Assembly (NCBI GenBank): GCA_903839035.1
Contig: CAIMAQ010000042.1
Span: 1 to 64,000, forward strand
Direction: 5' to 3'
DNA length: 64,000 bases
Source of the DNA: an uncultured Opitutia bacterium
Lineage (GTDB): Bacteria > Verrucomicrobiota > Verrucomicrobiia > Opitutales > Opitutaceae
The translations under genes were made by a program, and so were the position numbers. Below, piece by piece: positions 1 through 64,000 of the stretch. The stretch's first letter is position 1. Every line of letters begins with the position of its first letter. Under the pieces are notes generated by a model. That model worked only from the letters and a program-made list of their open reading frames with translations. It did not search any database and was not told the DNA's origin.

Positions 1-35
1 GATGTCGTTTTCACTTAATAAGTGAAAACGACATC
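1..35. repeat. AT-rich perfect palindrome, copy 1
   Basis: Two 17-base arms are exactly complementary around a single central A. The core reads gtcgttttcactta and its complement. It is strikingly AT-rich for this genome. A second copy with an identical 29-base core lies at 962-990, so the pair brackets the short-chain dehydrogenase gene. It could be an operator for a dimeric regulator, a transcript-end hairpin or a dispersed repeat. The window starts at its first base, so the left context is unseen. Confidence 0.75.
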
Positions 36-142
36 AGGGGGAATCGGGCCTTGGTGCCGGCGCTTTTCTTTTCCCGCGAGGCCTGCTCCACTCCACCCAC
101 CCTGCTGGCCGCTTACAACTTAAGGCTTACCGCTTCCTCCCC

Positions 143-946
143 ATGCTCCTCCCCGACCGCGTCGCCCTCATCACCGGAGCCGCCTCCGGCATCGGCCGGG
201 CCGCCGCCCGCCTCTTTGCCCGCGAGGGCGCCCGCGTAGTGATCGCTGACCTCGATGAGGCCGGCGGCCGTGCCGCCGTCGCCGAGATTACCGCCGTCGG
301 GGGCACCGCGCTGTTTGTCGCGACGGATGTTTCCAAAACCACCGACGCCGCCCGGGCCGTGGACACCGCCGTCCGCGCCTGGGGCCGCCTCGACATTCTC
401 TACAACAACGCCGCGCCCACCCGTCTCTGCAACGAGCGCGACCGGGCCATCCACGAACTCGATGAGGCGGTCTGGGACACGATGATCAACGTCGCTTTGA
501 AGGGCGTGTTTCTCATGTCGAAGCACGCGCTGCCCGTGATGATGAAGCAAAAGCGCGGTGTCATCCTCAACACCGCGACGATCAACGCCCTCGTCGCCGA
601 ACCCGGCGTGGACAGCTACACCGCGGCCAAGGGCGGAGTGGTCGCGCTCACGCGCTCGATGGCGCTCAACTACGCCAAGTACGGCATCCGCGTGAACACC
701 ATCAGTCCCGGCTATGTCGTCACCGAGTGCCAGCAGGACTGGATCAAGGATCCCGCCGCCCGCGCCGCCGCCGAGGCGCTGCACCTCACGCGGCTCGGCA
801 AACCCGAGGACATCGCCGGACTCGCGCTCTTTCTCGCCAGCGACCAGGGCGAGTTCATGACCGGCAGCAACGTCGTCATCGACGGCGGCTTCACCGCCTT
901 CAAAGCCCCGCCCGCCACCGGCACGTTCTTCCGCCCGGAGGCGTAA
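143..946 (+). CDS. SDR family NAD(P)-dependent oxidoreductase
   Basis: A classical short-chain dehydrogenase of 267 residues, presumably a soluble NAD(P)-dependent alcohol or sugar oxidoreductase; the substrate cannot be told. The Rossmann motif TGAASGIG is at residues 11-18, the structural NNA at 88-90 and the catalytic YxxxK at Y159/K163. The C-terminal half has SPGYV and the usual GSNVVIDGGF ending. The residue 13 before the tyrosine, normally the catalytic serine, is Thr146. The start is the first ATG before the Rossmann strand and has no clear Shine-Dalgarno. The gene stands alone between two identical AT-rich palindromes, which suggests its own regulation. Confidence 0.9.
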   Translation: MLLPDRVALITGAASGIGRAAARLFAREGARVVIADLDEAGGRAAVAEITAVGGTALFVATDVSKTTDAARAVDTAVRAWGRLDILYNNAAPTRLCNERDRAIHELDEAVWDTMINVALKGVFLMSKHALPVMMKQKRGVILNTATINALVAEPGVDSYTAAKGGVVALTRSMALNYAKYGIRVNTISPGYVVTECQQDWIKDPAARAAAEALHLTRLGKPEDIAGLALFLASDQGEFMTGSNVVIDGGFTAFKAPPATGTFFRPEA

Positions 947-959
947 GGCGGCGCGATCA

Positions 960-992
960 ATGTCGTTTTCACTTAATAAGTGAAAACGACGT
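960..992. repeat. AT-rich perfect palindrome, copy 2
   Basis: The 29-base core (962-990) is identical to copy 1 at the left edge; only the outer bases differ. It begins 14 bases after the dehydrogenase stop codon and lies about 85 bases upstream of the preferred GTG of the next gene. It could therefore act as a transcript end for the first gene or as an operator for the second. Confidence 0.75.
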
Positions 993-1075
993 GGGCGGCG
1001 CGGGATTTCCCGCCCAGCCCATTCGTTTTTGGCCCTAGCTTGCTCCCCGGCGCGGGGCCTGCTCTCTTCGCCGGC

Positions 1076-2155
1076 GTGTCCCGCCCTGCGTCCCCCGTTC
1101 CCGCCGATCCCACCGCGCCGGCGCGCCTCTGCCAGAACTGCGCGGCGCCGCTGACCGGCCCGTTCTGCGCCGCGTGCGGGCAGCACGACGTGGATTACCA
1201 CCGGGGGTTCCACCACCTCTTCCACGACCTCCTCGAGAACCTCTTTCATTTTGAGGGGAAGTTTTTCGTGACCGTGGCTTGGCTGCTGGTGAAACCAGGC
1301 CGCATCACCCTCGAGTTCCTCGCCGGCCGCCGCGCCAGCCAGCTGAATCCGCTGCGGTTCTACATCTTTGTCAGCGTCCTGTTCTTTCTCGGCGTCTCAC
1401 TGCTGAACCACGGCCACCTGATCGATCTCTCCCGCAAGAAGGTGGAGGACATCCAGCTCGATCTCACCCGGCAGGCGGGTCAGATCAAGACGGTGGCGGA
1501 AGGCCTGACGCCGGAGGAAAAGGCGGAACTCAGCCGGCGCATCGGCGAGGCGGCCGCCCGGAGCCAGGGCAAGTTTGATCGCCAGGCGCTCGCCGACGCC
1601 ATCCGCGCGGCCCGTCCGGCCCCCAAGCCGGCGCCGGTGGACGAGGTCGTGGGCAAATCAGGGCACACCAAGGTCCGCATCGATCGCTCGACGAGCCTGG
1701 GGAACAGCCTAGTGCGTAAACTCGGCACGGGCGAACTGAGCCTCATGGATATCTGGGACGCCATCGAACACCGGGTGCCCTCACTGCTTTTTCTCGGGGT
1801 GCCGCTGTTCGCCCTCTTCCTGAAAATTTTCTACCTCCGGTCGGACAAGTTCTACGTCGAGCACCTCATCTTCTCGCTGCACCTGCACACTTGGTTCTTC
1901 CTCGTGATCATGGTGGGCAACGGCTACCTCAAGCTCGCCTCGCTCGGACCCAGCTGGCTCGACAACGTGTTCGGCTGGGCGATCAGCCTGTGGGGCATCT
2001 GGTATTTTTTCCGCTGCTTCCGCGTCGTGTACGGCCAAGGGCGGCTCAAGACCGCCGTGAAAATCGTGCTGCTGGGTTTCTGTCACTTTTTCGCGCTGCT
2101 CTTCCTGGCTTTCACGCTCGTGTCCGCGACGGTGGCCTGGCTCGCGTGGGAATAG
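1076..2155 (+). CDS. DUF3667-type zinc-ribbon membrane protein
   Basis: The N-terminus carries a four-cysteine ribbon (CxxC at CQNC, then CAAC) followed by a region rich in His and aromatic residues. A YIFVSVLFF membrane segment comes next, and after a charged soluble middle several more hydrophobic helices fill the last 130 residues. This layout matches the DUF3667 family, whose function is unknown. I prefer the GTG at 1076, just before the ribbon. A longer reading from ATG 980 would begin inside the palindrome. No operon partner is evident. Confidence 0.7.
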   Translation: MSRPASPVPADPTAPARLCQNCAAPLTGPFCAACGQHDVDYHRGFHHLFHDLLENLFHFEGKFFVTVAWLLVKPGRITLEFLAGRRASQLNPLRFYIFVSVLFFLGVSLLNHGHLIDLSRKKVEDIQLDLTRQAGQIKTVAEGLTPEEKAELSRRIGEAAARSQGKFDRQALADAIRAARPAPKPAPVDEVVGKSGHTKVRIDRSTSLGNSLVRKLGTGELSLMDIWDAIEHRVPSLLFLGVPLFALFLKIFYLRSDKFYVEHLIFSLHLHTWFFLVIMVGNGYLKLASLGPSWLDNVFGWAISLWGIWYFFRCFRVVYGQGRLKTAVKIVLLGFCHFFALLFLAFTLVSATVAWLAWE

Positions 2156-2660
2156 GAAGGGAAGCGGGATCTCCGGCTCGATTTGGCATTGCGAGGCAGC
2201 CCTACGGGCTGATGGGGCAATCCATCCGATACGTTTGCGACGCCGGCATCCGGATGGCTTGCCACGTCGTCCCGCGAGCCGGGACTCCTCGCAATGACAA
2301 TGCGGAGGGTCATCAATCAACTTCGCGGAACCTCCCCGCGGCCGGGTAGACTCATCCCTACGTCCATTGAGCCGTTATTATACGCGTAGTCTCCATCTTT
2401 TATCCGTGTCCGCCCGTATTTCCCTTTACGCCTAACTGGCTCACATGACTTACTGACCCTTTTCCCGCTTCCCACCTGCCATGCTCGTTCCCGTCATTGT
2501 TATCCTTCTCCTAACCGCTCTTGTGGCGTCGGAACCTGCATCCCCGGGTGACTGGGATGGCTAATTGTCTGGTATTGGATGAGTTAGGCGTGTTTTTGGC
2601 CCGGGACCTGCAGTCTGCCTCTTGCACTTGGGGGCGCTTTCTTTTCGCTGGAGCCGACCT
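2156..2660. other. 505-base intergenic stretch
   Basis: The first 150 bases are a palindromic repeat (entered separately). The rest is of lower GC than its surroundings and holds no convincing gene. One tiny reading frame at 2481-2564 would encode a 27-residue hydrophobic peptide beginning MLVPVIVILLL, but it has no supporting context. A promoter for the MFS gene probably lies here. Confidence 0.5.
2182..2302. repeat. CATTGCGAG-type palindromic repeat, copy 1
   Basis: Outer arms CATTGCGAG and CTCGCAATGAC are inverted. Inside them lie a GCAATCCATCCG stretch and its degenerate partner CGGATGGCTTGCC. The same layout recurs at 6541-6633. The motif resembles the 'cattgcgag ... ctcgcaatg' intergenic repeat seen in unrelated bacteria. 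Confidence 0.7.
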
Positions 2661-3887
2661 GTGACTCCTCCCCATTTCCTGCGCGCCCTTTCGTCGCCCA
2701 ATTACCGCCGGTATCTTTTCGGGCAGTGCGTTTCGTTGATGGGCAACTGGATGACGTCCACGGCGGCGCTCTGGCTCGTTTTTCAAATGTCGGGCGATCC
2801 GTGGCATGTCGGCCTGGTCGGATTTGCGAGCCAGATTCCCGTGCTCCTGTTCGCACCGTTTGCCGGCGTGCTGATTGACCGTCGCGATCCGCTGCAGCTC
2901 ATGCGGCTCGCGCAGGTGCTCGCGATGCTGCAATCCGCCGCCCTCGCGACCCTCACGCTGACCGGCCACATGACCGTGCCGCGGCTCATCGGCCTCTGCC
3001 TCGTGCAGGGCGTGATCAACGCCCTCGACTGGCCTTCCCGCCAGGCGCTGACCTACCCGCTCGCCGGCGATCGCAAGCTGCTCGAGAACGTCATCGTCCT
3101 CAATTCCATCACCTTCAACCTCGCGCGCCTCATCGGCCCGGCCATCGCCGGCTTCATCATCGCCGCCGTCGGCCCGGGTTGGTGTTTCGCCATCGATGCG
3201 CTGAGCTATGTCGCTGTGCTGTTCGCCCTCGCGGGCGTGCACCTGCCCGCCCGCGTCGCGCGCCTGAATGCCGCGCATCCCCTCGCCGACCTGCGCGAGG
3301 GCGTACGCTACGCGATGAACCACCCGGCCATCCGGCGGATCCTGCTCATCGTGCCCGTCATCGGACTCGCCGGCTTCGCCCACAGCATCCTCGCCCCGGT
3401 GTTCGCGGAACAAATCTTCCACGGCGACGCGCGCACCCTCGGGTTCCTCATGTCCGCGACGGGCGTCGGCGCCCTGATCGCCGGTGGGAGCCTCTCGCTG
3501 CGGACCGCACCCACCGGGCTGGAGCGCGTGGTCACACTCGGTGCCGCCGTCGGCGGCGCGGGTCTGGTCGGCATCGCCTTCGCGCCGTCGTTCGCCTGGG
3601 CCTATCCCTGTTTCGCCGCCGCCGGTGCGGGCGGCGTGCTCGTCATGGCCTCCAGCAACACCCTCCTGCAATCCGCCGTGGACCACGACAAGCGCGGCCG
3701 GGTCATGAGCCTGTTTTCCATGGGCCAGAGCGTGTTCCCCCTCGGCTGCCTGCTCACCGGCGCCACGGCCTCCGCGTTTGGCGCCCCGGTGGCCGTCGCG
3801 GCGAGCGGCATCGTCTGCCTCATCGCCGCCGGCGTGTTCGCGCGCGGCCAGTCGGGCGTGGCCGCCGCGGTGCATGCGGCCCATTGA
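2661..3887 (+). CDS. MFS transporter (MFS_3 / EntS-like)
   Basis: About 408 residues with repeated hydrophobic segments fitting 12 transmembrane helices. The cytoplasmic loop motif GVLIDRRDP after helix 2 is typical of the major facilitator superfamily. The opening FLRALSSPNYRRYLFGQCVSLMG-like stretch is characteristic of the MFS_3 exporter group. The substrate is unknown. GTG 2661 is chosen because GGAG lies 7 bases upstream; a TTG at 2622 is the longer alternative. It precedes the lipid-modification genes on the same strand, but nothing ties it to them directly. Confidence 0.85.
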   Translation: MTPPHFLRALSSPNYRRYLFGQCVSLMGNWMTSTAALWLVFQMSGDPWHVGLVGFASQIPVLLFAPFAGVLIDRRDPLQLMRLAQVLAMLQSAALATLTLTGHMTVPRLIGLCLVQGVINALDWPSRQALTYPLAGDRKLLENVIVLNSITFNLARLIGPAIAGFIIAAVGPGWCFAIDALSYVAVLFALAGVHLPARVARLNAAHPLADLREGVRYAMNHPAIRRILLIVPVIGLAGFAHSILAPVFAEQIFHGDARTLGFLMSATGVGALIAGGSLSLRTAPTGLERVVTLGAAVGGAGLVGIAFAPSFAWAYPCFAAAGAGGVLVMASSNTLLQSAVDHDKRGRVMSLFSMGQSVFPLGCLLTGATASAFGAPVAVAASGIVCLIAAGVFARGQSGVAAAVHAAH

Positions 3888-4017
3888 CCGGTGAATTTGC
3901 GCCGCCGCCGGCATCCCTCCTGCTAGGCTGCGCGTAATCATGGGAGAACCCCGGCAGGCCGCGCTAAACCTCGGCTTGCCCGGGCTCTGGAATATCCTCC
4001 TTCACGCCGCGCACCTG

Positions 4018-5208
4018 ATGTCTTCCTCCCCCGCCACCCTCCCGCCCTTCCCCCGCGCGCTCGCGGCGCTAGTGCAATGGTTCGACTCCGATCATGCCCC
4101 CGGCGGCGCCGACCAGGTCCGTGCCGAGCCCGATCGCGTCGAATGGGTCCGCTGCATTCCCTTCATCATCCTGCATGCCGGCTGTTTCATCGTGCTGTGG
4201 GCCGGCGTGAGTCCGTTCGCGGTCGGGACCGCCGTCGCGCTTTATTTCCTGCGGATGTTTGCCGTCACCGGCATTTACCACCGCTACTTCTCCCACCGGA
4301 CCTACCGCACGTCGCGTTTCGGCCAGTTTCTCCTCGCCCTCTGGGGCGCGACCACCGTCCAGCGCGGCGCCCTCTGGTGGGCCTACCACCACCGGAATCA
4401 TCACCAGCATTCGGACGACCCCGCGGACGCCCATTCGCCCCACGTGCACGGTTTCTGGTGGTCGCACATCGGCTGGATCACCAGCCGGCGAAATTTTCCC
4501 ACGGACTACTCGAAGCTCCGCGATTTCACTTCCTACCCCGAGCTCGTCTGGTTGAACCGCTTCGACACGGTCGTGCCCATCCTGTTCGCCACCGGGCTGT
4601 GGGGCCTCGGCTGGCTGCTTGAGCTCCACGCTCCCGGCCTGCACACCACGCGCTGGCAGATGCTCGGGTGGGGCTTCTTCGTCAGTACCACCGTGCTGTT
4701 CCACGGCACATCCTGCATCAACTCCCTCGCGCACCTGATGGGCCGGCGGCGGTTCCAGACCTCCGACCACTCGCGCAACAGCTGGATTCTCACGTTCATC
4801 ACGCTCGGCGAGGGCTGGCACAACAACCACCACCGCTACATGAGCTGCACGCGCCAGGGTTTCTACTGGTGGGAATTCGACCCGACCTACTACGGCCTCA
4901 AGCTGCTCTCCTGGACCGGCTTCATCTGGGACCTGAAACCTGTGCCTGCGTCCGTGCTGGCCGAAGCCGCGGCCGCCGACCACGCCGGCACAATCGCCGC
5001 CGCCGAGCGCGCCGCGCTCACCCACCCGGAGTTTTCCTCGTTCAAGAAGGTCGTTCCCGCCGCCGCCGCGATGGCCATGGCCACCCTGCACGCCTCCCAC
5101 GGGGTCGCCCCGCGCCGGTCCGACCCGCCGGCGATCCAACGCGACTTCACCGGGCTCGCCCAGTCACCCGAGGTGGCGCCGCCGGGCCCGTCCGCGTCGC
5201 AGAATTGA
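4018..5208 (+). CDS. acyl-CoA / fatty acid desaturase (delta-9 type)
   Basis: An integral-membrane di-iron desaturase that would introduce a double bond into an acyl chain using O2 and an electron donor. All three histidine boxes of the stearoyl-CoA desaturase class are present: HRYFSH, HHRNHH and HNNHH. Paired hydrophobic segments surround them. The last 80 residues are Ala/Pro-rich and look dispensable. ATG 4018 gives a normal N-terminus; ATG 3940 would add 26 residues. It is the first gene of a same-strand run of lipid genes and probably supplies the unsaturated substrate for the methyltransferases downstream. Confidence 0.88.
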   Translation: MSSSPATLPPFPRALAALVQWFDSDHAPGGADQVRAEPDRVEWVRCIPFIILHAGCFIVLWAGVSPFAVGTAVALYFLRMFAVTGIYHRYFSHRTYRTSRFGQFLLALWGATTVQRGALWWAYHHRNHHQHSDDPADAHSPHVHGFWWSHIGWITSRRNFPTDYSKLRDFTSYPELVWLNRFDTVVPILFATGLWGLGWLLELHAPGLHTTRWQMLGWGFFVSTTVLFHGTSCINSLAHLMGRRRFQTSDHSRNSWILTFITLGEGWHNNHHRYMSCTRQGFYWWEFDPTYYGLKLLSWTGFIWDLKPVPASVLAEAAAADHAGTIAAAERAALTHPEFSSFKKVVPAAAAMAMATLHASHGVAPRRSDPPAIQRDFTGLAQSPEVAPPGPSASQN

Positions 5209-5244
5209 ATCCATCCGCGCCGCCGGCGCGTAATAAGGTCGCAC

Positions 5245-6540
5245 ATGGCCAAACTCGCGATCATCGGCACCGGCATCGCCGGCCTCGGCTGCGCCCACTT
5301 CCTCCACCGGGAGCACGAGCTCACGCTGTTCGAGCAGAACTTCTACGCCGGCGGCCACACCAACACCGTCACCGTCAGCGAGCCCCACACCGGCCGGCCC
5401 GTCCCGATCGACACCGGGTTCATGGTGTTCAACCACGCCACCTACCCGCTGCTCACGCGGCTCTTTCGCGATCTGGCCGTGCCGACCAAGCCGACCCTGA
5501 TGTCATTCAGCGTGCGCCATGCCGCCACCGGCCTCGAGTATGCCGGCTCGTCGCTCAACCACCTCTTCGCCCAGCGCCGGAACCTCTTCCGCCCGCGTTT
5601 CTACCGGATGCTCGCCGCCGTCAGCCGCTTCAACCGCGAGGCCATTGCGGCCCTCGATGATCCCGCGGTGCAAAACGAGACCCTGGGCGACTACGTGCAG
5701 CGCCGCGGCTACGGGGAGGATTTCTTCAACCTCTACCTCGTACCCATGAGCTCGGCCGTGTGGAGCACGCCGCCCGAGCTCATGCTGGGGTTTCCCGCGA
5801 CCTCCCTGCTGCGCTTCTTCCACAACCACGGCTTCCTCGGTCTGAGCACCCAGCACCAATGGTGGACCGTCGAGGGCGGTGCGAAAACCTACGTCGAAAA
5901 AATCTCCGCCCCGTGGCGCGACCGTCTCCGCCTCGGGTCGGCCGCCACCCGCGTCATCCGCTCGCCGCGCGGCGTCACCGTGATGACCTCCACCGGCACC
6001 GCGCAACAGTTCGACCAGGTCATCCTCGCTTGCCACGGCGACGAGGCACTGAAGCTCCTTGACCACCCCACCGCCGGCGAGGCCCGCCTGCTGGCCGAGT
6101 TCAAGTACCAGCCGAACTTCGCCACACTGCACACCGACACGAGGGTCATGCCGCGCACGAAACTCGCCTGGTCCAGCTGGAACTACGAAATCAACCGGGA
6201 CCCCGCCTCGGGAGGGGTTTCCACCGCCACCCATTACTGGATGAACTCGCTGCAGGGCGTCTCCAACCGCGAGAACTACTTCGTCACCATCAACCGGCCC
6301 GAGGCCATCGCCCCGGAAAAGGTGCTGCGGCGCATCGCCTACACGCACCCACTCTTCAGCCTCGGTGCCATCCGTGCCCAGGCCGAGCTTCCCGCCCTCA
6401 ACGCCGCCGCCCGCGGCACCACCGGGACGTTTTTCGCCGGCGCCTGGCAGCGCTACGGTTTCCACGAGGACGGCCTGCTCAGCGCCTACAACCTCAGCGC
6501 CCAGCTCCTCGGCCGCGACCCCTGGCCGACGAAGGCCTGA
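5245..6540 (+). CDS. FAD-dependent amine-oxidase-like oxidoreductase
   Basis: A 431-residue flavoprotein. The N-terminal dinucleotide fold has GTGIAGLG at residues 8-15, and FEQN follows at the end of the second strand. The C-terminal FFAGAWQRYGFHEDGLLSA is the FAD-binding end of the NAD/FAD amine-oxidase group usually found beside DUF1365 and CFA-synthase genes. A direct amine substrate is unlikely; by context it probably oxidises or desaturates an acyl lipid. It lies 36 bases after the desaturase gene and is followed by a palindromic repeat before DUF1365. Confidence 0.85.
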   Translation: MAKLAIIGTGIAGLGCAHFLHREHELTLFEQNFYAGGHTNTVTVSEPHTGRPVPIDTGFMVFNHATYPLLTRLFRDLAVPTKPTLMSFSVRHAATGLEYAGSSLNHLFAQRRNLFRPRFYRMLAAVSRFNREAIAALDDPAVQNETLGDYVQRRGYGEDFFNLYLVPMSSAVWSTPPELMLGFPATSLLRFFHNHGFLGLSTQHQWWTVEGGAKTYVEKISAPWRDRLRLGSAATRVIRSPRGVTVMTSTGTAQQFDQVILACHGDEALKLLDHPTAGEARLLAEFKYQPNFATLHTDTRVMPRTKLAWSSWNYEINRDPASGGVSTATHYWMNSLQGVSNRENYFVTINRPEAIAPEKVLRRIAYTHPLFSLGAIRAQAELPALNAAARGTTGTFFAGAWQRYGFHEDGLLSAYNLSAQLLGRDPWPTKA

Positions 6541-6633
6541 TTGTCATTGCGAGCCCGACGCAGGAGGGCGCGGCAATCCATTCGGATGGATTGCTTCGTC
6601 ATCCCGCCGGCGGGCCTCCTCGCAATGACAATT
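6541..6633. repeat. CATTGCGAG-type palindromic repeat, copy 2
   Basis: TTGTCATTGCGAG begins right after the flavoprotein stop codon and is matched by CTCGCAATGACAA at the other end. Between them GCAATCCATTC and GGATGGATTGC form a second inverted pair. It shares this layout with 2182-2302. The transcript would fold into a long hairpin between two genes of the lipid cluster. Confidence 0.8.
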
Positions 6634-6694
6634 GCGGCGTCCACGCACTGGCCTTGCCCGTACCATCTTTACCGCTATGCTGCCGTCTGCCCGC

Positions 6695-7648
6695 ATGAAT
6701 TCCTGCCTCTACGAGTGCCACATCATGCACGCGCGTTTTTCCCCGCGGCCGCACCGGTTTCTCTACCGGATCTTCCTGTTCGCGATCGACCTGGACGAAC
6801 TCGACCTGCTCCACCGCCGCTTCGCCCTCTTTTCCGTCAACCGCCCCAATCTTTACTCCTTCCGCGAGCGCGACTTTCTCCCGACGAGCGAAACCCTTCA
6901 CAATGGGCCGCCTGCGGCCCCCGCTCCCCTCGTTCGCTCGCCCGCCGAAGCTTTGCCTGCCCGCCATAGCCGCGGCGATGGCGGGGCGAAGGAGGGCCCT
7001 ATCTCCCTCAAATCCCGCGTCGTGTCCTATCTCGCCGCCCGCGGCGTCGATCTCACCGGCGGACGCGTGATGTTGGTCACCCTCCCGCGCGTCCTCGGCT
7101 ACCTCTTCAACCCCGTGTCGTTCTATTTCTGCTACGACCGGACTGGCGCCCCCGTCGCCGCCCTCGCCGAGGTCACCAACACGTTCAAGGAGATGAAGCC
7201 CTACTTCCTCGGCCCCGACACGCGCCCGGCACCGCTTTCAGCTCCCGTCAAAGCCGCAACCGCTGACTCCGACGGCACCTTCCGGCTCCGGACGCCCAAG
7301 AATTTCTACGTTTCCCCCTACACCGATGTGGATGTCGCCTTCGATTTCGCCCTGCGCGCACCCGCGGAAAAGCTCTCCATCCAGATTGACGACTACATCG
7401 GGACTGAGCGCACGCTCACCAGCACGCTCAGCGGGCCGCGCCGCGAGCTCACCGGCGCCCGCCTCGCCTGGTACCTGGTGAAATACCCGCTCATCACCCT
7501 CCGTATCATCGCCCTCATCCACTGGCACGCCTTCCGGCTCTGGCTGAAACGTGTCCCGTGGTTCGCCAAGTCCGCCCGGGCCGCTGACCAGCGCGGGCTC
7601 TATCGCCCGCACTCCTCCCTCGCCCCCTCCGCCCCTTCCAATTTTTGA
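6695..7648 (+). CDS. DUF1365 domain-containing protein with in-frame repeat insertion
   Basis: The start ATG gives MNSCLYECHIMHARF, matching the usual DUF1365 opening. LFAIDLDEL follows, then YLFNPVSFYFCYD and FYVSPYTDVD, all typical of the family. DUF1365 proteins are commonly encoded beside a flavoprotein and a CFA-type methyltransferase, as here, but their biochemical role is not settled. About 35 Pro/Ala/Gly-rich residues (roughly 70-105) interrupt the domain. At the DNA level they contain an inverted repeat (6960-6985), so they look like an inserted element that kept the frame. An ATG at 6677 is an alternative start. Confidence 0.85.
   Translation: MNSCLYECHIMHARFSPRPHRFLYRIFLFAIDLDELDLLHRRFALFSVNRPNLYSFRERDFLPTSETLHNGPPAAPAPLVRSPAEALPARHSRGDGGAKEGPISLKSRVVSYLAARGVDLTGGRVMLVTLPRVLGYLFNPVSFYFCYDRTGAPVAALAEVTNTFKEMKPYFLGPDTRPAPLSAPVKAATADSDGTFRLRTPKNFYVSPYTDVDVAFDFALRAPAEKLSIQIDDYIGTERTLTSTLSGPRRELTGARLAWYLVKYPLITLRIIALIHWHAFRLWLKRVPWFAKSARAADQRGLYRPHSSLAPSAPSNF
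6900..7000. repeat. palindromic element inside the DUF1365 gene
   Basis: CCCGCCAT (6960-6967) and ATGGCGGG (6978-6985) form a perfect hairpin within a stretch rich in CCGCC and GGCGG. The encoded residues match nothing conserved in the family. Flanking conserved residues resume immediately on both sides (FLPTSETLH before, LKSRVVSYL after). Confidence 0.6.
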
Positions 7649-7706
7649 ACCAAACATCGCCACGCCTTCATTCCGCCCCAGCGGGACATCGGCGGGCCCA
7701 ACCTGC

Positions 7707-9002
7707 ATGAGCCAGCCCCCCACTCCTTCCACGCCCATCGTGGCCGACTACTCCCGCCAGCCCGGCGGCACGTTCATCTCGCGCGCCGTCCTCGACGCCT
7801 TCACCGCCATGCCCCGCGGTCACCTGCGCATGGTGCTGCCCAACGGCGACGCCCGCGAATTCGGCGCGCAGACCACCGAGGTCACCCTCCCGCTCGGCCT
7901 GCCCGCCCTCGCCACGATCCGCGTGCTCCGACCCGCGTTTTTCAACAAATGCTTCTGGTCGGGGGACATCGGTTTCGCCGAGTCCTTCATCGCCGGCGAC
8001 TGGGAAACCCCCGACATCGCCGCCGTCATCGCCTGGTTCATCCTCAACCTCGAGCACGCCCCCACGCTCTCCGGCTCCCAGCGCGCCCGCTCGCTCGCGT
8101 TGAACCTCCTCCGCTTCGGCAACCGGGTCGGCCATCTCCTCCGGCCCAACTCCCGCACCACCGCCCGCCGCAACATCAGCGAGCACTACGATCTCTCCAA
8201 CGACTTCTTCGCCCTCTTCCTCGACCCGTCTATGATGTACTCCGGCGCGCACTGGAAGCGCCCCGGCATGTCCCTCGCCGAGGCGCAGCGGGAGAAAAAC
8301 GACGCCCTCTGCCGCAAGCTCCGCCTCGTGCCCACCGACCATGTCCTCGAGATCGGCAGCGGCTGGGGCGGCTGGTCCATGCACGCCGCCCGGACGTACG
8401 GCTGCCGCGTCACCACCGTCACCATCTCGCAACAGCAATTCGACCTCGCCACCGCGCGCGTCGCCGCCGCCGGGCTCACGGATCGCGTCGAGGTGAAATT
8501 CTGCGACTACCGCGACCTCACCGGCCGCTTCGACAAGATCGTCTCGATCGAGATGATGGAGGCCATCGGCCACCGCTACCTGCCGGCGTTCTGCGAGACC
8601 CTCAGCCGCGTCCTGAAACCCGACGGCCTGCTCGCCCTCCAGTTCATCACCTGCCCCGACGCCCGCTACGACCAGTTCCGCCGCGGTGTGGATTTCATCC
8701 AGAAGCACATCTTCCCGGGCTCGCTCCTGCTCTCGCTCAACCGCGTCAACGACCAGCTCACCCGTGCCGGCGGCTTCGTGCTCCACGGCGTCGAGGACTA
8801 CGGCCACGACTACGTCTCGACGCTCCGCGCGTGGCATGAAAATTTCCGCGCCCGCCTCGCCGCGGTCCGCGCCCTCGGCTTCGACGAGCGCTTCATCCGC
8901 AAGTGGAGCTACTACCTCGGCTACTGCGAGGCCGCCTTCGCCCTGCGCAACATCTCCGTCGTCCAGACCCTGCATACCCGGGCCAACAATATTTCTTTCT
9001 GA
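7707..9002 (+). CDS. cyclopropane-fatty-acyl-phospholipid synthase-like methyltransferase
   Basis: A 431-residue protein of the CFA synthase (CMAS) class, expected to methylate a double bond of a phospholipid acyl chain using S-adenosylmethionine. An N-terminal lipid-binding-type domain (about 1-135) is followed by EHYDLSNDFF, the SAM motif LEIGSGWGG and SIEMMEAIGHRY. In E. coli Cfa the motif YSCAYW carries a cysteine that binds bicarbonate; here it reads YSGAHW. That may mean methylation without ring closure. ATG 7707 is chosen as the first start that does not overlap the DUF1365 gene. It lies 58 bases after that gene. Confidence 0.87.
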   Translation: MSQPPTPSTPIVADYSRQPGGTFISRAVLDAFTAMPRGHLRMVLPNGDAREFGAQTTEVTLPLGLPALATIRVLRPAFFNKCFWSGDIGFAESFIAGDWETPDIAAVIAWFILNLEHAPTLSGSQRARSLALNLLRFGNRVGHLLRPNSRTTARRNISEHYDLSNDFFALFLDPSMMYSGAHWKRPGMSLAEAQREKNDALCRKLRLVPTDHVLEIGSGWGGWSMHAARTYGCRVTTVTISQQQFDLATARVAAAGLTDRVEVKFCDYRDLTGRFDKIVSIEMMEAIGHRYLPAFCETLSRVLKPDGLLALQFITCPDARYDQFRRGVDFIQKHIFPGSLLLSLNRVNDQLTRAGGFVLHGVEDYGHDYVSTLRAWHENFRARLAAVRALGFDERFIRKWSYYLGYCEAAFALRNISVVQTLHTRANNISF

Positions 9003-9062
9003 GGTAGGGCGCGACCGCTGGGCGCGCCACAACCTCGGCGGGCCCAGCGGTCCCGCCCTACC
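9003..9062. repeat. TAGGGCG-type inverted repeat between lipid genes
   Basis: GGTAGGGCGCGACCGCTGGGC is mirrored by GCCCAGCGGTCCCGCCCTACC with one mismatch in the arms. The right arm ends about 13 bases before the next ATG. It resembles the TAGGGCGGGTC elements at 34821 and 54914 but has a different internal sequence. Confidence 0.7.
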
Positions 9063-9074
9063 CCCTCCAATCCC

Positions 9075-9482
9075 ATGATCCTCTTCCTCCGCGCCCTCTT
9101 CCTCGTCATCATCGCCTCGATGCTGTGGGTCACGAGCTGGGCCAGCCTGCAGTGCCCGCTCTTCGCCATTCCGCGCGACGTCTTCACGCATCCGTGGTTC
9201 ATCGCGACCCTCTTCGACGCCTACTGGGGCTTTGTCACCTTCTACGTCTGGGTCGCCTACAAGCAGACTTCATGGATCGCAAAGATCGCCTGGTTCTGCG
9301 CCATCATCCTGCTCGGCAATCTCGCCATGTCCGCCTACTGCCTCAGGGAACTCTTCCGCATACCCCGCGACGGCCGGATCGCCGGCGTGCTCACCACCCG
9401 GCGCGAGGGCCCCGGCTGGCTCGGTCCGATCCTCGCCGTCCTCGGCCTGACGGTCACCCTGCTGGGTTTGCCACGCAGCTGA
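9075..9482 (+). CDS. small four-helix membrane protein (DUF1475-like)
   Basis: 135 residues with hydrophobic segments at about 3-20, 42-62, 67-90 and 112-131 and short loops, so nearly all of it lies in the membrane. The TLFDAYWGFVTFYVWVAYK stretch resembles DUF1475 proteins, an assignment from memory. It sits between a CFA-type methyltransferase and the DUF2062/DUF1295 pair, so a role as membrane partner in acyl-chain modification is plausible but unproven. Confidence 0.65.
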   Translation: MILFLRALFLVIIASMLWVTSWASLQCPLFAIPRDVFTHPWFIATLFDAYWGFVTFYVWVAYKQTSWIAKIAWFCAIILLGNLAMSAYCLRELFRIPRDGRIAGVLTTRREGPGWLGPILAVLGLTVTLLGLPRS

Positions 9483-9546
9483 TGTAACCCACCTGGCGCG
9501 AACACGGCTTGTGCCGGCCGGAAGCGTCGTTTAGCTATTTGCGGTT

Positions 9547-10101
9547 GTGCCAGAAAAACCCTCCCACCCTCCGCCCGCCCTTCGGCGCAATTTCTGGCAG
9601 CGGCGGGTGCGCGATCCGATCGTCGCCCAGCTGACGCAAGGCATCACGCCGGAAAAAATCGCGCTCACCGTCGCCGTCGGCAGCGCGTTCGCCCTCTTTC
9701 CGGTCCTCGGCACCACCACGCTGATCTGCTTCCTGATCGCTTGGGCCCTGCGACTGAACCAGCCCATCGTCCAACTCATCAACCAGGCACTCTGGCCCGC
9801 GCATTTTCCGGCCATCTTCGGCTGCATCTGGATCGGCGAGGCCCTCTTCGGCGCACCCCATGTGCACATCAACATCCGGTACCTGCGGAAAATGTCCGAC
9901 ATCGTCTGGAACGACCCCAACCTGTTCTTCCGCCAGTTCGGCCTCACCGTGATGTACGCCGTCGTCGCGTGGGCCATCATCGCGCCGTTCTACATCGCCC
10001 TCGTCTACTACATCGCCCTGCCGATCACCCGCGAGGTCACCTATCTCAAGCACAAGGCGGAGAAAATCCCGCCCGTGGCCCCCCCGCCGGCCGCGTCATG
10101 A
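9547..10101 (+). CDS. DUF2062 domain-containing membrane protein
   Basis: 184 residues. After a basic start (RRNFWQRRVRDP) comes TPEKIALTVAVGSAFALFPVLGTTT, the characteristic DUF2062 membrane segment. A second hydrophobic region and a basic tail with Pro and Ala follow. DUF2062 domains occur alone or attached to glycosyltransferases; their function is unknown. The start is a GTG. The stop overlaps the next ATG in ATGA, showing translational coupling to the DUF1295 gene. Confidence 0.8.
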   Translation: MPEKPSHPPPALRRNFWQRRVRDPIVAQLTQGITPEKIALTVAVGSAFALFPVLGTTTLICFLIAWALRLNQPIVQLINQALWPAHFPAIFGCIWIGEALFGAPHVHINIRYLRKMSDIVWNDPNLFFRQFGLTVMYAVVAWAIIAPFYIALVYYIALPITREVTYLKHKAEKIPPVAPPPAAS

Positions 10102-10886
10102 GCCCCCTCGCCCTGCTGCTGATCGCCCTCGCGGTTCTCTGCGCCGCCTTCGGCCTGCTCTACCTCGTCGCCCGCCGGATGGACAACTACGGCATCGTGG
10201 ACATCGCGTGGTCGTATGCCTTTGGCGCCCTCGCGGCTTTCTACGCCCTCGCCGGCCCCGGCTGGCCGGTCCGCCGTGCGCTCATCGCCGCCATGGCCGT
10301 CCTCTGGAGCGCACGGCTCGGCACGCATCTCGCCATCCGTGTGATCGGGCACCATCCGGTGGAGGACGGACGCTACCAGCAGCTGCGCAAGGACTGGGCG
10401 GGAAACTTCACCACCAGGATGGCCGGCTTTTTCCAGATGCAGGCCGGGTCCGTCATCCTGCTCGGCGCCGCCTTCCTCATCGCCTGCCTCAATCCCGCCC
10501 CCGCCCTGCACCCGCTGGAACTCGCCGGCGCCGCCCTCTGGCTCATCGCCATCAGCGGCGAGGCCCTCGCCGACGCCCAGCTCGCCGCCTTCAAGCGTCA
10601 GGCCTCCAACAAGGGGAAGGTCTGCGACGTCGGCCTGTGGCACTACAGCCGGCACCCGAACTACTTTTTCGAGTGGCTCATCTGGATCGCCTATTTCGTC
10701 TTTGCCCTCGGCTCATCCTGGGGCTGGGTCGCGATTATCGGCCCGGCCAGCATCCTTTACCTGCTGTTGCGCGTAACAGGCATACCAATGACCGAAGAAC
10801 AAAGCCTCCGCAGCCGCGGCGACGCCTACCGTCGCTACCAGTCGGCCACGAGTGCGTTCATTCCTTGGTTCCCACGGAAGAAATAG
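10098..10886 (+). CDS. DUF1295 / steroid 5-alpha-reductase-like membrane protein
   Basis: 262 residues, polytopic. The C-terminal half has GLWHYSRHPNYFFEW and GIPMTEEQSLRSRGDAYRRYQ, the signature of DUF1295 proteins in the steroid 5-alpha-reductase and isoprenylcysteine methyltransferase fold. Such proteins bind NADPH or SAM near the membrane and could reduce or modify a lipid double bond. The ATG overlaps the DUF2062 stop codon by 4 bases. The substrate is inferred only from the neighbouring desaturase and methyltransferases. Confidence 0.85.
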   Translation: MSPLALLLIALAVLCAAFGLLYLVARRMDNYGIVDIAWSYAFGALAAFYALAGPGWPVRRALIAAMAVLWSARLGTHLAIRVIGHHPVEDGRYQQLRKDWAGNFTTRMAGFFQMQAGSVILLGAAFLIACLNPAPALHPLELAGAALWLIAISGEALADAQLAAFKRQASNKGKVCDVGLWHYSRHPNYFFEWLIWIAYFVFALGSSWGWVAIIGPASILYLLLRVTGIPMTEEQSLRSRGDAYRRYQSATSAFIPWFPRKK

Positions 10887-10993
10887 CGGGGAGAGGGTAG
10901 CGAGTCGCGAGCATCCGTCCTTCTTAACTCGCACCTGCGAACTGCCCTCTGAATCGCAAAAATCCCTACTCCCTACTCGCGACCCGCTACTTT
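10887..10993. repeat. GTAGCGAGTCGCGAG inverted repeat
   Basis: GTAGCGAGTCGCGAG near 10897 is mirrored by CTCGCGACCCGCTAC ending at 10990 with one mismatch. The inner sequence has further word-like repeats (cgcacctgcgaa, ccctactccctac). It separates DUF1295 from the second methyltransferase and is probably an intergenic repeat rather than part of either gene. Confidence 0.65.
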
Positions 10994-11004
10994 CAGCCAG
11001 TCCC

Positions 11005-12018
11005 ATGCTCGACTCCCTGCTCGAAAAAAACCTCCTGCCCGACTGGCTCGTCCGGATCGGCATCCGCCGGCTCCTCGCCCAGCGCCTCCGCGACGAGTCC
11101 GCGCGCTATAACCGCGACGCGTACGTCGTCGACCTGAAGACGCGCGCCCTCGCCGAGCAGACCGCCGCCGCCAACGAGCAGCACTACGAGGTCGCCACGC
11201 CGTTCTACCAGTTCTGTCTGGGCAGGCGCCTGAAATACTCCGGCTGCCTCTACCCCACCGGCACTGAGACGCTCGACCAGGCCGAGGAAGCCATGCTCGC
11301 CCTCTACGCCGAGCGCGCCCAACTGGCCGACGGCCAGAACATCCTCGAACTCGGCTGCGGCTGGGGCTCCCTCGCCCTCTACAACGCCGCGCGTTTCCCG
11401 CACTCGAAGATCACCGCAATCTCCAATTCCCGCACACAGAAGGAGTTCATCGACACCGAGGCGCGGAAACGCGGGCTCACCAACCTCCGCATCATCACCT
11501 GCGACATCAACGCCTTCGACATCGTCCCGGGCCAGTTCGACCGCGTGGTGTCCGTCGAGATGTTCGAGCACCTGAAGAACTACCAGCGGCTCTTCGCCCA
11601 CATCGCCCGCTGGCTCAAGCCCGGCGGCCTGCTCTTCGTCCACATCTTCACCCATTCCCGCTTCTCCTACCACTTTGTCTCCGAGGGCCCCAGTGACTGG
11701 ATGAGCCGCTATTTCTTCACCGGCGGTCAAATGCCGGCGCACGACCTGCTCCCGCAGTTCCAGGACGACCTGAAGCTCGTCTCCGACTGGCAGGTCAACG
11801 GCACCCATTACCAGAAAACCGCCGAGCACTGGCTCAAGAACATGGACGCCCACCGCGAGGAGATCTTCCCGCTGTTCATCGACACCTACGGCCGCGAGCA
11901 CGCGACCAAGTGGTGGGCCTACTGGCGGGTGTTCTACCTGAGCTGCGCCGAACTCTGGGGCTACCGCGGCGGCCGCGAGTGGATCGTCAGCCACTACCTG
12001 TTCAAGAAGCCGGAGTAA
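11005..12018 (+). CDS. second CFA-type SAM-dependent methyltransferase
   Basis: 337 residues of the CMAS superfamily but a different subfamily from the 7707-9002 enzyme. It lacks the long N-terminal domain and opens MLDSLLEKNLLPDW. Motifs include NEQHYEVATPFYQ, LKYSGCLYP, the SAM-binding LELGCGWGS and SVEMFEHL. Like its neighbour it should methylate an unsaturated lipid or related acceptor. Two unlike methyltransferases in one cluster suggest two successive methylations or two substrates. ATG 11005 lies just past an inverted repeat; the longer reading from 10852 would translate that repeat and overlap DUF1295. Confidence 0.87.
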   Translation: MLDSLLEKNLLPDWLVRIGIRRLLAQRLRDESARYNRDAYVVDLKTRALAEQTAAANEQHYEVATPFYQFCLGRRLKYSGCLYPTGTETLDQAEEAMLALYAERAQLADGQNILELGCGWGSLALYNAARFPHSKITAISNSRTQKEFIDTEARKRGLTNLRIITCDINAFDIVPGQFDRVVSVEMFEHLKNYQRLFAHIARWLKPGGLLFVHIFTHSRFSYHFVSEGPSDWMSRYFFTGGQMPAHDLLPQFQDDLKLVSDWQVNGTHYQKTAEHWLKNMDAHREEIFPLFIDTYGREHATKWWAYWRVFYLSCAELWGYRGGREWIVSHYLFKKPE

Positions 12019-12118
12019 TCGCAAAAGCACGAAAGAGCGTAAGAGCGAAAATTGAAAACCAATCCCCCTGATCAGGATCGTTTTCGCGTTTTGGCCCTTT
12101 CGTGCATTTGCGATAAAA
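12018..12118. repeat. CGCAAAAGCACGAAAG inverted repeat
   Basis: ATCGCAAAAGCACGAAAG at the left is mirrored by CTTTCGTGCATTTGCGAT at the right with one mismatch in 18. GCGAAAA and TTTTCGC form an inner pair. It begins at the stop codon of the methyltransferase and runs into the start region of the following TPR gene. Confidence 0.7.
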
Positions 12119-12882
12119 TCGGGAGGTTCTCCCGCCTTAGCCTGTGGGTTTTATCCGCCTTCGCGATCATCTCAGTCGTAAACGCCGCCAACATAGACGA
12201 CGTGTTGAAATCCGCGCTCGCCGCCGAGGCGCGCTGGGACACGCCAACCGCCCTGCAGCTGTTCCGGCAGGCCGACGCCCTGCACCCGAACGACGCGATG
12301 ATCCTGCAAAAGGTCTCGAAGCAATACTCCGACGCGACCAGCGACACCACCAACCCCGTCGAAAAGCAAAAGCTCAGCGCCGAGGCCCTCGCCTACGCCC
12401 AGCGCGCCGTCGCCCTCGAGCCGAAGAACCCCGTCAACATTCTCTCCGTCGCCATCTGCTACGGCAAACTGGCCACGTTCTCCGACACTCGCACCAAGCT
12501 CGAATACTCGCGCCACGTGAAGGAGTACGCCGAGGAGGCCCTTGCGCTGAAACCCGACTACGACTACGCCCACCACATTCTCGGCCGCTGGCACTACGAG
12601 GTCGCCACACTCGGCGTGGGCCCGCGTTTCCTCGTGAAGATCATTTACGGCGGCCTGCCCGCCGCCTCAACCGCGGAGGCCGTCCACCAATTGCGCCGCG
12701 CCACCGAGCTCGCCCCCGAAAAGCCCGCCCACCGCGTGGAACTCGGCCTCGCCCTCCTTGCCGACGGTCAACGTGAACTCGCCCGCCAGACCCTCGAGCA
12801 GGCCCTCGCGATGCCCAAGTGCGAGAAATACGACAACGAAGCCTTCGCCCGCGCCCGCGCCGGTTTGGAGAAATTGCGGTAA
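12052..12882 (+). CDS. exported TPR-repeat protein
   Basis: About 276 residues. A hydrophobic stretch LWVLSAFAIISVVNAAN looks like a signal peptide ending near residue 46. TPR-type helices follow (AEARWDTPTALQLFRQADALHPND, then AYAQRAVALEPKN and similar). The order resembles RMD1/FAM82-like TPR proteins, which share GPRFLVKIIYGGLP. The start is uncertain: no ATG precedes the signal sequence, and TTG 12052 and TTG 12091 both fall inside an inverted repeat. It closes the same-strand lipid cluster, possibly by chance. Confidence 0.75.
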   Translation: MKTNPPDQDRFRVLALSCICDKIGRFSRLSLWVLSAFAIISVVNAANIDDVLKSALAAEARWDTPTALQLFRQADALHPNDAMILQKVSKQYSDATSDTTNPVEKQKLSAEALAYAQRAVALEPKNPVNILSVAICYGKLATFSDTRTKLEYSRHVKEYAEEALALKPDYDYAHHILGRWHYEVATLGVGPRFLVKIIYGGLPAASTAEAVHQLRRATELAPEKPAHRVELGLALLADGQRELARQTLEQALAMPKCEKYDNEAFARARAGLEKLR

Positions 12883-12920
12883 ACTCCACAACCATGCTTG
12901 CCCGCGAAACCGGATCGAAA

Positions 12921-15900
12921 TCACTCCGGCAGTTTGAAATTCTCGAACTGCGTCTTCAGCTCCTGCAAAAACGCCGCCGTGCCCGCGCCATTCACCACGC
13001 GGTGGTCAAAGGTAACCGAGAGCGTGGCAACTTCCACGGGGTGGATTACGCCGCTGTCATTGATCATCCGCTCATGCGCCGTGCCGACAAAGAGCGTGCT
13101 CATCGCCGGTGGCACCACGATGGGCTGCGCCTTCTCGATGCCAAACGCCCCGAGGCTCGTCAGGTTCAGCGGCGCCTGCACCTCCTCGGGCTTGCCCGTC
13201 CGCGCCGACTCCAGCGCCTTGGCATACGCGGCGACAAACCCCGGCCAGTCGAACAAATTGCTCTTCCGGATCACCGCCGTCGCCAGCCGGTCGCCCTCGA
13301 GCGCCACCGCGATGCCCAGCTCGAAGTCCTTGTGCTCCAGGATCGCGCCGTCCTTGGCCACGATCCGGCGGAACGCGGCATGCTTCTCCATCGCGCGCAC
13401 CACGCACCAGGCCATCATCACCGAGGGTGACGGCGCGGCCTTGCCTGATTTTTTCTTCGCCGCCTCGCGCGCCAGCCGGATCGCGCCGTAGCGGACGTCC
13501 ATCTCCATGTTCGCGGGTACCACACTGTCCAGCCGCCGGGTGATCGCCGCCGGCAGCGCAGGCTCGCGCCGCTCGCCGGGTGGCGCGGACACGGCCGGAG
13601 CCGCGGGCCGCTGCTGAAGCTGCTGCAGACTCGCATGATCCGCCGGCGCACTCGGTGCCGCTCCCGCCGGGGCGTTATCCCCCGCCACCAGCGCGATTTC
13701 CTGGCCGATCTCGACCGTGTCATCCGCCTTGATTTTCCACGCCTTGAACGTGCCCGTGAAGGACGCCTCGATCGGGTAAACCGCCTTGTCGGTCTCGACC
13801 TCGCAGAGCACGTCGTCGTGGCTGACCTTGTCGCCAGGCCGCTTGTGCAGCGCGACCACGCGCGCCGAGCGCAGGCCCTCGCCCATGATCGGCACTTTCA
13901 CGACAATGTCGCTGGAGACAGGCACGCCGGAATTTACGGGCGCCGCCGGCTGGCCGGAAGCAGAAACGCTGGGCGGTGCCGGGAGCGCTGCGCCGGAAAC
14001 TGCAGCCTTGGGTGCACTGCCCGCCGGCCCTGAGCTGGTCGAAGGGATCGAGGTCGCGAGCGCCCGGCGCAGTGCCGCCGCAATGCGCTTCGCGTCGGGC
14101 AGCGCGGCGTATTCGTACACGGGGCTGTAGCCGATCATCACGTTGCCCTTCGACACCAATACCGGCGGGGCGACCATCCGGCTCCAGACGTCGGGCCGGC
14201 CCGCAATGTGCGAAATGATCATCTGGCCGACGGAGCAGTTCTCCGTGTCCTCCTGCACCACCACGAGCCGGCCGGTCTTGCGCACCGACTCCTCGATCAT
14301 CTCGTGGTCCCACGGCACGATCGAGCGCAGGTCGATCAGCTCGACGCTGACCGCATCCCCGACGGCCGCGACGGCCTCGAGCGATTTCTCCATCGTGTTG
14401 CCCCACGCCACCAGCGTGACATCGCGACCCGGCTGGCGCAGGCGCGCATGCCCGATCGGCACCGCCATCGCGGGTTCGTCGATCTCGCGCTCGGCCCAGA
14501 GCATGTGTTTCGGCGCGAGGAAGATCACCGGGTCCTCCGAGTGCATCGCCGTCCAGAGCAGCCCGGCCGCGTCCTCCGGCGTGCTGGGAATCACCACCTT
14601 GAGCCCCGGAAAATGCGCGATCGCCGCCTCGTTCGCCTGCGAGTGCCAGAGCGAGCCGCCCGGCAGGTAGGCGCCGTACGGCGCGTAGATCACGACCGGG
14701 CACGACCACTTGCCATACGTGCGCCAGCGGAGCGTCGCGAGGTTCGTCACCAGCTGGTTCCAGCCCGGGTAAATAAAATCAATGAACTGCAGCTCGAACA
14801 CCGGCCGCTTGCCGTAGCTCGCCAGCCCGCACGCGACGCCAAGGATCGTGCTCTCCGCCAGCGGCGAGTTGAACACCTGCTCCGGGAAATCCGTCGAAAG
14901 CTTCTGCGTGAGCCGGAACACCCCGCCCTTCGGGTCCTCGATGTCCTCGCCAAAGATCAACCGGCCCGGATCCGAGTCGAGCCCCGCGCGCAGCGTGAGG
15001 TTGATCACGTCACCCATCCGGTACTTGCCCGGCCGGAGCACCTGCTCGTCGAGCTGCGCGGGCTGCGACGACACGTTCATCTCCAGCTCGTTCGCAATGG
15101 GATTCTCCGCCAGTTCGGCCGCGGCGTAGTCGAGCCGCACGCGTTCCTTGATCTCCTTGTCGAGCGTCTCGTACTCCGCCTCGGTCAGCTCGCCCTCGGC
15201 GATGAGCTGGATTTTCAGCTGCAGCAGCGGGTCACGCTCCCCGAGCGTCGCCAGCTCCTCCTTGCTGCGGTAAATGGCCTGGTCGTCGGAACTCGTGTGG
15301 CTGGAGAGTCGCTCGAGCTTCAGCCACAGCAGCACCGGCCCGCCGCCCGCGCGGATCTCCGCCAGGGCGGTTTCCGTCGCGGTGTGGACCGCCTCGACGT
15401 CCCAGCCCTCGACCAGGCGCCACTGCTCCTCGTTGAGCACGCTGAGCGCGCGCGGCGTCGTGCGGCGCGTCGGCGTGCTGATGCCAAAGCCGTTGTCCTC
15501 GACGATGAACAGCACCGGCAGTTTCCGCTCCTGCGCAAAGCACACCGCCTCGTAGAAATCACCCTGTCGGGTGGCGGCGTCGCCCACCGTCGTAACCACC
15601 ACGTTTTTCTTCCCGTCCAGCTGCATGCCCCACGCCATGCCGCAGGCCGGCAGCAGCTGCGCCGCCGTTGGCGTGGGCACGCTCCAGATGTTCAGTTCGC
15701 GATAGCTGTAATGGGACGGCATCTGCCGGCCGCCGGAGGACGACTCGCGCTTCGCCATGTAGTCGAGGGCGAGCTGCTTTGTCGTCACACCCCGCCCGAG
15801 CACGAGGCCGCGGTCGCGGTAATACGGCACAATGTAATCGTCGGGCTGCAGCTGCAGGCCCGCGGCGGCGAGTGCCTCGTGGCCGCGGCCGGACACATGG

Positions 15901-16022
15901 AAGTGCCCCTTGCCCTGGCGGTTGAGGTTTTCCTCGCGCAGGTCGCCGTGACGGCTTTCCAGGATGGTCGTCAGCAACCGGCGCTTGAGGGGCGTGGACA
16001 GGCGGGAGGCAACAGCAGGCAT
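12921..16022 (-). CDS. fused 2-oxoacid dehydrogenase E1alpha-E1beta-lipoyl-E2
   Basis: A single 1033-residue chain carrying most of a 2-oxoacid (pyruvate or branched-chain type) dehydrogenase complex. E1alpha spans about 1-320, with the thiamine-diphosphate motif beginning GDAATRQGDF at 147 and ending N177. E1beta spans about 330-680 (LIFGEDIEDPKGGVF, PLAESTILG). A Pro/Ala linker is followed by a lipoyl domain with EVETDKAVY and then the E2 acyltransferase domain. The active-site motif is DHRVVNG near 1006-1012, with Asn where Asp is usual. I see no peripheral-subunit-binding domain and no E3 gene nearby. The start is supported by AGGAG 4 bases upstream of the ATG. Confidence 0.9.
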   Translation of the reverse strand: MPAVASRLSTPLKRRLLTTILESRHGDLREENLNRQGKGHFHVSGRGHEALAAAGLQLQPDDYIVPYYRDRGLVLGRGVTTKQLALDYMAKRESSSGGRQMPSHYSYRELNIWSVPTPTAAQLLPACGMAWGMQLDGKKNVVVTTVGDAATRQGDFYEAVCFAQERKLPVLFIVEDNGFGISTPTRRTTPRALSVLNEEQWRLVEGWDVEAVHTATETALAEIRAGGGPVLLWLKLERLSSHTSSDDQAIYRSKEELATLGERDPLLQLKIQLIAEGELTEAEYETLDKEIKERVRLDYAAAELAENPIANELEMNVSSQPAQLDEQVLRPGKYRMGDVINLTLRAGLDSDPGRLIFGEDIEDPKGGVFRLTQKLSTDFPEQVFNSPLAESTILGVACGLASYGKRPVFELQFIDFIYPGWNQLVTNLATLRWRTYGKWSCPVVIYAPYGAYLPGGSLWHSQANEAAIAHFPGLKVVIPSTPEDAAGLLWTAMHSEDPVIFLAPKHMLWAEREIDEPAMAVPIGHARLRQPGRDVTLVAWGNTMEKSLEAVAAVGDAVSVELIDLRSIVPWDHEMIEESVRKTGRLVVVQEDTENCSVGQMIISHIAGRPDVWSRMVAPPVLVSKGNVMIGYSPVYEYAALPDAKRIAAALRRALATSIPSTSSGPAGSAPKAAVSGAALPAPPSVSASGQPAAPVNSGVPVSSDIVVKVPIMGEGLRSARVVALHKRPGDKVSHDDVLCEVETDKAVYPIEASFTGTFKAWKIKADDTVEIGQEIALVAGDNAPAGAAPSAPADHASLQQLQQRPAAPAVSAPPGERREPALPAAITRRLDSVVPANMEMDVRYGAIRLAREAAKKKSGKAAPSPSVMMAWCVVRAMEKHAAFRRIVAKDGAILEHKDFELGIAVALEGDRLATAVIRKSNLFDWPGFVAAYAKALESARTGKPEEVQAPLNLTSLGAFGIEKAQPIVVPPAMSTLFVGTAHERMINDSGVIHPVEVATLSVTFDHRVVNGAGTAAFLQELKTQFENFKLPE
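14028..14046. repeat. CCCTGAGC...TCGAAGGG repeat in the E1-E2 linker
   Basis: The sequence ccctgagctggtcgaaggg is a one-base variant of an inverted repeat common between genes in many bacteria. Here it lies inside the coding region and is read as part of the Ser/Pro/Ala linker (IPSTSSGPAG on the protein strand) between E1beta and the lipoyl domain. Confidence 0.65.
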
Positions 16023-16127
16023 GAGACTCCTAAGGGGGGTCGGGAGTTGAGGTTTCTTATTGCTCCCAACCTCGCCCAAACCCCGCCCAAAGCAACGCGT
16101 TTCCCCTACTCCCTTCGGAGTAAAATG

Positions 16128-16226
16128 CATTTATCGCGGAAATGCGGCGGAACGGAGGCCGGGCAACACTCCTTCTGAACGTGAACGGATTCCGCGTTTC
16201 CGCTCCTCCGGGCTTCCGCGATAAAT
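16128..16226. repeat. TTTATCGCGGAA inverted repeat
   Basis: TTTATCGCGGAA near 16130 and TTCCGCGATAAA near 16215 are perfectly complementary. GCGGAACGGAGG and the degenerate CCGCTCCTCC pair inside. It fills the gap between the start of the fused dehydrogenase gene and the stop of the FadJ-like gene, both on the minus strand. Confidence 0.65.
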
Positions 16227-16233
16227 TCTGACG

Positions 16234-18234
16234 TCACACCGCCCCGATGCTCTTCGCGTAGCGCATCAGGCCGCCGCGGAATGCCGGAAACCCGGCGCCC
16301 ATCAGCAGCGCAAAATCCGCGTCCTCCGGCGTCTTGAGCACGCCTTCGTCCAGCACCCGCTTCGTCTCGTCGATCATCACGCGGTTCAGCCGCTCCGTGA
16401 TCGCCGCCGCGCTCAGTTCCGACTTCGCGCCGGAGGCCCATTGCGTCATCGCCGGGTTCAGCGCCTCCTTGCCGTCGGCATGGGTGTAGAACCCCGTGCT
16501 CGCCCCGTTCTTCCGGCCTTTCATTCCCGCCGCCAGCATCCGCCCGCACACCGTCGTGCATTTGAACCGCTGCGGGAAATAATGCGCCATCTCGCCAAAA
16601 ATGAAATCCGTCACGTCCACCCCAACCTCGTCGATCAGCCGCATCGGGCCCATCGGCCAGCCCCAGCCGCGCAGCGCGCTGTCGAGCGTCGCCGTGGACA
16701 CGCCCTGCTCCCACAACTGGCACGCCTCGTTGAGGTAGAAAAACAGCACGCGGGTCACCAGGAATCCCGGTGATGACTTGCAGATGACCGGGCTCTTCCC
16801 GAGCGCCTTCGCGAACGCCAGGGTCCGTTCCGCCGTGCCGCGGGCCGTGTGCGGGCTCAGCACCAGCTCGACCAGCGGCATCCGGCTCACCGGGTTGAAA
16901 AAATGCAGCCCAATCGTCCGCCCGGGCTCCGCCGCCGTGGCGGCGAGCTCGTCAATCGGCAGCGCCGACGTGTTCGACGCCAGCACGCAGTCCGGCCGCA
17001 CCACCTTCGCCAGCTCGGCAAACAGCGCCTGCTTCGCCGCGACGTTCTCCACGATGGCCTCAATCACGAGGTCGCAGTCACCAAAGCCTTCCCACCCCGT
17101 GGTGGTCTTCACGCGCGCCAGCCCCGCCGCCGCGGCGTCGGGCTTCATTTTCTTCCGCGCCACCGCCTCGTCGAACACCCCGCGGATCACCGCCAGGCCG
17201 CGCTCAACGAATTCCGGCTTCACGTCGCGCAGCACGACGTCATGCCCGCGCGCCGCGCACCACTGCGCGATACCCGAACCCATCACGCCCGCGCCGACCA
17301 CGCCGATTTTCCTGAACGGCGTAGGTGTTGCCGCTGCTGCCGCGGGAAACCAGGCGTCCACCGCGAGCTTCTTCACCGCGTCCTTCAGGAAAAAAACATA
17401 GATGAGGTTCTTGCAGACGTCCCCTGCGGTCATCTCGCCAAACGCCTGCGCCTCCACCTCCAGCGCCGCCTCGAGGGGCAGGCCGAGGTTTTGCTCGACC
17501 ACGTCGATCACTTTCCCCGGCGCGGGCTCGTGGCCGCGGGTTTTCTTGAGCGTGGCGGCCCGCAGCCCGGCGTAAAACGCCGCGTCCACCGCCGGCGGCA
17601 CCGCCCGGGCCGGACGCCCGCTCGCCGCCAGCCGGAGCGCGGCCGCCTTCGCCCGCGCCTTGAGCTCGGCCGCGGGGAAGACCTCGTCCACCAGCCCCGT
17701 GCGCAGCGCCTCCGGCGCCGACAGCAGCGTGGCCTTTAAAATGCACTCCAGCGCCGCCGCCGCGCCGATGAGCCGCGGCAACCGCACGGTTCCGCCCCAG
17801 CCGGGAATCGTGCCAACAGTGTTCTCCGGCAGGCCGATGACGGTCTCGCGCGCATCGCTGGCGATGCGCCAGTGACACGCCAGCGCCACCTCCGTCCCGC
17901 CGCCCGCGCAGGCCCCGTGGATCGCGCCCACGACCGGCACCTTGAAATTGGCGAGCAGTGAAAAACACGCCTGTCCCTCGCGCCCCACGGCCATCGCCGC
18001 CGCGGCATCGGGCAGCTTGGAGAGCCATTTCAGGTCGGCGCCCGCGATGAAGATGCGTTCCTTCGCACTGATCACGACCACCGCCTTCACCGGCTGGGCC
18101 GCCAGTGCCGCCAGCGCCGTCCGCAGGTCAGCAAACACCGCTGGCGTGAAAACATTTGCCCGCGCCCCGGGATCATCGAATACCAGCCAGCCCACGCCAT
18201 CGCTGTCCACGGAATGCGTCACGGTCGGGGTCAT
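16234..18234 (-). CDS. bifunctional enoyl-CoA hydratase / 3-hydroxyacyl-CoA dehydrogenase
   Basis: A FadB/FadJ-type beta-oxidation protein of 666 residues. The N-terminal crotonase domain has IFIAGADLKWL and GACAGGGTEVALACHWRI, forming the CoA oxyanion hole. The dehydrogenase domain begins with the NAD motif GVVGAGVMGSGIAQW and continues with IGLHFFNPVSRMPLVE. The C-terminal domain follows. It hydrates 2-enoyl-CoA and oxidises the 3-hydroxy product. ATG 18234 is preferred over a longer reading from 18285. No thiolase is adjacent; an acyl-CoA dehydrogenase lies at 44657-46549. Confidence 0.92.
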   Translation of the reverse strand: MTPTVTHSVDSDGVGWLVFDDPGARANVFTPAVFADLRTALAALAAQPVKAVVVISAKERIFIAGADLKWLSKLPDAAAAMAVGREGQACFSLLANFKVPVVGAIHGACAGGGTEVALACHWRIASDARETVIGLPENTVGTIPGWGGTVRLPRLIGAAAALECILKATLLSAPEALRTGLVDEVFPAAELKARAKAAALRLAASGRPARAVPPAVDAAFYAGLRAATLKKTRGHEPAPGKVIDVVEQNLGLPLEAALEVEAQAFGEMTAGDVCKNLIYVFFLKDAVKKLAVDAWFPAAAAATPTPFRKIGVVGAGVMGSGIAQWCAARGHDVVLRDVKPEFVERGLAVIRGVFDEAVARKKMKPDAAAAGLARVKTTTGWEGFGDCDLVIEAIVENVAAKQALFAELAKVVRPDCVLASNTSALPIDELAATAAEPGRTIGLHFFNPVSRMPLVELVLSPHTARGTAERTLAFAKALGKSPVICKSSPGFLVTRVLFFYLNEACQLWEQGVSTATLDSALRGWGWPMGPMRLIDEVGVDVTDFIFGEMAHYFPQRFKCTTVCGRMLAAGMKGRKNGASTGFYTHADGKEALNPAMTQWASGAKSELSAAAITERLNRVMIDETKRVLDEGVLKTPEDADFALLMGAGFPAFRGGLMRYAKSIGAV

Positions 18235-18587
18235 GGGGTAACCCGACGATGCCCACCACCCGCCCCGAGTAAACTGCCGAGGCATTCACGGCGCAGTTTA
18301 TTAGGCCGCGTTTCAAGCTGTGATGTCTTTCTGCACGGTTGGGCGCCGATGTCCCTATCGGCGCATGGGTCCGAATTACGGCAGATCTGACCCGCCTTCT
18401 CCGTTGGCACCGCGGCGCCCCGCGCCGCGGATGGTTCCAAGACGCGGCGAGGGCGCCGCAGCTCCAATAACCAGCGCGTTGAGGGCAACTTGCTCCACCT
18501 AAAATTCCGGGCGGGTCAAAGACCCGCCCTACCCCCAACCCACTTCCGCGTTGCCGATGGAATCAGAACCGGGAACCGTTACCGCCC
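18235..18587. other. 353-base divergent intergenic region
   Basis: It lies between divergently transcribed genes and must hold both promoters. No gene is visible. At 18337-18367 there is a GGGCGCCGATGTCCCTATCGGCGC half-element related to the repeat at 23229. At 18508-18535 there is the GGGCGGGTCAAAGACCCGCCC half-element related to those at 34821 and 54914. A GC-rich GCGGCGCCCCGCGCCGC hairpin lies near 18412. Confidence 0.55.
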
Positions 18588-20429
18588 ATGTCCCCGCGCC
18601 CTGCGAACTCGCGCCCCATCCCGCCGGCCCCCCGCGCCGCACCGGCCGACACGTGGTGGCGGCTCGGCTGGCTGGGCCTCGCCACCCTCTGCGTGCTGGC
18701 CTATCTGCCTGCCCTCCATGGCGGTTTTCTCTGGGACGACAACGGCCACGTGACGGCACCCGAACTCCGCTCCCTCAGCGGACTCGGCCGGATCTGGTTC
18801 GAGCTCGGCGCCACCCAGCAATATTACCCCGTCCTCCACAGCGCGTTCTGGCTCGAGCACCGGCTCTGGGGCGAATCCGCCACTGCCTACCATTGGCTCA
18901 ACGTCCTCCTCCACGCCCTCGCCGCCGGCCTCCTCGTGCGCGTGCTGCAGCGTCTCGCCATTCCGGGCGCGTGGCTCGCCGGCCTCGTCTTCGCCCTTCA
19001 TCCGGTCAATGTCGAAACCGGCGCCTGGATCTCGGAGCAGAAAAATACGCTCTCCGCCGTGTTCTATTTCCTCGCCCTGCTCACCTACCTGCGATTCGAC
19101 CAGGCCCGGGAAACCGGCGCTGGAAGATTGAACTCCGCCGGCCGGTCCTACGTTTTCGCCACCGTCTTTCTCCTCCTCGCGGTCCTCACCAAATCCGTCA
19201 CCGCCACCCTTCCCGCCGCCCTGCTGGTCATCGCGTGGTGGCAGCGCGGCCGGCTCTCGTGGCGGCGCGATGTTGCCCCTTTGCTGCCGTGGTTCGCGAT
19301 CGGCCTCGCCGCGGGGCTCACCACCGCGTGGGTGGAGCGCAAATTCATCGGCGCGGAAGGCGCCGCCTATGACCTCGACTTCCTGCAGCGGGTTTTGCTG
19401 GCCGGGCGCGTCCTGTGGTTTTACCTCGGCAAACTGCTCTGGCCCGCCGACCTGAGCTTCGTCTATCCGCGCTGGTTCATTAACGCCTCCGACGCGTGGG
19501 CCTACGCCGGGATCCTCGCGACGCTCGCCGCCCTGGCCGTCCTGTGGCGGCTCCGCCACAGGAGCCGCGCCCCGCTTGCCGGCGCATTGCTGTTCGCCGG
19601 CACGCTGTTTCCTGCCCTCGGGTTTTTAAACGTCTACCCGTTCATCTACTCCTACGTCGCCGACCACTTCCAATATCTCGCGGGCCTCGGCCTCATCGTC
19701 CCGCTCTCCGCCGGACTTGTGCGGGCCCTCGCGTCCTCTCCCGCCTGGCTTCGCCGCGGTCTCCCCGCCGCGCTCGTCGCCCTGCTGGGTGGCCTCACCT
19801 GGCACCAGGCGCACGACTATCGTGACAACGTTGCCCTCTACCGCGCGACCCTCGCGCGCAACCCCGCCGCCTGGATGGCCGCCTACAATCTCGGGATGGA
19901 ACTCGCGGCACGGAACCAGACCGACGACGCCATCGCCTCGTACCGCGAGGCGCTGGCCCTTCGCCCCGATTACGCCGAGGCCCACGCCAACCTCGCCATG
20001 TCGCTCCTGACCCAGCCGGACAATAAGGCCGAAGCAGTCACCCACCTCGAGACCGCCGTCCGCCTGAAGCCCGAGCTCTGGCAGGCGGAATGCAACCTGG
20101 CCAATACGCTCATCACCGTGCCCGGCCGCGAGGCGGAGGCGATCGCCCACTACAAGACCGTGCTGAGCCGCCGCCCCGAGCTGGCCGAGATCCAGTTGAA
20201 CCTCGGCATCGCCCTGCAGGGCCAGCCGGGCCGCGAGGCCGAAGCTGCCGCAAGGTTCGAGTCGGCACTCCGCACCAACCCCGACCTCTGGCAGGCCCAC
20301 TTCACCCTGGCGAACGCCCTGCTCAATCTCCCCGGCCGCCGGGCCGAGGCCATTCCCCACCTCGAGGCCGTCCTCCGCCTCAATCCCGCCTTCACCCCCG
20401 CCCGCCAGCTGCTCGATCAGCTGCGGTGA
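18588..20429 (+). CDS. TMTC-like multi-spanning membrane glycosyltransferase with TPR repeats
   Basis: 613 residues. The first 400 form a polytopic membrane region with LPALHGGFLWDDN and AWISEQKNTLSAVFYFLAL, resembling the eukaryotic TMTC O-mannosyltransferases and their bacterial relatives. The last 180 residues hold four to five TPR repeats (ASYREALALRPDYAEAHANL, AIAHYKTVLSRRPELAEIQL and similar). It probably transfers a sugar from a lipid carrier to exported proteins. Its 3' end overlaps the convergent pseudouridine synthase gene by 13 bases. Confidence 0.82.
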   Translation: MSPRPANSRPIPPAPRAAPADTWWRLGWLGLATLCVLAYLPALHGGFLWDDNGHVTAPELRSLSGLGRIWFELGATQQYYPVLHSAFWLEHRLWGESATAYHWLNVLLHALAAGLLVRVLQRLAIPGAWLAGLVFALHPVNVETGAWISEQKNTLSAVFYFLALLTYLRFDQARETGAGRLNSAGRSYVFATVFLLLAVLTKSVTATLPAALLVIAWWQRGRLSWRRDVAPLLPWFAIGLAAGLTTAWVERKFIGAEGAAYDLDFLQRVLLAGRVLWFYLGKLLWPADLSFVYPRWFINASDAWAYAGILATLAALAVLWRLRHRSRAPLAGALLFAGTLFPALGFLNVYPFIYSYVADHFQYLAGLGLIVPLSAGLVRALASSPAWLRRGLPAALVALLGGLTWHQAHDYRDNVALYRATLARNPAAWMAAYNLGMELAARNQTDDAIASYREALALRPDYAEAHANLAMSLLTQPDNKAEAVTHLETAVRLKPELWQAECNLANTLITVPGREAEAIAHYKTVLSRRPELAEIQLNLGIALQGQPGREAEAAARFESALRTNPDLWQAHFTLANALLNLPGRRAEAIPHLEAVLRLNPAFTPARQLLDQLR

Positions 20430-21214
20430 ACGGGTCGCCCGCGGTTGAATTTCCGCAGGTATTTCAGCGCGATCTCGAACTCGTGCGGCAGCGGAGCGGT
20501 CAGAATGACCGGCTCGCGCGTGGCCGGGTGCTTGAGCGTCAGCTCGCCGGCATGCAGCGCGAGGCGCGTGAGCAGCGGCTTCTCCTCGTCGCGGCCCTTG
20601 TAGCCCCGTTTCAGGTCGGAGAGCAGCAGCGTGACCGCGGGGTCGCCGTAAAATGCATCGTTGAGGACCGGGGCGCCGAGGGCGGCGAGGTGGACGCGGA
20701 CCTGGTGCGGGCGGCTGCTCACCGGGTTGCACTCCAGCCACACAAACCGCCCGAAGCGTTCCAGCGTGCGGACCGCCGTCTGGCTCTCCCGGCTTTCGCG
20801 GCCCGTGCCCACGCGCAGCCGGCCCGGCTCGCGCTCGTCATCCCGCAGCGAGAGCTCGATCGTGAAAATATCCGGCAGGCTGTCGTTCGCCGCGCGCAAC
20901 ATCGCCACGTCCTTCAGCGCCCGCTCCGCCGGCTGCACCACCGCCAGCGCGAAATACTTCATGGCCGCCGTCTTCGACTGGAACTGCCCGCTCAGGAAAT
21001 CCAGCGCGACCTTCGTCTTCGCAAACACCACCACGCCGCTCGTATCGGCATCCACCCGGTGCACACTCGCCACCCCCGGGCCGTACTTCGCCTGCACCAG
21101 CGCGATGAGGTTCTCCGCGCCCTTGGCCCCCTTCGACGGTGCCATCGGCAGCCCGTGCGGCTTGTCGAACGCGACCAGGGTATCGTCTTCCAGGAGAATG
21201 GGCGGGAGCGGCAT
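20417..21214 (-). CDS. RluA-family pseudouridine synthase
   Basis: 265 residues. The catalytic motif reads HRVDADTSG, with the nucleophilic aspartate, close to the usual HRLDxxTSG. It opens directly with the catalytic domain (ILLEDDTLVAFDKPHGLP) and has no S4 domain. NPVSSRPHQVRVHLAALGAPVLND is the conserved RNA-contact stretch. It would isomerise uridine in rRNA or tRNA; the exact target is unclear. Confidence 0.9.
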   Translation of the reverse strand: MPLPPILLEDDTLVAFDKPHGLPMAPSKGAKGAENLIALVQAKYGPGVASVHRVDADTSGVVVFAKTKVALDFLSGQFQSKTAAMKYFALAVVQPAERALKDVAMLRAANDSLPDIFTIELSLRDDEREPGRLRVGTGRESRESQTAVRTLERFGRFVWLECNPVSSRPHQVRVHLAALGAPVLNDAFYGDPAVTLLLSDLKRGYKGRDEEKPLLTRLALHAGELTLKHPATREPVILTAPLPHEFEIALKYLRKFNRGRPVHRS

Positions 21215-21634
21215 GCGTCCCCTGTGACAACCCCAAAGCCCCTGAAAGTCACGCCTGCGTTTTTAACCACGCTCCGCCGCCGCCCCTTGGGCTATGGCGA
21301 GACAAGAACGACACGCAGCCCACGAAGCCGGACTCCGATCCGGTTGCCCACGGAATCCACGGACGACACGGAAAATTCCGAGCCTGAGGCCAAGGCGGAG
21401 AATGAGTTATTCCGATCGTTCCGTGTCCTCCGTGTGTTCCGTGGGCAATAAATTCCGATCGCCCAGCTTTCGCGTCCTTCGTGCTTTTCGTGGTCAACCC
21501 CCTGCTACCGCCCGCTTGCAATAGGGCCGTTCGGCCCTCCGCCGCGGTCAAAACCTCGTAAGCTCGGCGGCGCGGCGGGAATCCACTTGCGGCTTCCCGC
21601 TCGGAGGGACTGCCTAACTTACCCAGCCGCCGCG
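21215..21634. other. 420-base divergent intergenic region with repeats
   Basis: No gene is seen. The main content is a 105-base inverted repeat at 21344-21448 (entered separately). It is followed by a half-element CGTCCTTCGTGCTTTTCGTGGTCAA near 21472, related to the repeats at 26620, 33775 and 50151. Promoters for the flanking genes must lie in the remaining parts. Confidence 0.5.
21344..21448. repeat. TTGCCCACGGAA inverted repeat
   Basis: A 30-base left arm starting TTGCCCACGGAA is mirrored by a right arm ending TTCCGTGGGCAA with about three mismatches. Each arm is itself made of near-repeats of CACGGA. Confidence 0.75.
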
Positions 21635-23224
21635 ATGCCTACCCTCCCCAAAAGCCTCATGGTTTTAGGCGCGCGCCTGCAAACGGCCCGCACCGCCCTG
21701 CGGCTACGCCAGAAGAAAACGGCGGTTCCCGCGCAGCAGCGCACGTTCCGCCGCCTGCTCCGGTCCTTCGCGAAGACCGCCTTCGGCCGCAAGGTCGGCG
21801 TCGAGGCCGGCCTGACCTACGCGCAGTTCCAGCGCCGCGTGCCGCTCCACACCCATGCGGACCTAGCGCCGTATATCGACCAGATGAAGCGCGGCGCCGC
21901 CGATGTGCTCTGGCCCGGCAAATGTCCGTTTTATGCGGTCACGCCTGGGACCACGGACGGGCCGGTCAAGTCGCTGCCCGTCACCTGGGATCTGCTCGAT
22001 CACTTCCGGTGCGCGACGCGCGATGCCCTGCTGTACTACTGCGTGCGCACCGGCAGCACCAAGGTCTTTCACGGCCGCCACCTGCTGCTGGGTGGCTCGA
22101 ACGCCCTCGCGCTCATTCCCGAGGCCGCGCCGTTCACCGCGTACGAGGGCGACCTGAGCAGCCTGATCGCACTCAACCTGTCCAAGTGGATCGAGCACCA
22201 CCTCTACGAGCCCGGAGCGGACATCGAGCAGTTGAACGACTGGTCGAAGAAATTGGACGCGATCGTCGCCCGCACGCGGCGCCTCGACATCTCGCTCATC
22301 GCCGGCCTGCCCAGCTGGCTGCTGACCCTCGCGGAGGCGCTGCGCCCCGGCGGATCCGCCGACCCGGCGCGCGCACCGAGCCTGAAGCAGACCATCTGGC
22401 CCAACCTCGAGTGCCTCGTGCACAGCGGGGTGCCCCTCGGTCCGTTCCAGGGCGAACTGCGCCGGGCCTACGGAGCCAGCGTGCATTTCCACGAGATCTA
22501 CCCCGCGGCGGAGGGCTTCATCGCCGCCCAGGACGCCACGCCCATCGAGGGCCTGCGGTTGATGGCGGACACCGGGTTGTTCTTTGAATTCCTGCCGATG
22601 AAATATTTCGACGAGGACCGCCTCGGCACCCTCGGGCCGGCGGCCGTGCCCCTCGAGGGCGTGAAGGCCAACGAGGATTACGCGCTGGTGCTGACGACAC
22701 CCGGCGGTCTCTGCCGCTACGTCACCGGCGACATGGTGCGCTTCGTTTCGACCGAGCCGCCGCGACTCATCTACATCGGCCGGACCGGGCTTCAGCTCAA
22801 TGCGTTCGGCGAACGGGTGATTGAGAAGGAGCTGACCGACGCGCTCCTGGCCGTCTGCTCGCCCAATGGCTGGAGCATCACCAATTTCCACGTCGCGCCG
22901 ATGTTCACCGACTCGTTAACCGGCAACAACCGCGGGCGGCACGAGTGGTGGATCGAGCTGCGCCCCGGCTCCGTCCAGAACCCCACCGGCCCCGCGCTTG
23001 CCCTGCAGCTCGACGCCGAGCTGAAGGTGCGCAACGCGGACTACGAGGTGAAGCGCCGGAGCAACAACATCGAGGCGCCGATCGCCCGGCTGGTCATGCC
23101 GGGGGTGTTCGAGCACTGGATGCGCCACCACGGTAAATGGGGCGGGCAGAACAAGCTGCCCCGCTGCCGCAGCGACCGCACCATCGCGGACGAGCTGATG
23201 CAGCTCGCGCGGTTCAACGATTGA
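21635..23224 (+). CDS. GH3-family acyl-adenylating enzyme
   Basis: 529 residues, full length for the family. The pattern matches plant GH3 (auxin-responsive) acyl-acid amido synthetases and their bacterial homologues: FYAVTPGTTDGPVK near residue 100 (ATP loop), HEIYPAAEGFIA in the middle and YVTGDMVRF near 365. It would adenylate a carboxylic acid and join it to an amine, but the substrate is unknown. ATG 21635 removes an unsupported 16-residue extension. Nothing in the neighbours reveals the pathway. Confidence 0.85.
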   Translation: MPTLPKSLMVLGARLQTARTALRLRQKKTAVPAQQRTFRRLLRSFAKTAFGRKVGVEAGLTYAQFQRRVPLHTHADLAPYIDQMKRGAADVLWPGKCPFYAVTPGTTDGPVKSLPVTWDLLDHFRCATRDALLYYCVRTGSTKVFHGRHLLLGGSNALALIPEAAPFTAYEGDLSSLIALNLSKWIEHHLYEPGADIEQLNDWSKKLDAIVARTRRLDISLIAGLPSWLLTLAEALRPGGSADPARAPSLKQTIWPNLECLVHSGVPLGPFQGELRRAYGASVHFHEIYPAAEGFIAAQDATPIEGLRLMADTGLFFEFLPMKYFDEDRLGTLGPAAVPLEGVKANEDYALVLTTPGGLCRYVTGDMVRFVSTEPPRLIYIGRTGLQLNAFGERVIEKELTDALLAVCSPNGWSITNFHVAPMFTDSLTGNNRGRHEWWIELRPGSVQNPTGPALALQLDAELKVRNADYEVKRRSNNIEAPIARLVMPGVFEHWMRHHGKWGGQNKLPRCRSDRTIADELMQLARFND

Positions 23225-23228
23225 GCGC

Positions 23229-23286
23229 GGTGGGCGTCGATGTCCCGATCGACGCATGATCGCCGATGGGGACATCGGCGACCACC
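23229..23286. repeat. GGGCGTCGATGTCCC inverted repeat
   Basis: GTGGGCGTCGATGTCCCGATCG is mirrored by CGATGGGGACATCGGCGACCAC, forming a transcript hairpin between two convergent genes, so it may end both transcripts. A half copy lies at 18337-18367. Confidence 0.7.
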
Positions 23287-23293
23287 TTCGCTC

Positions 23294-23791
23294 CTACTTC
23301 AGATACTTCAGAATCGCCTGCTCGTAGTCGGCCGTGGGCTCGGCCCCGACCTTGCGGTCGCGAATCTGGCCATTCCGGTCGATGATGAAAGTCGTCGGGA
23401 TCGCATCCATGCCGCCAAACGCCGCCTGCACGGCGTCATCGCCCATGACGATCTGGTAGCTCACCCCGTATTTTTGGACGAAGTCCTTGACGGTCTGGTC
23501 GGCGTGACGGTCCGAGTCCAGCGAGACGCCGACGATCACGAGGCCGTCCTTGCCGTATTTTTTCTGCAGCTCGACGTAACCGGGAATCTCCATCCGGCAC
23601 GGTCCGCACCAGGTCGCCCAAAAATCCAGGACGACCACCTTGCCCTTGAACTGCTCGGAGCTGACCACCTTGCCGTCTACATCCTTCAGCTGCCACGCGG
23701 GGGCCGGCGCGGCGGGAACAGGCTCGGCCCGGAGCAGGGCGAGCGCGGCGCAGGTGAGGCTGAGGGCCAGGAGATGGCGGAAGGTTTTCAT
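23294..23791 (-). CDS. TlpA/ResA-like thiol-disulfide oxidoreductase
   Basis: 165 residues with an N-terminal signal peptide (HLLALSLTCAALALLRAEP) and a thioredoxin fold. The active site is WATWCGPC, preceded by GKVVVLDFW and followed by the cis-proline motif IPTTFIIDRNG. It acts outside the cytoplasmic membrane, typically reducing disulfides in cytochrome c maturation or redox repair. ATG 23791 gives a normal signal peptide; a longer reading to 23845 is less likely. Confidence 0.9.
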   Translation of the reverse strand: MKTFRHLLALSLTCAALALLRAEPVPAAPAPAWQLKDVDGKVVSSEQFKGKVVVLDFWATWCGPCRMEIPGYVELQKKYGKDGLVIVGVSLDSDRHADQTVKDFVQKYGVSYQIVMGDDAVQAAFGGMDAIPTTFIIDRNGQIRDRKVGAEPTADYEQAILKYLK

Positions 23792-23859
23792 GAGGGTGGG
23801 AGTAAACACTGGGAGACACCATGCCCCCGTTTTATTCCCCCGCAACCCGCCGCGGCGGA

Positions 23860-24753
23860 TTATGAGCTGCCCGGGATGTCCACGCCCAGCGTCTCGATGA
23901 ATTTCTTCATCGCCGGCGTGAGCACGCGGCCCTTGCGGTGAAGGATCGCGAGCGGCCGGGTGAAGTCCTTGCCCTTGAAGTGCACGGCGATGAGCGTGCC
24001 CTGCTTCACCTCCTGCTGCACCGTGGCCTGCGGCACGATGGCGATGCCGTGGTCGATCTCGACCGCGCGCTTCACCGTCTCGATGTTGTCGAACTCCATC
24101 ACCGGCTCAATCTCGAGCTTGTGGTCGCGGAAAATCTGGTCGACCGCCTTGCGGGTGGGGATGTCCGGGTCGAACCCGATGAACTTCTGCCCCGCCAGCT
24201 GCCTGATGTCGATGTCCCCGCCCTTGGCCAGCGGATGCCCGGGATGCGTGATCAGCACGAGGTGGTCGTCGCGGAACGGGATCGCCTCGATCTGCCGCTG
24301 CTTCACCGGGAAGGCCACGAGGCCGAAGTCCACCGCGTTGTGCAGGATGTCCTCGTAGACCAGGTTCGAGCGGCGGTATTCCACGCGCACGTTGACCGAG
24401 GGGTAGTCGTGCAGGAATTTTTTGATGTAGGCCGGCAGCTCATGGAGCCCGATGGAGTAGATGGTCGAGATGCGGATCGTGCCGCTGATGACCTTCTTCA
24501 TCTCCTGCAGCTCCGAGAGCAGCTTGTCGTAGGTGTGCAGGATCTCCTTCGCCGACTCGTACACCCGCTGGCCCTCGCGCGTAAGCTGGAACTGCTTCTG
24601 GCTGCGGTCGATCAGCAGCGTCTTGAAGTGCCGCTCCATCGCGCGGGCCTGCTGGCTGACCGCCGATTGCGTGATGCCGTTGAGCTTGGCCGACTTGGAA
24701 AAACTCTTCGTCTCGACGAGGTCGGCAAAAATTTTGAAATTCTCGATTTGCAT
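23860..24753 (-). CDS. LysR-family transcriptional regulator
   Basis: 297 residues. The winged helix-turn-helix occupies residues 1-60 (FSKSAKLNGITQSAVSQQARAMERHF), and the periplasmic-binding-like effector domain covers about 90-290. It is divergent from yggS with a 77-base gap holding an inverted repeat. LysR proteins commonly control the divergent neighbour, so regulation of yggS or autoregulation is plausible. The effector is unknown. Confidence 0.92.
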   Translation of the reverse strand: MQIENFKIFADLVETKSFSKSAKLNGITQSAVSQQARAMERHFKTLLIDRSQKQFQLTREGQRVYESAKEILHTYDKLLSELQEMKKVISGTIRISTIYSIGLHELPAYIKKFLHDYPSVNVRVEYRRSNLVYEDILHNAVDFGLVAFPVKQRQIEAIPFRDDHLVLITHPGHPLAKGGDIDIRQLAGQKFIGFDPDIPTRKAVDQIFRDHKLEIEPVMEFDNIETVKRAVEIDHGIAIVPQATVQQEVKQGTLIAVHFKGKDFTRPLAILHRKGRVLTPAMKKFIETLGVDIPGSS

Positions 24754-24789
24754 GACTGGATCTTGGGGTTGCCGGAACCATAATCATCG

Positions 24790-24812
24790 CTTATTTAACA
24801 TCAACCTATAAG
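24790..24812. promoter_or_regulatory. possible LysR operator
   Basis: CTTAT and ATAAG are separated by 13 AT-rich bases in the gap between the divergent lysR-type gene and yggS. Size and position suit a LysR dimer site, and this gap is far more AT-rich than the genes. Confidence 0.35.
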
Positions 24813-24830
24813 CAGTTTCACTTTAGCCCC

Positions 24831-25544
24831 ATGATTATCCCCTATGATGAGTTCTGCCGCAGGGCCGACGCCGTCCGGGCCGGGATTGCCGCGGCCTGCG
24901 TGCGCGCCGGGCGGAAACCCGACGAAGTCGGGCTGCTCGCGGTGACGAAGAATCATCCGCCCGCCGCCGCCGAATATGCCGCGCGCTACGGGCTCCCGGC
25001 CGTCGGGGAAAACCGCGTGCAGGAGGGCGTGGACAAGCGTGCCGCCACCACGGCGGAAGTGCGCTGGGAGCTGATTGGCCACCTGCAGTCGAACAAGGCG
25101 AAGCTCGCCGCGACGCACTTTGACCGCATCCAGACTGTGGACAGCGAGAAGCTGCTCCGCCTCCTCGATCGCGCCGCCGCCGAGGCCGGCAAGATCCTGC
25201 CGGTGCTGCTCCAGCTCAACGCCGGGCACGACCCCGCAAAATTCGGCGCCGACCTGGCCGACGCCCCGCGCCTGCTCGACGCCGCCCTCACCCAGAGCCA
25301 CCTGAAGGTCGAGGGGTTCATGACCATCGCGCCGTTGAGCGACGACTCCTCCGTCGCCACGCGCACGTTCACGACCCTGCGCGAATTGCGCGACCAGCTC
25401 GCCGGCGAGACCGGCGCACTGCTGCCGGAACTCTCGATGGGCATGAGCGGCGACTACGTCGAGGCCATCGCCGCCGGCAGCACCCAGGTCCGCATCGGCA
25501 CCGCGCTCTACGGCGAACGCGAAATCATTGCCGACATCAGGTGA
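24831..25544 (+). CDS. yggS: YggS-family pyridoxal-phosphate homeostasis protein
   Basis: 237 residues, a stand-alone alanine-racemase-N fold that binds PLP without known catalysis and buffers free PLP. The PLP lysine is K40 in LLAVTKNHP. GENRVQE, LIGHLQSNKAK and SMGMSGD are all present as in the family. The start ATG is the first in frame. It often neighbours proC or cell-division genes in other bacteria, but not here. The stop codon lies within an inverted repeat. Confidence 0.95.
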   Translation: MIIPYDEFCRRADAVRAGIAAACVRAGRKPDEVGLLAVTKNHPPAAAEYAARYGLPAVGENRVQEGVDKRAATTAEVRWELIGHLQSNKAKLAATHFDRIQTVDSEKLLRLLDRAAAEAGKILPVLLQLNAGHDPAKFGADLADAPRLLDAALTQSHLKVEGFMTIAPLSDDSSVATRTFTTLRELRDQLAGETGALLPELSMGMSGDYVEAIAAGSTQVRIGTALYGEREIIADIR

Positions 25545-25622
25545 CCAGGGACCCGTAACAGGATCGGCCCCTGCGCCTGCGGTTCCGTTTCCTGTTACTT
25601 GCCGCTTGTCACTTGAAACTTG
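25540..25622. repeat. GTAACAGGA inverted repeat
   Basis: The left arm GTGACCAGGGACCCGTAACA and the right arm TCCTGTTACTTGCCGCTTGT pair imperfectly across about 80 bases. The yggS stop codon is inside the left arm. Confidence 0.65.
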
Positions 25623-25674
25623 CCCGCCGGCAGCGGGCATCACTGGCACGAATGTTGCGTTTCCGGTTGCCACC

Positions 25675-26571
25675 ATGGCTAAATATTTTTCGTCTGATGG
25701 CGTGGAAACCGTGAAACTCGACGAAGCCCGGCAGCAGGCGCTTCGCGATTTGCTCGACGATTCCAGCCCGTCCGTCCGCAAGGCCCTTCTCGCCCACTTC
25801 GCCGCCCTCGGCCCGGACGCCCTGCACTTCCTGCAGGCCACCGCGCGCGGCCACCACCGCGTCCTCGCCCGCCACGCAGCGTGGTTCCTCGAGGAGCTGA
25901 AATTTTCGGATCCCGTCGCGGAATTCCGCGGCTTCATCCGCTCGCTGAACTACGAGCTGGAGACGGGCGCGCTCCTCCTCAGCCGCACGGTGATGCCCCA
26001 GCTCGACGTGGGGGCGTGCTGCACCACGCTCGACGCGATCGCCGCCCGCTGCCGCGAGCTCATCAGCGAGCCCGCCAGCACCCGCCAGCAGTGCCGCATC
26101 ATCAACCGCGTGCTGTTCCACGAGTGGGGCTTTCACGGCAACGTCGAGCATTACACCGACCCGCTCAACAGCCTGCTCGACCAGGTCCTCATCCGCCGCA
26201 CCGGCATCCCGCTCTCGCTCAGCATCGTCTATCTCCTCGTCGCCGAGCGCCTCGGCCTCGCGCTGGAGCCGGTCGGCCTGCCCGGCCACTTCATCGTCGG
26301 CTGCTTCGAGGACTCCCCGCCCTTCTTCGTCGATCCCTTTGACAAGGGTGTCTTCCTCGACCCCGACGAGATCTACTCCCTGCTGCGCGCCAACCAGATC
26401 ACCCCGCAGGTCACCGATCTCGCCCCCACGCCCGTGCGGGAGGTGTTGTGCCGCAACTGCCGCAACCTGGTGAACCATTACACCGCCACCGGCGACGCCG
26501 AACGCGCGCGCCTGTTCGCGAGTTTTGTCACGGAGTTCGAGACCACCTACGAGCGCCACGCCCAGCCGTAG
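25675..26571 (+). CDS. SirB1-like transglutaminase-fold protein
   Basis: 298 residues. The C-terminal two thirds match the SirB1/transglutaminase-like family: NRVLFHEWGFHGN, NSLLDQVLIRRTGIPLSLSIVYLLVAERLGL and the catalytic-like VGLPGHFIVGC. The first 110 residues are helical and resemble HEAT-type repeats. The biochemical role is unknown in this family. ATG 25675 is preferred because upstream codons belong to the inverted repeat. Confidence 0.82.
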   Translation: MAKYFSSDGVETVKLDEARQQALRDLLDDSSPSVRKALLAHFAALGPDALHFLQATARGHHRVLARHAAWFLEELKFSDPVAEFRGFIRSLNYELETGALLLSRTVMPQLDVGACCTTLDAIAARCRELISEPASTRQQCRIINRVLFHEWGFHGNVEHYTDPLNSLLDQVLIRRTGIPLSLSIVYLLVAERLGLALEPVGLPGHFIVGCFEDSPPFFVDPFDKGVFLDPDEIYSLLRANQITPQVTDLAPTPVREVLCRNCRNLVNHYTATGDAERARLFASFVTEFETTYERHAQP

Positions 26572-26619
26572 GCGGGGTCACCTCGAATTACCCGACAAGG
26601 GCAAACCCTCGGCGGCTCG

Positions 26620-26660
26620 GATTTTGGGTGGTTCGTGTATTTCGTGGTGATATTCCGGAA
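26620..26660. repeat. TTCGTGTATTTCGTGGTGA half-element
   Basis: The stretch GGTTCGTGTATTTCGTGGTGA just upstream of aroE matches the right half of repeats seen at 21472, 33775 and 50180-50228. The left partner is missing or degenerate here. Confidence 0.45.
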
Positions 26661-26683
26661 GATTGTTCTGCTGACGTGAACGC

Positions 26684-27601
26684 ATGAGCGCCGACGCCGT
26701 CCACACCCTGTCCGACCTCGAGTCGTGGTCGCGCCCCGGCACCTCTCTGGCCGTGCTCGGGCAGCCGATCGGGCACTCCATCAGCCCGGCGATGCACAAC
26801 GCCGCCCTGGCCGACATCGCCCTCTCCAATCCGGCGTTTGCCGACTGGCGGTATTTCCGCTTTGAGATCCCCCCGGCCGACCTGCCCCGCGCTCTCGAGC
26901 TGTTCCAGGCGAAGAAATTCCGCGGCCTCAACCTCACCGTGCCGCACAAGGTCCTCGCCTTCGACCGCGTCGCCTCCGTCGCCGAGGCCGCGCGACCCGT
27001 CGGCGCCGTCAACACCCTGCTCTGGGAGGCCCGCGGCTGGCGCGGCCACAACACCGATGGCTACGGTTTGGTCGGCGGCCTGCGCCAGGATCTCGGCTGC
27101 GACCTTGCGGGCCAGCATGTGATCCTGCTCGGTGCCGGCGGCGCGGCCCGCAGCGCCGGCGTCGAATGTCTGCGCCGGAATTGCGCGTCGCTGAGCATCG
27201 CCAACCGCACCCGCGAAAATCTTGACGCCCTGCTCGCCGTCCTGGCCCCGCTGGCGGGCGGGATTCCTCTGCGCGGTTTCGCGCCCGACACCCCGCCGGC
27301 CGACCTGCCCGCGGGCGCCGTCGTGATCAACGCCACCAGCGCCGGCCTGCGCGCGGCGGATCCGGCGCCGATTGAATTGCAGCGGCTGCCCCGTCCCGCC
27401 AGCGTGTTCGACATGATTTACAACCCGCCGCAGACCCCGCTGTTGCGCGCCGCGGCGGCGCTCGGCCTGCCCCAGGCCAACGGCCTTTCAATGCTCGTTC
27501 ACCAGGGAGCCAAATCCCTCGAGATCTGGAGCGGCATTCCCGCCGGCGGCACCGCCCCCGTCATGCAGGCCGCCGCCCGCGCGGCGTTGAATCTCAAGTA
27601 A
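26684..27601 (+). CDS. aroE: shikimate dehydrogenase
   Basis: Reduces 3-dehydroshikimate to shikimate with NADPH in the aromatic amino acid pathway. Of the 305 residues, the substrate motif HSISPAMHN is at 31-39, the catalytic lysine is K89 (NLTVPHK) and the aspartate is D125 (HNTDGYG). NADP is bound by GAGGAARS near 146. The length is normal apart from about 18 extra N-terminal residues. The next gene follows after 2 bases, so aroE and the prepilin peptidase gene are probably cotranscribed. Confidence 0.95.
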   Translation: MSADAVHTLSDLESWSRPGTSLAVLGQPIGHSISPAMHNAALADIALSNPAFADWRYFRFEIPPADLPRALELFQAKKFRGLNLTVPHKVLAFDRVASVAEAARPVGAVNTLLWEARGWRGHNTDGYGLVGGLRQDLGCDLAGQHVILLGAGGAARSAGVECLRRNCASLSIANRTRENLDALLAVLAPLAGGIPLRGFAPDTPPADLPAGAVVINATSAGLRAADPAPIELQRLPRPASVFDMIYNPPQTPLLRAAAALGLPQANGLSMLVHQGAKSLEIWSGIPAGGTAPVMQAAARAALNLK

Positions 27602-27603
27602 CC

Positions 27604-28512
27604 ATGTCTTCCTACCACCAGTTCGCCGTCACGTTTCCCTGGTTCTTCCCCGCCGCGGCGGCGCTGTTCGGCGCGATGGTCGGGAGTTTCCTCAATGTCT
27701 GCATCTACCGCATCCCCGCGGAGCAGTCGATCGTCACACCCGGCTCGCACTGCGCCTGCGGGAAACCCATCGCGTGGTACGACAACATCCCGGTGCTCAG
27801 CTGGTTCATCCTGCGGGGCAAGGCGCGCTGCTGTGGCCGGCCTTATTCGTTCCGTTACGCCTTCGTCGAGCTCCTGACCGCCGGCCTCTTCCTCGCCTGC
27901 TGGCTGCTGTTCCCGCCGGCCAAGGCCGCCTGCGGCATGGTGTTCGTGAGCGTGCTCGTCGCCGCCACCTTCATCGACCTCGATCACATGATCATCCCGG
28001 ACGCGTTCACGATCGGCGCCGGGCTCCTGGGCGTGCTGCTGTCGTTCCTCATTCCCGCACTCCACGGCCAGCACGGCGAGATTTACATCGTGGACAGCCT
28101 GCGTTCCGGGACCGCGGGTTTGCAGGGGTTGCTCATCGGCTCCGGCCTCGTGCTCTGGATCGCGCTGCTCGCCGAGATGGCGCTCAAGAAGGAGGCCATG
28201 GGCTTCGGCGACGTGAAATTCGTCGGCATGATCGGCGCGTTCTGCGGCTGGCAGGGCGCCGTGTTCTCCGTGTTCGGCGGCGCCGTCGTCGGCACGGTCT
28301 GGTTTATCCTCGCCCTCCTGTGGCAGAAAGTCGCCGGGAAACCCGCCGCCCTCGCCCCGCCCTCCGAAACTCCCGAAGGTGAGGCGGCCCCGCTCGGCTT
28401 CGGCATGCATGTGCCGTTCGGCCCGATGCTGGCCATCGCCGGCCTGCTCTACTTCCTCCTCTTCCACCGCTGGGTCGCGGCGTATTTTTCCACGCTCAGC
28501 GAGCTACTGTAA
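27604..28512 (+). CDS. pilD: type IV prepilin peptidase / N-methyltransferase
   Basis: 302 residues, polytopic membrane protease that cleaves prepilin leaders. The catalytic aspartates are D125 (FIDLDHMIIPD) and D203 (GFGDVK). The N-terminal domain with GSFLNVCIYRIP, thought to carry the methyltransferase function, is present. Its cysteines are C50, C52, C76 and C77, tighter than the usual two CxxC pairs. The gene begins 2 bases after aroE, and its 3' end overlaps the convergent galactokinase gene by 9 bases. Confidence 0.93.
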   Translation: MSSYHQFAVTFPWFFPAAAALFGAMVGSFLNVCIYRIPAEQSIVTPGSHCACGKPIAWYDNIPVLSWFILRGKARCCGRPYSFRYAFVELLTAGLFLACWLLFPPAKAACGMVFVSVLVAATFIDLDHMIIPDAFTIGAGLLGVLLSFLIPALHGQHGEIYIVDSLRSGTAGLQGLLIGSGLVLWIALLAEMALKKEAMGFGDVKFVGMIGAFCGWQGAVFSVFGGAVVGTVWFILALLWQKVAGKPAALAPPSETPEGEAAPLGFGMHVPFGPMLAIAGLLYFLLFHRWVAAYFSTLSELL

Positions 28513-29646
28513 CGCCGCGCCGTCGCCCGACTGCGCGCGCAGCACCTCGGGCCGGGAACCGAATTTCTTCGCGTAGGCCTCCGCCACCGCCGCCGCCTGG
28601 GTCTCGCTGAACTCCGGCGACGTCACCGCCATCACCGCCCCGCCAAAGCCGCCGCCCGTGAGCCGCGCGCCAAACACCTGCGGCGCCACCGCCAGCTGAT
28701 CCACCAGGAAATCGAGCTCGGGGGTGCTGTTCTCGAACAGGGTCTGCGAGCTGCGATGGGACGCCGTGAGCAACCTGCCCACCGCCGCCAGGTCGCCCGC
28801 ACGCAGCGCCACCCCGGTCGCATCCACCCGCGCAATCTCGTCCACCACGTGCTTCGCCCGCCGGAACTCCACCGGCGGCAGCTGGGCCCGCGCGGCTTCC
28901 ACGGACGCCGGTGTCGCATCCGCGAGGAGTGCCACGCCGAGCAATTTCGCCGCCGTCATGCACTCACGGTGACGCGCCGCGTACAGCCCGTCCACCAGCG
29001 CGTGCTTCGTGTGCGTGTTGAACACCCAGAACCGTGCCGCCGCCGGCAACGGCACCGTGGCGAATCTCGGCCCGCGGCAGTCAATGAACACGAGGTGGTG
29101 CTGTTGCCCAAAGCCCGACACCCCCTGGTCCAGGACGCCGCAGGGCACGCCGACGAAGTGATTCTCCGCGTGCTTGCACAGCATCACGACGGTCTCGCGC
29201 GGCGCCTGCTGCCCGCTCAGTTCGAGGAACGCCAGCGCCGCCGCCAGCTCGAGCGCCGCACTGCTGCTCAGCCCCGCCCCCGAGGGCAGGTCGGACATCG
29301 CCAGAAAATCAAAACCCGCCGGGAACCGCAGGTTGAATTTCGGCAGGGCCGCGATGACCCCCAGGGGGTAATTTGCCCAGCTGGCCGGGCCGCTCTGCTT
29401 CGCCGGCGAATCTCCTGCGGGCACGGTAACCAACGCCGCCTGCCTCTCGCTGCCCAGCCGCCACTGCCCATCGTCGCGCGACGCCACCGCCACCCAGACA
29501 CTGCGGTCAATGGACACGCCCAGCACCGTGCCGCCGTTGTAGTCGGTGTGGTTGCCAATGAATTCGAGCCGACCCGGAGCCCGCGCGATCACCGCCGGCG
29601 ACCGGCCAAACCGCACGTGAAAGGCCGCAATGAGTTTATCCTTCAC
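28504..29646 (-). CDS. galK: galactokinase
   Basis: About 380 residues of the GHMP kinase family, phosphorylating galactose at C1 for the Leloir pathway. The sugar-binding signature APGRLEFIGNHTDYNGG is near the N-terminus, the ATP motif LPSGAGLSSSAALE near 120 and the third motif GARLTGGGFGGAV near 335. GTG 29646 lies 3 bases after the HU stop codon; a TTG at 29652 overlapping that stop is the alternative. It is the last gene of a ygfZ, small ORF, HU, galK run. No galT or galE is visible. Confidence 0.93.
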   Translation of the reverse strand: MKDKLIAAFHVRFGRSPAVIARAPGRLEFIGNHTDYNGGTVLGVSIDRSVWVAVASRDDGQWRLGSERQAALVTVPAGDSPAKQSGPASWANYPLGVIAALPKFNLRFPAGFDFLAMSDLPSGAGLSSSAALELAAALAFLELSGQQAPRETVVMLCKHAENHFVGVPCGVLDQGVSGFGQQHHLVFIDCRGPRFATVPLPAAARFWVFNTHTKHALVDGLYAARHRECMTAAKLLGVALLADATPASVEAARAQLPPVEFRRAKHVVDEIARVDATGVALRAGDLAAVGRLLTASHRSSQTLFENSTPELDFLVDQLAVAPQVFGARLTGGGFGGAVMAVTSPEFSETQAAAVAEAYAKKFGSRPEVLRAQSGDGAALQ

Positions 29647-29648
29647 GG

Positions 29649-29924
29649 TCAAACCGCCGCCTTGAGCGCGAGCCCGGCCTTGAACCGGATGGTTTTCATC
29701 GCGCGGATCTTCATCGGCTGGCGGGTGTGCGGGTTGTAGCCGCGCCGGGCCGCGCGCGTCGCGATGTCGAACGTGCCAAAGCCGACCAGCTGCACCTCCC
29801 GGTCGCGCTGGATGCCCTTGCCCACCGCCGCGAGCACAGCGTCCACCGCGCGCTCCGCCGCGGCCTTGGAGGTTTCCGCCCCGAGGCGGCTCTGCACTTC
29901 GTCGATCAATTCGGCTTTGTTCAT
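29649..29924 (-). CDS. HU/IHF-family DNA-binding protein
   Basis: 91 residues, the usual HU length. MNKAELIDEVQSRLG opens the helical part. GFGTFDIATRAARRGYNPHTRQPMKI forms the beta arm that bends DNA. It compacts the chromosome as a dimer. ATG 29924 is chosen; reading upstream to 30038 adds arginine-rich residues unlike HU. It sits tightly upstream of galK, an uncommon arrangement. Confidence 0.93.
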   Translation of the reverse strand: MNKAELIDEVQSRLGAETSKAAAERAVDAVLAAVGKGIQRDREVQLVGFGTFDIATRAARRGYNPHTRQPMKIRAMKTIRFKAGLALKAAV

Positions 29925-29988
29925 GGGAAAATCTGAGGGAAAAGACGTCCCAACGAAGCTACGCCGGCGCATGCGGCGCAATCCCATT

Positions 29989-30213
29989 TCAAGCGGGCGG
30001 CGGACTCGTCGGCGGAAAACCCGGCGGCGTCTCGCCATTGCGGCCCTTGATCACAAGATTCAGGAGATGCGTCAGCGCCGCCTCGCGCGTGATCCCGCGT
30101 TCCGTCGCCAGTTGCGCCGCGCGTTTCTGCAGCTGCGCCGCCATCGTCGCCGCCTGCGCCGGGCTTGAACCCAGTTTCACGCACAAGGCCTGGAGCTGTT
30201 CGTCCTCGGTCAT
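29989..30213 (-). CDS. small protein of unknown function
   Basis: 74 residues, predicted helical (ATMAAQLQKRAAQLATERGITREAALTHLLNLVIKG), with a Pro-rich C-terminal tail. I do not recognise the family. Its ATG overlaps the YgfZ stop codon by 4 bases, which argues strongly that it is translated and coupled to ygfZ. The helix pattern could suit a small adaptor or antitoxin-like protein, but nothing supports a specific function. Confidence 0.6.
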   Translation of the reverse strand: MTEDEQLQALCVKLGSSPAQAATMAAQLQKRAAQLATERGITREAALTHLLNLVIKGRNGETPPGFPPTSPPPA

Positions 30214-31088
30214 GGCGTGTCCGCGAAATGAACGACGGCCGCACCGTCAGCCGTGAGCGCCAGCCCGGCTTCGCGCTGCAGCTGCACCAGCGAAACCAGC
30301 GCAAGCCCGATCCAGCCGGTGCCCTCCCTCACGGTGGAGCGGAGTTCGCCCGCCTTGCGCGCACCCTGGAAAACCGGCGTCAGGCGCTCCGGCGGTTCGC
30401 CGGGTCCGCGCACGCGAAGCAGGCGGCGGCGCACCTGGCCGAGGTTTTTCAGTCGCGCCATCACTTCCTGCCCGAGATAACAGCCCTTCGTGTACGAGAT
30501 CGCGTCGGTCTCCAGCCCGCCTTCGTTCGGCAGATCCGCCGGACCGAGGTCCGCCGGCACCGCGGGAATCCCGGCGGTGATCCGCAACGTTTCCATTTGC
30601 GTGGACGTCAGCTCCATTTTGTCCGCCAACTTCGCCGTCAGCGCAGCTTCCATCTCCGCGGGAAAAATTATCTCGGTCTGCAGGTCGCGCGTGCGCCGCC
30701 CGGGAAAATTCCATGCCGGTGCGGCCAGCCCCAGTTCCGCGGCCGCGTTGGCGCCGAAAACCGTGAGTCCGCGCGTGGCCGCGGTGACGTCCTCGATCAC
30801 CACATCGTCCGCGATGATGTACGCCTCAAGCCGCTCGCGTATCACCGCTACGGGCGAAAAATAGCTCACAATCCACGCCTCCTGCGGTGACGTTTTGCGC
30901 ACGAAACTGTCCGCCAGGACTTTTCCCTTCTGATTCAGCCACAACCCGTAGGTCGCCCCGTTGTTTTTTCCCTGTTGCAAATCATTGGTAAACTGCCCCT
31001 GCAGAAAGGTTAGTGAATCTTCGCCCGAAACCCGCAGGCAGGCCGCTGGACTCCAGCGGTAAAAACTCTCCTGGGCAGCCAGATTCAT
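30210..31088 (-). CDS. ygfZ: YgfZ/GcvT-like folate-binding iron-sulfur maturation protein
   Basis: 292 residues of the YgfZ family, related to aminomethyltransferase GcvT. It helps maintain or assemble certain Fe-S proteins in a folate-dependent way. The diagnostic KGCYLGQE motif is present at about 198-205, and the N-terminal LRVSGEDSLTFLQGQFTND matches the family. It is the first gene of the minus-strand run toward HU and galK. The AT-rich gap upstream probably contains its promoter. Confidence 0.92.
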   Translation of the reverse strand: MNLAAQESFYRWSPAACLRVSGEDSLTFLQGQFTNDLQQGKNNGATYGLWLNQKGKVLADSFVRKTSPQEAWIVSYFSPVAVIRERLEAYIIADDVVIEDVTAATRGLTVFGANAAAELGLAAPAWNFPGRRTRDLQTEIIFPAEMEAALTAKLADKMELTSTQMETLRITAGIPAVPADLGPADLPNEGGLETDAISYTKGCYLGQEVMARLKNLGQVRRRLLRVRGPGEPPERLTPVFQGARKAGELRSTVREGTGWIGLALVSLVQLQREAGLALTADGAAVVHFADTP

Positions 31089-31204
31089 TGATTTAATAAG
31101 ATGCTATTTTTCAGCTACTAGCAAAATTAAGTGGAAGAAATTGATAACTTTAAGTTGACGATGCGGGAAACGGGTTTACCTATCAACTCATCAGTTTAGC
31201 ACTT

Positions 31205-31229
31205 CTCCCGCCTAGCGGGAGTTTTGGGG
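31205..31229 (+). terminator. hairpin terminator 1
   Basis: CTCCCGC and GCGGGAG pair perfectly around a CTA loop and are followed by TTTT. Seven G/C-rich base pairs plus a short T-run suit factor-independent termination on the + strand. Confidence 0.6.
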
Positions 31230-31245
31230 TAACTAAGAAAGCAAA

Positions 31246-31283
31246 GGCCGGCCACATAGGGGTATGTGGCCGGCCACTTTTTT
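31246..31283 (+). terminator. hairpin terminator 2
   Basis: Thirteen perfectly paired bases (GGCCGGCCACATA with TATGTGGCCGGCC) around a GGGG loop are followed by AC and six T. It is the clearest terminator-like structure in the window and stands 134 bases before the DAHP synthase start. Confidence 0.75.
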
Positions 31284-31416
31284 GGCCAAATCCCATGGAT
31301 TTCCTGGTTTTTACCCCTGTGGGACACCCCGCCTTGGCGGGATGAAGCTGCTAACCTTCCGGCGCGATCGCCGCGGGCTTGCGCCTTTCCCTCCCGCCCC
31401 GCCAAGCTGACGGTTC

Positions 31417-32472
31417 ATGCAGAGAACATCGGACATCAATGTCGTCGAGACCCGCGCCTTGCCCTCACCCGCCGCCTTGCTGGCGGAGCTGCCCAAGAGC
31501 GAGTCCCAGGCCGAGTTTGTCACCCGCACGCGCCAGGACATCCACCGCGTCATCTTCACGGACGACCGTCGTTTTCTCCTGATCATCGGCCCGTGTTCCA
31601 TCCATGACCTGGACGCCGGCCGCGACTACGCCCGCCGCCTGGCGGCCCTCGCCCGCGAGGTGTCCGACCGCGTGATGATCGTCATGCGCGTGTATTTCGA
31701 GAAACCGCGCACCACCGTGGGCTGGAAAGGCCTCATCATGGACCCGCACCTCGACGGCTCCCATGACATCGCCGCCGGCCTGCGCCTCGCGCGCACGTTC
31801 CTGCGCGACGTACTCGACCTCGGGCTGCCCACCGCGACGGAACTGCTCGATCCCATCACGCCGCAGTACATCGCCGACCTCATCTGCTGGTCCGCCATCG
31901 GCGCCCGCACCGCCGAGTCGCAAACGCACCGCCAGATGGCCTCGGGTCTCTCGATGCCGCTGGGTTTCAAGAATGGCACCGACGGCTCCATCCCCACGGC
32001 GATCAACGCCATCAAGGCCGCCGCCCAGCCGCACACCTTCCTCGGCATCAACCTCGACGGTGCCGCCTCCGCCATCGTCACCCGCGGCAACCCCGCGTGC
32101 CACGTCGTCCTCCGCGGCGGCGCCACCGGCCCGAACTACTCTCCGGCGCACATCGCCCAGACCGAGGCGCTGCTCACCAAGGCCGGCCTCATCAAGTCCA
32201 TCCTCGTCGACTGCTCCCACGACAACTCCGCCAAGCAGCCCGAGCGCCAGCCCGAGGTGACGCGCGAAATTCTCGCGCAGATCGCCGCCGGCAACACCTC
32301 CATCATCGGGGCGATGATCGAGAGCAACCTCGGCGCCGGCAGCCAGCCCTTCCCGCAGCCGAAGGACAAACTGAAGTACGGCATTTCCATCACCGACGCC
32401 TGCATCGACTGGCCGACGACGGAGAGCCTTGTCCGCGAGCTCCACACCGCCCTCGCCCCGCGGTTTGCGTAA
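31417..32472 (+). CDS. 3-deoxy-7-phosphoheptulonate synthase (AroF/G/H class)
   Basis: Condenses phosphoenolpyruvate and erythrose 4-phosphate, the first step of the shikimate pathway. The 351 residues match the class I alpha enzymes of the AroF/G/H type: IIGPCSIHD, RVYFEKPRTTVGWKGL and LSMPLGFKNGTDG, with the metal-binding DCSHDNSAK. Which feedback amino acid applies cannot be told. The upstream gap contains two hairpins that could influence its transcription. aroE is 4 kb away. Confidence 0.95.
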   Translation: MQRTSDINVVETRALPSPAALLAELPKSESQAEFVTRTRQDIHRVIFTDDRRFLLIIGPCSIHDLDAGRDYARRLAALAREVSDRVMIVMRVYFEKPRTTVGWKGLIMDPHLDGSHDIAAGLRLARTFLRDVLDLGLPTATELLDPITPQYIADLICWSAIGARTAESQTHRQMASGLSMPLGFKNGTDGSIPTAINAIKAAAQPHTFLGINLDGAASAIVTRGNPACHVVLRGGATGPNYSPAHIAQTEALLTKAGLIKSILVDCSHDNSAKQPERQPEVTREILAQIAAGNTSIIGAMIESNLGAGSQPFPQPKDKLKYGISITDACIDWPTTESLVRELHTALAPRFA

Positions 32473-32487
32473 GCCCCGTGTCCCGCC

Positions 32488-33732
32488 ATGCGACCTGAAC
32501 CGGCGCGGAATCATTCAGGTCGCCTGATCGTCCTCACGATCGTCCTGGTCTCCACGCTGGCCATCAGTGGGATGATCCAGCTTCGCGGCTGGCAGTCGGG
32601 CTGGCGGTTTTTCGGCGTCGCCACGCGCGACGTCGCCTGGCTCGACCTCAGGGTGATCACCTCCGCGGCCCAAACCGCCGCCGAGGGGGGCAATCCCTAC
32701 GTGGCCAATCCCCACGATCCCGCCGGGCGCCCGCTCAACTATCCCTCGCCCTGGCTCTGGTTTTTCCCGGGCAATCTCACTGCGCCGGCCCACACCGCGG
32801 TCGCCCTGGGCTTCGCCGCGGCCGCGTTCGGCACCCTGTTGCTCGGGATGAAAGCCTTCGGCTGGCGCGCCGGCTCCTTCGTCGGACTGCTGGTCGTTTC
32901 GCCGTCGCTGCTGCTGGCGGTGGAACGCGGCAACACCGACCTCCCCATTTTCGCGGTGACCGGACTGTCCCTGCTCGCCCTCGATTCCGACCGCCGCTGG
33001 CTGGCCTTGGTGGGCGTGGTGGGCTTGCTGCTCGCCAGCGTCCTGAAGCTGTTTCCCGTTGTGACGCTCGTGATTGTGGCCCTGGCCGGCCCGGCCTTGC
33101 TGCGACGGCCCGCGCAAGTCGCGCTCGCGCTGTTCGCCCTGTGGCTCGGCCTGCACTGGTCCGAAACGCTCGCGACGCTCGTCAACACGCGCGCCGGCGT
33201 CGGCGCCGTTCATTCTTACGGCCGCACCGTCCTGCCGTTCGCCTTGGAACTCTACACCCGCGCCCATGGACAGGTCCTCGACCGCGCGCCGCTCGATCTG
33301 CTCGCCAACGTGCTCACCGCGATCGTCCTGACAGCCGCAGCCTGGCTGGGGTTCAAGCTCGCCGACCGGGCGCCGTTTCCCCAAGCGCTCACCCTCGAGG
33401 AAACCGGCTTCCTGACGGGCGCGGCGATCTTCGTGTTCACCTTCGTGGCCGGCGCCAGCTTCAATTACCGGCTGTGGTTGCTGCTGTTCACCCTGCCGTG
33501 GTTGCTGTCCAAGGCCGGCTCCCACCTCCCGGAATCGCGCTGGGTCCGCCTCGCCCTGGTGTGTTTTTTCGTCCTGAGCTGGGCCAGCGCCGTCTGGTGG
33601 GTGCCGCTCGTCTGGGCCGCGCAAGCCGCTGGCTGGCTGTTGTGCGCCGCGCTCACCGTCTTGCTGGCCCGCTTCGCCACCTCATGGCTGACCTCGGGAA
33701 GGGCCCCGAAACCACCGGGGCAAGGCCAGTAG
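32488..33732 (+). CDS. GT87-like polytopic membrane glycosyltransferase
   Basis: 414 residues with about ten hydrophobic helices. Early features DLRVITSAAQTAAEGGNPYVANPHDP and NYPSPWLWFFP resemble DUF2029/GT87 lipid-linked mannosyltransferases, which use polyprenyl-phosphate sugars. VERGNTDLPIFAVTGLS fits the same group. A role in cell-envelope glycan synthesis is inferred. It follows the DAHP synthase gene by 15 bases, so the two may share a transcript without a shared pathway. Confidence 0.72.
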   Translation: MRPEPARNHSGRLIVLTIVLVSTLAISGMIQLRGWQSGWRFFGVATRDVAWLDLRVITSAAQTAAEGGNPYVANPHDPAGRPLNYPSPWLWFFPGNLTAPAHTAVALGFAAAAFGTLLLGMKAFGWRAGSFVGLLVVSPSLLLAVERGNTDLPIFAVTGLSLLALDSDRRWLALVGVVGLLLASVLKLFPVVTLVIVALAGPALLRRPAQVALALFALWLGLHWSETLATLVNTRAGVGAVHSYGRTVLPFALELYTRAHGQVLDRAPLDLLANVLTAIVLTAAAWLGFKLADRAPFPQALTLEETGFLTGAAIFVFTFVAGASFNYRLWLLLFTLPWLLSKAGSHLPESRWVRLALVCFFVLSWASAVWWVPLVWAAQAAGWLLCAALTVLLARFATSWLTSGRAPKPPGQGQ

Positions 33733-33774
33733 TTTTCATAACCCAGGCGACTTACAGGCTTCAGATTCAGCCCC

Positions 33775-33815
33775 CGGCTAATTCTTTCGTGTTTTTCGCT
33801 GATTTCATGGTTACC
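33775..33815. repeat. TTTCGTGTTTTTCGC half-element
   Basis: ATTCTTTCGTGTTTTTCGCTG and the ATGGTTACC that follows match the right half of the repeats at 21472, 26620 and 50180-50228. It ends about 20 bases before the malate dehydrogenase start. Confidence 0.45.
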
Positions 33816-33835
33816 TCCTCCTCTCCCTTTCCCTC

Positions 33836-34819
33836 ATGAAAACTCCCATTCGCGTCGCCGTCACCGGTGCAGCCGGCCAGATCGGCTACTCCCTCCTCTT
33901 CCGCATCGCGTCCGGCGCCATGTTCGGACCCGACCAGCCCATCATCCTCCAGCTCATCGAGGCTCCGATCGAGAAAGCCCTGCAGGCGCTCGCGGGCGTC
34001 GCCATGGAGCTCGATGACTGCGCCTTCCCGCTGCTCAAGGGCATCGTCCAGACCTCCGATCCCGCCATCGGCTTCAAGGATGCCAACTGGTGCCTGCTCG
34101 TCGGCGCCAAGCCCCGCGGCCCCGGCATGGAGCGCGCCGACCTGCTCAAGGACAACGGCAAGATCTTCATCGGCCAGGGCCAGATCATCGACGTCGTCGC
34201 GGCCCCCGATGCCCGTGTCGCCGTCGTCGGCAATCCCGCCAACACGAACTGCATGATCGCCGCCAGCCAGGCCAAGCGCCTGACGCCGGACCGCTTCACC
34301 GCGATGGTCCGCCTCGACCAGAACCGCGCGCAGACGCAGCTCGCGAAGAAGGCCGGCGTGGATCTCACCGCCGTGAAGGACATCTTCATCTACGGCAACC
34401 ACAGCCCGACCATGTTCCCGGCGTACGCCCACGCGACGATCAACGGCCAGCCCGCCACGTCCGTCATCACCGACACCGCCTGGCTGCAGGGCGCGTTCTG
34501 CGAGACCGTCGGCAAGCGCGGCGCCGCCGTCATTGCCGCCCGCGGCCTGTCCTCTGCCGCCTCGGCCGCCAACGCGCTTGTGGACCACGTCCGCTCGCTC
34601 GTGACGCCCGGTGCCATCCACTCCATCGCCGTGAAATCGAACGGCCTGTACGGCTTCGACGCCAACGTCTGGGCCGGCATGCCGGTCCGCACCACGACGC
34701 CCGGCAGCTACGAGGTCATCACCGGCTACGCGATGGACGACTTCGCGAAGTCCAAGATCGCCGCGACAAACAAGGAGCTCGTGGAAGAGCGCGCGTTCGT
34801 CGCCGAGATGATCGCGTAA
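33836..34819 (+). CDS. mdh: malate dehydrogenase
   Basis: NAD-dependent oxidation of malate to oxaloacetate in the TCA cycle. 327 residues of the cytosolic-type (MDH2) group: [18 protein letters not shown] at 10-27, [24 protein letters not shown] and the active site [10 protein letters not shown] with [11 protein letters not shown]. The length is normal. The gene is followed directly by an inverted repeat that probably ends the transcript. Confidence 0.96.
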
Positions 34820-34820
34820 A

Positions 34821-34909
34821 GTAGGGCGAGTCTTCGACCCGCCTTATCCGTTTCGCCGCCGCCCGCGTTTCCGCCCAAGCTAAGGCAGGTCAAAGACCTG
34901 CCCTACCCC
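34821..34909. repeat. TAGGGCGGGTC double-palindrome repeat, copy A
   Basis: GTAGGGCGAGTCTTCGACCC on the left and GGCAGGTCAAAGACCTGCCC on the right are each self-complementary and also complementary to each other. The element fills the gap between convergent mdh and the rhamnosidase gene, and its right arm contains the rhamnosidase stop codon. It is likely a bidirectional transcript end. Relatives are at 18508 and 54914. Confidence 0.75.
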
Positions 34910-37236
34910 AGCCGCACCACCTGGCTCCCCGGCCACAGCGGGGTTTCCCTCCCCGCCCAGACAAACACGCCCGACGTTTCCGGCGGCAGCTGGACCGTGG
35001 CTTCGACGCGACCGGCGTAGAATTTTGCGGATAACCGGATCGTCCCGCGCGGATGCGGAAGTTCGCTCTCGATCGATTTCAGTGTGCCGGGTTGCGGGGC
35101 GATGCGCACTTGCCGGAATCCCGGCGCCGCCGGGCGGATGCCGGCGACCGTGGCGTGCAGGTGAAACACGGGGTGCGCACCCCACGCGTGGCAGTCCGAG
35201 CGCGCCGGCTCCGGGCTCTCGACCGGCGTCTTGAAGCCCTGCGTCACGAGCCCGCGCCACATCGCGAGTTTTTCCAACACGAGATCCGCGCGCCCGGCGC
35301 GGCCCAGTGCCTCAAAGAGGTAGTGCTGGAAATAGATCGTCGCCGCCGCGAGTCCGTTGGCTGCCGCATCCGCCCACTTCGCCGGGTCCGGCACGCGCAA
35401 CCCGCCGATCACGGCGAGCGCCTGCGCGTGCTGGCTGTAGGTCGCGTGCGATTCATCATCCGCCCACAGGCCCCGGGCCTCATCCCAGAACACCCGGGCC
35501 AGCGACCCCGCAACGTGGGTCGCGCGTTCCGCGTAGCGCTGGGCCATGCGCGCATCCCCGGCCCATGTTTCCAGCTCCGCCGCCCGTTGCAGCGTCAGTA
35601 AATACTGCAGGCTGATCAGCGATGACCGGTGGCCTTCGCGCTGACCCGGCGGCCAGCCGGCGAACCAGCCCGGCACCCAGTCCATGAACAACCAGCCCGG
35701 CGGTTTCACGAGCAGCCCGTCCGCGTCCTCCTCCGTCTGCAGTGCCTCCAGCAGCGCCCGCATGCCCGGCAGCCGCTCCCGCAGCCACGGCAGATCGTCC
35801 CGCCAGAGCGCAAAATCGTGCAGCATCCACGGCCAGATCATCGCGAAGGTCGCGCTCTCCTGCCGCAGGTACGACGGAGTCCGCATCGTGGGATAGCCGC
35901 TGCGGCCACGCGAGAGATCGAACAGTTCCATGCCACGCCGTGGCAGCCGTTCCTCGCCCGCCATGACATACGCCAGCAGCATCTGGATGCGCGTGTCCGC
36001 CACGTACATCATCTGCTCGTAGTACGGGCAGTCGACGAAGATGTCGTGCATGCACGCGCGCAACCCGCGTTCGCTCAACTCCAGGATCGGAGGCAGCGTC
36101 GGATCGTCGGCGGCAAACGCGGCCCGCGGCGCGAACGGGAATCCCGTCCGCTCCACCGCCAGCGTGTGCAGCACGACCGGCTGGGCCCCGACCTGCACGC
36201 TGATCATCAGGTAGCGTCCCGCGCGCCACCACGGTGAGCCCGCCCACCGGCGGCCGCTCCCGCCCAGCCGCCACTTGTCGCCAAAGCCCATGAAGATCTT
36301 CCCCGCCACCGCGCCGCGGTTGCCCTTCGGGCCCGGCGTGTTGTCGAACTTCGGGGCCAGCCGGTCAAAGAGCGACTCCGCCCATTCCCAGCGCACCGTC
36401 GTGCCCGCCCCGCCGGAAAATTCCAGCACCGGGTAGCCGCAAAGATAATCGTCCGTGTCGATCAGCACCGTGACCTCGTGCCGCGCCGGCAGTCGCAACG
36501 GCGTCCCGTTGTGCAGCAACCGCGTCCAATCGGACACCTTTTCCGGCGCCACCTCCGGGCCAAATTTGAAGGTCTGCGCCCGGGCAAACCGTGGCAGGTG
36601 TGCCCGCACCCGCCCGCCGCGCCAGAGATCATGCCTCTGCTCGGGCAATGCGGACGGCTCCAGCGTCCAGCCCGCCTCGACGATGCCCGTGACATTGAGC
36701 GGGATCGGGCCGCGCACCACGGCCGGCTTCACCCACTTCACCTTCCGCGCATCCAGGCGGGACAGGTCCATGTGCCCGGAGCAGCCGATGACGTGGTAGG
36801 AACGGTTCAGCTTCTCCCCCCACTCCAATCCCTGCAGCCGGCCAACGCGCCACGGCGCGACCCCGGTCGAGAACCGCTCCGCCGCCCGGTCGAGGCCGGC
36901 GCAGGCAAAACCTCCGCGCCAGCTCATCCGTCCCTCGGGGGCCTGGGGCGCGCGCGCCCACCAGACCTGCGCTTCGAGTCGGTGCGCGCCTGCCGCGAGC
37001 TTGATTTCATAGGTCGCATACGACCAGTGGGACACATCCCCGGTATCCGGGCCGCGGGCGATCACCGCGCCGTCGAGGGCCAGCGTGTAGCACAAATCCG
37101 CGCTGACCTGCAGTCGGACGGTCTCTGTGCGCGCCGACTTCACGTTCAACCGGAACAGCACGGCCCCCGGCTCGCCCTCCGCGAGATCGGGGTGCCAGAG
37201 CCACGAAGCGCCATCGAGCGCGTGCCGCGGCTCCAT
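34903..37236 (-). CDS. GH78-like alpha-L-rhamnosidase
   Basis: About 777 residues. N-terminal beta domains (WLWHPDLAEGEPGAVLFR) precede an (alpha/alpha)6 catalytic region with DIFVDCPYYEQMMYVADTRIQ, equivalent to the acidic DCPxRxE motif of GH78. A small C-terminal beta domain follows (GTIRLSAKFYAGRVEATVQL). It should remove alpha-rhamnose from plant or algal glycans. ATG 37236 gives no clear signal peptide; ATG 37314 would add a modestly hydrophobic start. Its stop codon lies in the repeat shared with mdh. Confidence 0.8.
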   Translation of the reverse strand: MEPRHALDGASWLWHPDLAEGEPGAVLFRLNVKSARTETVRLQVSADLCYTLALDGAVIARGPDTGDVSHWSYATYEIKLAAGAHRLEAQVWWARAPQAPEGRMSWRGGFACAGLDRAAERFSTGVAPWRVGRLQGLEWGEKLNRSYHVIGCSGHMDLSRLDARKVKWVKPAVVRGPIPLNVTGIVEAGWTLEPSALPEQRHDLWRGGRVRAHLPRFARAQTFKFGPEVAPEKVSDWTRLLHNGTPLRLPARHEVTVLIDTDDYLCGYPVLEFSGGAGTTVRWEWAESLFDRLAPKFDNTPGPKGNRGAVAGKIFMGFGDKWRLGGSGRRWAGSPWWRAGRYLMISVQVGAQPVVLHTLAVERTGFPFAPRAAFAADDPTLPPILELSERGLRACMHDIFVDCPYYEQMMYVADTRIQMLLAYVMAGEERLPRRGMELFDLSRGRSGYPTMRTPSYLRQESATFAMIWPWMLHDFALWRDDLPWLRERLPGMRALLEALQTEEDADGLLVKPPGWLFMDWVPGWFAGWPPGQREGHRSSLISLQYLLTLQRAAELETWAGDARMAQRYAERATHVAGSLARVFWDEARGLWADDESHATYSQHAQALAVIGGLRVPDPAKWADAAANGLAAATIYFQHYLFEALGRAGRADLVLEKLAMWRGLVTQGFKTPVESPEPARSDCHAWGAHPVFHLHATVAGIRPAAPGFRQVRIAPQPGTLKSIESELPHPRGTIRLSAKFYAGRVEATVQLPPETSGVFVWAGRETPLWPGSQVVRLG

Positions 37237-37386
37237 GTTCGGCGTGCCATGCGGCACGGCGGGATGGGCAACGCGGCGACACACGGTTTCACCGGCAAAG
37301 GGGGCAAAAAGCATCCCCCGGATTAGGGGGCGGAGCGCCGGGCGGGCGAGTGATTTTTTATCGGGACGGCGTTGGCCCACTGCCTG

Positions 37387-37466
37387 TTTTACAGGAGGCA
37401 ACGGAGGAAACAGAGGGTTCCACCCCGAACCTTGCTCGGTTCCCTCCGTTTCCTCCTGTAAGAAAA
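37387..37466. repeat. TTTTACAGGAGG inverted repeat, copy 1
   Basis: TTTTACAGGAGGCAACGGAGG is mirrored by CCGTTTCCTCCTGTAAGAAA. Each arm consists of purine-rich near-repeats of GGAGGAAAC. A second copy of the same family is at 46687-46781. It lies just past the stop codon of the following minus-strand gene. Confidence 0.8.
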
Positions 37467-37467
37467 A

Positions 37468-38160
37468 CTACAACAATCCGGCCAGCACCCGGTTCACCGC
37501 GAACGCCCCCCGCACCGCGGCAAAGCCTGCCATTAGCTCGTGCGGCGCACCCGCGCGCGAAAACACCATCTCCAGCGTTCCGCCGGAGCAGCGGACCGCG
37601 GCGTCCACGCCCTCGACGCGGATCACGCACTCCCGGCAGTCCGACGGATAGCTCACCGCCAGCCCGCCTTCACCGTCGAGGGCCTCGATCACGTCAATGA
37701 TCGCCTCAACTCGCGCGCCTTTTTTCAGCGCGAAGGAGATTTCCGTGAACTTGCCGGCGAAGACCGCCGCGAATTCTTCGCGCTGCGCGAGGTCCCCGCC
37801 CTTCAGTTCCCGCAGCGTGGTCGTGATGCCGTAACGTCCCGGCGCCGACTCCTCGAGTGCGTAAAATATCTCCACCGTGAAATCCTTCGCCGTCAGCACC
37901 GCGAGGGGCCCGGTCACGTTCAGCGTGACGTCCTTCCGCTTGTAGCCCAGCCGCGTGCGCACGTCCTGAAACAGCTTCTCGGCCTGCTCGGCCAGCTCGG
38001 GCCCGCAGATTTTCCCGAGAAACGCGTTCGTCACCGCATTCGCCGCATCCGGCACCGTGTGGTGTCCTTTCTTGAACCCGCCCAGCGCCTTCACCTGGCC
38101 GCCGCCCCGGCCGATGAAGCCGATGCCGGCAATGATGCTGGAGGGAAGTTCGCCCGTCAT
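37468..38160 (-). CDS. conserved-looking protein of unknown function
   Basis: 230 residues. I do not recognise the family. The N-terminus is glycine-rich and weakly hydrophobic (SSIIAGIGFIGRGGGQVKAL). The rest alternates beta-like strands and helices, for example DFTVEIFYALEE and EIIDVIEALDGEGG-type stretches, and has three cysteines near 197-212 (DCRECVIRVEG, RCSGG). No signal peptide or membrane helix is convincing. It is separated by 81 bases from a small membrane protein gene on the same strand. Confidence 0.6.
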   Translation of the reverse strand: MTGELPSSIIAGIGFIGRGGGQVKALGGFKKGHHTVPDAANAVTNAFLGKICGPELAEQAEKLFQDVRTRLGYKRKDVTLNVTGPLAVLTAKDFTVEIFYALEESAPGRYGITTTLRELKGGDLAQREEFAAVFAGKFTEISFALKKGARVEAIIDVIEALDGEGGLAVSYPSDCRECVIRVEGVDAAVRCSGGTLEMVFSRAGAPHELMAGFAAVRGAFAVNRVLAGLL

Positions 38161-38241
38161 GTGCCGCCGAGCAAACCCGGCGCCACGCGCACCGCCAACC
38201 GAAAACCACGTCGCGCCGGCGTCTCCGCCTGCGCTCCATCC

Positions 38242-38532
38242 TCAGGCCGTCGCCTTGGCCGGGCGACGGCAGAGCGAGACCAGCCCGTAGATCGCCAGCC
38301 CCGGCAGCCAGATCGGCGCCAGCACCGCGACGACCACCAGCACCACCACCAGCACGCCCGCCACCAGCGAGAGTCCGGTGCCCAGCAACGCGGCCAGGAC
38401 GCCGACCAGGAGTGCCCCGAGGGCCAGGAGCGCCGCCAGGGCGAGTCCGGCCGGGACCAGCAGGATCGGGAAGAGATGGAGGGCCACGAGCGCCAGCAGC
38501 GTGAAGAGGAGGATTTTTCCGAGGGTGTTCAT
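38242..38532 (-). CDS. small hydrophobic membrane protein
   Basis: 96 residues, almost entirely hydrophobic (Leu, Val, Ala, Gly) with three predicted membrane segments at about 5-25, 28-50 and 52-85, then a short basic tail (CRRPAKATA). No family is recognised. ATG 38532 is preferred; longer readings add charged residues unlike the rest. It lies upstream of the 37468 gene on the same strand and may be cotranscribed with it. Confidence 0.6.
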   Translation of the reverse strand: MNTLGKILLFTLLALVALHLFPILLVPAGLALAALLALGALLVGVLAALLGTGLSLVAGVLVVVLVVVAVLAPIWLPGLAIYGLVSLCRRPAKATA

Positions 38533-38653
38533 ACCCTGAAAACACCGCTCCCCGCGAAAAGTCGCAGCCCATCGCGGCCCCACATCGCAGTTGCCAGCAA
38601 ACGGGGTTGTCCTAGGTTCCCGCCGCTCCAGTCCCGCCGGCCGCCCCTTCCCC

Positions 38654-39568
38654 ATGGTCACCTCCGCCCCCCTGCTTTCCTACCAACATGAGCTCGACCC
38701 CTCGCCCGAGGCCTTCGGCGAACTGCGGTCGTCGGCCGACTGCCTCGGCCAACCCGGGGTGCTCAACCAGCGGCTGGACGAGGACGGTTATCTTTTCATC
38801 CCCGGCTTTTTCCACCGCGACCTCATCCTGTCCGCCCGCGCCTCCGTGACGGACCGGCTCGCGGCCGAGGGTGCGCTCGATCCCGCGTTTCCTCCCCTCG
38901 AGGGCGTGTGCCGGGCGGACAAGGCCCTGGGCTTCCGCGGCGACCTCGCGAAGGACAATCCCGCGATCGACCGCGTCGTTTACGGCCCGGAGCTGCTGGG
39001 TTTCTACGAAAACCTCTTTGGCGAGCCGGTGCGGCATTTCGACCACACCTGGTTTCGCGCGATCAGCCGCGGCCAGGGCACGCCGCCGCATTGCGACCTC
39101 GTCTACATGAGCCGTGGCACGCACCAGCTGCTCAGCTGCTGGATCCCCTACGGCGAGGTGCCGCTCGAGGTTGGCGGCCTCATCGTGCTCGAGGGCTCCC
39201 ATCTGCAGGCCGCCCGCCTGAAAAACTACCTCGAGGTCGACGTCGACCTGTACTGCGAAAACCGCCCGCGCGAGGTCGAGAAGGTCATCGGCAAGGGCGG
39301 CTGGAGCCACCCCGGCTGGCTGACCAACAATCCCGTTTCCCTCCGCGAAAAAATCGGCGGCCGCTGGCTCACGGCCCAGTACCAGCCGGGCGACTTCCTC
39401 ACCTTCAAGATGACCCTCGTGCACGCGAGCCTGGACAACCAGACCGACCGCGTGCGGCTTTCGTCCGACACGCGCTACCAGCGCGCCAGCCAGCCCGCCG
39501 ACGCCCGCTGGGTCGGCATCAACCCCGCCGGCCACGGCCCCCGCGCGAAGCAGGGCATGATCTGCTGA
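38654..39568 (+). CDS. phytanoyl-CoA dioxygenase (PhyH) family protein
   Basis: 304 residues, predicted Fe(II)/2-oxoglutarate oxygenase. DEDGYLFIPGFF opens the fold, HCDLVY supplies the HxD of the iron site and HASLDNQTDRVRLSSDTRYQ supplies the distal His and the Arg for 2-oxoglutarate. Bacterial PhyH proteins hydroxylate varied small molecules. Among sugar genes it may act on a modified sugar or polyol, but that is only context. Confidence 0.85.
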   Translation: MVTSAPLLSYQHELDPSPEAFGELRSSADCLGQPGVLNQRLDEDGYLFIPGFFHRDLILSARASVTDRLAAEGALDPAFPPLEGVCRADKALGFRGDLAKDNPAIDRVVYGPELLGFYENLFGEPVRHFDHTWFRAISRGQGTPPHCDLVYMSRGTHQLLSCWIPYGEVPLEVGGLIVLEGSHLQAARLKNYLEVDVDLYCENRPREVEKVIGKGGWSHPGWLTNNPVSLREKIGGRWLTAQYQPGDFLTFKMTLVHASLDNQTDRVRLSSDTRYQRASQPADARWVGINPAGHGPRAKQGMIC

Positions 39569-39592
39569 GGTAACGCTGGCTTCCCGCCGGCG

Positions 39593-41176
39593 CTACTTCG
39601 CCTGCGCCAGCTGCAGTTTCATCTGCAGCGCCAGGCCCTCGGACATTGTCTGCGCCGCCTCGGATTCCTCGCGGCGAATTCGCGCCTTGTCCCCGGTCAG
39701 ACCCGCCCAGCCCACGATGACCGGATCCTGCGGCTTCACCAGCACCAGGGTCGCCCGCAGCTCGGCATTCAGATCCTCGCGGATGGCGGCCGGCATGGCG
39801 GCGTCCATCGCCGCGGCGAATTTCTCCGCGCTGCCATTCTCGCCGGAGAGCAGGTAGAAATTCCGGTCCCAATTCATGCTGACCTCCGTCCCGATCATGT
39901 CGTACGGCGCCTGCCCGAAGGAAATCCCTTCCTGGTAGTCGCGGAAATTCCGGATCTCCTCCGGCACGACCGCGCCATTCACCGCCGGCAGCCAGAGACT
40001 CGCATCGGTGAAGAGCTGTTGCCCCGGCACACTGGTGAGAAATTTCAGGAAATCCAGGGCCTCGGCGGGATGCCGGCTGGCCTTGTTCAGATACATCGCC
40101 AGTGAGGTCTCGCCGATGCCCTCGCCGCCCTGGCCGAGCACGTACCGGCCGACCTCCGGGTCGTCCGGCATCGCCTGCATCAGTTTCATCGGCTGGATCT
40201 TGAACGACGCCAGCCGCCGCAGGCTGGTCGCATCCCAGGTGCCATAAAAAAAGAACAGCGCCTGTCCGCGCAGGAACTCGATCATCGCGTCGTCGCGGCG
40301 CAACTGGATGAACCCCGGCTTCATTGCATTCGTGGTCTCGCGCACCAGCTGCAGGCCGGCACGCACCGCGGGTTCGCTGTAGCGCCAGCGGCCGGCGAGA
40401 TAGGCCGCGAGCACCTGCCGGTTGTAGAGGTACAGCGTGCCGCCGTCATCCAACCGCTGGTTCACGCCCAGGAGCGGCGCGACAAACACGCTCTGCGCCA
40501 CCGCGCGCGTCGTGTCGCGGCTGCCGGCCAGCCCGTGGACCGTGCGGCCGGTCCGCCGGGAGAAGTCCTGCACTTGCGCGAGGATTTTCCGGAGGTCATC
40601 GAAGTTCTTCGGGACCACCACCCGGCCCAGGATTTCCTTCATCAGCTCCACGTTGCAGAACAGCCGGAGCGTGGACTCGGTGATGTTCACCCCGTAAATC
40701 TGGCCGGGGTCGGGCGAGTCCCGCTTCGGTGCGAGCAGCTTGTCATGAAACGTGTCCTGCCACGGGATTTTCTCCTGCGAGGTCCCGCGGTTGTAGGGGT
40801 TGGGCTTGGCCAGCTCCGCCGTCAGCGGCGCGAAGTATCGGGCCGGAATGTCCTTCTGCCCGGGCAGCCACGCGCCCCACTCCATCAGGTCCGGGCCCGT
40901 CTCGCCCGCGAGGTTCGAGCGCATCCACTGCGGGTAGATTGTCGCGCCGGGAATCTGCAGCTGAACGACGTGGACGCGCGGGTTGAGTTCCTCGTAGCGC
41001 TTGATCGCCGCGTTGATGCCGTCGGGCGGCCCGCGCTCGATCTGCCAGTGGGCGAAATAGATCGTGACCTCGCGGCTGTGGATCACGGGCTCAGACCGGG
41101 TCAAGACCCAGTATAAAGCACTGACGTACGCCACTGCCAGCAGCACGAGGCCGAGCTTGGCCCGGAGCCGCCTCAT
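39593..41176 (-). CDS. membrane-anchored extracellular solute-binding protein (copy 1)
   Basis: 527 residues resembling ABC-type family 1 sugar-binding proteins. It begins with one uncleaved-looking membrane helix (GLVLLAVAYVSALYWVL) and no lipobox. VTIYFAHWQIERGPPDGINAAIKRYEE follows, then NPRVHVV, and SWL-type and FLKFLTSVPGQQLFTD motifs typical of the family. It is about equally long as, and clearly paralogous to, the protein at 42056-43663. Its ATG overlaps the preceding TPR gene's stop codon by 4 bases. No permease or ATPase is near. Confidence 0.85.
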   Translation of the reverse strand: MRRLRAKLGLVLLAVAYVSALYWVLTRSEPVIHSREVTIYFAHWQIERGPPDGINAAIKRYEELNPRVHVVQLQIPGATIYPQWMRSNLAGETGPDLMEWGAWLPGQKDIPARYFAPLTAELAKPNPYNRGTSQEKIPWQDTFHDKLLAPKRDSPDPGQIYGVNITESTLRLFCNVELMKEILGRVVVPKNFDDLRKILAQVQDFSRRTGRTVHGLAGSRDTTRAVAQSVFVAPLLGVNQRLDDGGTLYLYNRQVLAAYLAGRWRYSEPAVRAGLQLVRETTNAMKPGFIQLRRDDAMIEFLRGQALFFFYGTWDATSLRRLASFKIQPMKLMQAMPDDPEVGRYVLGQGGEGIGETSLAMYLNKASRHPAEALDFLKFLTSVPGQQLFTDASLWLPAVNGAVVPEEIRNFRDYQEGISFGQAPYDMIGTEVSMNWDRNFYLLSGENGSAEKFAAAMDAAMPAAIREDLNAELRATLVLVKPQDPVIVGWAGLTGDKARIRREESEAAQTMSEGLALQMKLQLAQAK

Positions 41177-41985
41177 GCGCCGCCCTCCTGCGCAAGTCGG
41201 TGGCTTACCTCGCCGAGCTTCTTCCGGATGGTGAACGCGCGGACGTTCGTGGGGTATTCGGCGAGGTAACGCTCAAAGTATTCCCGGGCCCGCGCCCAGT
41301 CGCCGGCGCGTTCCGATAGCACGCCGATCTGCACGATGAGGTCCTCCCGCGCGGTGCCCGTGATGCCGCCCGTTTGGGCGGCGGCGATCAGGTGCGGCAG
41401 GAAACGCGCCTGCGGCTGGTGCAGCACGATGCCGGCCTGCCCGATCTGCAGTTCCAGGTCGCGCCGGAGCAGCGGCTCGTGGATGCGTGGGAGCAGCGCC
41501 TCCGCGGCCGCAAGACGGTCGGACCCGGGGTCAGTCAGGTCGGGCAGGAGGTAGAGTTTCAACAGGCCGAGCTTCACGAGGCCCAGCTGCGCCCAGTGGC
41601 TCTCGGGCCGGCGCCGGGCCAGTTCGGCAAACAACTGGGCGGCCTGCGCAAAATCCGGTTCGTTCAGGTGCAGCTGGTAGATTCGCGCCCGCAGGTAGGC
41701 CGCCTCCGCCGCCAGTTCGTCCGTCCCAGACTCCAACTCCGCGAGCACCGCCTCAGCCTCGCGCATGTTGGCGTCCGTCGCGGGCTGCGCCCCGATCCGC
41801 GCGGCGGCCCAGGCGAGCCGGTCCGCCCGCGAGTCCGCGTCGCGCCGGAGCTGCCGGAGCACGTCCTGCGGGCGGTTGTCCGCCAGGGCGCTCCAGGCCC
41901 GGTCCGGACCGGCAGGCGCGGCGGCCCCGACCGCGAGCAGCGGCCAGACCAGTATCAGGGGTAATATTCTTCGCGCGGGGTCCAC
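41173..41985 (-). CDS. exported TPR protein (copy 1)
   Basis: About 270 residues. A signal peptide (RRILPLILVWPLLAVGAAA) is followed by helical repeats such as AEAAYLRARIYQLHL, FAELARRRPESHWAQLGLVKLGLL and AREYFERYLAEYPTNVRAF. It is the upstream partner of the binding protein and overlaps it by 4 bases. GTG 41985 gives a good signal peptide; TTG 42027 is the longer alternative. It is paralogous to 43660-44502, including a shared RRPESHWAQLGLVKLGLL-like segment. Confidence 0.78.
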   Translation of the reverse strand: MDPARRILPLILVWPLLAVGAAAPAGPDRAWSALADNRPQDVLRQLRRDADSRADRLAWAAARIGAQPATDANMREAEAVLAELESGTDELAAEAAYLRARIYQLHLNEPDFAQAAQLFAELARRRPESHWAQLGLVKLGLLKLYLLPDLTDPGSDRLAAAEALLPRIHEPLLRRDLELQIGQAGIVLHQPQARFLPHLIAAAQTGGITGTAREDLIVQIGVLSERAGDWARAREYFERYLAEYPTNVRAFTIRKKLGEVSHRLAQEGGA

Positions 41986-42055
41986 GGAAAAGCCCCGCCA
42001 TCGTGGAAGTTCAACCCGCTCCGACAAGCACTACCGGAAATATTTTCGCGGGGCG

Positions 42056-43663
42056 TCACTTGGCCGCGCCAGCCACCTCAAGCTGCCGGCCCAACTGCAG
42101 CATCAGGCCCTCCGACTGCGTCTGGGAACTTTCCAGCCGCTCGCGGGCCAGCGGCAGGCTGCCGTTCTGCGGCGCCCGCCGGCTGAGCGCCGCGGCGGCC
42201 ATGATGCCCACGTCCTGCGGCCGCACGATGATCGTCCGGTTGCTGATCTCCTTGCGCAAATCCGTCCGCACCGCCTCCGGCATGGCGGCTTCCATCGCGT
42301 TCACAAACTGGTCCACGCTCCCGTGCGTCTCCGTCAGCAGGTAGAGGTTGCGCATCACGGCCGCCGCGACCGTCGAGCCCATCCCCGTCATGTACTCCGC
42401 GCCGAAGGAATAGCAGTCCAGCGGGGTGCGGTAGGCCTCGATGTCGGACGGGATCTTGACCTCCCGGATCGACGGCAGCCAGCCGCTGTGGTCCGTGAAC
42501 AGCTGGTTGCCCTCCACGCTGGTCATGAAGTGCATGAAATCGATGGCCTCCTTCGGGTGCGCGCTCGATTTGTTGAGGTAAAACTCCATCGCCGTGCCGC
42601 CGCCCCCGTCGGCAAACGCCCCGTAGAAATAGGGCCCCATCACCGGGTCGTCCCGCGTCGGCTGGGGAAAGCGGTACACGGCAATCGGGAAGGTCGCCAG
42701 GCGCCGGAGGCTCGTACCATCCCAGGTCCCCGCAAAGATGAACACCGCGTCGCCCCGCAGGAACTCCTGGGTGGCGGCGTCGCGCAACGACTGCACAAAG
42801 CCCGGTTTCATGTTCACGCTGACTTCGCGCATCATCGTCAGCCCGGCCCGGACTTCGGGCGACCCGTAGCTCCAGCGTCCCTCGAGGTACTGGCCCAGCT
42901 CCTCCCACGGGTAAACCGCCAGGTTGCCGTGGCGGTCGTTGCGCTGGCTGCGCTGCATCATGGCGCCCTGCAGCAGGTATTGCATCAGCCAGCTCGCATT
43001 GTCCCGGGCGCCGGCCATGGCATAGATCGGCCGGCCCGTGCGGGCGGCATAGGCCCGGATTTGCTCAAACACCACCCGCAGGTCCGCAAAGGTCGCGGGC
43101 ATCCGGTTCGTGCCGGTGATGGTCCGCAGCAACTCCTGGTTGCAGAACAGCCGCTCCGACACCTCCGTCAGCGTCACCGCGTAAAACTGGCCCGGATCCG
43201 GCGCGTTCACGCGCTGGTTGAGCAGGCCGTCGGTAAACGTCTGCACCCAGGGCACGTGCTCCAGCGCCGTGCCCTTGTTGTAGGGGTTCGGCCGCATCAT
43301 CTCGTCCGTGATCGGCTCAAAATAACGCGCCGGGATGTCCGTCAACCCATCCAGCCAGACGCCATACTCGATCAGGTCCGCCCCCGTGGCGCCAACCAGG
43401 TTGGTGCGCATCCACTGGTTGTAGACGCGGCCCGGCACGAGCACCTGCTCCACCTTCACCCGGGGATTGAGCTCCTCGTAACGCTTGATGATCGCGTCCA
43501 CCCCGTCGGGCGGTCCCTTTTCAATCTGCCAGTGGGCGATGCGGATCGTCACCGGCCGGCTGGAAACCACCGGCGTTGAGCGCGTGAAGACCCAGAACAG
43601 TGCAAACGCATAGCCCGCGACGAGCAGGCCCAGTCCGAGGTAGCGGGAACGGCGTTTTTTCAT
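42056..43663 (-). CDS. membrane-anchored extracellular solute-binding protein (copy 2)
   Basis: 535 residues, paralogue of the 39593 protein. The membrane helix GLGLLVAGYAFALFWVF is followed by TRSTPVVSSRPVTIRIAHWQ and DAIIKRYEELNPRVKVEQV. Late motifs FMHFMTSVEGNQLFTDHSGW and FVNAMEAAMPEAVRTDL are conserved with copy 1. Residues throughout suggest sugar or glycan-fragment binding at the outer face of the cytoplasmic membrane. Its start overlaps the TPR gene upstream by 4 bases. Confidence 0.85.
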   Translation of the reverse strand: MKKRRSRYLGLGLLVAGYAFALFWVFTRSTPVVSSRPVTIRIAHWQIEKGPPDGVDAIIKRYEELNPRVKVEQVLVPGRVYNQWMRTNLVGATGADLIEYGVWLDGLTDIPARYFEPITDEMMRPNPYNKGTALEHVPWVQTFTDGLLNQRVNAPDPGQFYAVTLTEVSERLFCNQELLRTITGTNRMPATFADLRVVFEQIRAYAARTGRPIYAMAGARDNASWLMQYLLQGAMMQRSQRNDRHGNLAVYPWEELGQYLEGRWSYGSPEVRAGLTMMREVSVNMKPGFVQSLRDAATQEFLRGDAVFIFAGTWDGTSLRRLATFPIAVYRFPQPTRDDPVMGPYFYGAFADGGGGTAMEFYLNKSSAHPKEAIDFMHFMTSVEGNQLFTDHSGWLPSIREVKIPSDIEAYRTPLDCYSFGAEYMTGMGSTVAAAVMRNLYLLTETHGSVDQFVNAMEAAMPEAVRTDLRKEISNRTIIVRPQDVGIMAAAALSRRAPQNGSLPLARERLESSQTQSEGLMLQLGRQLEVAGAAK

Positions 43664-44502
43664 GGCCGGAGCCCTTTCGCCTTGGCCTCGAGCGCCGCGA
43701 GATCCGCCAGCCGCCGCCGCACCGTGACGCTGCGCAGGTTCGGCACGAAGTCGCGCAGGTAGGCCTCAAAATAGGCCCGGGCCTGGGCGTAATGCCCCGC
43801 GCGCAGCGAAAGTTCCCCGAGCTCGACGGCGAGGTCCTCCGGGGCCTGGCCCACCAGGCCGCCGATGCGATTCACCTCGATCAAGTGCGCCAGTACCGAG
43901 TCAAGCGGCTGGTCGTAGAAGGTCCCCGCCCGCGCAATCTGCAGGTGCAGGTCGCGCTGGAGTTTCTCCTCGTGAATCCGGGCCAGCAGCACCGTCGCCG
44001 CCCCAATGCGCTCCGCGGGCGCCGACGGTTCCGGCAGGGCATACAGCAGCAGCAGGCCCAGCTTCACCAGGCCCAGTTGCGCCCAGTGGCTTTCCGGGTG
44101 GCGCTCCGCCAGCGCCCGGTACAGCGCCGCGGCCCGCGGATAGTCCAACTGCTGGAAATGCACCTGGTACAGCCGCGCCTGCATGTAGGCGGCGGCCTCC
44201 GCAATCTCGTCGTTGCCGGCCGCCAGCGCCGCAAACGTCGCCTCCGCCTCATGCAGCCGCGCCTGCGTCACCGGCTGGTAATCCACGGCCACCACCGCCT
44301 GGGCAAAGTCCGACTCGCGCGAGGGCGGGCCCTTGACCTGGTCGAGGCGGACATAGGCGTCGCGCACGAGGTGGTCCGCCATGAGTTGCCAGGCCGCCGC
44401 GGTGTCATCCGTCGCCGGCGCCGCCGCCCGGGCGAAGGGCAGCAACGTCAGACACAACCAGGCGCCGCACCCGCGGCGCCACTCAGGGTAAGGGGCAAAC
44501 AC
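43660..44502 (-). CDS. exported TPR protein (copy 2)
   Basis: 280 residues with an N-terminal signal-like stretch (GCGAWLCLTLLPFARAAAP) and TPR-type helices. RHPESHWAQLGLVKLGLLLLYAL is nearly identical to copy 1. It starts with GTG and is the first gene of the four-gene run. The bases ttccacgatggcgggg just upstream are repeated upstream of copy 1, so the duplicated unit included part of the leader. Confidence 0.78.
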   Translation of the reverse strand: MFAPYPEWRRGCGAWLCLTLLPFARAAAPATDDTAAAWQLMADHLVRDAYVRLDQVKGPPSRESDFAQAVVAVDYQPVTQARLHEAEATFAALAAGNDEIAEAAAYMQARLYQVHFQQLDYPRAAALYRALAERHPESHWAQLGLVKLGLLLLYALPEPSAPAERIGAATVLLARIHEEKLQRDLHLQIARAGTFYDQPLDSVLAHLIEVNRIGGLVGQAPEDLAVELGELSLRAGHYAQARAYFEAYLRDFVPNLRSVTVRRRLADLAALEAKAKGLRP

Positions 44503-44563
44503 CCCGCCATCGTGGAACGGCCGGCGTCCACGACAAGAAATATGCGCCCAAAGGCGCGGGTTT

Positions 44564-44652
44564 TAGGTGCTAGGTTATGGGTGATAGGACGTGACCGGAA
44601 CCCTGCGCTCCCAGACATTCCCGCTCCGATGACCTATCACCCAGGACCCAGG
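44564..44652. repeat. GGTTATGGGTGATAGG inverted repeat, copy 1
   Basis: GGTGCTAGGTTATGGGTGAT is mirrored by a right arm beginning GACCTATCACCCAGGACCC. It lies between two minus-strand genes, upstream of the TPR/binding-protein run. The same vocabulary (gggtgatagg, cccataacc) recurs at 51403-51495. Confidence 0.7.
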
Positions 44653-44656
44653 ACCG

Positions 44657-46549
44657 TCAGAGTATCCCCTGCTCCAGCCACGTGTGCTCGCCGGCGATGA
44701 TCTCCTGCGCGAGGTCGTAGCCGTGCTGGTCGGAATTGTGGCTGACGCCGGTGAAGTTTTGCGCGATGCGCAGGTGGGCCTGCGCTGCGAAGTCATCCAC
44801 GAGGGCGAAGATTTTCGCCTCGGGCTCGCCGTCGCGCAGCAGCTTCTGCGCAAACACACAGCTCGCCGCGATGGCAAAGAGGTCCGCCCCGATGTCCGCC
44901 AGCCGGCCGAGCAGCACCTGCCGCTTTTCCAGCTTCACGCCGAACTTCACCATCTGGTGGAACAGGGTGCGCGCCAGCTTGCGGCTGAGCGCCGCGACCC
45001 GGTTGAAGTGCTTGGCCAGGTGCGGGTGCATGTCCGCCGGCGCGCTCCCGTTGAACGGCAGCCACTGCGCGGGATACCACAGCGTGTAGAACTTCGCCGC
45101 GGCCCAGGCGCTCTTCAGCCGCTCGCCCCACGGCCGCTCGGAGTTCAGGGCCACCCCCGCGATTTTGAGGTGCGGGTCCAGCGCCTCGCGCATGATGAAG
45201 AGCCGCATGATCTCCGAGGAACCCTCGAAGATCGTCGTCACGCGGTTGTCGCGCATCAGGCGCTCCACCGGGTGGGGCTTCTCCCCGCGTGCCTTCAGCG
45301 ATGACACGTCCTCATAGCCGCGGCCGCCGCGGATCTGCATGACGTCGTCGAGGCACAGCCAGGCCTTCTCCGTGCCCCAGAGCTTGCACATCGAGGCCTC
45401 GAGCCGGATGTCGGCCTTCTTGTCGCGGTCCACGATGCGCGAGGTGACGATCAGCATCGCCTCCATCGCAAACGCGTGCGCCGCGATCCGGCGGATTTTC
45501 TCCGCAATCGCCGCATGCTGCCCGACGGGCACGCCCCACTGGACACGCTCCGCCCCCCACTCGCGGGCGATCGCCAGCGAACGCTTCGCCACGCCGATGC
45601 TTGACGCCGGGATCGACAGCCGGCCGGCGTTGAGGGTCGACAGCGCGACCTTCAAACCGCGGCCCTCGCCACCGACAATGTTCGCCTTCGGCACGCGGAC
45701 CGACGTGAAGCCGATGACGCCGTTGTAGAGTGCATGCAGGCCCATGAACTGGCAGCGGTGCTTCACCTCAATCCCGGGTGATTTCGCCTCCACGACGAAG
45801 GCCGTGAGCTGGGTGCGCGGCTTGCCGTCGACCAGCTTCGGGGGCGTCCGGGCGACAACGATAAAGAGGCCCGCCCGGGTGCCGTTGGAGCACCAGAGTT
45901 TCTCCCCCGTGATCAGGTAGTCGTCACCCTCCGGCTTCGCCTCGGTCGTGAGCCGCGCGGGATCGGAACCCACGCCGGACTCAGTCAGGGCAAACGCCGA
46001 CAGCTCGCCACCGGCGACCCGCGGCAGGAACCGCTGCTTCTGTTCGGGCGTGCCGAAAAGCATGAGCGGCTGCGACACGCCGACCGACTGGTGCACCGAG
46101 ACGTGCGAGAAGATGTTCATGCAGTGGCTGGCGATCAGCAGGCACGCCCGGCAATAGGTCGTCTGGGAAAATCCCAGCCCACCGTATTCGCGCGGCACCT
46201 TGATGCCGTACGCGCCGAGCTTCGCGAGCCCCGCCATGACGTCGACGGGGATCTCCCCCGTGCGATCGATCAGGTCGGGGTCGACCCGGTCGCGCAGGAA
46301 AATGGCGAGTTCGGCCAGAAACTGGTCGGCCCGCGCCTTTTCGGCGGCATCAATTTCGGTGACGGGATACAGTTTAGCGGGGCGGAAGCGGCCCATGAAC
46401 AAATGCGCGACGAAACTGAGGTCGTCGTGCGATTCGCGGGCAGCTTCGGTGACTTGCAGCGCGGCGCGCTGCCCTTCGTTCATCTTGGACATGTCGATGA
46501 CGGAACGGCCGTCATCGGCTTTCGGGGTTGGGGTTTCGAGAGCAGACAT
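44657..46549 (-). CDS. acyl-CoA dehydrogenase (long/very-long-chain type)
   Basis: FAD-dependent first step of fatty-acid beta-oxidation. About 630 residues: N-terminal helical, FAD/substrate segment FALTESGVGSDPARL, FMGLHALYNGVIGF, and the catalytic region DNRVTTIFEGSSEIMRLF. A further 170 helical residues at the C-terminus resemble the extra domain of VLCAD/ACAD9, so membrane association is possible. ATG 46549 is chosen over upstream starts. Together with the FadJ-like gene it indicates active fatty-acid breakdown. Confidence 0.92.
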   Translation of the reverse strand: MSALETPTPKADDGRSVIDMSKMNEGQRAALQVTEAARESHDDLSFVAHLFMGRFRPAKLYPVTEIDAAEKARADQFLAELAIFLRDRVDPDLIDRTGEIPVDVMAGLAKLGAYGIKVPREYGGLGFSQTTYCRACLLIASHCMNIFSHVSVHQSVGVSQPLMLFGTPEQKQRFLPRVAGGELSAFALTESGVGSDPARLTTEAKPEGDDYLITGEKLWCSNGTRAGLFIVVARTPPKLVDGKPRTQLTAFVVEAKSPGIEVKHRCQFMGLHALYNGVIGFTSVRVPKANIVGGEGRGLKVALSTLNAGRLSIPASSIGVAKRSLAIAREWGAERVQWGVPVGQHAAIAEKIRRIAAHAFAMEAMLIVTSRIVDRDKKADIRLEASMCKLWGTEKAWLCLDDVMQIRGGRGYEDVSSLKARGEKPHPVERLMRDNRVTTIFEGSSEIMRLFIMREALDPHLKIAGVALNSERPWGERLKSAWAAAKFYTLWYPAQWLPFNGSAPADMHPHLAKHFNRVAALSRKLARTLFHQMVKFGVKLEKRQVLLGRLADIGADLFAIAASCVFAQKLLRDGEPEAKIFALVDDFAAQAHLRIAQNFTGVSHNSDQHGYDLAQEIIAGEHTWLEQGIL

Positions 46550-46686
46550 TGGGGTAAGCGACGCTCCGGGCCGCGGTTGATTTTCCCCACGTAACTCCGA
46601 CTTTATGACACGGTCAACGACCCCCCGGACGGTCGCCACAGTCTTCACCCCCGCAACTTCGCCCCGTGAGCCGGCCTAATCCCTGA

Positions 46687-46781
46687 TTTTACAGGAGGAA
46701 ACAGAGGCCACCGAGGTTTCGGAACTACACTTCAAATGCCTTCCAAGCCTCTCTCAGTTCTCTCCGTTTCCTCCTGTAATA
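46687..46781. repeat. TTTTACAGGAGG inverted repeat, copy 2
   Basis: TTTTACAGGAGGAAACAGAGG and the mirrored CTCCGTTTCCTCCTGTAATA lie at the ends of about 95 bases. They share sequence and layout with 37387-37466. The element sits between the Gfo/Idh gene's stop and the acyl-CoA dehydrogenase start. Confidence 0.8.
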
Positions 46782-46790
46782 ACTGTATGA

Positions 46791-47942
46791 TTAGGCTTTC
46801 GGCGCCCCGCCCAGGTCCGGCACCGCCAGCTGCACCCCGCCCTGCTCCGCCGAGTCGTGCGCGATCAGCCCCGGGATCATGTAGCGCGCCGCCTGCCAGA
46901 TATTGGTCGGCGGCTGTTCCCCTGTGACACACGCCTTGACGAAGTCGTCCACCAGGAACTGGTGCGAACCCCAGTGGTTGTTTGGCATGTTCGCGAATTC
47001 CTTCGGCAACCGCGCGACGTCGTGCGCCGGCGCCGTGCCGCCGTACACGCCGGGCCGGAGCGTGAGGATGTCATCCAGCCGCTTTGTGTCCTCGAAGCCC
47101 TTCCCGATGATCACCCGGCCGGCCTGGGTGTACTCGAAACTGGCCTCGGTACCGCAGAGCGTCATGAACTCGCCGCCCGGGTGGCCCACGCGGCGGAATT
47201 CGTTAACCCGGGCGCAGGCGCCGTCGCTCATCGCAAACAGCGCGGTCTCGTTCGAGAACGCGTTGCGGTACTTGTTCACCGCCGGGTCGTAGATGCCGTC
47301 CGGATGCCGGTCGCGCCAGCCGAGCGCCGACACCTGCGTCATGTGCGCACCCGTGACGCCAACCACCTGGCTGATGGAATGCGTCGCATAGTGCATCGGC
47401 GGCGAGCCGGCGATTTCCAGGAATTTGTCTCCGGTGCGGGCGCGGATGATGCCGCGGGAATCAATGCTCTTGATGTCCCAGTCGTGGTGATAACTCGCCT
47501 CAGCGAAGGTGATGTCGCCGAAGGTCCCGCGCCGGTATTGCTCCCGGCACCAGACCACGTGCGGGTAATAATAGCTCGTCTCACCCATCATGTAGACGCG
47601 GCCGGTTGACTCGACCGCGCGCACGATGGCCTGGATCTCGGGGATCGTCTCCGCACACGGCACCGCCGAGTAGACATGTTTGCCGGCGCGGAGCGACTTC
47701 ACCGCCTGCGGGCCGTGCAGCCAGTGCTGCGTGATGATGGCGACCGCGTCCACGTCCGAGCCGAGGATGTCGTCGAGCGACGGGTACGTGCGCGTGATGC
47801 CGAATTTTTCCGCATTGGCCCGGAGCTTCGCGGCGTCGAGATCGCACAGCACCACCTCACCCACCAGCGGGTGCGCCTTGAACAGGGGAATGAACCCCTG
47901 GGCCATCTGGCCCGTGCCGACCATGCCGATCTTGAGGCTCAT
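46791..47942 (-). CDS. Gfo/Idh/MocA family oxidoreductase
   Basis: 383 residues. The N-terminal NAD(P) fold starts with IGMVGTGQMAQGF. AGKHVYSAVPCAETIPE matches the EKP-type region, with the usual lysine replaced (V-P-C-A). The C-terminal domain includes AEASYHHDWDIKS and GSPPMHYATHSIS. Such enzymes oxidise or reduce sugars, inositols or their derivatives, and some act as hydrolases. Its start overlaps the upstream DUF4091 gene by 4 bases, so it probably processes the sugar released by that enzyme. Confidence 0.87.
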   Translation of the reverse strand: MSLKIGMVGTGQMAQGFIPLFKAHPLVGEVVLCDLDAAKLRANAEKFGITRTYPSLDDILGSDVDAVAIITQHWLHGPQAVKSLRAGKHVYSAVPCAETIPEIQAIVRAVESTGRVYMMGETSYYYPHVVWCREQYRRGTFGDITFAEASYHHDWDIKSIDSRGIIRARTGDKFLEIAGSPPMHYATHSISQVVGVTGAHMTQVSALGWRDRHPDGIYDPAVNKYRNAFSNETALFAMSDGACARVNEFRRVGHPGGEFMTLCGTEASFEYTQAGRVIIGKGFEDTKRLDDILTLRPGVYGGTAPAHDVARLPKEFANMPNNHWGSHQFLVDDFVKACVTGEQPPTNIWQAARYMIPGLIAHDSAEQGGVQLAVPDLGGAPKA

Positions 47943-50110
47943 GGTGTGACCCGAGCCGCGGTTTCGATCGCCCGCCGCATTGCCGCCACGTTGCGGATCA
48001 CCGCGGCATTGTCGCCGAGCTGCTGCGGGTCGCGGAAGGCCTCCAGCGCGGCTGCCACCGGTGGCGGCAGCGCGCCGCCCTGGCGGGCCTGCAGCCAGTT
48101 CAGCTTTTCAAACTCCTCGATTCCGTCGCGCAGCATTTCCCAATGCACCGCACTACGCGGGCCCGGGTAAAGCAGAAACTCGTCGCCCGGCGGCAGATCA
48201 CGCCGCCACCGGTGGCAGGAATAGAGCGTCTCCACCAGCGGGTTCTCGGGCCAGGTCGAGAGCGCCCAGCGCGCCATGCCGCTATAGCCGTTCACGAACG
48301 CGTAATACCCCACCCACACGGCCTCGTCCGGCGGACTCGTCACGAAAGTGTTCGGCCGCTTCGGGTCGAGGCAGATGTAGAACGTCGTCACCCGCCCCTC
48401 GCGCGTGCGCTGCGCGATATCGCGCATCAGGTCGTCGCTCGCGTGGTCGAGGATGATCGTGAAGTCCGCCAGATCGAGCCCGGTGTAATGCGACGACGTC
48501 TGGTTCCCCGCCAGCGCGGCCTTCAGGCCCGGCGCGTTGGCGTGCAGCACCTCCACCATCGCCTTCATCATCGCCGCCGGCGCCTCATCCACGCCGATGC
48601 GGGTGCGCTCCAGCCAGCCTTTCGCGGCGAGGTGCTTTTCAAAATCCTTCAGAAACGGCCCCCAGTAATCCGCGTAGCTCGCCGTGCCGGGCTCGCTCAT
48701 CGCGAACCGCGTGTCGCCGGTGGCGGCGTCGGTGTATTCCAAGTGACCCGACCAGGTGAGCATCGAGTAGCAGTTGATCTGCTGCGAGATGCCGCAGCTC
48801 ATCGCGAACTCCACGTAGCGGTCGAAGACCGTGTAATCGAACTTCCACGAGCCGTCCGGCCGCTTCACGTGCGTCACCATCGTGCCGTAGTCGTCGTAGT
48901 CCCGCTTGCCCCACGGCCGCGGGGTGATCGTCGCCGTGATCACCTTCTGCCCCGCCGCGGCCAGTTCGAGCAGGTACGGGCGCATCACGGCGAAATGCTC
49001 CTCGCACCACGGCTTCACGCCGTGCATGCGCGCGATCGACCAGGGGTGCTGGAAGATATCCAGGTGGTATTTCCAATCCGCCGGCGCCGGCAGCGTCGCG
49101 GGCAAAATCTCCAGCAAAAGCGGAAATACCTTCGGCTCCGTCCCATCCGCCCGCGCCGTCAGCGTGCCCGTGTAGGTGCCCAGCGCCGCATCGCGCGGCG
49201 TTTCCACCGTCAGCCAGGCCGCCCGGTACGAACCCGCCGGCATGTCCACGCGCTCTGCGTCGTCGAGCACGTCGCCCACCAGCTGGCCGTCGGCCAGTAC
49301 GTTCCGGACAAACCGCGCGCGGACCGCCGCCGCGGGCAATTCGTGCCCGGCCGCGTCGCGCAGCGCCGACACCGCCAACCGCAAACCCGGCCGTTCCACC
49401 GTGGTCCAGAGCACAAATTGCCCGTGCACGCGTTCGCCCCGCCACGCCGTGGCGCGCCAATCCTTCGGCCCGTCGGCGACCGGTACATTGGCCGCATTAT
49501 ATTGGTGATCGAGGTCGCCCACCGCGCCAGCCAAGGCGCGCCCGGTCGGTTTCGCGTAGGCCGAAAGTTTCGTAATCATCGGGCCCTCGCCGGCCTTCGA
49601 ACTGCCCGTGACCGTGATCCGCACCGCTTTCACGCGCACCGGCGCCGGCAGCACGATCTCGAGTCCGTCAGCGGGAATCAGCGCCGCGCCTGTGCGCTGG
49701 TCGTGGAGGACCTGCCAGGTGGTTCCATCCGCTGAGCCCTCGATGAAAAAATTAAATACCCGCGTGTTCGGCGCCCGGAGATGCAGGTTGAGCTGCGCAA
49801 TTTCCTTCACGGCCGACAGCTCATATTTCAGCCATGAGGGCAGCTCTTTCGCCGACCAGAACATCACCGTGTCGTCGTGCTGGTCGTGGTTCAGTACCAG
49901 ATCCGGCCGCTGCTCCTCGTCATGCGCCGAGGCCGTCACCGTCGCCGCGGCGAGCTGATCGCCGGCATCCGCGCCCGCCAGCAGCGGCGGGCGCGGCTCA
50001 TACGGAAAATGCCGCGGCAGAAACGGCGTGGTGACCGGGGCCGCCGCGCACGCCACTGATACCCACCACCCGCTCAGACACGCCAGACGCACCGCGAGCT
50101 TGATCGTCAT
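47939..50110 (-). CDS. secreted DUF4091-domain glycoside hydrolase-like protein
   Basis: 723 residues. A signal peptide (LAVRLACLSGWWVSVACAA) precedes a discoidin-like module (about 70-185: LKYELSAVKEIAQLNLHLRAPNTRVFNF). A beta domain and then a TIM-barrel-like region follow (DIFQHPWSIARMHGVKPWCEEHF, RIGVDEAPAAMMKAM). The C-terminal DEFLLYPGPRSAVHWEMLRDGIEEFE is the DUF4091 signature, as in GH123-like enzymes. It likely cleaves amino-sugar or related glycans outside the membrane. It is translationally coupled to the oxidoreductase. Confidence 0.83.
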   Translation of the reverse strand: MTIKLAVRLACLSGWWVSVACAAAPVTTPFLPRHFPYEPRPPLLAGADAGDQLAAATVTASAHDEEQRPDLVLNHDQHDDTVMFWSAKELPSWLKYELSAVKEIAQLNLHLRAPNTRVFNFFIEGSADGTTWQVLHDQRTGAALIPADGLEIVLPAPVRVKAVRITVTGSSKAGEGPMITKLSAYAKPTGRALAGAVGDLDHQYNAANVPVADGPKDWRATAWRGERVHGQFVLWTTVERPGLRLAVSALRDAAGHELPAAAVRARFVRNVLADGQLVGDVLDDAERVDMPAGSYRAAWLTVETPRDAALGTYTGTLTARADGTEPKVFPLLLEILPATLPAPADWKYHLDIFQHPWSIARMHGVKPWCEEHFAVMRPYLLELAAAGQKVITATITPRPWGKRDYDDYGTMVTHVKRPDGSWKFDYTVFDRYVEFAMSCGISQQINCYSMLTWSGHLEYTDAATGDTRFAMSEPGTASYADYWGPFLKDFEKHLAAKGWLERTRIGVDEAPAAMMKAMVEVLHANAPGLKAALAGNQTSSHYTGLDLADFTIILDHASDDLMRDIAQRTREGRVTTFYICLDPKRPNTFVTSPPDEAVWVGYYAFVNGYSGMARWALSTWPENPLVETLYSCHRWRRDLPPGDEFLLYPGPRSAVHWEMLRDGIEEFEKLNWLQARQGGALPPPVAAALEAFRDPQQLGDNAAVIRNVAAMRRAIETAARVTP

Positions 50111-50150
50111 GCCGCCGAAGCTGGCAACCGCGTTCCCGCTCTACAACGCG

Positions 50151-50228
50151 TTTTAACCACGAAACACCCCCAAAGGCCCGAAATCCGGGCTCATTGTTTT
50201 CGCGCGGTTCGTGATTTTCGCGGTCAAA
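50151..50228. repeat. TTAACCACGAAA inverted repeat
   Basis: The left part TTTTAACCACGAAACACCCC is mirrored imperfectly by GGTTCGTGATTTTCGCGGTC. It lies in the divergent gap before glpX, which otherwise shows nothing identifiable. Right halves alone occur at 21472, 26620 and 33775. Confidence 0.65.
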
Positions 50229-50305
50229 CTGTCCGGTCTCCCCCGCACATTGGCGTTCGCCAAATTCCCCCGCGCGGCCAGCATTCGCCCCAACCCCGAA
50301 GCCCC

Positions 50306-51388
50306 ATGCCCTCCCCGCATTCCGAACCCTACCTCAGCGCCAACGAGCGCCACCCCGAGCGTTCCCTCCAGTTTGATTTTGTCCGCGCCACCGAAAACGC
50401 CGCGCTCAGCGCCGTGGACTGGCTCGGCCGCGGCGACAAGGAATCCGCGGACGCCGCCGCGAGTGACGCCATCCGCGGCACCCTCGAGCAGGTCGATTTC
50501 TGCGGCGACGTCGTCATCGGCGAGGGCATCAAGGACAATGCCCCCGGTATCTTCCTCGGCGAAAAGCTCGGCTCGTGGAAGTTTCCCTCCCCGCGCTTCA
50601 ACATCGCGGTGGATCCCATCGACGGCACCACGAACATCTCCAAGGGCCTGCCCAACTCCATTTCCGTCATGGCGGCCGCCCACGTGCCGCATGGCGCGCA
50701 GGCCGCGATGCTCAACATCCCGACGTTCTACTCCGAAAAACTCGCCTATGGTCCGACCGTCGTCGCCGCAATGAAGCGCGACCCGGCGCTCCGCTTCACC
50801 CTCGACACGCCGGTCGAGCAAATCCTCGAGCGCGTCGCCACCGCCCTTGGAAAAAACGTCCGCCAGGTCTATGTCGTCGTCCTCGACCGGCCGCGCCATG
50901 CCAAGCTCATCGCCGACCTCCGCGCTGCGGGGGCGGCGCTGCGGCTGATCTCCGACGGTGACGTGACCGCCGCCGTCTCGCCGTCGCTGCACGACACGGG
51001 CATTGACCTCTACCTCGGCACCGGCGGCTCGCCCGAGGGCGTGCTCACCGCGGCCGGCGTGCTCGCGCTCGGCGGCGACCAGCAGCTACGCATGTGGCCG
51101 CGCGATGCCGCGGAACTCGCCGAGATCAAAGCCACCCCCGCCGCCGCCGAACTCGGCCGGATTTATTACGCCAAGGACCTCATCACCAGCCCCAGCGCGA
51201 TCTTCTGCGCCACCGGCATCAGCGACAGTGCGTTGCTGCCAGGCGTAAAGCTCATCGGCCGCAAGGTCATCACCCACTCCATCCTGATGCGCTCCCAGAG
51301 CCGCACCGTGCGCTACATCAAGACCGTGCACGACCTCGACTTCAAAACCATTCGCCGCTCGCCGGACCGGAAGGATCATTACGTCTAG
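50306..51388 (+). CDS. glpX: class II fructose-1,6-bisphosphatase
   Basis: Removes the 1-phosphate in gluconeogenesis. 360 residues with the metal and substrate motifs GEGIKDNAPGIFLGE near 72, DPIDGTTNISKG near 105 and LISDGDVTAAV near 213, all typical of GlpX. The length is about normal. The stop codon TAG is inside a 9-base-pair hairpin (51383-51403). No gluconeogenic neighbour is seen. Confidence 0.95.
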   Translation: MPSPHSEPYLSANERHPERSLQFDFVRATENAALSAVDWLGRGDKESADAAASDAIRGTLEQVDFCGDVVIGEGIKDNAPGIFLGEKLGSWKFPSPRFNIAVDPIDGTTNISKGLPNSISVMAAAHVPHGAQAAMLNIPTFYSEKLAYGPTVVAAMKRDPALRFTLDTPVEQILERVATALGKNVRQVYVVVLDRPRHAKLIADLRAAGAALRLISDGDVTAAVSPSLHDTGIDLYLGTGGSPEGVLTAAGVLALGGDQQLRMWPRDAAELAEIKATPAAAELGRIYYAKDLITSPSAIFCATGISDSALLPGVKLIGRKVITHSILMRSQSRTVRYIKTVHDLDFKTIRRSPDRKDHYV

Positions 51389-51403
51389 CGCGCAGCGCTA
51401 GAC
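51383..51403 (+). other. hairpin over the glpX stop codon
   Basis: GTCTAGCGC and GCGCTAGAC pair perfectly around a GCA loop and include the TAG stop. No T-run follows, so simple factor-independent termination is unlikely. It may protect the mRNA end or mark the edge of the next repeat. Confidence 0.55.
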
Positions 51404-51495
51404 GGGTAATGGGTGAGAGGTGCTGGGTTATTGGCCCGGAGACGACCATCCCTCAAGCGGATCACCCATAACCAATAACCCATCGCCCATAACCC
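51403..51495. repeat. GGTTATGGGTGATAGG-family inverted repeat, copy 2
   Basis: GGGTAATGGGTGAGAGGTGC and GGATCACCCATAACCAATAA pair imperfectly, with further copies of CCCATAAC. Related to 44564-44652. Confidence 0.7.
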
Positions 51496-51592
51496 CGCGC
51501 GCCGCGCGCCGCTTGCCTTTTAGGCGAGCCGGCCCATGGTGCCGCTCCCGTTCTTTGATTGGTCGCACAGACCGATCGATTCCTCGTTCCCC

Positions 51593-51632
51593 GCAGACTT
51601 CATAATTCTTAAGTCTGCCTTCTTCCTTTCAG
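51593..51632 (+). terminator. candidate terminator before tmRNA
   Basis: GCAGACTT and AAGTCTGC pair perfectly around a 10-base AT-rich loop, followed by a T/C-rich run (cttcttcctttc). It could end read-through from glpX. The loop also contains CATAAT, which might serve as a -10 element for tmRNA. Confidence 0.4.
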
Positions 51633-51636
51633 TTTT

Positions 51637-51992
51637 GGGGGTGTTCCGGATTCGACCCTTGGTTGGAGTGCGCCGCTGCCCTGTCGAGAGTCGGAGGTCT
51701 CTCGTAAAATCCCCTTCGAAAAACATAAATGGCAACAACGAAGAAATGCTAATGGCTGCCTAATTCAGGCTCCACGTTTGCCCGGCGACACCTGCTAGCC
51801 GGAACGAACGACGACAGCAGGAATAGTGTGCGGAGCCGTCCGCGGTGCGCACACCGTATCTTCAATCCGGGGACTGGCTGAGGCCTGAGCGCGCGTGATC
51901 GCTTGGTTTCGGCGAGATAAAACTCACGCTATACAGGGTAGACGCGGTGCGCAAAGGTCAGGGGCACGCGGGTTCAACTCCCGCCACCTCCA
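51637..51992 (+). ncRNA. ssrA: transfer-messenger RNA (tmRNA)
   Basis: Rescues stalled ribosomes in trans-translation. The 5' end GGGGGTG pairs with CACCTCC near the 3' end to form the acceptor stem. GGATTCGAC follows the 5' stem, and GGTTCAACTCCCGCC is the T arm before the acceptor. CCA is not encoded. The tag-reading region fits alignment with E. coli ssrA: after ATAAAT the frame GGC AAC AAC GAA GAA ATG CTA ATG GCT GCC TAA gives GNNEEMLMAA. The resume codon would then be Gly rather than the usual Ala. The single-piece form is used, about 356 bases. Confidence 0.93.
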
Positions 51993-52012
51993 CTTTTTTG
52001 AATCAAAAAGTG
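51991..52012 (+). terminator. terminator-like hairpin after tmRNA
   Basis: CACTTTTT and AAAAAGTG flank a short loop directly at the tmRNA 3' end, giving a T-run right after the acceptor stem. A G/C-rich hairpin, GCCCTCC with GGAGGGC, follows within 35 bases. Confidence 0.5.
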
Positions 52013-52203
52013 CCCTCCGCAGCCCAACGGGCGAAGGAGGGCCTCCGCTCTCGGCCGGCTTTGACTGGCCGGGGGATAACCTGGGGTTAACCACCTCCCA
52101 GGTATTCTCGCCCTGGGCGGGAAACCGTCGGTGGTTACATTCCAAGCTTGGGATATTCGCGTCGATTTGGGTCTATTCACCCTTAAACAAACGCCTTTCC
52201 CCC

Positions 52204-53370
52204 GTGACCTCCCCCACCCCTGCCGCGGCCACAAACGAACCCGATCCGTGGTTCGCGAAGCTCCAGACCCGCGTCGCGGACCTGCTCGAGCATGCGCGCC
52301 GGCCTCATCCGCTCGGCGTCACCTCGTACACTCCGGCCGCCTTCGGCGCGGAATACCCGGCGCTCTACCTGCGCGACTTTACCTACATGGCGGAGTCGGC
52401 GCCGGAATTCATCCCGCCCGGGCACGTGCGCGCCATCCTCGCGTTGTTCGCGGCCCACGTGTCACCCGAGGGCCTTTGCCCGGAGCGCATCAGCAATGAC
52501 GGCGAGGTCATCTACACCTGCCATGGCGGACGCCCGGTGACGGACGCCCCCCTGTTCCTCGCCAAGCTGGCCCGCGCCCACCTGCGCCACGGCGGCGACA
52601 TGGGTTTTCTCGCGGAGATCTTCCCCGTGCTCGAGCGGACCTTCGCCACCGTGCCGGTCGAAGCGGTGACCGGTCTGGTGTGGATCGATCCCGACCATCC
52701 GCACACCGCCTACGGCTTCACGGACACGATCGCGATCACGGGGCGGCATTTTTTCTGCTCACTGCTGCGCCTGGAGGCCGCGGAAATCCTGGCTGAACTG
52801 GCGGACCGGCTCGGTCAGCGCGAATCCGTCGAATGCTACACCGCCGAGGCGGCGCGCATCCGCGCGAGTCTCGATCATCTCTGGTCGCCCGAGGCCGCGC
52901 TGTACCTGGCCGGCTCGGTGGATTGCCGCCAGCCCGACGTGTGGGGCTCGGCCTATGCGGGGGCCATCGGCGCCCTGGCTCCAGCGCGGCACCGCCTGGT
53001 CGCCGCCACGCTACTGGCCGGGCGCGAGCGCTTTCTCCTCCGTGGCCAGGTCCGGCACCTGCCGCTGCCGGAATTCTGGCAGCGCCGCGTGGTCATCGCG
53101 GAGTGGACCGAACCGGGCACTTTTCAAAACGGACCGTACTGGGCCACGGCCTCAGGATGGATGGCGGAGATGTTTGAGCTGGCCGCGCCCGGCACCGGCC
53201 TCGCCTTGCTGCACGAACTCGCCGCCGACTTCGAAACCCACGGCATCTGGGAATGCATCGGCCCCGATGGCTACGCGCGCGTCGCCAACAACCTTTCCTC
53301 CGCCTGCCTGCCTTATGCCGCGTGGAAAAAACTCCGTGCCACCGCCGCTAACCTGCGCCCACGGTCCTGA
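52204..53370 (+). CDS. six-hairpin glycosidase-like protein
   Basis: About 388 residues from GTG 52204. Predicted (alpha/alpha)6 toroid: YLRDFTYMAESAPEF near 60, FGFTDT-like YGFTDTIAITGRHFFCS, a WGSAYAGAIGAL stretch and a WTEPGTFQNGPYWATASGW segment with conserved aromatic and acidic residues. It resembles glycoside hydrolases of the glucoamylase-like clan, but I cannot name a family. No signal peptide. The longer reading from 51895 is rejected because it would begin inside tmRNA. It opens the run toward the MocDE-like pair. Confidence 0.72.
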   Translation: MTSPTPAAATNEPDPWFAKLQTRVADLLEHARRPHPLGVTSYTPAAFGAEYPALYLRDFTYMAESAPEFIPPGHVRAILALFAAHVSPEGLCPERISNDGEVIYTCHGGRPVTDAPLFLAKLARAHLRHGGDMGFLAEIFPVLERTFATVPVEAVTGLVWIDPDHPHTAYGFTDTIAITGRHFFCSLLRLEAAEILAELADRLGQRESVECYTAEAARIRASLDHLWSPEAALYLAGSVDCRQPDVWGSAYAGAIGALAPARHRLVAATLLAGRERFLLRGQVRHLPLPEFWQRRVVIAEWTEPGTFQNGPYWATASGWMAEMFELAAPGTGLALLHELAADFETHGIWECIGPDGYARVANNLSSACLPYAAWKKLRATAANLRPRS

Positions 53371-53471
53371 CCCTGCCCGGCTTCCCCGGGCCGGCTTGAT
53401 GGTTACTCCATTGTCTTGCTCGTCCCGCGCGCGTCGTTTTCCCTCAGGCGCCGTACCTGCTTTTTTACCCC

Positions 53472-54545
53472 ATGCCGACTGCCCTTGCCCCCCGCGACTA
53501 CAGCCTGACCGGACCGGAGAACCGACGGGCCGGGGAGCGCGGCCTCGCCGACGCCGAGTGGTATACGTGCCTGATTCCCCGCTCGCGACTGAAGGAGCTG
53601 ATGCAGCGGCGCGACGGCCCCGCCATCCGTGACACCCTGCTGTGGTTCGCGCTGCTGATCATCACGGGGACTCTCGGCTGTCTGACCTGGGGCACGTGGT
53701 GGACGATCCTGCCGTTCACGGTGTATGGCGTCCTCTACGGCTCGTGCTCCGACTCCCGCTGGCATGAGAGCCTGCACCGGACCGCGTTCAAAACCGTCTG
53801 GATGAACGACGCCCTCTACGAACTCGCGTCCTTCATGGTCCTGCGCGAATCGGTGCCCTGGCGCTGGAGCCACACCCGGCACCACACCGACACTATCATC
53901 GTGGGCCGCGACCCGGAGATCGCCGTGCCGCGTCCGCCGGACCTCCTCGGCCTCGCCCTGAGTTTCTTCAGCCTGAAGAGCGGCCCGCGCGAATTCCACC
54001 GCATGACGCTGCATAGTTTTGGCCGCCTCACGCCCGGCGAGGCCACCTACATCCCGGAAATCGAGCGGCCCAAGGTCTACCGCAACGCCCGCATCTACCT
54101 CGCGATCTATCTCGCCGTCATCGCCACCGGGGTCGCCACCCGCAGCTTCCTCCCCCTCATGCTCGTGGGGTTCCCCTCGTTTTACGGCGCCTGGCTGCTC
54201 CTCGTTTTCGGTCTCACCCAGCACGCCGGCCTCGCCGAGGATGTCCTCGACCACCGGCTCAACTGCCGGACGGTCTACATGAATCCCGTCCTGCGGTATC
54301 TTTACTGGGAGATGAACTACCACGTGGAGCACCATATGTTCCCCTTGGTGCCATACCACGCGCTGGGCCACCTGCATCAGGAGTTGAAGGCCGACATGCC
54401 CAAACCCTACGACGGACTCTGGGCCGCCTACCGCGAAATCATCCCCACCCTGCTCCGGCAGACGAAGGATCCAGCCTACCACGTGCAACGCCTGCTGCCC
54501 GCCTCCGCGCGCGCCCTGGGTTCCACCCCGCAGCCTGCCAGCTGA
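53472..54545 (+). CDS. membrane fatty-acid-desaturase/hydroxylase (MocD-like)
   Basis: 357 residues, integral membrane di-iron protein. The histidine boxes are HESLH near 97, HTRHH near 134 and HVEHH near 285, plus QHAGL. It is followed after 9 bases by a Rieske ferredoxin, the same arrangement as mocD/mocE of rhizopine catabolism, where the pair is thought to remove a methyl group from a methylated inositol amine. The substrate could be a methoxy sugar or a lipid. It is not closely similar to the 4018 desaturase. Confidence 0.85.
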   Translation: MPTALAPRDYSLTGPENRRAGERGLADAEWYTCLIPRSRLKELMQRRDGPAIRDTLLWFALLIITGTLGCLTWGTWWTILPFTVYGVLYGSCSDSRWHESLHRTAFKTVWMNDALYELASFMVLRESVPWRWSHTRHHTDTIIVGRDPEIAVPRPPDLLGLALSFFSLKSGPREFHRMTLHSFGRLTPGEATYIPEIERPKVYRNARIYLAIYLAVIATGVATRSFLPLMLVGFPSFYGAWLLLVFGLTQHAGLAEDVLDHRLNCRTVYMNPVLRYLYWEMNYHVEHHMFPLVPYHALGHLHQELKADMPKPYDGLWAAYREIIPTLLRQTKDPAYHVQRLLPASARALGSTPQPAS

Positions 54546-54554
54546 GCCCGCCCC

Positions 54555-54872
54555 ATGGCCGAAATGTGGATTGATGCCGTTAACGCCGCCGACATCGCGC
54601 GGGAGGATGTCCTCCGCTTTGACCTCGGGGAACGCACCTTCGCCCTTTACCGGACGCAGGACGATCGTTACTTCGCCACAGACGGCCTGTGCACTCACGC
54701 CAAGGTCCACCTCGCCGGCGGCTTTGTCCTCGACCAGGTGATCGAGTGCCCAAAGCACAACGGCCGGTTTAATTTCACGACGGGTCAGGCGATGGGCGCC
54801 CCGGCGTGCGTGAACCTCAAAACCTATCCGACGAAGGTGGAGGCCGGCCGGCTCTGGGTGAACATCGCCTGA
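54555..54872 (+). CDS. Rieske [2Fe-2S] ferredoxin (MocE-like)
   Basis: 105 residues. The cluster ligands are C46/H48 (CTH) and C65/H68 (CPKH), 16 residues apart, with the Gly/Phe context (HNGRFNFTTG) of small soluble Rieske ferredoxins. It should feed electrons to the desaturase-like oxygenase encoded 9 bases upstream. A separate NAD(P)H reductase is not visible nearby. Confidence 0.93.
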   Translation: MAEMWIDAVNAADIAREDVLRFDLGERTFALYRTQDDRYFATDGLCTHAKVHLAGGFVLDQVIECPKHNGRFNFTTGQAMGAPACVNLKTYPTKVEAGRLWVNIA

Positions 54873-54913
54873 CCCCGAAATCGAATCATCTGTCGGGCTA
54901 TGCCCTATTTTCG

Positions 54914-54992
54914 AGGTAGGGCGGGTCTTCGACCCGCCCTCGATCGAACCGCTCGCTCCAGTCAGGGCGGGTCAAAGACCCGCCCTACCCCC
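54914..54992. repeat. TAGGGCGGGTC double-palindrome repeat, copy B
   Basis: GGTAGGGCGGGTCTTCGACC and, further on, GGGCGGGTCAAAGACCCGCC form two hairpins that are also complementary to each other. It lies between the Rieske gene and the DUF4450 gene. Frames read through it, so long N-terminal extensions of the next gene are artefacts. Confidence 0.85.
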
Positions 54993-55073
54993 GACACGCG
55001 CCCGAGAAAAACTTTGTGTCGCACCCCGCCGCCGCCTTGCTGTGACGCGCCCCGTCCCTTTTCCGACCGCGCC

Positions 55074-58000
55074 ATGCCCGACTCTCCCGCTTCCCGCGCC
55101 CGCACCGCCGCAACTGAACGCCCCACCCGCTACTCCGCGCGCGCCGGCGCGATCATCGGGCACAACCTGGGCGGCTGGTTCAACCGGCCGCTCTACCTCG
55201 CGCATACCAATGCCTTTGTCCTCGCCGGCGACCGTCCCCTCCTGCGCTTCGCCAGCGGCAAAACCCTGCATGGCACGTTCGGCCTGGGCGTGGTCCGCGG
55301 TCAAAAGTCGGCCTGGCTCCACGCGTTCTCCGACCTCACCTTTGAATACCGCGCGGCCCACGCAGCTTGGATTGCCCGCGACCGCGCGTTTCCCGGGCTC
55401 GAGCTGCGACTCGAAGTCGTGGGGGAGGAACGCGGCGTGGCCTTCTGTGCCCGCCTGACCGTCCTCCGCGCGCGTCCCACGGATCGCCTCGTCTGGTTTT
55501 ACGGCGGCGCCCACGCCTGGCCCAAGGATCCGCTTAACTGGGATCTGGATCCCCATCGGACCCCGCGCTTTCTCCCCGAGGGCTTCGATCCCGCGCTGTG
55601 CCGCGCCAATCGCGTGCAGGTTTCCGTCGCCGGTTTTGTGCTGGCACCCGCCCAGGCGAAGACCGCCGCAACATTCGGCCAATGCGATGCGACGTCCCGG
55701 ATCCGGCGGGGCGATGCCTCGCGTTTCCCGCGTCCCGCAGATCTCTCCGCCTCGTCTGCCGGTAGCCAGCCGTTGGCGACCGGCGAGTTCAACGCGGCCG
55801 AACAGCCGGTCGTGCATTGGAAGTTCACGCGGATCAATTCATCCGCCGCCTCGCCGCACCGCCCGGGTCGTCCCGTCGCAGCCTTTGCCCGCGGGCTTCG
55901 CCGCTCGGCCGCGCTGGCCGGCCGACTGGTGGTCGAAACTCCCGAGCCACGCCTCAATGCGGCTGCGTCCGCGCTGGCGGCGGCCATTGACGGCGCCTGG
56001 TATCCGCCGGTGTTCCGCCACGGGGCCATGCTCTGGAACCGCGCCTATCCCGGCTGGCGCACCGTCTTTGGCGGCACCGTCCTCGGCTGGCACGACCGTG
56101 TGAAGGCGCAGGCGAAATATTACGCGGGTCACCAGGTCACGTCGAACCGGCGCCAGTCCCTGGAACTGAATCCGAAGATCCAGCTCACCCTGCCCGCGAA
56201 GAACTCCCGTTTCTACGGCCGTGGCCGCATCCTCGGCGGTCAGGGCGTGTACAACATGCAGTCGCAGTTCTTCGACCAGCTGATCCACGCGTGGCAATGG
56301 ACTGGCGACGCCGCGCTTGAGGCCCGGCTCCGGCCGGCACTGGAGCTGCACCTCGAGTGGCTGAAGGACTGCTTCGATCCGGATGACGACGGGCTCTACG
56401 AGAGCTTCGTCAACGTCTGGCCCACCGACTCGGTCTGGTTTGCGGGCGGCGGGGCGACGGAGGAAACCGCGTACGCGTTTCGCGCCCACACCGCCGCCGC
56501 ACAGCTCGCGCAGCGCGCGGGCGACGGCCCTGCGGCACGGCGTCATACCCGGCAGGCCGCGCGCATCCGCGCGGCGTTCCAGCAAAAGCTCTGGATGTCC
56601 GCGCCCGGCCACGCGGGATTGTACCGCGAGCAGCACGGCGAGCAGCGGCTGCACCCGGATGCGTGGCTCTACAGTATTTTTCTCCCGATTGACGCCGGTC
56701 TCCTCGATCTGTTGCAGACTGCTTCGTCCCTCCGCTTCACCGAAACCAGCCTGCAGAACGACCGGATGCCGTTTGGCGGCCGGCAGGTGTGGACGTCCAA
56801 TTTCGTGCCAGCGATCTGGTCCGTGCGCGAGCGCTGGGCCGGCGACAATCATCACCTTGCCCTCGCCTACTTTCAGGCCGGGCTGGCGGCAGATGGCTGG
56901 GATGTCTTCCGCGGCACGTTTCTCCACACCGCTTTTGACTCCTACGTACCCGGTGATTTCGGGGCCCCGGCCGGCGGCACGGATTTCGGTGACAGCACCC
57001 ACATGTTTGCCCGGACACTCGTCGAGGGCCTGTTCGGCATCGCGCCTGACCGGCCGAACGGCGTCGTTCGCATCGCACCGCAGTTCCCGGCCGGATGGGA
57101 GCACGCCCGGCTCCAGTCGCCCGACGCGCACCTGCGCTACCGCCGGCAGGGTCAGGAAATGTCGCTCGAAGTCGAGTTGACCCAGCCGTCGAAGCTCGAG
57201 GTCATCCTGCCCGTGCAGGCGCGCGACATCGCCGCCGTCACGGTCAATGGCCGGCCCGCGCGGTGGACAGCCCAGCCCGGCTTTGGCCGCACGCTCGTGC
57301 GGATCAAGATCTCCTCCACCCGGCATGCACTCATCGCCGTGACTACGGCGGCGACCGTGCCGGACCGCGGCGGCGTAAAAATTTCCGGCGTGACCGGTGA
57401 ACGCGTCGTGTTGCGCTCGGCCGCAGGCCCGGTCGTCTCATTTTCCGACCCGCAAGGCGTGCTCACCGATGCGCGGGTCCAGCGTGGCACCGTGACCGGC
57501 CGCCTGACGGCGAACGCCGGCAGCCACACGGTGTTTGCCCGCGTGCGCTGCGGCGCGCTGCCGCAGTGGGAGCGGTTCCAGGTGCAGCTTTCCAACCCGG
57601 TCGCGGATCGCGCCGCGGCCGCGCAACGGCTCGACCGCGTGCCCGGACGGCCGGACTGGCAGTGCGTGGACCTCGCGCCAGCGCTCAACGGCGACATCCG
57701 CACAATCTACCAGCAACGCTACCTCACGCCGCGGCCACCGACCATGTCCGCGCGGATCGGCACGGACGGCTACACGCCGTGGACTTTCCTGTATTGGAAC
57801 AGCTTCCCGCCCGTCATCCAACTCGACGGCGTCCCGGCGCTGCTCACCGGCCCCGCCCGCGACCAACTGCGCACGCCGCAGGGCGTGCCCTTCGCGTGGC
57901 CCGGGGAGGCGCGCAATGTGGCCTTCACGTCGCAGTGGGACAACTGGCCCGAGTCCGTGACCGTGCCGGTCGGCTGCGCGGGCGACGCGGTATGGTTCCT

Positions 58001-58370
58001 CGTCGGCGGCTCGACCAACCCGATGCAAGGCCGGATCGCGAACGCCGTGCTGCGCATGCTTTACGCCGATGGCACCGTGGAAACCCTCGAGCTGGTTCCG
58101 CCGGTCAACTACTGGAACCTCAGCCCGATCAAGCCCGTCATCACCGCCCCGGGCCAGGCGAGCCGCTTCGACTACACGGCACCGGCGGATGCGTATTGCG
58201 TGCCGAAAGTGTGGCCGCAGACCGTCCAGCTCGGTGAAAATTGCCGCGCAATGCTCCTCGGCTGGCGGCTGCGGCGTGGCCAGGTCCTGCGCAGCGTCAC
58301 GCTGCAGACCCTTTCCTCCGAGGTCGTCGTGGGTCTGATGGGGCTGTCCGTGATGAACCCCGTCAAGTGA
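55074..58370 (+). CDS. DUF4450-domain protein (large glycan-active enzyme)
   Basis: 1098 residues. An N-terminal beta region (about 20-300; HNLGGWFNRPLYLAHTNAFVLAGDRPLLRFASG is the DUF4450 opening) precedes a toroidal helical region with GQGVYNMQSQFFDQLIHAWQWTGD and WLKDCFDPDDDGLYESFVN. A C-terminal beta domain follows. The layout resembles glycoside hydrolases of the GH95/GH65-like architecture, but the activity is unknown. No clear signal peptide. ATG 55074 is chosen because upstream codons lie in a repeat. Confidence 0.8.
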   Translation: MPDSPASRARTAATERPTRYSARAGAIIGHNLGGWFNRPLYLAHTNAFVLAGDRPLLRFASGKTLHGTFGLGVVRGQKSAWLHAFSDLTFEYRAAHAAWIARDRAFPGLELRLEVVGEERGVAFCARLTVLRARPTDRLVWFYGGAHAWPKDPLNWDLDPHRTPRFLPEGFDPALCRANRVQVSVAGFVLAPAQAKTAATFGQCDATSRIRRGDASRFPRPADLSASSAGSQPLATGEFNAAEQPVVHWKFTRINSSAASPHRPGRPVAAFARGLRRSAALAGRLVVETPEPRLNAAASALAAAIDGAWYPPVFRHGAMLWNRAYPGWRTVFGGTVLGWHDRVKAQAKYYAGHQVTSNRRQSLELNPKIQLTLPAKNSRFYGRGRILGGQGVYNMQSQFFDQLIHAWQWTGDAALEARLRPALELHLEWLKDCFDPDDDGLYESFVNVWPTDSVWFAGGGATEETAYAFRAHTAAAQLAQRAGDGPAARRHTRQAARIRAAFQQKLWMSAPGHAGLYREQHGEQRLHPDAWLYSIFLPIDAGLLDLLQTASSLRFTETSLQNDRMPFGGRQVWTSNFVPAIWSVRERWAGDNHHLALAYFQAGLAADGWDVFRGTFLHTAFDSYVPGDFGAPAGGTDFGDSTHMFARTLVEGLFGIAPDRPNGVVRIAPQFPAGWEHARLQSPDAHLRYRRQGQEMSLEVELTQPSKLEVILPVQARDIAAVTVNGRPARWTAQPGFGRTLVRIKISSTRHALIAVTTAATVPDRGGVKISGVTGERVVLRSAAGPVVSFSDPQGVLTDARVQRGTVTGRLTANAGSHTVFARVRCGALPQWERFQVQLSNPVADRAAAAQRLDRVPGRPDWQCVDLAPALNGDIRTIYQQRYLTPRPPTMSARIGTDGYTPWTFLYWNSFPPVIQLDGVPALLTGPARDQLRTPQGVPFAWPGEARNVAFTSQWDNWPESVTVPVGCAGDAVWFLVGGSTNPMQGRIANAVLRMLYADGTVETLELVPPVNYWNLSPIKPVITAPGQASRFDYTAPADAYCVPKVWPQTVQLGENCRAMLLGWRLRRGQVLRSVTLQTLSSEVVVGLMGLSVMNPVK

Positions 58371-58397
58371 GTCGGGCCGGCACTGCGGCCCGACCCT

Positions 58398-58937
58398 TCA
58401 CTCCGTCGGCCAGCCCTTCGCGTTCCGCAGGCGGATGCCACTGGCGTGCACGGTCGAGCTCCAGACGTCCTTCCACGGCAGCAGCGAATCGACGACCCGC
58501 AGCTCCGTGCCGCTCTCCTTCAGTTTCGCCGGCAGATCGGTCAGCGTGACCTTGTCCAGGGGATTGACCGCCACCCGTGACACCCACATGCCGGCATCCT
58601 TGGTGTCCTGAAACATCCCCGCCGGCATCTCGTAGCGGATAACCTTGCCCAGTTGCAGGCGCTCGAGCCAGTCACGCTCGATGATCGCCAGCGGCTGCTT
58701 CGGGTTGACCTCAAGCCACCGCTCCGCGTCCGCCGCCGTGGTTTTCGACGTGGCCCAGAGCAGGATCCGCGGACATTCCCGCGGGAAAAGGTACATCCGC
58801 TGGTACGATTCCTCGATGGCCCACACCAGGGGACTGTTCAGCCATTCCCGACCCACAGGCCGGTTGGAGGCGCCCTGCACGGGACGCGGGATGAACTTGG
58901 AGATCGCAGGATCCTCGGAGTAGTGAAACAGGCGCAT
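58398..58937 (-). CDS. DUF6886-like protein
   Basis: 179 residues opening MRLFHYSEDPAISKFIPRP, which I recall as the DUF6886 signature. CPRILLWATS and MYLFPRECPR follow in the middle. The second half contains DTKDAGMWVSRVAVNPLDKV. No membrane or signal segments. The function is unknown; the opening His/Tyr/Ser resembles RNA 2'-phosphotransferase or ADP-ribosyl-type folds only loosely. It is convergent with the DUF4450 gene, 27 bases away. Confidence 0.7.
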   Translation of the reverse strand: MRLFHYSEDPAISKFIPRPVQGASNRPVGREWLNSPLVWAIEESYQRMYLFPRECPRILLWATSKTTAADAERWLEVNPKQPLAIIERDWLERLQLGKVIRYEMPAGMFQDTKDAGMWVSRVAVNPLDKVTLTDLPAKLKESGTELRVVDSLLPWKDVWSSTVHASGIRLRNAKGWPTE

Positions 58938-59090
58938 TGTCTCGGCATTTTTGCAAAGCCGCGGGAATCCACGCGATTTGAAAACACCCCGCCAGCCGGT
59001 CGATTTTTACGTAGGGCGCGCGGGTTGCGCCGGACCCGCAAGGCACTTGCCGCGGGCCCGCCCCCGGCCCAAGTTGCGGGACCTGACGTG

Positions 59091-61034
59091 ATGAAAAATT
59101 CCACCCGCCGCGTGTTTCTCAAGGACGCCGCCCTTCTCGCCGCCAGCCTGCCGGCCGCCTCCCTGCTCCTCCCGCGCCCCTTGCTCGCCGCCACCACTCC
59201 CGCTTCCTCCGGTCCGCAACCCACTCCGCCGCCCATGCCCGCCTCCACCCCGATCCGGCGCGATGCTTTCCGCGCCTACCTGCTCCGCGCCCTTGAAGCC
59301 AAACTCCCCGGCATCTTCGAACACGCCCGGCCCAGCGGCCAGTTCGGCACTGACCCGTGGGTCGTCGGCGACCAGAACTCCATCCTCACCCTCGCCCTGC
59401 TCTACCACTGCGAGGGCGGCCCGCACTATCGCGATCCGGCATTGCTCGAACACATCGCGGCCGGCGGACGCTTCCTGCGCGCCCGGCAGGACGCGAAGGG
59501 CATGTACCCCTTCGACAAGAAGGACGGCTCGAACTGGGGCCCCATCTACATGCCGTGGACCTATCTCCGCTGGATGGTCACCTACCAGCTGATGGTGGCG
59601 GACCTCTCGCCCGCCGACCGCGCCACATGGACGGAAGGCCTGACCCTCGGCTACGGCGGCATCGCGGCGACCGAACTCAGCTCCCACAGCAACATCTATC
59701 CCGGCCCGCTCACCGGTGCCCCGCCGCTCCAGCCGGGTGAAGTCCGGCCGTGGATTCACAACATTCCCTGTCACCACGCCGCCGGCCTCTTCATCGCGGC
59801 CCGCCAGTTCGGGCGGCCCGAGTGGGAAAAGCAGGCGCGCGAGTACATGCAGCTGGTCATCGCCGCGCAGTCGCCGCACGGCTGGTGGACCGAGCACCGC
59901 GGCCCGGTCGTGCTGTACAACCGCGTCTACATCGAGGCCCTCGGCATCTACCACGCCCTCAGCGGCGACGAGGCCGTCCGGCCCGCGCTGGAGCACGGCA
60001 ATATTTTTCACCTCAACTATCTCTATCCGGATGGCTCGGCGATCGAGACCGTGGACGAGCGCAACCCGTACGGTCCCCTCAAGGTCAGCCACGATGCCGC
60101 CGGCAAGGTGCGCTACGTGACGCCCCAGGCCTCGATTCACCCCGGGCTCTATTTCACCGACGCCGGACGCGCCCAACTCGCCCACCAATGGCCCATCGTC
60201 GCCGGCCGCGACCCGGCGGAGCTCGACGCGGACTTCCTCTACCTCTTCCTTCCGAAGGATGACGCCGGCTTTGTCTTCACCGGCCAGCCGGACCGCCGCC
60301 ACCGGATGGGCGCCGACGCCCTCATCGCCCGCGAGGACCCGTGGTTGGTCAGCCTTTCCGCCTACTGTTGCGCCCGCACGCCCAACCGTTTCATCCAGGA
60401 CCGGCAGAACCTGCTCAGCATCTTTCACCGCGACTCCGGCCTCATCCTCGGCGGCGGCAACACCAAGCTGCAGCCGCTCTGGAGTACGCTGACCGTCGGC
60501 GACACCAAGCTGCTCACCCCTATCGGCGCCAAGCGCGAAACCAACCTGGCACCCGACGTGGCCCTGTCCTACGCGCCCGACCACTGCGAAATCACCGAGC
60601 CCGCCCCGAACCGCTGGACGCAACGCATCTCCGCCGCCGGCGCCGTCGCCGATCTCACCTGCGAGATCCTGTCCGACCGCAAACTCCGCCTCTCCGTCGC
60701 GCTCGTACAGGCCGCGCCCGACGGACGCCTCGCCACGGTCCACCTCACGTTCCTGCCGTATCCCGAAAGCCCCGTCACCTTCTCCGACGGCACGCGCGCG
60801 GACATTGCCGCCGCCAGCCTGTGGGAAAAATCCGGTGTCACGACTGTCGGCCATCACAACTGGCAGCTTACGCTGCCGGCCACCGCGCAGGTCGCGTGTC
60901 CCGTGCTGCCGCACAACCCGTATTCCAGCGACGGCCACGCCGAAGCCACGGAAGGCCGCCTCGTCGTCTCCCTGCCCCTGGGTACGAAGGAGCAAAGCCA
61001 CAGCCTCACGCTGACGGTGGCCAAGCAAACCTAA
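59091..61034 (+). CDS. Tat-exported protein with toroid-like fold, probably glycan-related
   Basis: 647 residues. A twin-arginine signal (TRRVFLKDAALLAASLPAAS) is followed by a Pro/Ser linker. A helical toroid-like domain comes next (about 60-380: PWVVGDQNSILTLALLYHCEGG, WGPIYMPWTYLRWMVTYQL, NIPCHHAAGLFIAARQFG), and a C-terminal beta domain ends it. I do not recognise a named family; the fold resembles polysaccharide lyases and glycosidases. Upstream extension from 58653 overlaps the opposite-strand DUF6886 gene and is rejected. Confidence 0.75.
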   Translation: MKNSTRRVFLKDAALLAASLPAASLLLPRPLLAATTPASSGPQPTPPPMPASTPIRRDAFRAYLLRALEAKLPGIFEHARPSGQFGTDPWVVGDQNSILTLALLYHCEGGPHYRDPALLEHIAAGGRFLRARQDAKGMYPFDKKDGSNWGPIYMPWTYLRWMVTYQLMVADLSPADRATWTEGLTLGYGGIAATELSSHSNIYPGPLTGAPPLQPGEVRPWIHNIPCHHAAGLFIAARQFGRPEWEKQAREYMQLVIAAQSPHGWWTEHRGPVVLYNRVYIEALGIYHALSGDEAVRPALEHGNIFHLNYLYPDGSAIETVDERNPYGPLKVSHDAAGKVRYVTPQASIHPGLYFTDAGRAQLAHQWPIVAGRDPAELDADFLYLFLPKDDAGFVFTGQPDRRHRMGADALIAREDPWLVSLSAYCCARTPNRFIQDRQNLLSIFHRDSGLILGGGNTKLQPLWSTLTVGDTKLLTPIGAKRETNLAPDVALSYAPDHCEITEPAPNRWTQRISAAGAVADLTCEILSDRKLRLSVALVQAAPDGRLATVHLTFLPYPESPVTFSDGTRADIAAASLWEKSGVTTVGHHNWQLTLPATAQVACPVLPHNPYSSDGHAEATEGRLVVSLPLGTKEQSHSLTLTVAKQT

Positions 61035-61107
61035 GGTTCCTCACGCAAAGCCGCTAAGCCGAAGAGGTCCGACCCTTTGCGCCTCTGCGCCTTTGCGTGA
61101 AAAACCT
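61034..61107. repeat. CACGCAAAG inverted repeat
   Basis: GGTTCCTCACGCAAAGCCGC is mirrored by a right arm GCCTTTGCGTGAAAAACC. It fills the gap between two convergent genes and looks like a transcript end. Similar inverted repeats built on ctttgcgcctttgcg are familiar in related genomes. Confidence 0.7.
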
Positions 61108-61118
61108 TCCGTCGATTC

Positions 61119-62273
61119 TTACCCCAGCCACCGGTCAAACCACCCGAACGCTTCGGCCTGCATCGCGCGGTTGAACTGGTGGTGGCCGGGATACCAGGAG
61201 CCACGGTAATTCTCCGGGGAGCCGCTCGACGCGTAGACCTTGCCCAGCATGGCATCGGCGCGCTCCATCTCGGTGCGCGTGAAGAACGGGTCGTCGCGGG
61301 TGTTGATCACCAGCGTCGGCAGCGGCGCGCGCAGCCCGAGCACTTCCGGATAGTCCAGGTCGCGCGGCAGCAGCGGCACATAACACATCCAGGTGTGCGT
61401 CCAGCTCTTGCTCAGCAGGTAGTCCCGCCACGTCGTCATCATACCCACGCATACCGTCGCGCGGATGCGGTCATCCATGCCGGCCAGGAAAACCGTCCTC
61501 AATCCGCCGCCCGAAAGCCCGCCGCAGCCCACCCGCGCCGCATCCACATCCGCCCGCGCACACAACACGTCCAGCGCCACGCGATCCTCCACCGCAAACA
61601 CCCCCGGCCAGGTCGTGCCGGCACTGAACAGCGACTTCGCCATCACGTGCTCGTGCTCCGCCGCCCAGTCGTTGTACGCGGCCACCCCGGCCGCAGAGTC
61701 GTCGGTGTCATCCTTCATCGTCCCACGGGCCTCCGGCAGCACCTCGGCCAGCCGCACCTTCCGGCTGCCGAAGGCAAACGCATCGTGCACCATCACCAGA
61801 TAACCGCGGTGCGCAAGCTCGTTGGCCCACGCCAGACCCTCGTAGGCGTCGGCCCGGTGCACGGCCACCAGCGGGTGCACTTCCGGACCCGTCTGCGCGA
61901 TCTTCTCCTTCCCAAAAAACTTGAACCGCCCGTGGTCATGCAGCGCGAGCACCGCCGGCAGCCGGCCCTTCGCGCCGGCGGGTTTCAGGACCCAGGCCGA
62001 CGTCGGTGGTCCATACGGCAGCCGCCAGCTGACCTCCTCCACCGCCAGTCCGTCATAAACAAAGCTCCGCGTCGTCTGTGCCGTGATCCCCGCGGGTTTC
62101 GGCGGCGGCGCCATGCAATCCGTCACCCGAGCCCGGGCCGCCGCGCGACGGGCGTCGAATTTCCCCGGCGGACAGTTTTGCAGTGACAGCGGACCAGGTT
62201 CAGAGGGTAAAAGCGCCGCCGCCCACTCGCCATAGGCACCAATCATCGAGGGAGAGGAGGTTTTTGGTTTCAT
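61119..62273 (-). CDS. alpha/beta hydrolase (possible carbohydrate esterase)
   Basis: 384 residues with the alpha/beta-hydrolase nucleophile elbow GCGGLSGGG near 248 and acid/His candidates TRDDPFF near 328 and GHHQF near 364. AVLALHDHG is the oxyanion-hole strand. The shape matches acetyl-xylan-esterase or dienelactone-hydrolase-like proteins. No signal peptide, so it may act on imported sugars. Its promoter is shared with no one; the gene stands 53 bases after nagA's stop. Confidence 0.75.
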   Translation of the reverse strand: MKPKTSSPSMIGAYGEWAAALLPSEPGPLSLQNCPPGKFDARRAAARARVTDCMAPPPKPAGITAQTTRSFVYDGLAVEEVSWRLPYGPPTSAWVLKPAGAKGRLPAVLALHDHGRFKFFGKEKIAQTGPEVHPLVAVHRADAYEGLAWANELAHRGYLVMVHDAFAFGSRKVRLAEVLPEARGTMKDDTDDSAAGVAAYNDWAAEHEHVMAKSLFSAGTTWPGVFAVEDRVALDVLCARADVDAARVGCGGLSGGGLRTVFLAGMDDRIRATVCVGMMTTWRDYLLSKSWTHTWMCYVPLLPRDLDYPEVLGLRAPLPTLVINTRDDPFFTRTEMERADAMLGKVYASSGSPENYRGSWYPGHHQFNRAMQAEAFGWFDRWLG

Positions 62274-62325
62274 GACGTCTGGTCCCGATCGTCTCTTCTT
62301 TGTTTTCCGTGGGCCGATATGTTCT

Positions 62326-63477
62326 TCAACCCGCCCAGATTACTTCCCGCACCGCCTCCCCGGCGAAATGAATCTCCACGCGGGTGCTCTTCCCTTGCTT
62401 CGCCAGCAAACAGAAATCCGCCGGCGCGCCCGCGACCAACGCCGGCGGCAGCCCGATAAACTTCGCCGGCTGCGTGGAAAAGAAATCCCACACGCTCTGG
62501 GGCGTCCGCCGCAACATTTCCGCCGCCCGCCGCACGCCTTCCAGCGGCGCGAGGCTGGATCCGGCGTAGTTGGCCTTGCCCGGCTGGCGCACGATGCCGT
62601 CGGCGCCGACTTCCACCTGCATGTTCGCCAGGGGGAAAATCCCCGGACCCGCCCCGCCCGCCGAGATGGCGTCGGTCGTGTAACAGATGCGCGCCGGGTC
62701 GAGCGCGCGGTGAAACAGGCGGAAGAGCAGCGGCGAAACGTGGATCCGGTCCGGGATGATGCTCGCGCACAGGCCCGCCTCGTCGAGCACGCGGAAAACG
62801 ATGTTATCGTGCCGGTGCAGCAGTGGCGGACACCCATTGCCCAGATGCGTGTAGCCCTCAGCCCCCGCCGCCACCGCCGCGGAAAGTTGCTCCACCGTGG
62901 CATCCGTGTGCCCGAGCCAGACATGAAACCCGAGCTCCCGCGCACAGCGGATCGCCTCCGGGGTCTCCGGCCATTCCGCGGCAATCGTGAGCAGCACGGG
63001 GTCATCGCCCGTCACCGCCTTGATCTCGCGCAGGCGCGCGGGCGTCGGCGCCACCATGAACTCCGGCGGATGCGCCCCGTGAAATCCCGGCGTCGCACTC
63101 ATGAACGGTCCTTCCAAGTGCCAACCCGCAATCCGGCGCGTCAGCAACGGCGACTCCGCCCGCAGGGCGCGGAAGTGTTTCAGCCGCGCCAGCATCCGGT
63201 CCCAGCGATCCGTGATGAGCGTGAGCAGAAACCGGCTGCATGCCGCCGTGGCGAGCCCGTTCGCCGCCTTTTCCAAATCCGCGCGCGTGCCGGTATCGTT
63301 CTGAAAATCCACCCCGGCAAAGCCGTTGACCTGGATGTCCACCAGCGGCGGCAGCAGCACGGGCAGCCCGTCGGGCGCGACGCCACCCAAGGGCGCGAGC
63401 GACGTGATCTTCCCGTCGGCGCATGTCAACCGGACGGCCTCGCCCGTGCGGTAGTCAACGGCGTCGCAGGTCGTCAT
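62326..63477 (-). CDS. nagA: N-acetylglucosamine-6-phosphate deacetylase
   Basis: Removes acetate from GlcNAc-6-P. 383 residues of the amidohydrolase fold: PPLVDIQVNGFAGVDFQ near 39, HLEGPFM with the metal Glu near 119, HTDATVEQ near 188 and the catalytic aspartate in CYTTDAISAGG near 266. The sequence is fairly divergent from E. coli NagA but keeps these motifs. ATG 63477 is supported by the family start. It follows nagB by 13 bases in the same direction. Confidence 0.9.
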   Translation of the reverse strand: MTTCDAVDYRTGEAVRLTCADGKITSLAPLGGVAPDGLPVLLPPLVDIQVNGFAGVDFQNDTGTRADLEKAANGLATAACSRFLLTLITDRWDRMLARLKHFRALRAESPLLTRRIAGWHLEGPFMSATPGFHGAHPPEFMVAPTPARLREIKAVTGDDPVLLTIAAEWPETPEAIRCARELGFHVWLGHTDATVEQLSAAVAAGAEGYTHLGNGCPPLLHRHDNIVFRVLDEAGLCASIIPDRIHVSPLLFRLFHRALDPARICYTTDAISAGGAGPGIFPLANMQVEVGADGIVRQPGKANYAGSSLAPLEGVRRAAEMLRRTPQSVWDFFSTQPAKFIGLPPALVAGAPADFCLLAKQGKSTRVEIHFAGEAVREVIWAG

Positions 63478-63490
63478 GGCCGGAGGGCGC

Positions 63491-64000
63491 TCAGCGCTTG
63501 AGCAGCGACGCCGAGTCAGCGTCGAGGTACAACACCGCGTGCGCCTGCTGCCGCAGGAAACTGCCCGGACACGCCGTCGCAATCGGGCCTTCGAGCGAGC
63601 CTTTGACGGCCTCCGCTTTGCGCTTCTCCGGCACGACCGCAATCATGCGGCCGACGCGGCAGAGCGCGGGGATCGTCAGGGTGATCGCGTACGCCGGCAC
63701 GGCGTCGAGATTCGGGAAATGCCCCTCGCCCACCTGCTGCCGGCGGCACTTATCGTCGAGCTTCACCAGTTTGATCGTCTCGGGGTCGGCAAACTCCGCC
63801 ACCGGCGGGTCGTTGAACGCGAGGTGGCCGTTCTCGCCGATGCCCAGGCAGCAGAGGTCCACCGGCGCCGCCGCCAGTGCGGCCGCGTAGGCCCGCATGG
63901 CCTTGAGCGGCTCGAGCGCGTCGCCCTCGAGGTAATGCGCGCTTTTCGGTTTCACCCGGTCAAACACGCGTTCCTTCAGGTAGCGGCGGAACGAGGCCGG
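63491..64000 (-). CDS. nagB: glucosamine-6-phosphate deaminase, 5' end beyond the window
   Basis: Isomerises and deaminates GlcN-6-P to fructose 6-phosphate. The visible part (about 169 codons) includes PASFRRYLKERVFD at the window edge, LGIGENGHLAFNDPP with active-site residues, and ITLTIPALCRVGRMIAVVP. The start lies to the right of base 64000, so the gene is partial here. With nagA it forms an amino-sugar catabolic pair. Confidence 0.93.
   Translation of the reverse strand, partial: PASFRRYLKERVFDRVKPKSAHYLEGDALEPLKAMRAYAAALAAAPVDLCCLGIGENGHLAFNDPPVAEFADPETIKLVKLDDKCRRQQVGEGHFPNLDAVPAYAITLTIPALCRVGRMIAVVPEKRKAEAVKGSLEGPIATACPGSFLRQQAHAVLYLDADSASLLKR

Follow-up and report, generated by a model that had tools for sequence, protein, structure and literature searches.

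The 64,000-nucleotide stretch analysed here (the window), from contig CAIMAQ010000042.1 of an uncultured Opitutia bacterium, holds what looks like a full gene set for converting membrane lipids to dimethylated furan lipids that scavenge damaging oxygen. Judged by the sequences, a run of eight genes very likely forms a one-locus furan-fatty-acid pathway, in the order desaturase-D-O-M-...-FufM, as a route to dimethyl-furan lipids. Furan fatty acids are found in bacteria, plants and fish and have been implicated in membrane protection from singlet oxygen. The pathway itself is already known, and what is new is its single-cluster form with a desaturase and a putative reductase. The initial annotation had named a furan lipid among the possible products, an idea that was right in outline, but the enzymes were wrongly mapped with respect to UfaD and to the role of the DUF1365 protein as UfaO.

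Gene content and order of the locus

The frame list of the window gave eight open reading frames, all on the + strand, from 4018 to 12018, with an alternative in-frame start codon (ATG) at 3940. Their Pfam families, all over the cut-offs, followed one another as FA_desaturase, Amino_oxidase, DUF1365, CMAS, DUF1475, DUF2062, DUF1295 and CMAS. The DUF2062 stop and the DUF1295 start shared ATGA at 10098-10101. Both the one-direction run and this overlap had been described earlier and were confirmed by the frames and the Pfam families.

The gene order was then compared in two sets of loci. Of the 51 genomes with DUF1365 in the same taxonomic order, 50 loci were taken (G131 was left out, and the window's own locus, L082, was included). 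The second set held 80 named loci and was biased because these were the 80 best among the 593 that a FufM-like query gave. All eight families, in this order and on one strand, were present in 8 of the 50 same-order loci, which bore out the conservation in relatives that had been named as a check, and in 11 of the 80 named loci. The six families desaturase-D-O-M-DUF1295-FufM were in order in 20/50 and 28/80, respectively; in these order counts, some loci had intervening genes and some contigs ended early. The flanking MFS and TPR genes gave 5 and 16 matches over both sets (window included), compared to 105 for DUF1365. The recurrence of the gene set beyond chance was confirmed.

Two small membrane proteins were encoded within the run. 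The DUF1475-like protein (9075..9482; PF07343 E 3e-10, profile positions 131-229 of 236 only) was found in 34 of the 80 named loci, and the DUF2062 protein (9547..10101; PF09835 E 6e-13) in 21. Between UfaM and DUF1295, the place of DUF1475 was taken by a DUF2878 gene in Xanthomonas cucurbitae and in Aquimonas.

The desaturase and the UfaD-, UfaO- and UfaM-like proteins

The bacterial furan pathway genes have been proven in two alphaproteobacteria, and formation of the monomethyl furan requires UfaM, UfaD and UfaO and needs nothing beyond these three (available text of PMC7380195). The first gene of the run (4018..5208; FA_desaturase E 1e-14) encoded a membrane acyl-CoA-type desaturase whose best PDB match was acyl-CoA desaturase 1 (4ymk, E 1e-22). 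A match was present in 46/80 named loci, and the enzyme presumably provides the cis double bond. FabA was over the cut-off in 0 of 10 genomes of the family. The initial annotation had taken the membrane desaturase for UfaD, and this candidate was rejected, as the same text of PMC7380195 gives that name to the flavoprotein RSP1091. The counterpart of UfaD is instead the product of 5245..6540 (Amino_oxidase PF01593 E 5e-20), an FAD flavoprotein of the amine-oxidase/phytoene-desaturase type. It was 41-42% identical to the flavoproteins of three ChrR-bearing alphaproteobacterial loci (Azospirillum, Mesorhizobium and Rhizobium), 36% identical to its Acinetobacter counterpart, and was found in 56/80 named loci. 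From its family, this protein would be a methyl-acyl desaturase that forms a conjugated diene.

Conservation was read from the rows kept after removal of low scores, window included (105 for UfaO, 101 for DUF1295, 100 for UfaD, 58 for the desaturase and 42 for DUF1475). The UfaO-like protein (6695..7648, with ATG 6677 or 6695 as start) was a member of the DUF1365 family (PF07103 E 6e-72) and had additional in-frame sequence at about 6890-7004. Residues H11, R13, P139, N161, T162, K201, S206 and P207 (numbered from 6698) were invariant in 105/105 rows. At each of the 17 positions with a conservation of at least 95% in the family, the window protein had the majority residue. Its identity to the proteobacterial copies was only 24-33%. 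The predicted structure gave weak matches only, to lipocalin/nitrobindin-like barrels (Z ~6), and the profile had no match among PDB sequences at E 1. Its family suggests that it performs the O2-dependent closure of the furan ring. The trio of flavoprotein, DUF1365 and CFA genes had been described as known near stress-lipid genes; since UfaD is the flavoprotein and UfaO the DUF1365 protein, the trio is the furan core itself (PMC7380195, available text).

The fourth gene (7707..9002; CMAS E 4e-85) encoded a CFA-type methyltransferase and adjoined D and O, in the same D-O-M order as RPA2571-2570-2569 of R. palustris by their numbering (PMC7380195, available text). Residues were compared after 5 of 107 UfaM-labelled matches, with scores of at most 400, had been dropped; four of these scored about equally with the FufM profile and the fifth was a fragment. 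E236, A240 and Q266 (E. coli Cfa numbering) were present in 102/102 sequences, window included, and likewise in 5/5 named proteobacterial UfaM-like genes, two of which adjoined ChrR. Gln and Ala thus replaced His266, which we take to be the bicarbonate ligand of E. coli Cfa, and His240 in all 102. This enzyme would carry out the first of the two C-methylations, at the double bond of the acyl chain.

The FufM-like methyltransferase

The last gene (11005..12018; CMAS E 8e-42) encoded a second methyltransferase, 24% identical to the UfaM-like protein of the window. Its best PDB match was coclaurine N-methyltransferase (E 9e-76), compared to 1e-28 for the best Cfa. In the available texts, FufM (RPA0924) is 26% identical to UfaM and makes the dimethyl furan (PMC7380195), and it shares 38% identity with LIME1 of Arabidopsis (PMC10940516). 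The window enzyme was of the same kind, namely a CMAS family member with a similarly low identity to the UfaM-like protein (24%) and with coclaurine N-methyltransferase as its best PDB match. It was 45-53% identical to four proteobacterial genes directly adjoining DUF1295, and a Glu-x-x-Glu-His motif was kept in 108 of 110 FufM-like sequences, after 1 of 111 matches, a fragment, had been dropped. We take LIME1, a plant protein, to be a member of the coclaurine-N-methyltransferase branch. The earlier label of a divergent CFA-type enzyme agreed with the CMAS match, but the protein belongs to the FufM/LIME1/coclaurine-N-methyltransferase branch. This placement therefore predicts the known dimethyl-furan class and not the undescribed lipid that had been put forward. 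The enzyme would add the second methyl group, on the ring, to give the dimethyl furan.

Distribution and co-occurrence

DUF1365 was present in 54 of 240 Verrucomicrobiota genomes, and thus in part of the phylum only; 17 of the 54 were also in the order sample. The set had been called a verrucomicrobial version of the pathway, but named records placed it in five other phyla as well. Among 132 genomes of the order, DUF1295 was found in 49/51 with DUF1365 and in 1/81 without, and the FufM-type gene in 46/51 and 0/81. The phylum sample of 240 gave 48/54 and 1/186 for DUF1295 and 43/54 and 0/186 for FufM-type, and kinship among the genomes inflates all of these counts. A FufM-positive genome of the order had a full-length match of at least 503 bits or, in G119 and G086, a partial one where the contig ends. 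At E 1e-10, 60 order genomes gave matches, and those not counted had UfaM-like or weaker best matches; the highest were in two f20 genomes, G094 (182 bits) and G129 (168 bits), and would give 2/81 if counted. The DUF1295-positive set of the order omitted, among 52, the partial matches of 73-75 bits in G028 and G071.

DUF1365 occurred without DUF1295 in G062 and G078 of the order, both drafts, and in G175, G207, G208, G301, G316 and G339 of the phylum sample, and G079 had DUF1295 without DUF1365. In the phylum sample, eleven genomes with DUF1365 had no FufM-type match at E 1e-70. On Azospirillum and Salinivibrio plasmids, D-O-M stood without DUF1295 or FufM nearby (plasmids only). Plasmid records call both CFA-type genes cyclopropane synthase family. 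Control by ChrR in this order was rejected, as ChrR was over the cut-off in 0/132 genomes, and the window's genome gave no match.

The DUF1295 protein

The DUF1295 gene (10098..10886; PF06966 E 7e-67) lay immediately upstream of the FufM-like gene in 67/80 named loci. A link to the FufM-like gene alone was rejected, as five genomes of the order with DUF1365 (G046, G049, G065, G090 and G128) have no FufM-type gene and all keep DUF1295. In G237, DUF1295 was broken by a stop.

The predicted structure (mean pLDDT 97) showed a multi-helix membrane reductase fold and matched delta14-sterol reductase with Z 15.7 and steroid 5-alpha-reductases with Z 14.6 and 13.5. Compared to these structures (7bw1, 7c83 and 4quv), the fold was alike over nearly the whole chain, but the identity was only 13-14%. 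ICMT methyltransferases followed at Z 11.7-12.5 and AtTam46 at 11.2, and the next row was at 7.0. With Foldseek, the lowest E-value was 0.012 and no match reached 0.001. By sequence profile, the top match was AtTam46, a chain of a chloroplast motor complex. The reductase reading is not certain because the fold is common to ICMT, the Foldseek result is weak and AtTam46 is the best profile match.

The NADPH-binding residues of SRD5A2 include N160, D164, R171, N193 and E197 (PMC7815742), where the window protein has E, D, K, N and E in a by-eye match with a numbering offset of 4. Among 101 DUF1295 rows, E155 was found in 86, D159 in 101, K/R at 166 in 99, N188 in 101 and E192 in 92. By this match, Asp164 and Asn193 of SRD5A2 would correspond to invariant residues (101/101) and Glu197 to one kept in 92/101, and Asn160 would be Glu in 86/101. 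R227, H231 and Y235 of SRD5A2 lie outside the DUF1295 alignment, and the catalytic Glu57/Tyr91 outside the mapped positions. The prediction for DUF1295 is a membrane C=C reductase that depends on NADPH and has the fold of steroid and sterol reductases.

Discussion

With the flavoprotein as UfaD, the DUF1365 protein as UfaO, and one UfaM-like and one FufM-branch methylase, the run is therefore the predicted dimethyl-furan route. We infer orthology with UfaD, UfaO, UfaM and FufM from family, order and residues. All reactions in this organism, and the DUF1295 substrate, are predictions from families, order, residues, conservation, co-occurrence and predicted fold. The acyl desaturase would introduce a cis double bond in the acyl chain, and the UfaM-like enzyme would use SAM to methylate one olefin carbon, with a shift of the double bond and no ring closure because the cyclopropane synthase residues are missing. 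The UfaD-like flavoprotein would then add a conjugated double bond, the UfaO-like protein would put in O2-derived oxygen to form the furan, and the FufM-like enzyme would methylate the ring. The furan-forming reaction of diene and O2 to furan and water balances (C19H34O2 + O2 = C19H32O3 + H2O) and therefore calls for no net reductant. DUF1295 may use NADPH to reduce a C=C bond, either in a pathway intermediate or in the oxidised product. In R. sphaeroides, three further operon genes are dispensable for the furan (PMC7380195, available text), and an operon neighbour may therefore not be a pathway enzyme. If the desaturase is a delta-9 enzyme, the acid arm would be C7, as in 7-(3,4-dimethyl-5-pentylfuran-2-yl)heptanoic acid from 16:1, and the products would differ from the 9M5/9D5 acids of alphaproteobacteria.

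The cluster is unlikely to end at the methyl-branched or conjugated acids made by UfaM and UfaD, which DUF1295 might reduce to saturated acids with a mid-chain methyl group, so that furan would not be the main product. The ene-reductase-like fold of DUF1295 could saturate a methyl-branched monoene or diene, and conjugated sterol dienes are the substrates of its closest fold match, delta14-sterol reductase. However, the DUF1365 (UfaO) protein is present with the majority residue at 17/17 conserved positions, and the FufM-like gene, expected only with a furan, is confined to DUF1365 genomes (46/46 in the order and 43/43 in the phylum sample). The same confinement argues against N-methylation of a head group or a small amine by the second methyltransferase, which would make a monomethyl furan the product. 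The nearest solved structures are alkaloid N-methyltransferases and the Glu-x-x-Glu-His motif is retained (108/110), but the proven furan methylase FufM is itself the LIME1 relative described above (PMC10940516, available text), and we consider such an N-methyltransferase rather improbable.

An ordinary stress-cyclopropane cluster, with two cyclopropane synthases and unrelated membrane genes, is very improbable. Both methyltransferases match CMAS, and they reach 127-254 bits with three NCBIfam models of cyclopropane fatty acid synthase, but the cut-offs of these models are 400-650 bits. Two cyclopropane synthases were rejected on these scores, on the closeness of the second enzyme to coclaurine N-methyltransferase, and on the absence of His266 and His240 from the UfaM-like enzymes (102/102). 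Cyclopropanes also need no flavoprotein and no DUF1365 protein.

Within the dimethyl-furan route, it is a doubtful but conceivable idea that DUF1295 repairs furan lipids. Furan acids are opened to ene-diones by singlet oxygen; DUF1295 might reduce the conjugated C=C of the ene-dione with NADPH, and the 1,4-diketone would reclose to the furan. The chemistry would be that of enone reduction by SRD5A. No literature match joined furan fatty acid, singlet oxygen and dioxo. If true, a one-shot scavenger would become a membrane antioxidant that can be recycled, not only in bacteria but also, through their co-induced gene of the DUF1295 family, in green algae.

The R. sphaeroides/R. palustris pathway has the same four enzyme families and expected chemistry as the window, and R. 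palustris the same D-O-M order (PMC7380195, available text). In contrast, the FufM-like, desaturase and DUF1295 genes stand in one run in the window, whereas the number of RPA0924 puts it far from RPA2569-2571, and the R. sphaeroides ufaM is far from ufaD and ufaO (PMC12089945). The window's order also differs in having no ChrR, the alphaproteobacterial regulator, over the cut-off, and possibly in a delta-9 starting acid. The Arabidopsis lipid-droplet set UFAMD1/UFAO1/FUFM1-LIME1 has counterparts of UfaM and UfaD (in one protein), UfaO and FufM, but it is eukaryotic and made of separate genes (PMC10940516, available text); DUF1295 had 0 occurrences in the root lipid-droplet paper PMC12712439. 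In Chlamydomonas, the SAK1-dependent singlet-oxygen-induced genes include CFA1, CFA2, a DUF1365 and a DUF1295 gene, with CFA2 given as coclaurine N-methyltransferase in another table. This is a regulated gene list and not a gene cluster, its CFA genes are termed cyclopropane synthases, and furan was not met in the available text (PMC4067076).

One run with a desaturase, three furan genes, a ring methylase and a linked putative reductase would be a portable dimethyl-furan gene set, and the predicted furan makers now include Verrucomicrobiota, Bacteroidota, Xanthomonadales and several more groups. The conserved residues of the UfaM-like enzymes tell them from the E. coli-type cyclopropane synthase. 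DUF1295 accompanies the furan pathway in many bacteria, and the family becomes testable as a missing or repair step.

Gene content of the putative furan-lipid cluster

In the source genome, a 3.39 Mb draft in 126 contigs, eight open reading frames on the + strand occupied 4018-12018 and encoded, in order, a membrane desaturase, a flavoprotein, a DUF1365 protein, a CFA-type methyltransferase, a DUF1475-like protein, a DUF2062 protein, a DUF1295 protein and a second CFA-family methyltransferase. This bore out the co-directional run described in the initial annotation, and the ATGA overlap between the DUF2062 and DUF1295 genes, also described there, was present at 10098-10101. The placement of UfaD on the membrane desaturase was wrong, as R. 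sphaeroides UfaD is the flavoprotein RSP1091, which forms a conjugated methyl diene (PMC7380195). R. sphaeroides UfaM methylates cis-vaccenate, the DUF1365 protein UfaO (RSP1090) is required for the furan, and the furan oxygen derives from O2; R. palustris RPA2569, RPA2571 and RPA2570 are functional equivalents of UfaM, UfaD and UfaO, with FufM (RPA0924) responsible for the second methyl group (PMC7380195). With UfaD a flavoprotein and UfaO a DUF1365 protein, the cluster therefore reads desaturase-ufaD-ufaO-ufaM-x-y-DUF1295-fufM-like. In Halomonas the three ufa genes are likewise adjacent, and Halomonas UfaM expressed in E. coli gave a methyl-branched acid (PMC12089945).

The cluster is very likely a furan-type lipid cluster. 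Its core is ordinary, and earlier work had stated that the enzymes for the monomethyl furan have homologues across bacterial phylogeny (PMC7380195); the titles that matched Verrucomicrobia in a literature text search concerned diet, livestock and mouse gut microbiota. What is unusual is the combination of a full predicted dimethyl route, its own desaturase and a conserved predicted reductase within one run.

The DUF1365 gene contained an in-frame extra stretch at 6890-7004 that included a near-palindromic repeat. It was modeled with low confidence, residues 78-84, 90 and 93 were present in just 3-8 of 110 relatives, and it resembles a repeat that inserted into a permissive loop. Strong inverted repeats in the intergenic stretches 9003-9062 and 6540-6632 (arms of 26 nt, 92% complementary, and of 14 nt, fully complementary) are perhaps dispersed repeat elements.

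Two dissimilar methyltransferases and the start acid

Sequence identity between the UfaM-like and FufM-like proteins of the window was 24%; to E. coli Cfa it was 35% for the former and 29% for the latter. The FufM-like protein matched coclaurine N-methyltransferase best (E 9e-76 vs 1e-28 for the best Cfa), and we take Arabidopsis LIME1 to be coclaurine-N-methyltransferase-like. LIME1 is 38% identical to FufM (PMC10940516).

Residues were compared in E. coli Cfa numbering across 102 UfaM-like and 110 FufM-like sequences, window copies included. In Cfa, bicarbonate is held by Cys139, Glu239, His266, Ile268 and Tyr317. All 102 UfaM-like sequences had Glu236, Ala240 and Gln266 and retained Glu239 and Tyr317, with residue 139 being Ser in 67, Ala in 17, Cys in 14 and Gly in 4. 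The FufM-like sequences retained Glu236, Glu239, His240, His266 and Tyr317 and had Phe268 in 108 of 110, the other two being gapped. Proteobacterial proteins had the same patterns (5/5 UfaM-like, 4/4 FufM-like). Judged from sequence, the loss of His266 in the UfaM-like proteins would fit a methylase that acts without ring closure.

The cluster desaturase resembled acyl-CoA desaturase 1, which we take to be a delta-9 enzyme, and no FabA exceeded the cut-off in ten genomes of the window's family (best 38 bits in its own genome and 53 elsewhere, against 238). Together these suggest that the start acids are delta-9 monoenes, so that the predicted furans would be C7-armed; alternatively, 16:1 could be elongated to cis-vaccenate, giving the known C9-armed acids. 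The window's own genome had five desaturase matches, and a second one within the window, at 53694-54422, scored 119 bits with Pfam vs 56 for the cluster gene.

Conservation within the order

DUF1365 was found in 51 of the 132 genomes sampled from the order, and among 50 fetched loci the core desaturase-UfaD-UfaO-UfaM-...-DUF1295-FufM recurred in several families. These six families stood in order on one strand in 20/50 loci and all eight in 8/50; the f11 and f22 loci were rearranged. DUF1475 and DUF2062 were mostly limited to the window's family and f19, the desaturase lay downstream in f8 and one f4 locus, and the f21 locus held only UfaD-UfaO-UfaM, with DUF1295 and FufM-type genes elsewhere in f21 genomes. 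Among the ten sampled genomes belonging to the same family as the window, two strong CMAS genes occurred in 7/7 with DUF1365, and the 3/3 without it had no CMAS above 27 bits. In one relative (L039, G035:C1) an in-frame stop apparently broke the UfaD-like gene; its UfaM-like gene lay ~400 kb away, the remaining genes being clustered.

A predicted reductase accompanies the putative furan genes

In the order sample, DUF1295 was present in 49/51 genomes with DUF1365 vs 1/81 without, and FufM-type genes in 46/51 vs 0/81 (Fisher p ~1e-32 and ~3e-30, significance inflated by relatedness). The 240-genome phylum sample, in which 37 of the 54 DUF1365 genomes were absent from the order-sample positives, gave 48/54 vs 1/186 for DUF1295 and 43/54 vs 0/186 for FufM-type genes. 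When named genomes were scanned with the FufM-like alignment, at least 593 relatives were found and the best 80 loci analysed; in 67 of these 80, the FufM-like gene had DUF1295 at most 700 bp upstream. RPA0923 of R. palustris is predicted to be a DUF1295 protein. In some genomes (G293, G328) DUF1295 was unlinked, >1 Mb off on the same contig, and still present, so the co-occurrence is more than mere linkage. The SAK1-dependent singlet-oxygen genes of Chlamydomonas include CFA1, CFA2, one DUF1365 gene and one DUF1295 gene, and a second table of the source labels CFA2 a coclaurine N-methyltransferase (PMC4067076). Among the papers matched by literature searches on DUF1295 with DUF1365, or with reductase and fatty acid, none was seen to assign DUF1295 a furan-lipid role; the paper naming both DUF families was PMC4067076.

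The DUF1295 model (mean pLDDT 97) matched a delta14-sterol reductase (Z 15.7) and steroid 5-alpha-reductases (Z 14.6 and 13.5), with rmsd 4.2 over 201-238 residues. For the SRD5A2 NADPH residues listed in PMC7815742, an alignment with positions paired by eye placed the same residue opposite Asp164, Asn193 and Glu197, Lys or Arg opposite Arg171 and Glu opposite Asn160. An ICMT-like methyltransferase or a non-enzymatic protein is less likely; ICMT methyltransferases (Z 11.7-12.5) and AtTam46 of a chloroplast motor complex (Z 11.2) were the next fold matches, other folds reaching at most 7.0. The best PDB matches of the sequence profile were AtTam46 (1e-4) and SRD5A2 (5e-4), and Foldseek gave none for the model at E 0.001.

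Singlet oxygen opens furans to ene-diones, and 1,4-diketones close to furans. The furan acid 9M5-FuFA is lost when cells are exposed to singlet oxygen (PMC7380195), and steroid 5-alpha-reductases use NADPH to reduce enones (PMC7591894, PMC7815742). It is thus possible that DUF1295 takes part in a repair cycle, in which singlet oxygen would turn the furan acid into an ene-dione, DUF1295 would reduce its C=C bond with NADPH, and the resulting 1,4-diketone would reclose to the furan. A plainer alternative is that DUF1295 reduces the diene or monoene.

Spread beyond the order

Among the named records, five had a FufM-like gene 82-90% identical to the window's, by title four of them Opitutae or Opitutaceae and one Verrucomicrobia. 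By title, the best 80 of at least 593 covered Verrucomicrobia, Bacteroidetes, Lysobacterales, Methylococcaceae, Vampirovibrio, Obscuribacterales, Acidobacteria, Omnitrophota, Ignavibacteriales and Leptospiraceae. Neighbors of the FufM-like gene in these 80, some on short contigs, were DUF1295 (69), UfaM (58), UfaD (56), UfaO (55), desaturase (46), DUF1475 (34) and DUF2062 (21); all six core families occurred together in 38 loci, and in 28 of these they followed the order seen in the window. Outside Verrucomicrobiota, UfaD-UfaO-UfaM with a FufM-like gene occurred, among the same 80, in Bacteroidota, Pseudomonadota, Cyanobacteriota-type, Omnitrophota and Thermoanaerobaculia records, the last of which we assign to Acidobacteriota. 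The Leptospiraceae record had the FufM-like gene alone, and UfaO and UfaM were absent from the short Ignavibacteriales contig.

The small membrane proteins encoded between UfaM and DUF1295 belong to differing families, with DUF2878 replacing DUF1475/DUF2062 in Xanthomonas cucurbitae and Aquimonas (L163:7605-8141, L138:7636-8157). An RMD1-3-like (Pfam) TPR gene lay immediately downstream of the window's cluster, at 12052-12882, and was matched near 12 of the best 80 of at least 593 loci, mostly in Verrucomicrobia. A BD-FAE-type alpha/beta hydrolase stood between the FufM-like and UfaD-like genes in Mucilaginibacter (L104:10085-11197), and an alpha/beta hydrolase adjoined DUF1295 in Mesorhizobium.

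An Acinetobacter piscicola plasmid carried desaturase-UfaD-UfaO-UfaM-DUF1295-FufM, and on Rhizobium, Mesorhizobium and Burkholderia plasmids DUF1295-FufM adjoined a flavoprotein and a sigma/anti-sigma pair, the anti-sigma being named ChrR in Rhizobium and Mesorhizobium. Furan-type gene sets were located on plasmids typed as conjugative or mobilizable (L164, L166, L167, L168), and thus the furan trait may be mobile between bacteria.
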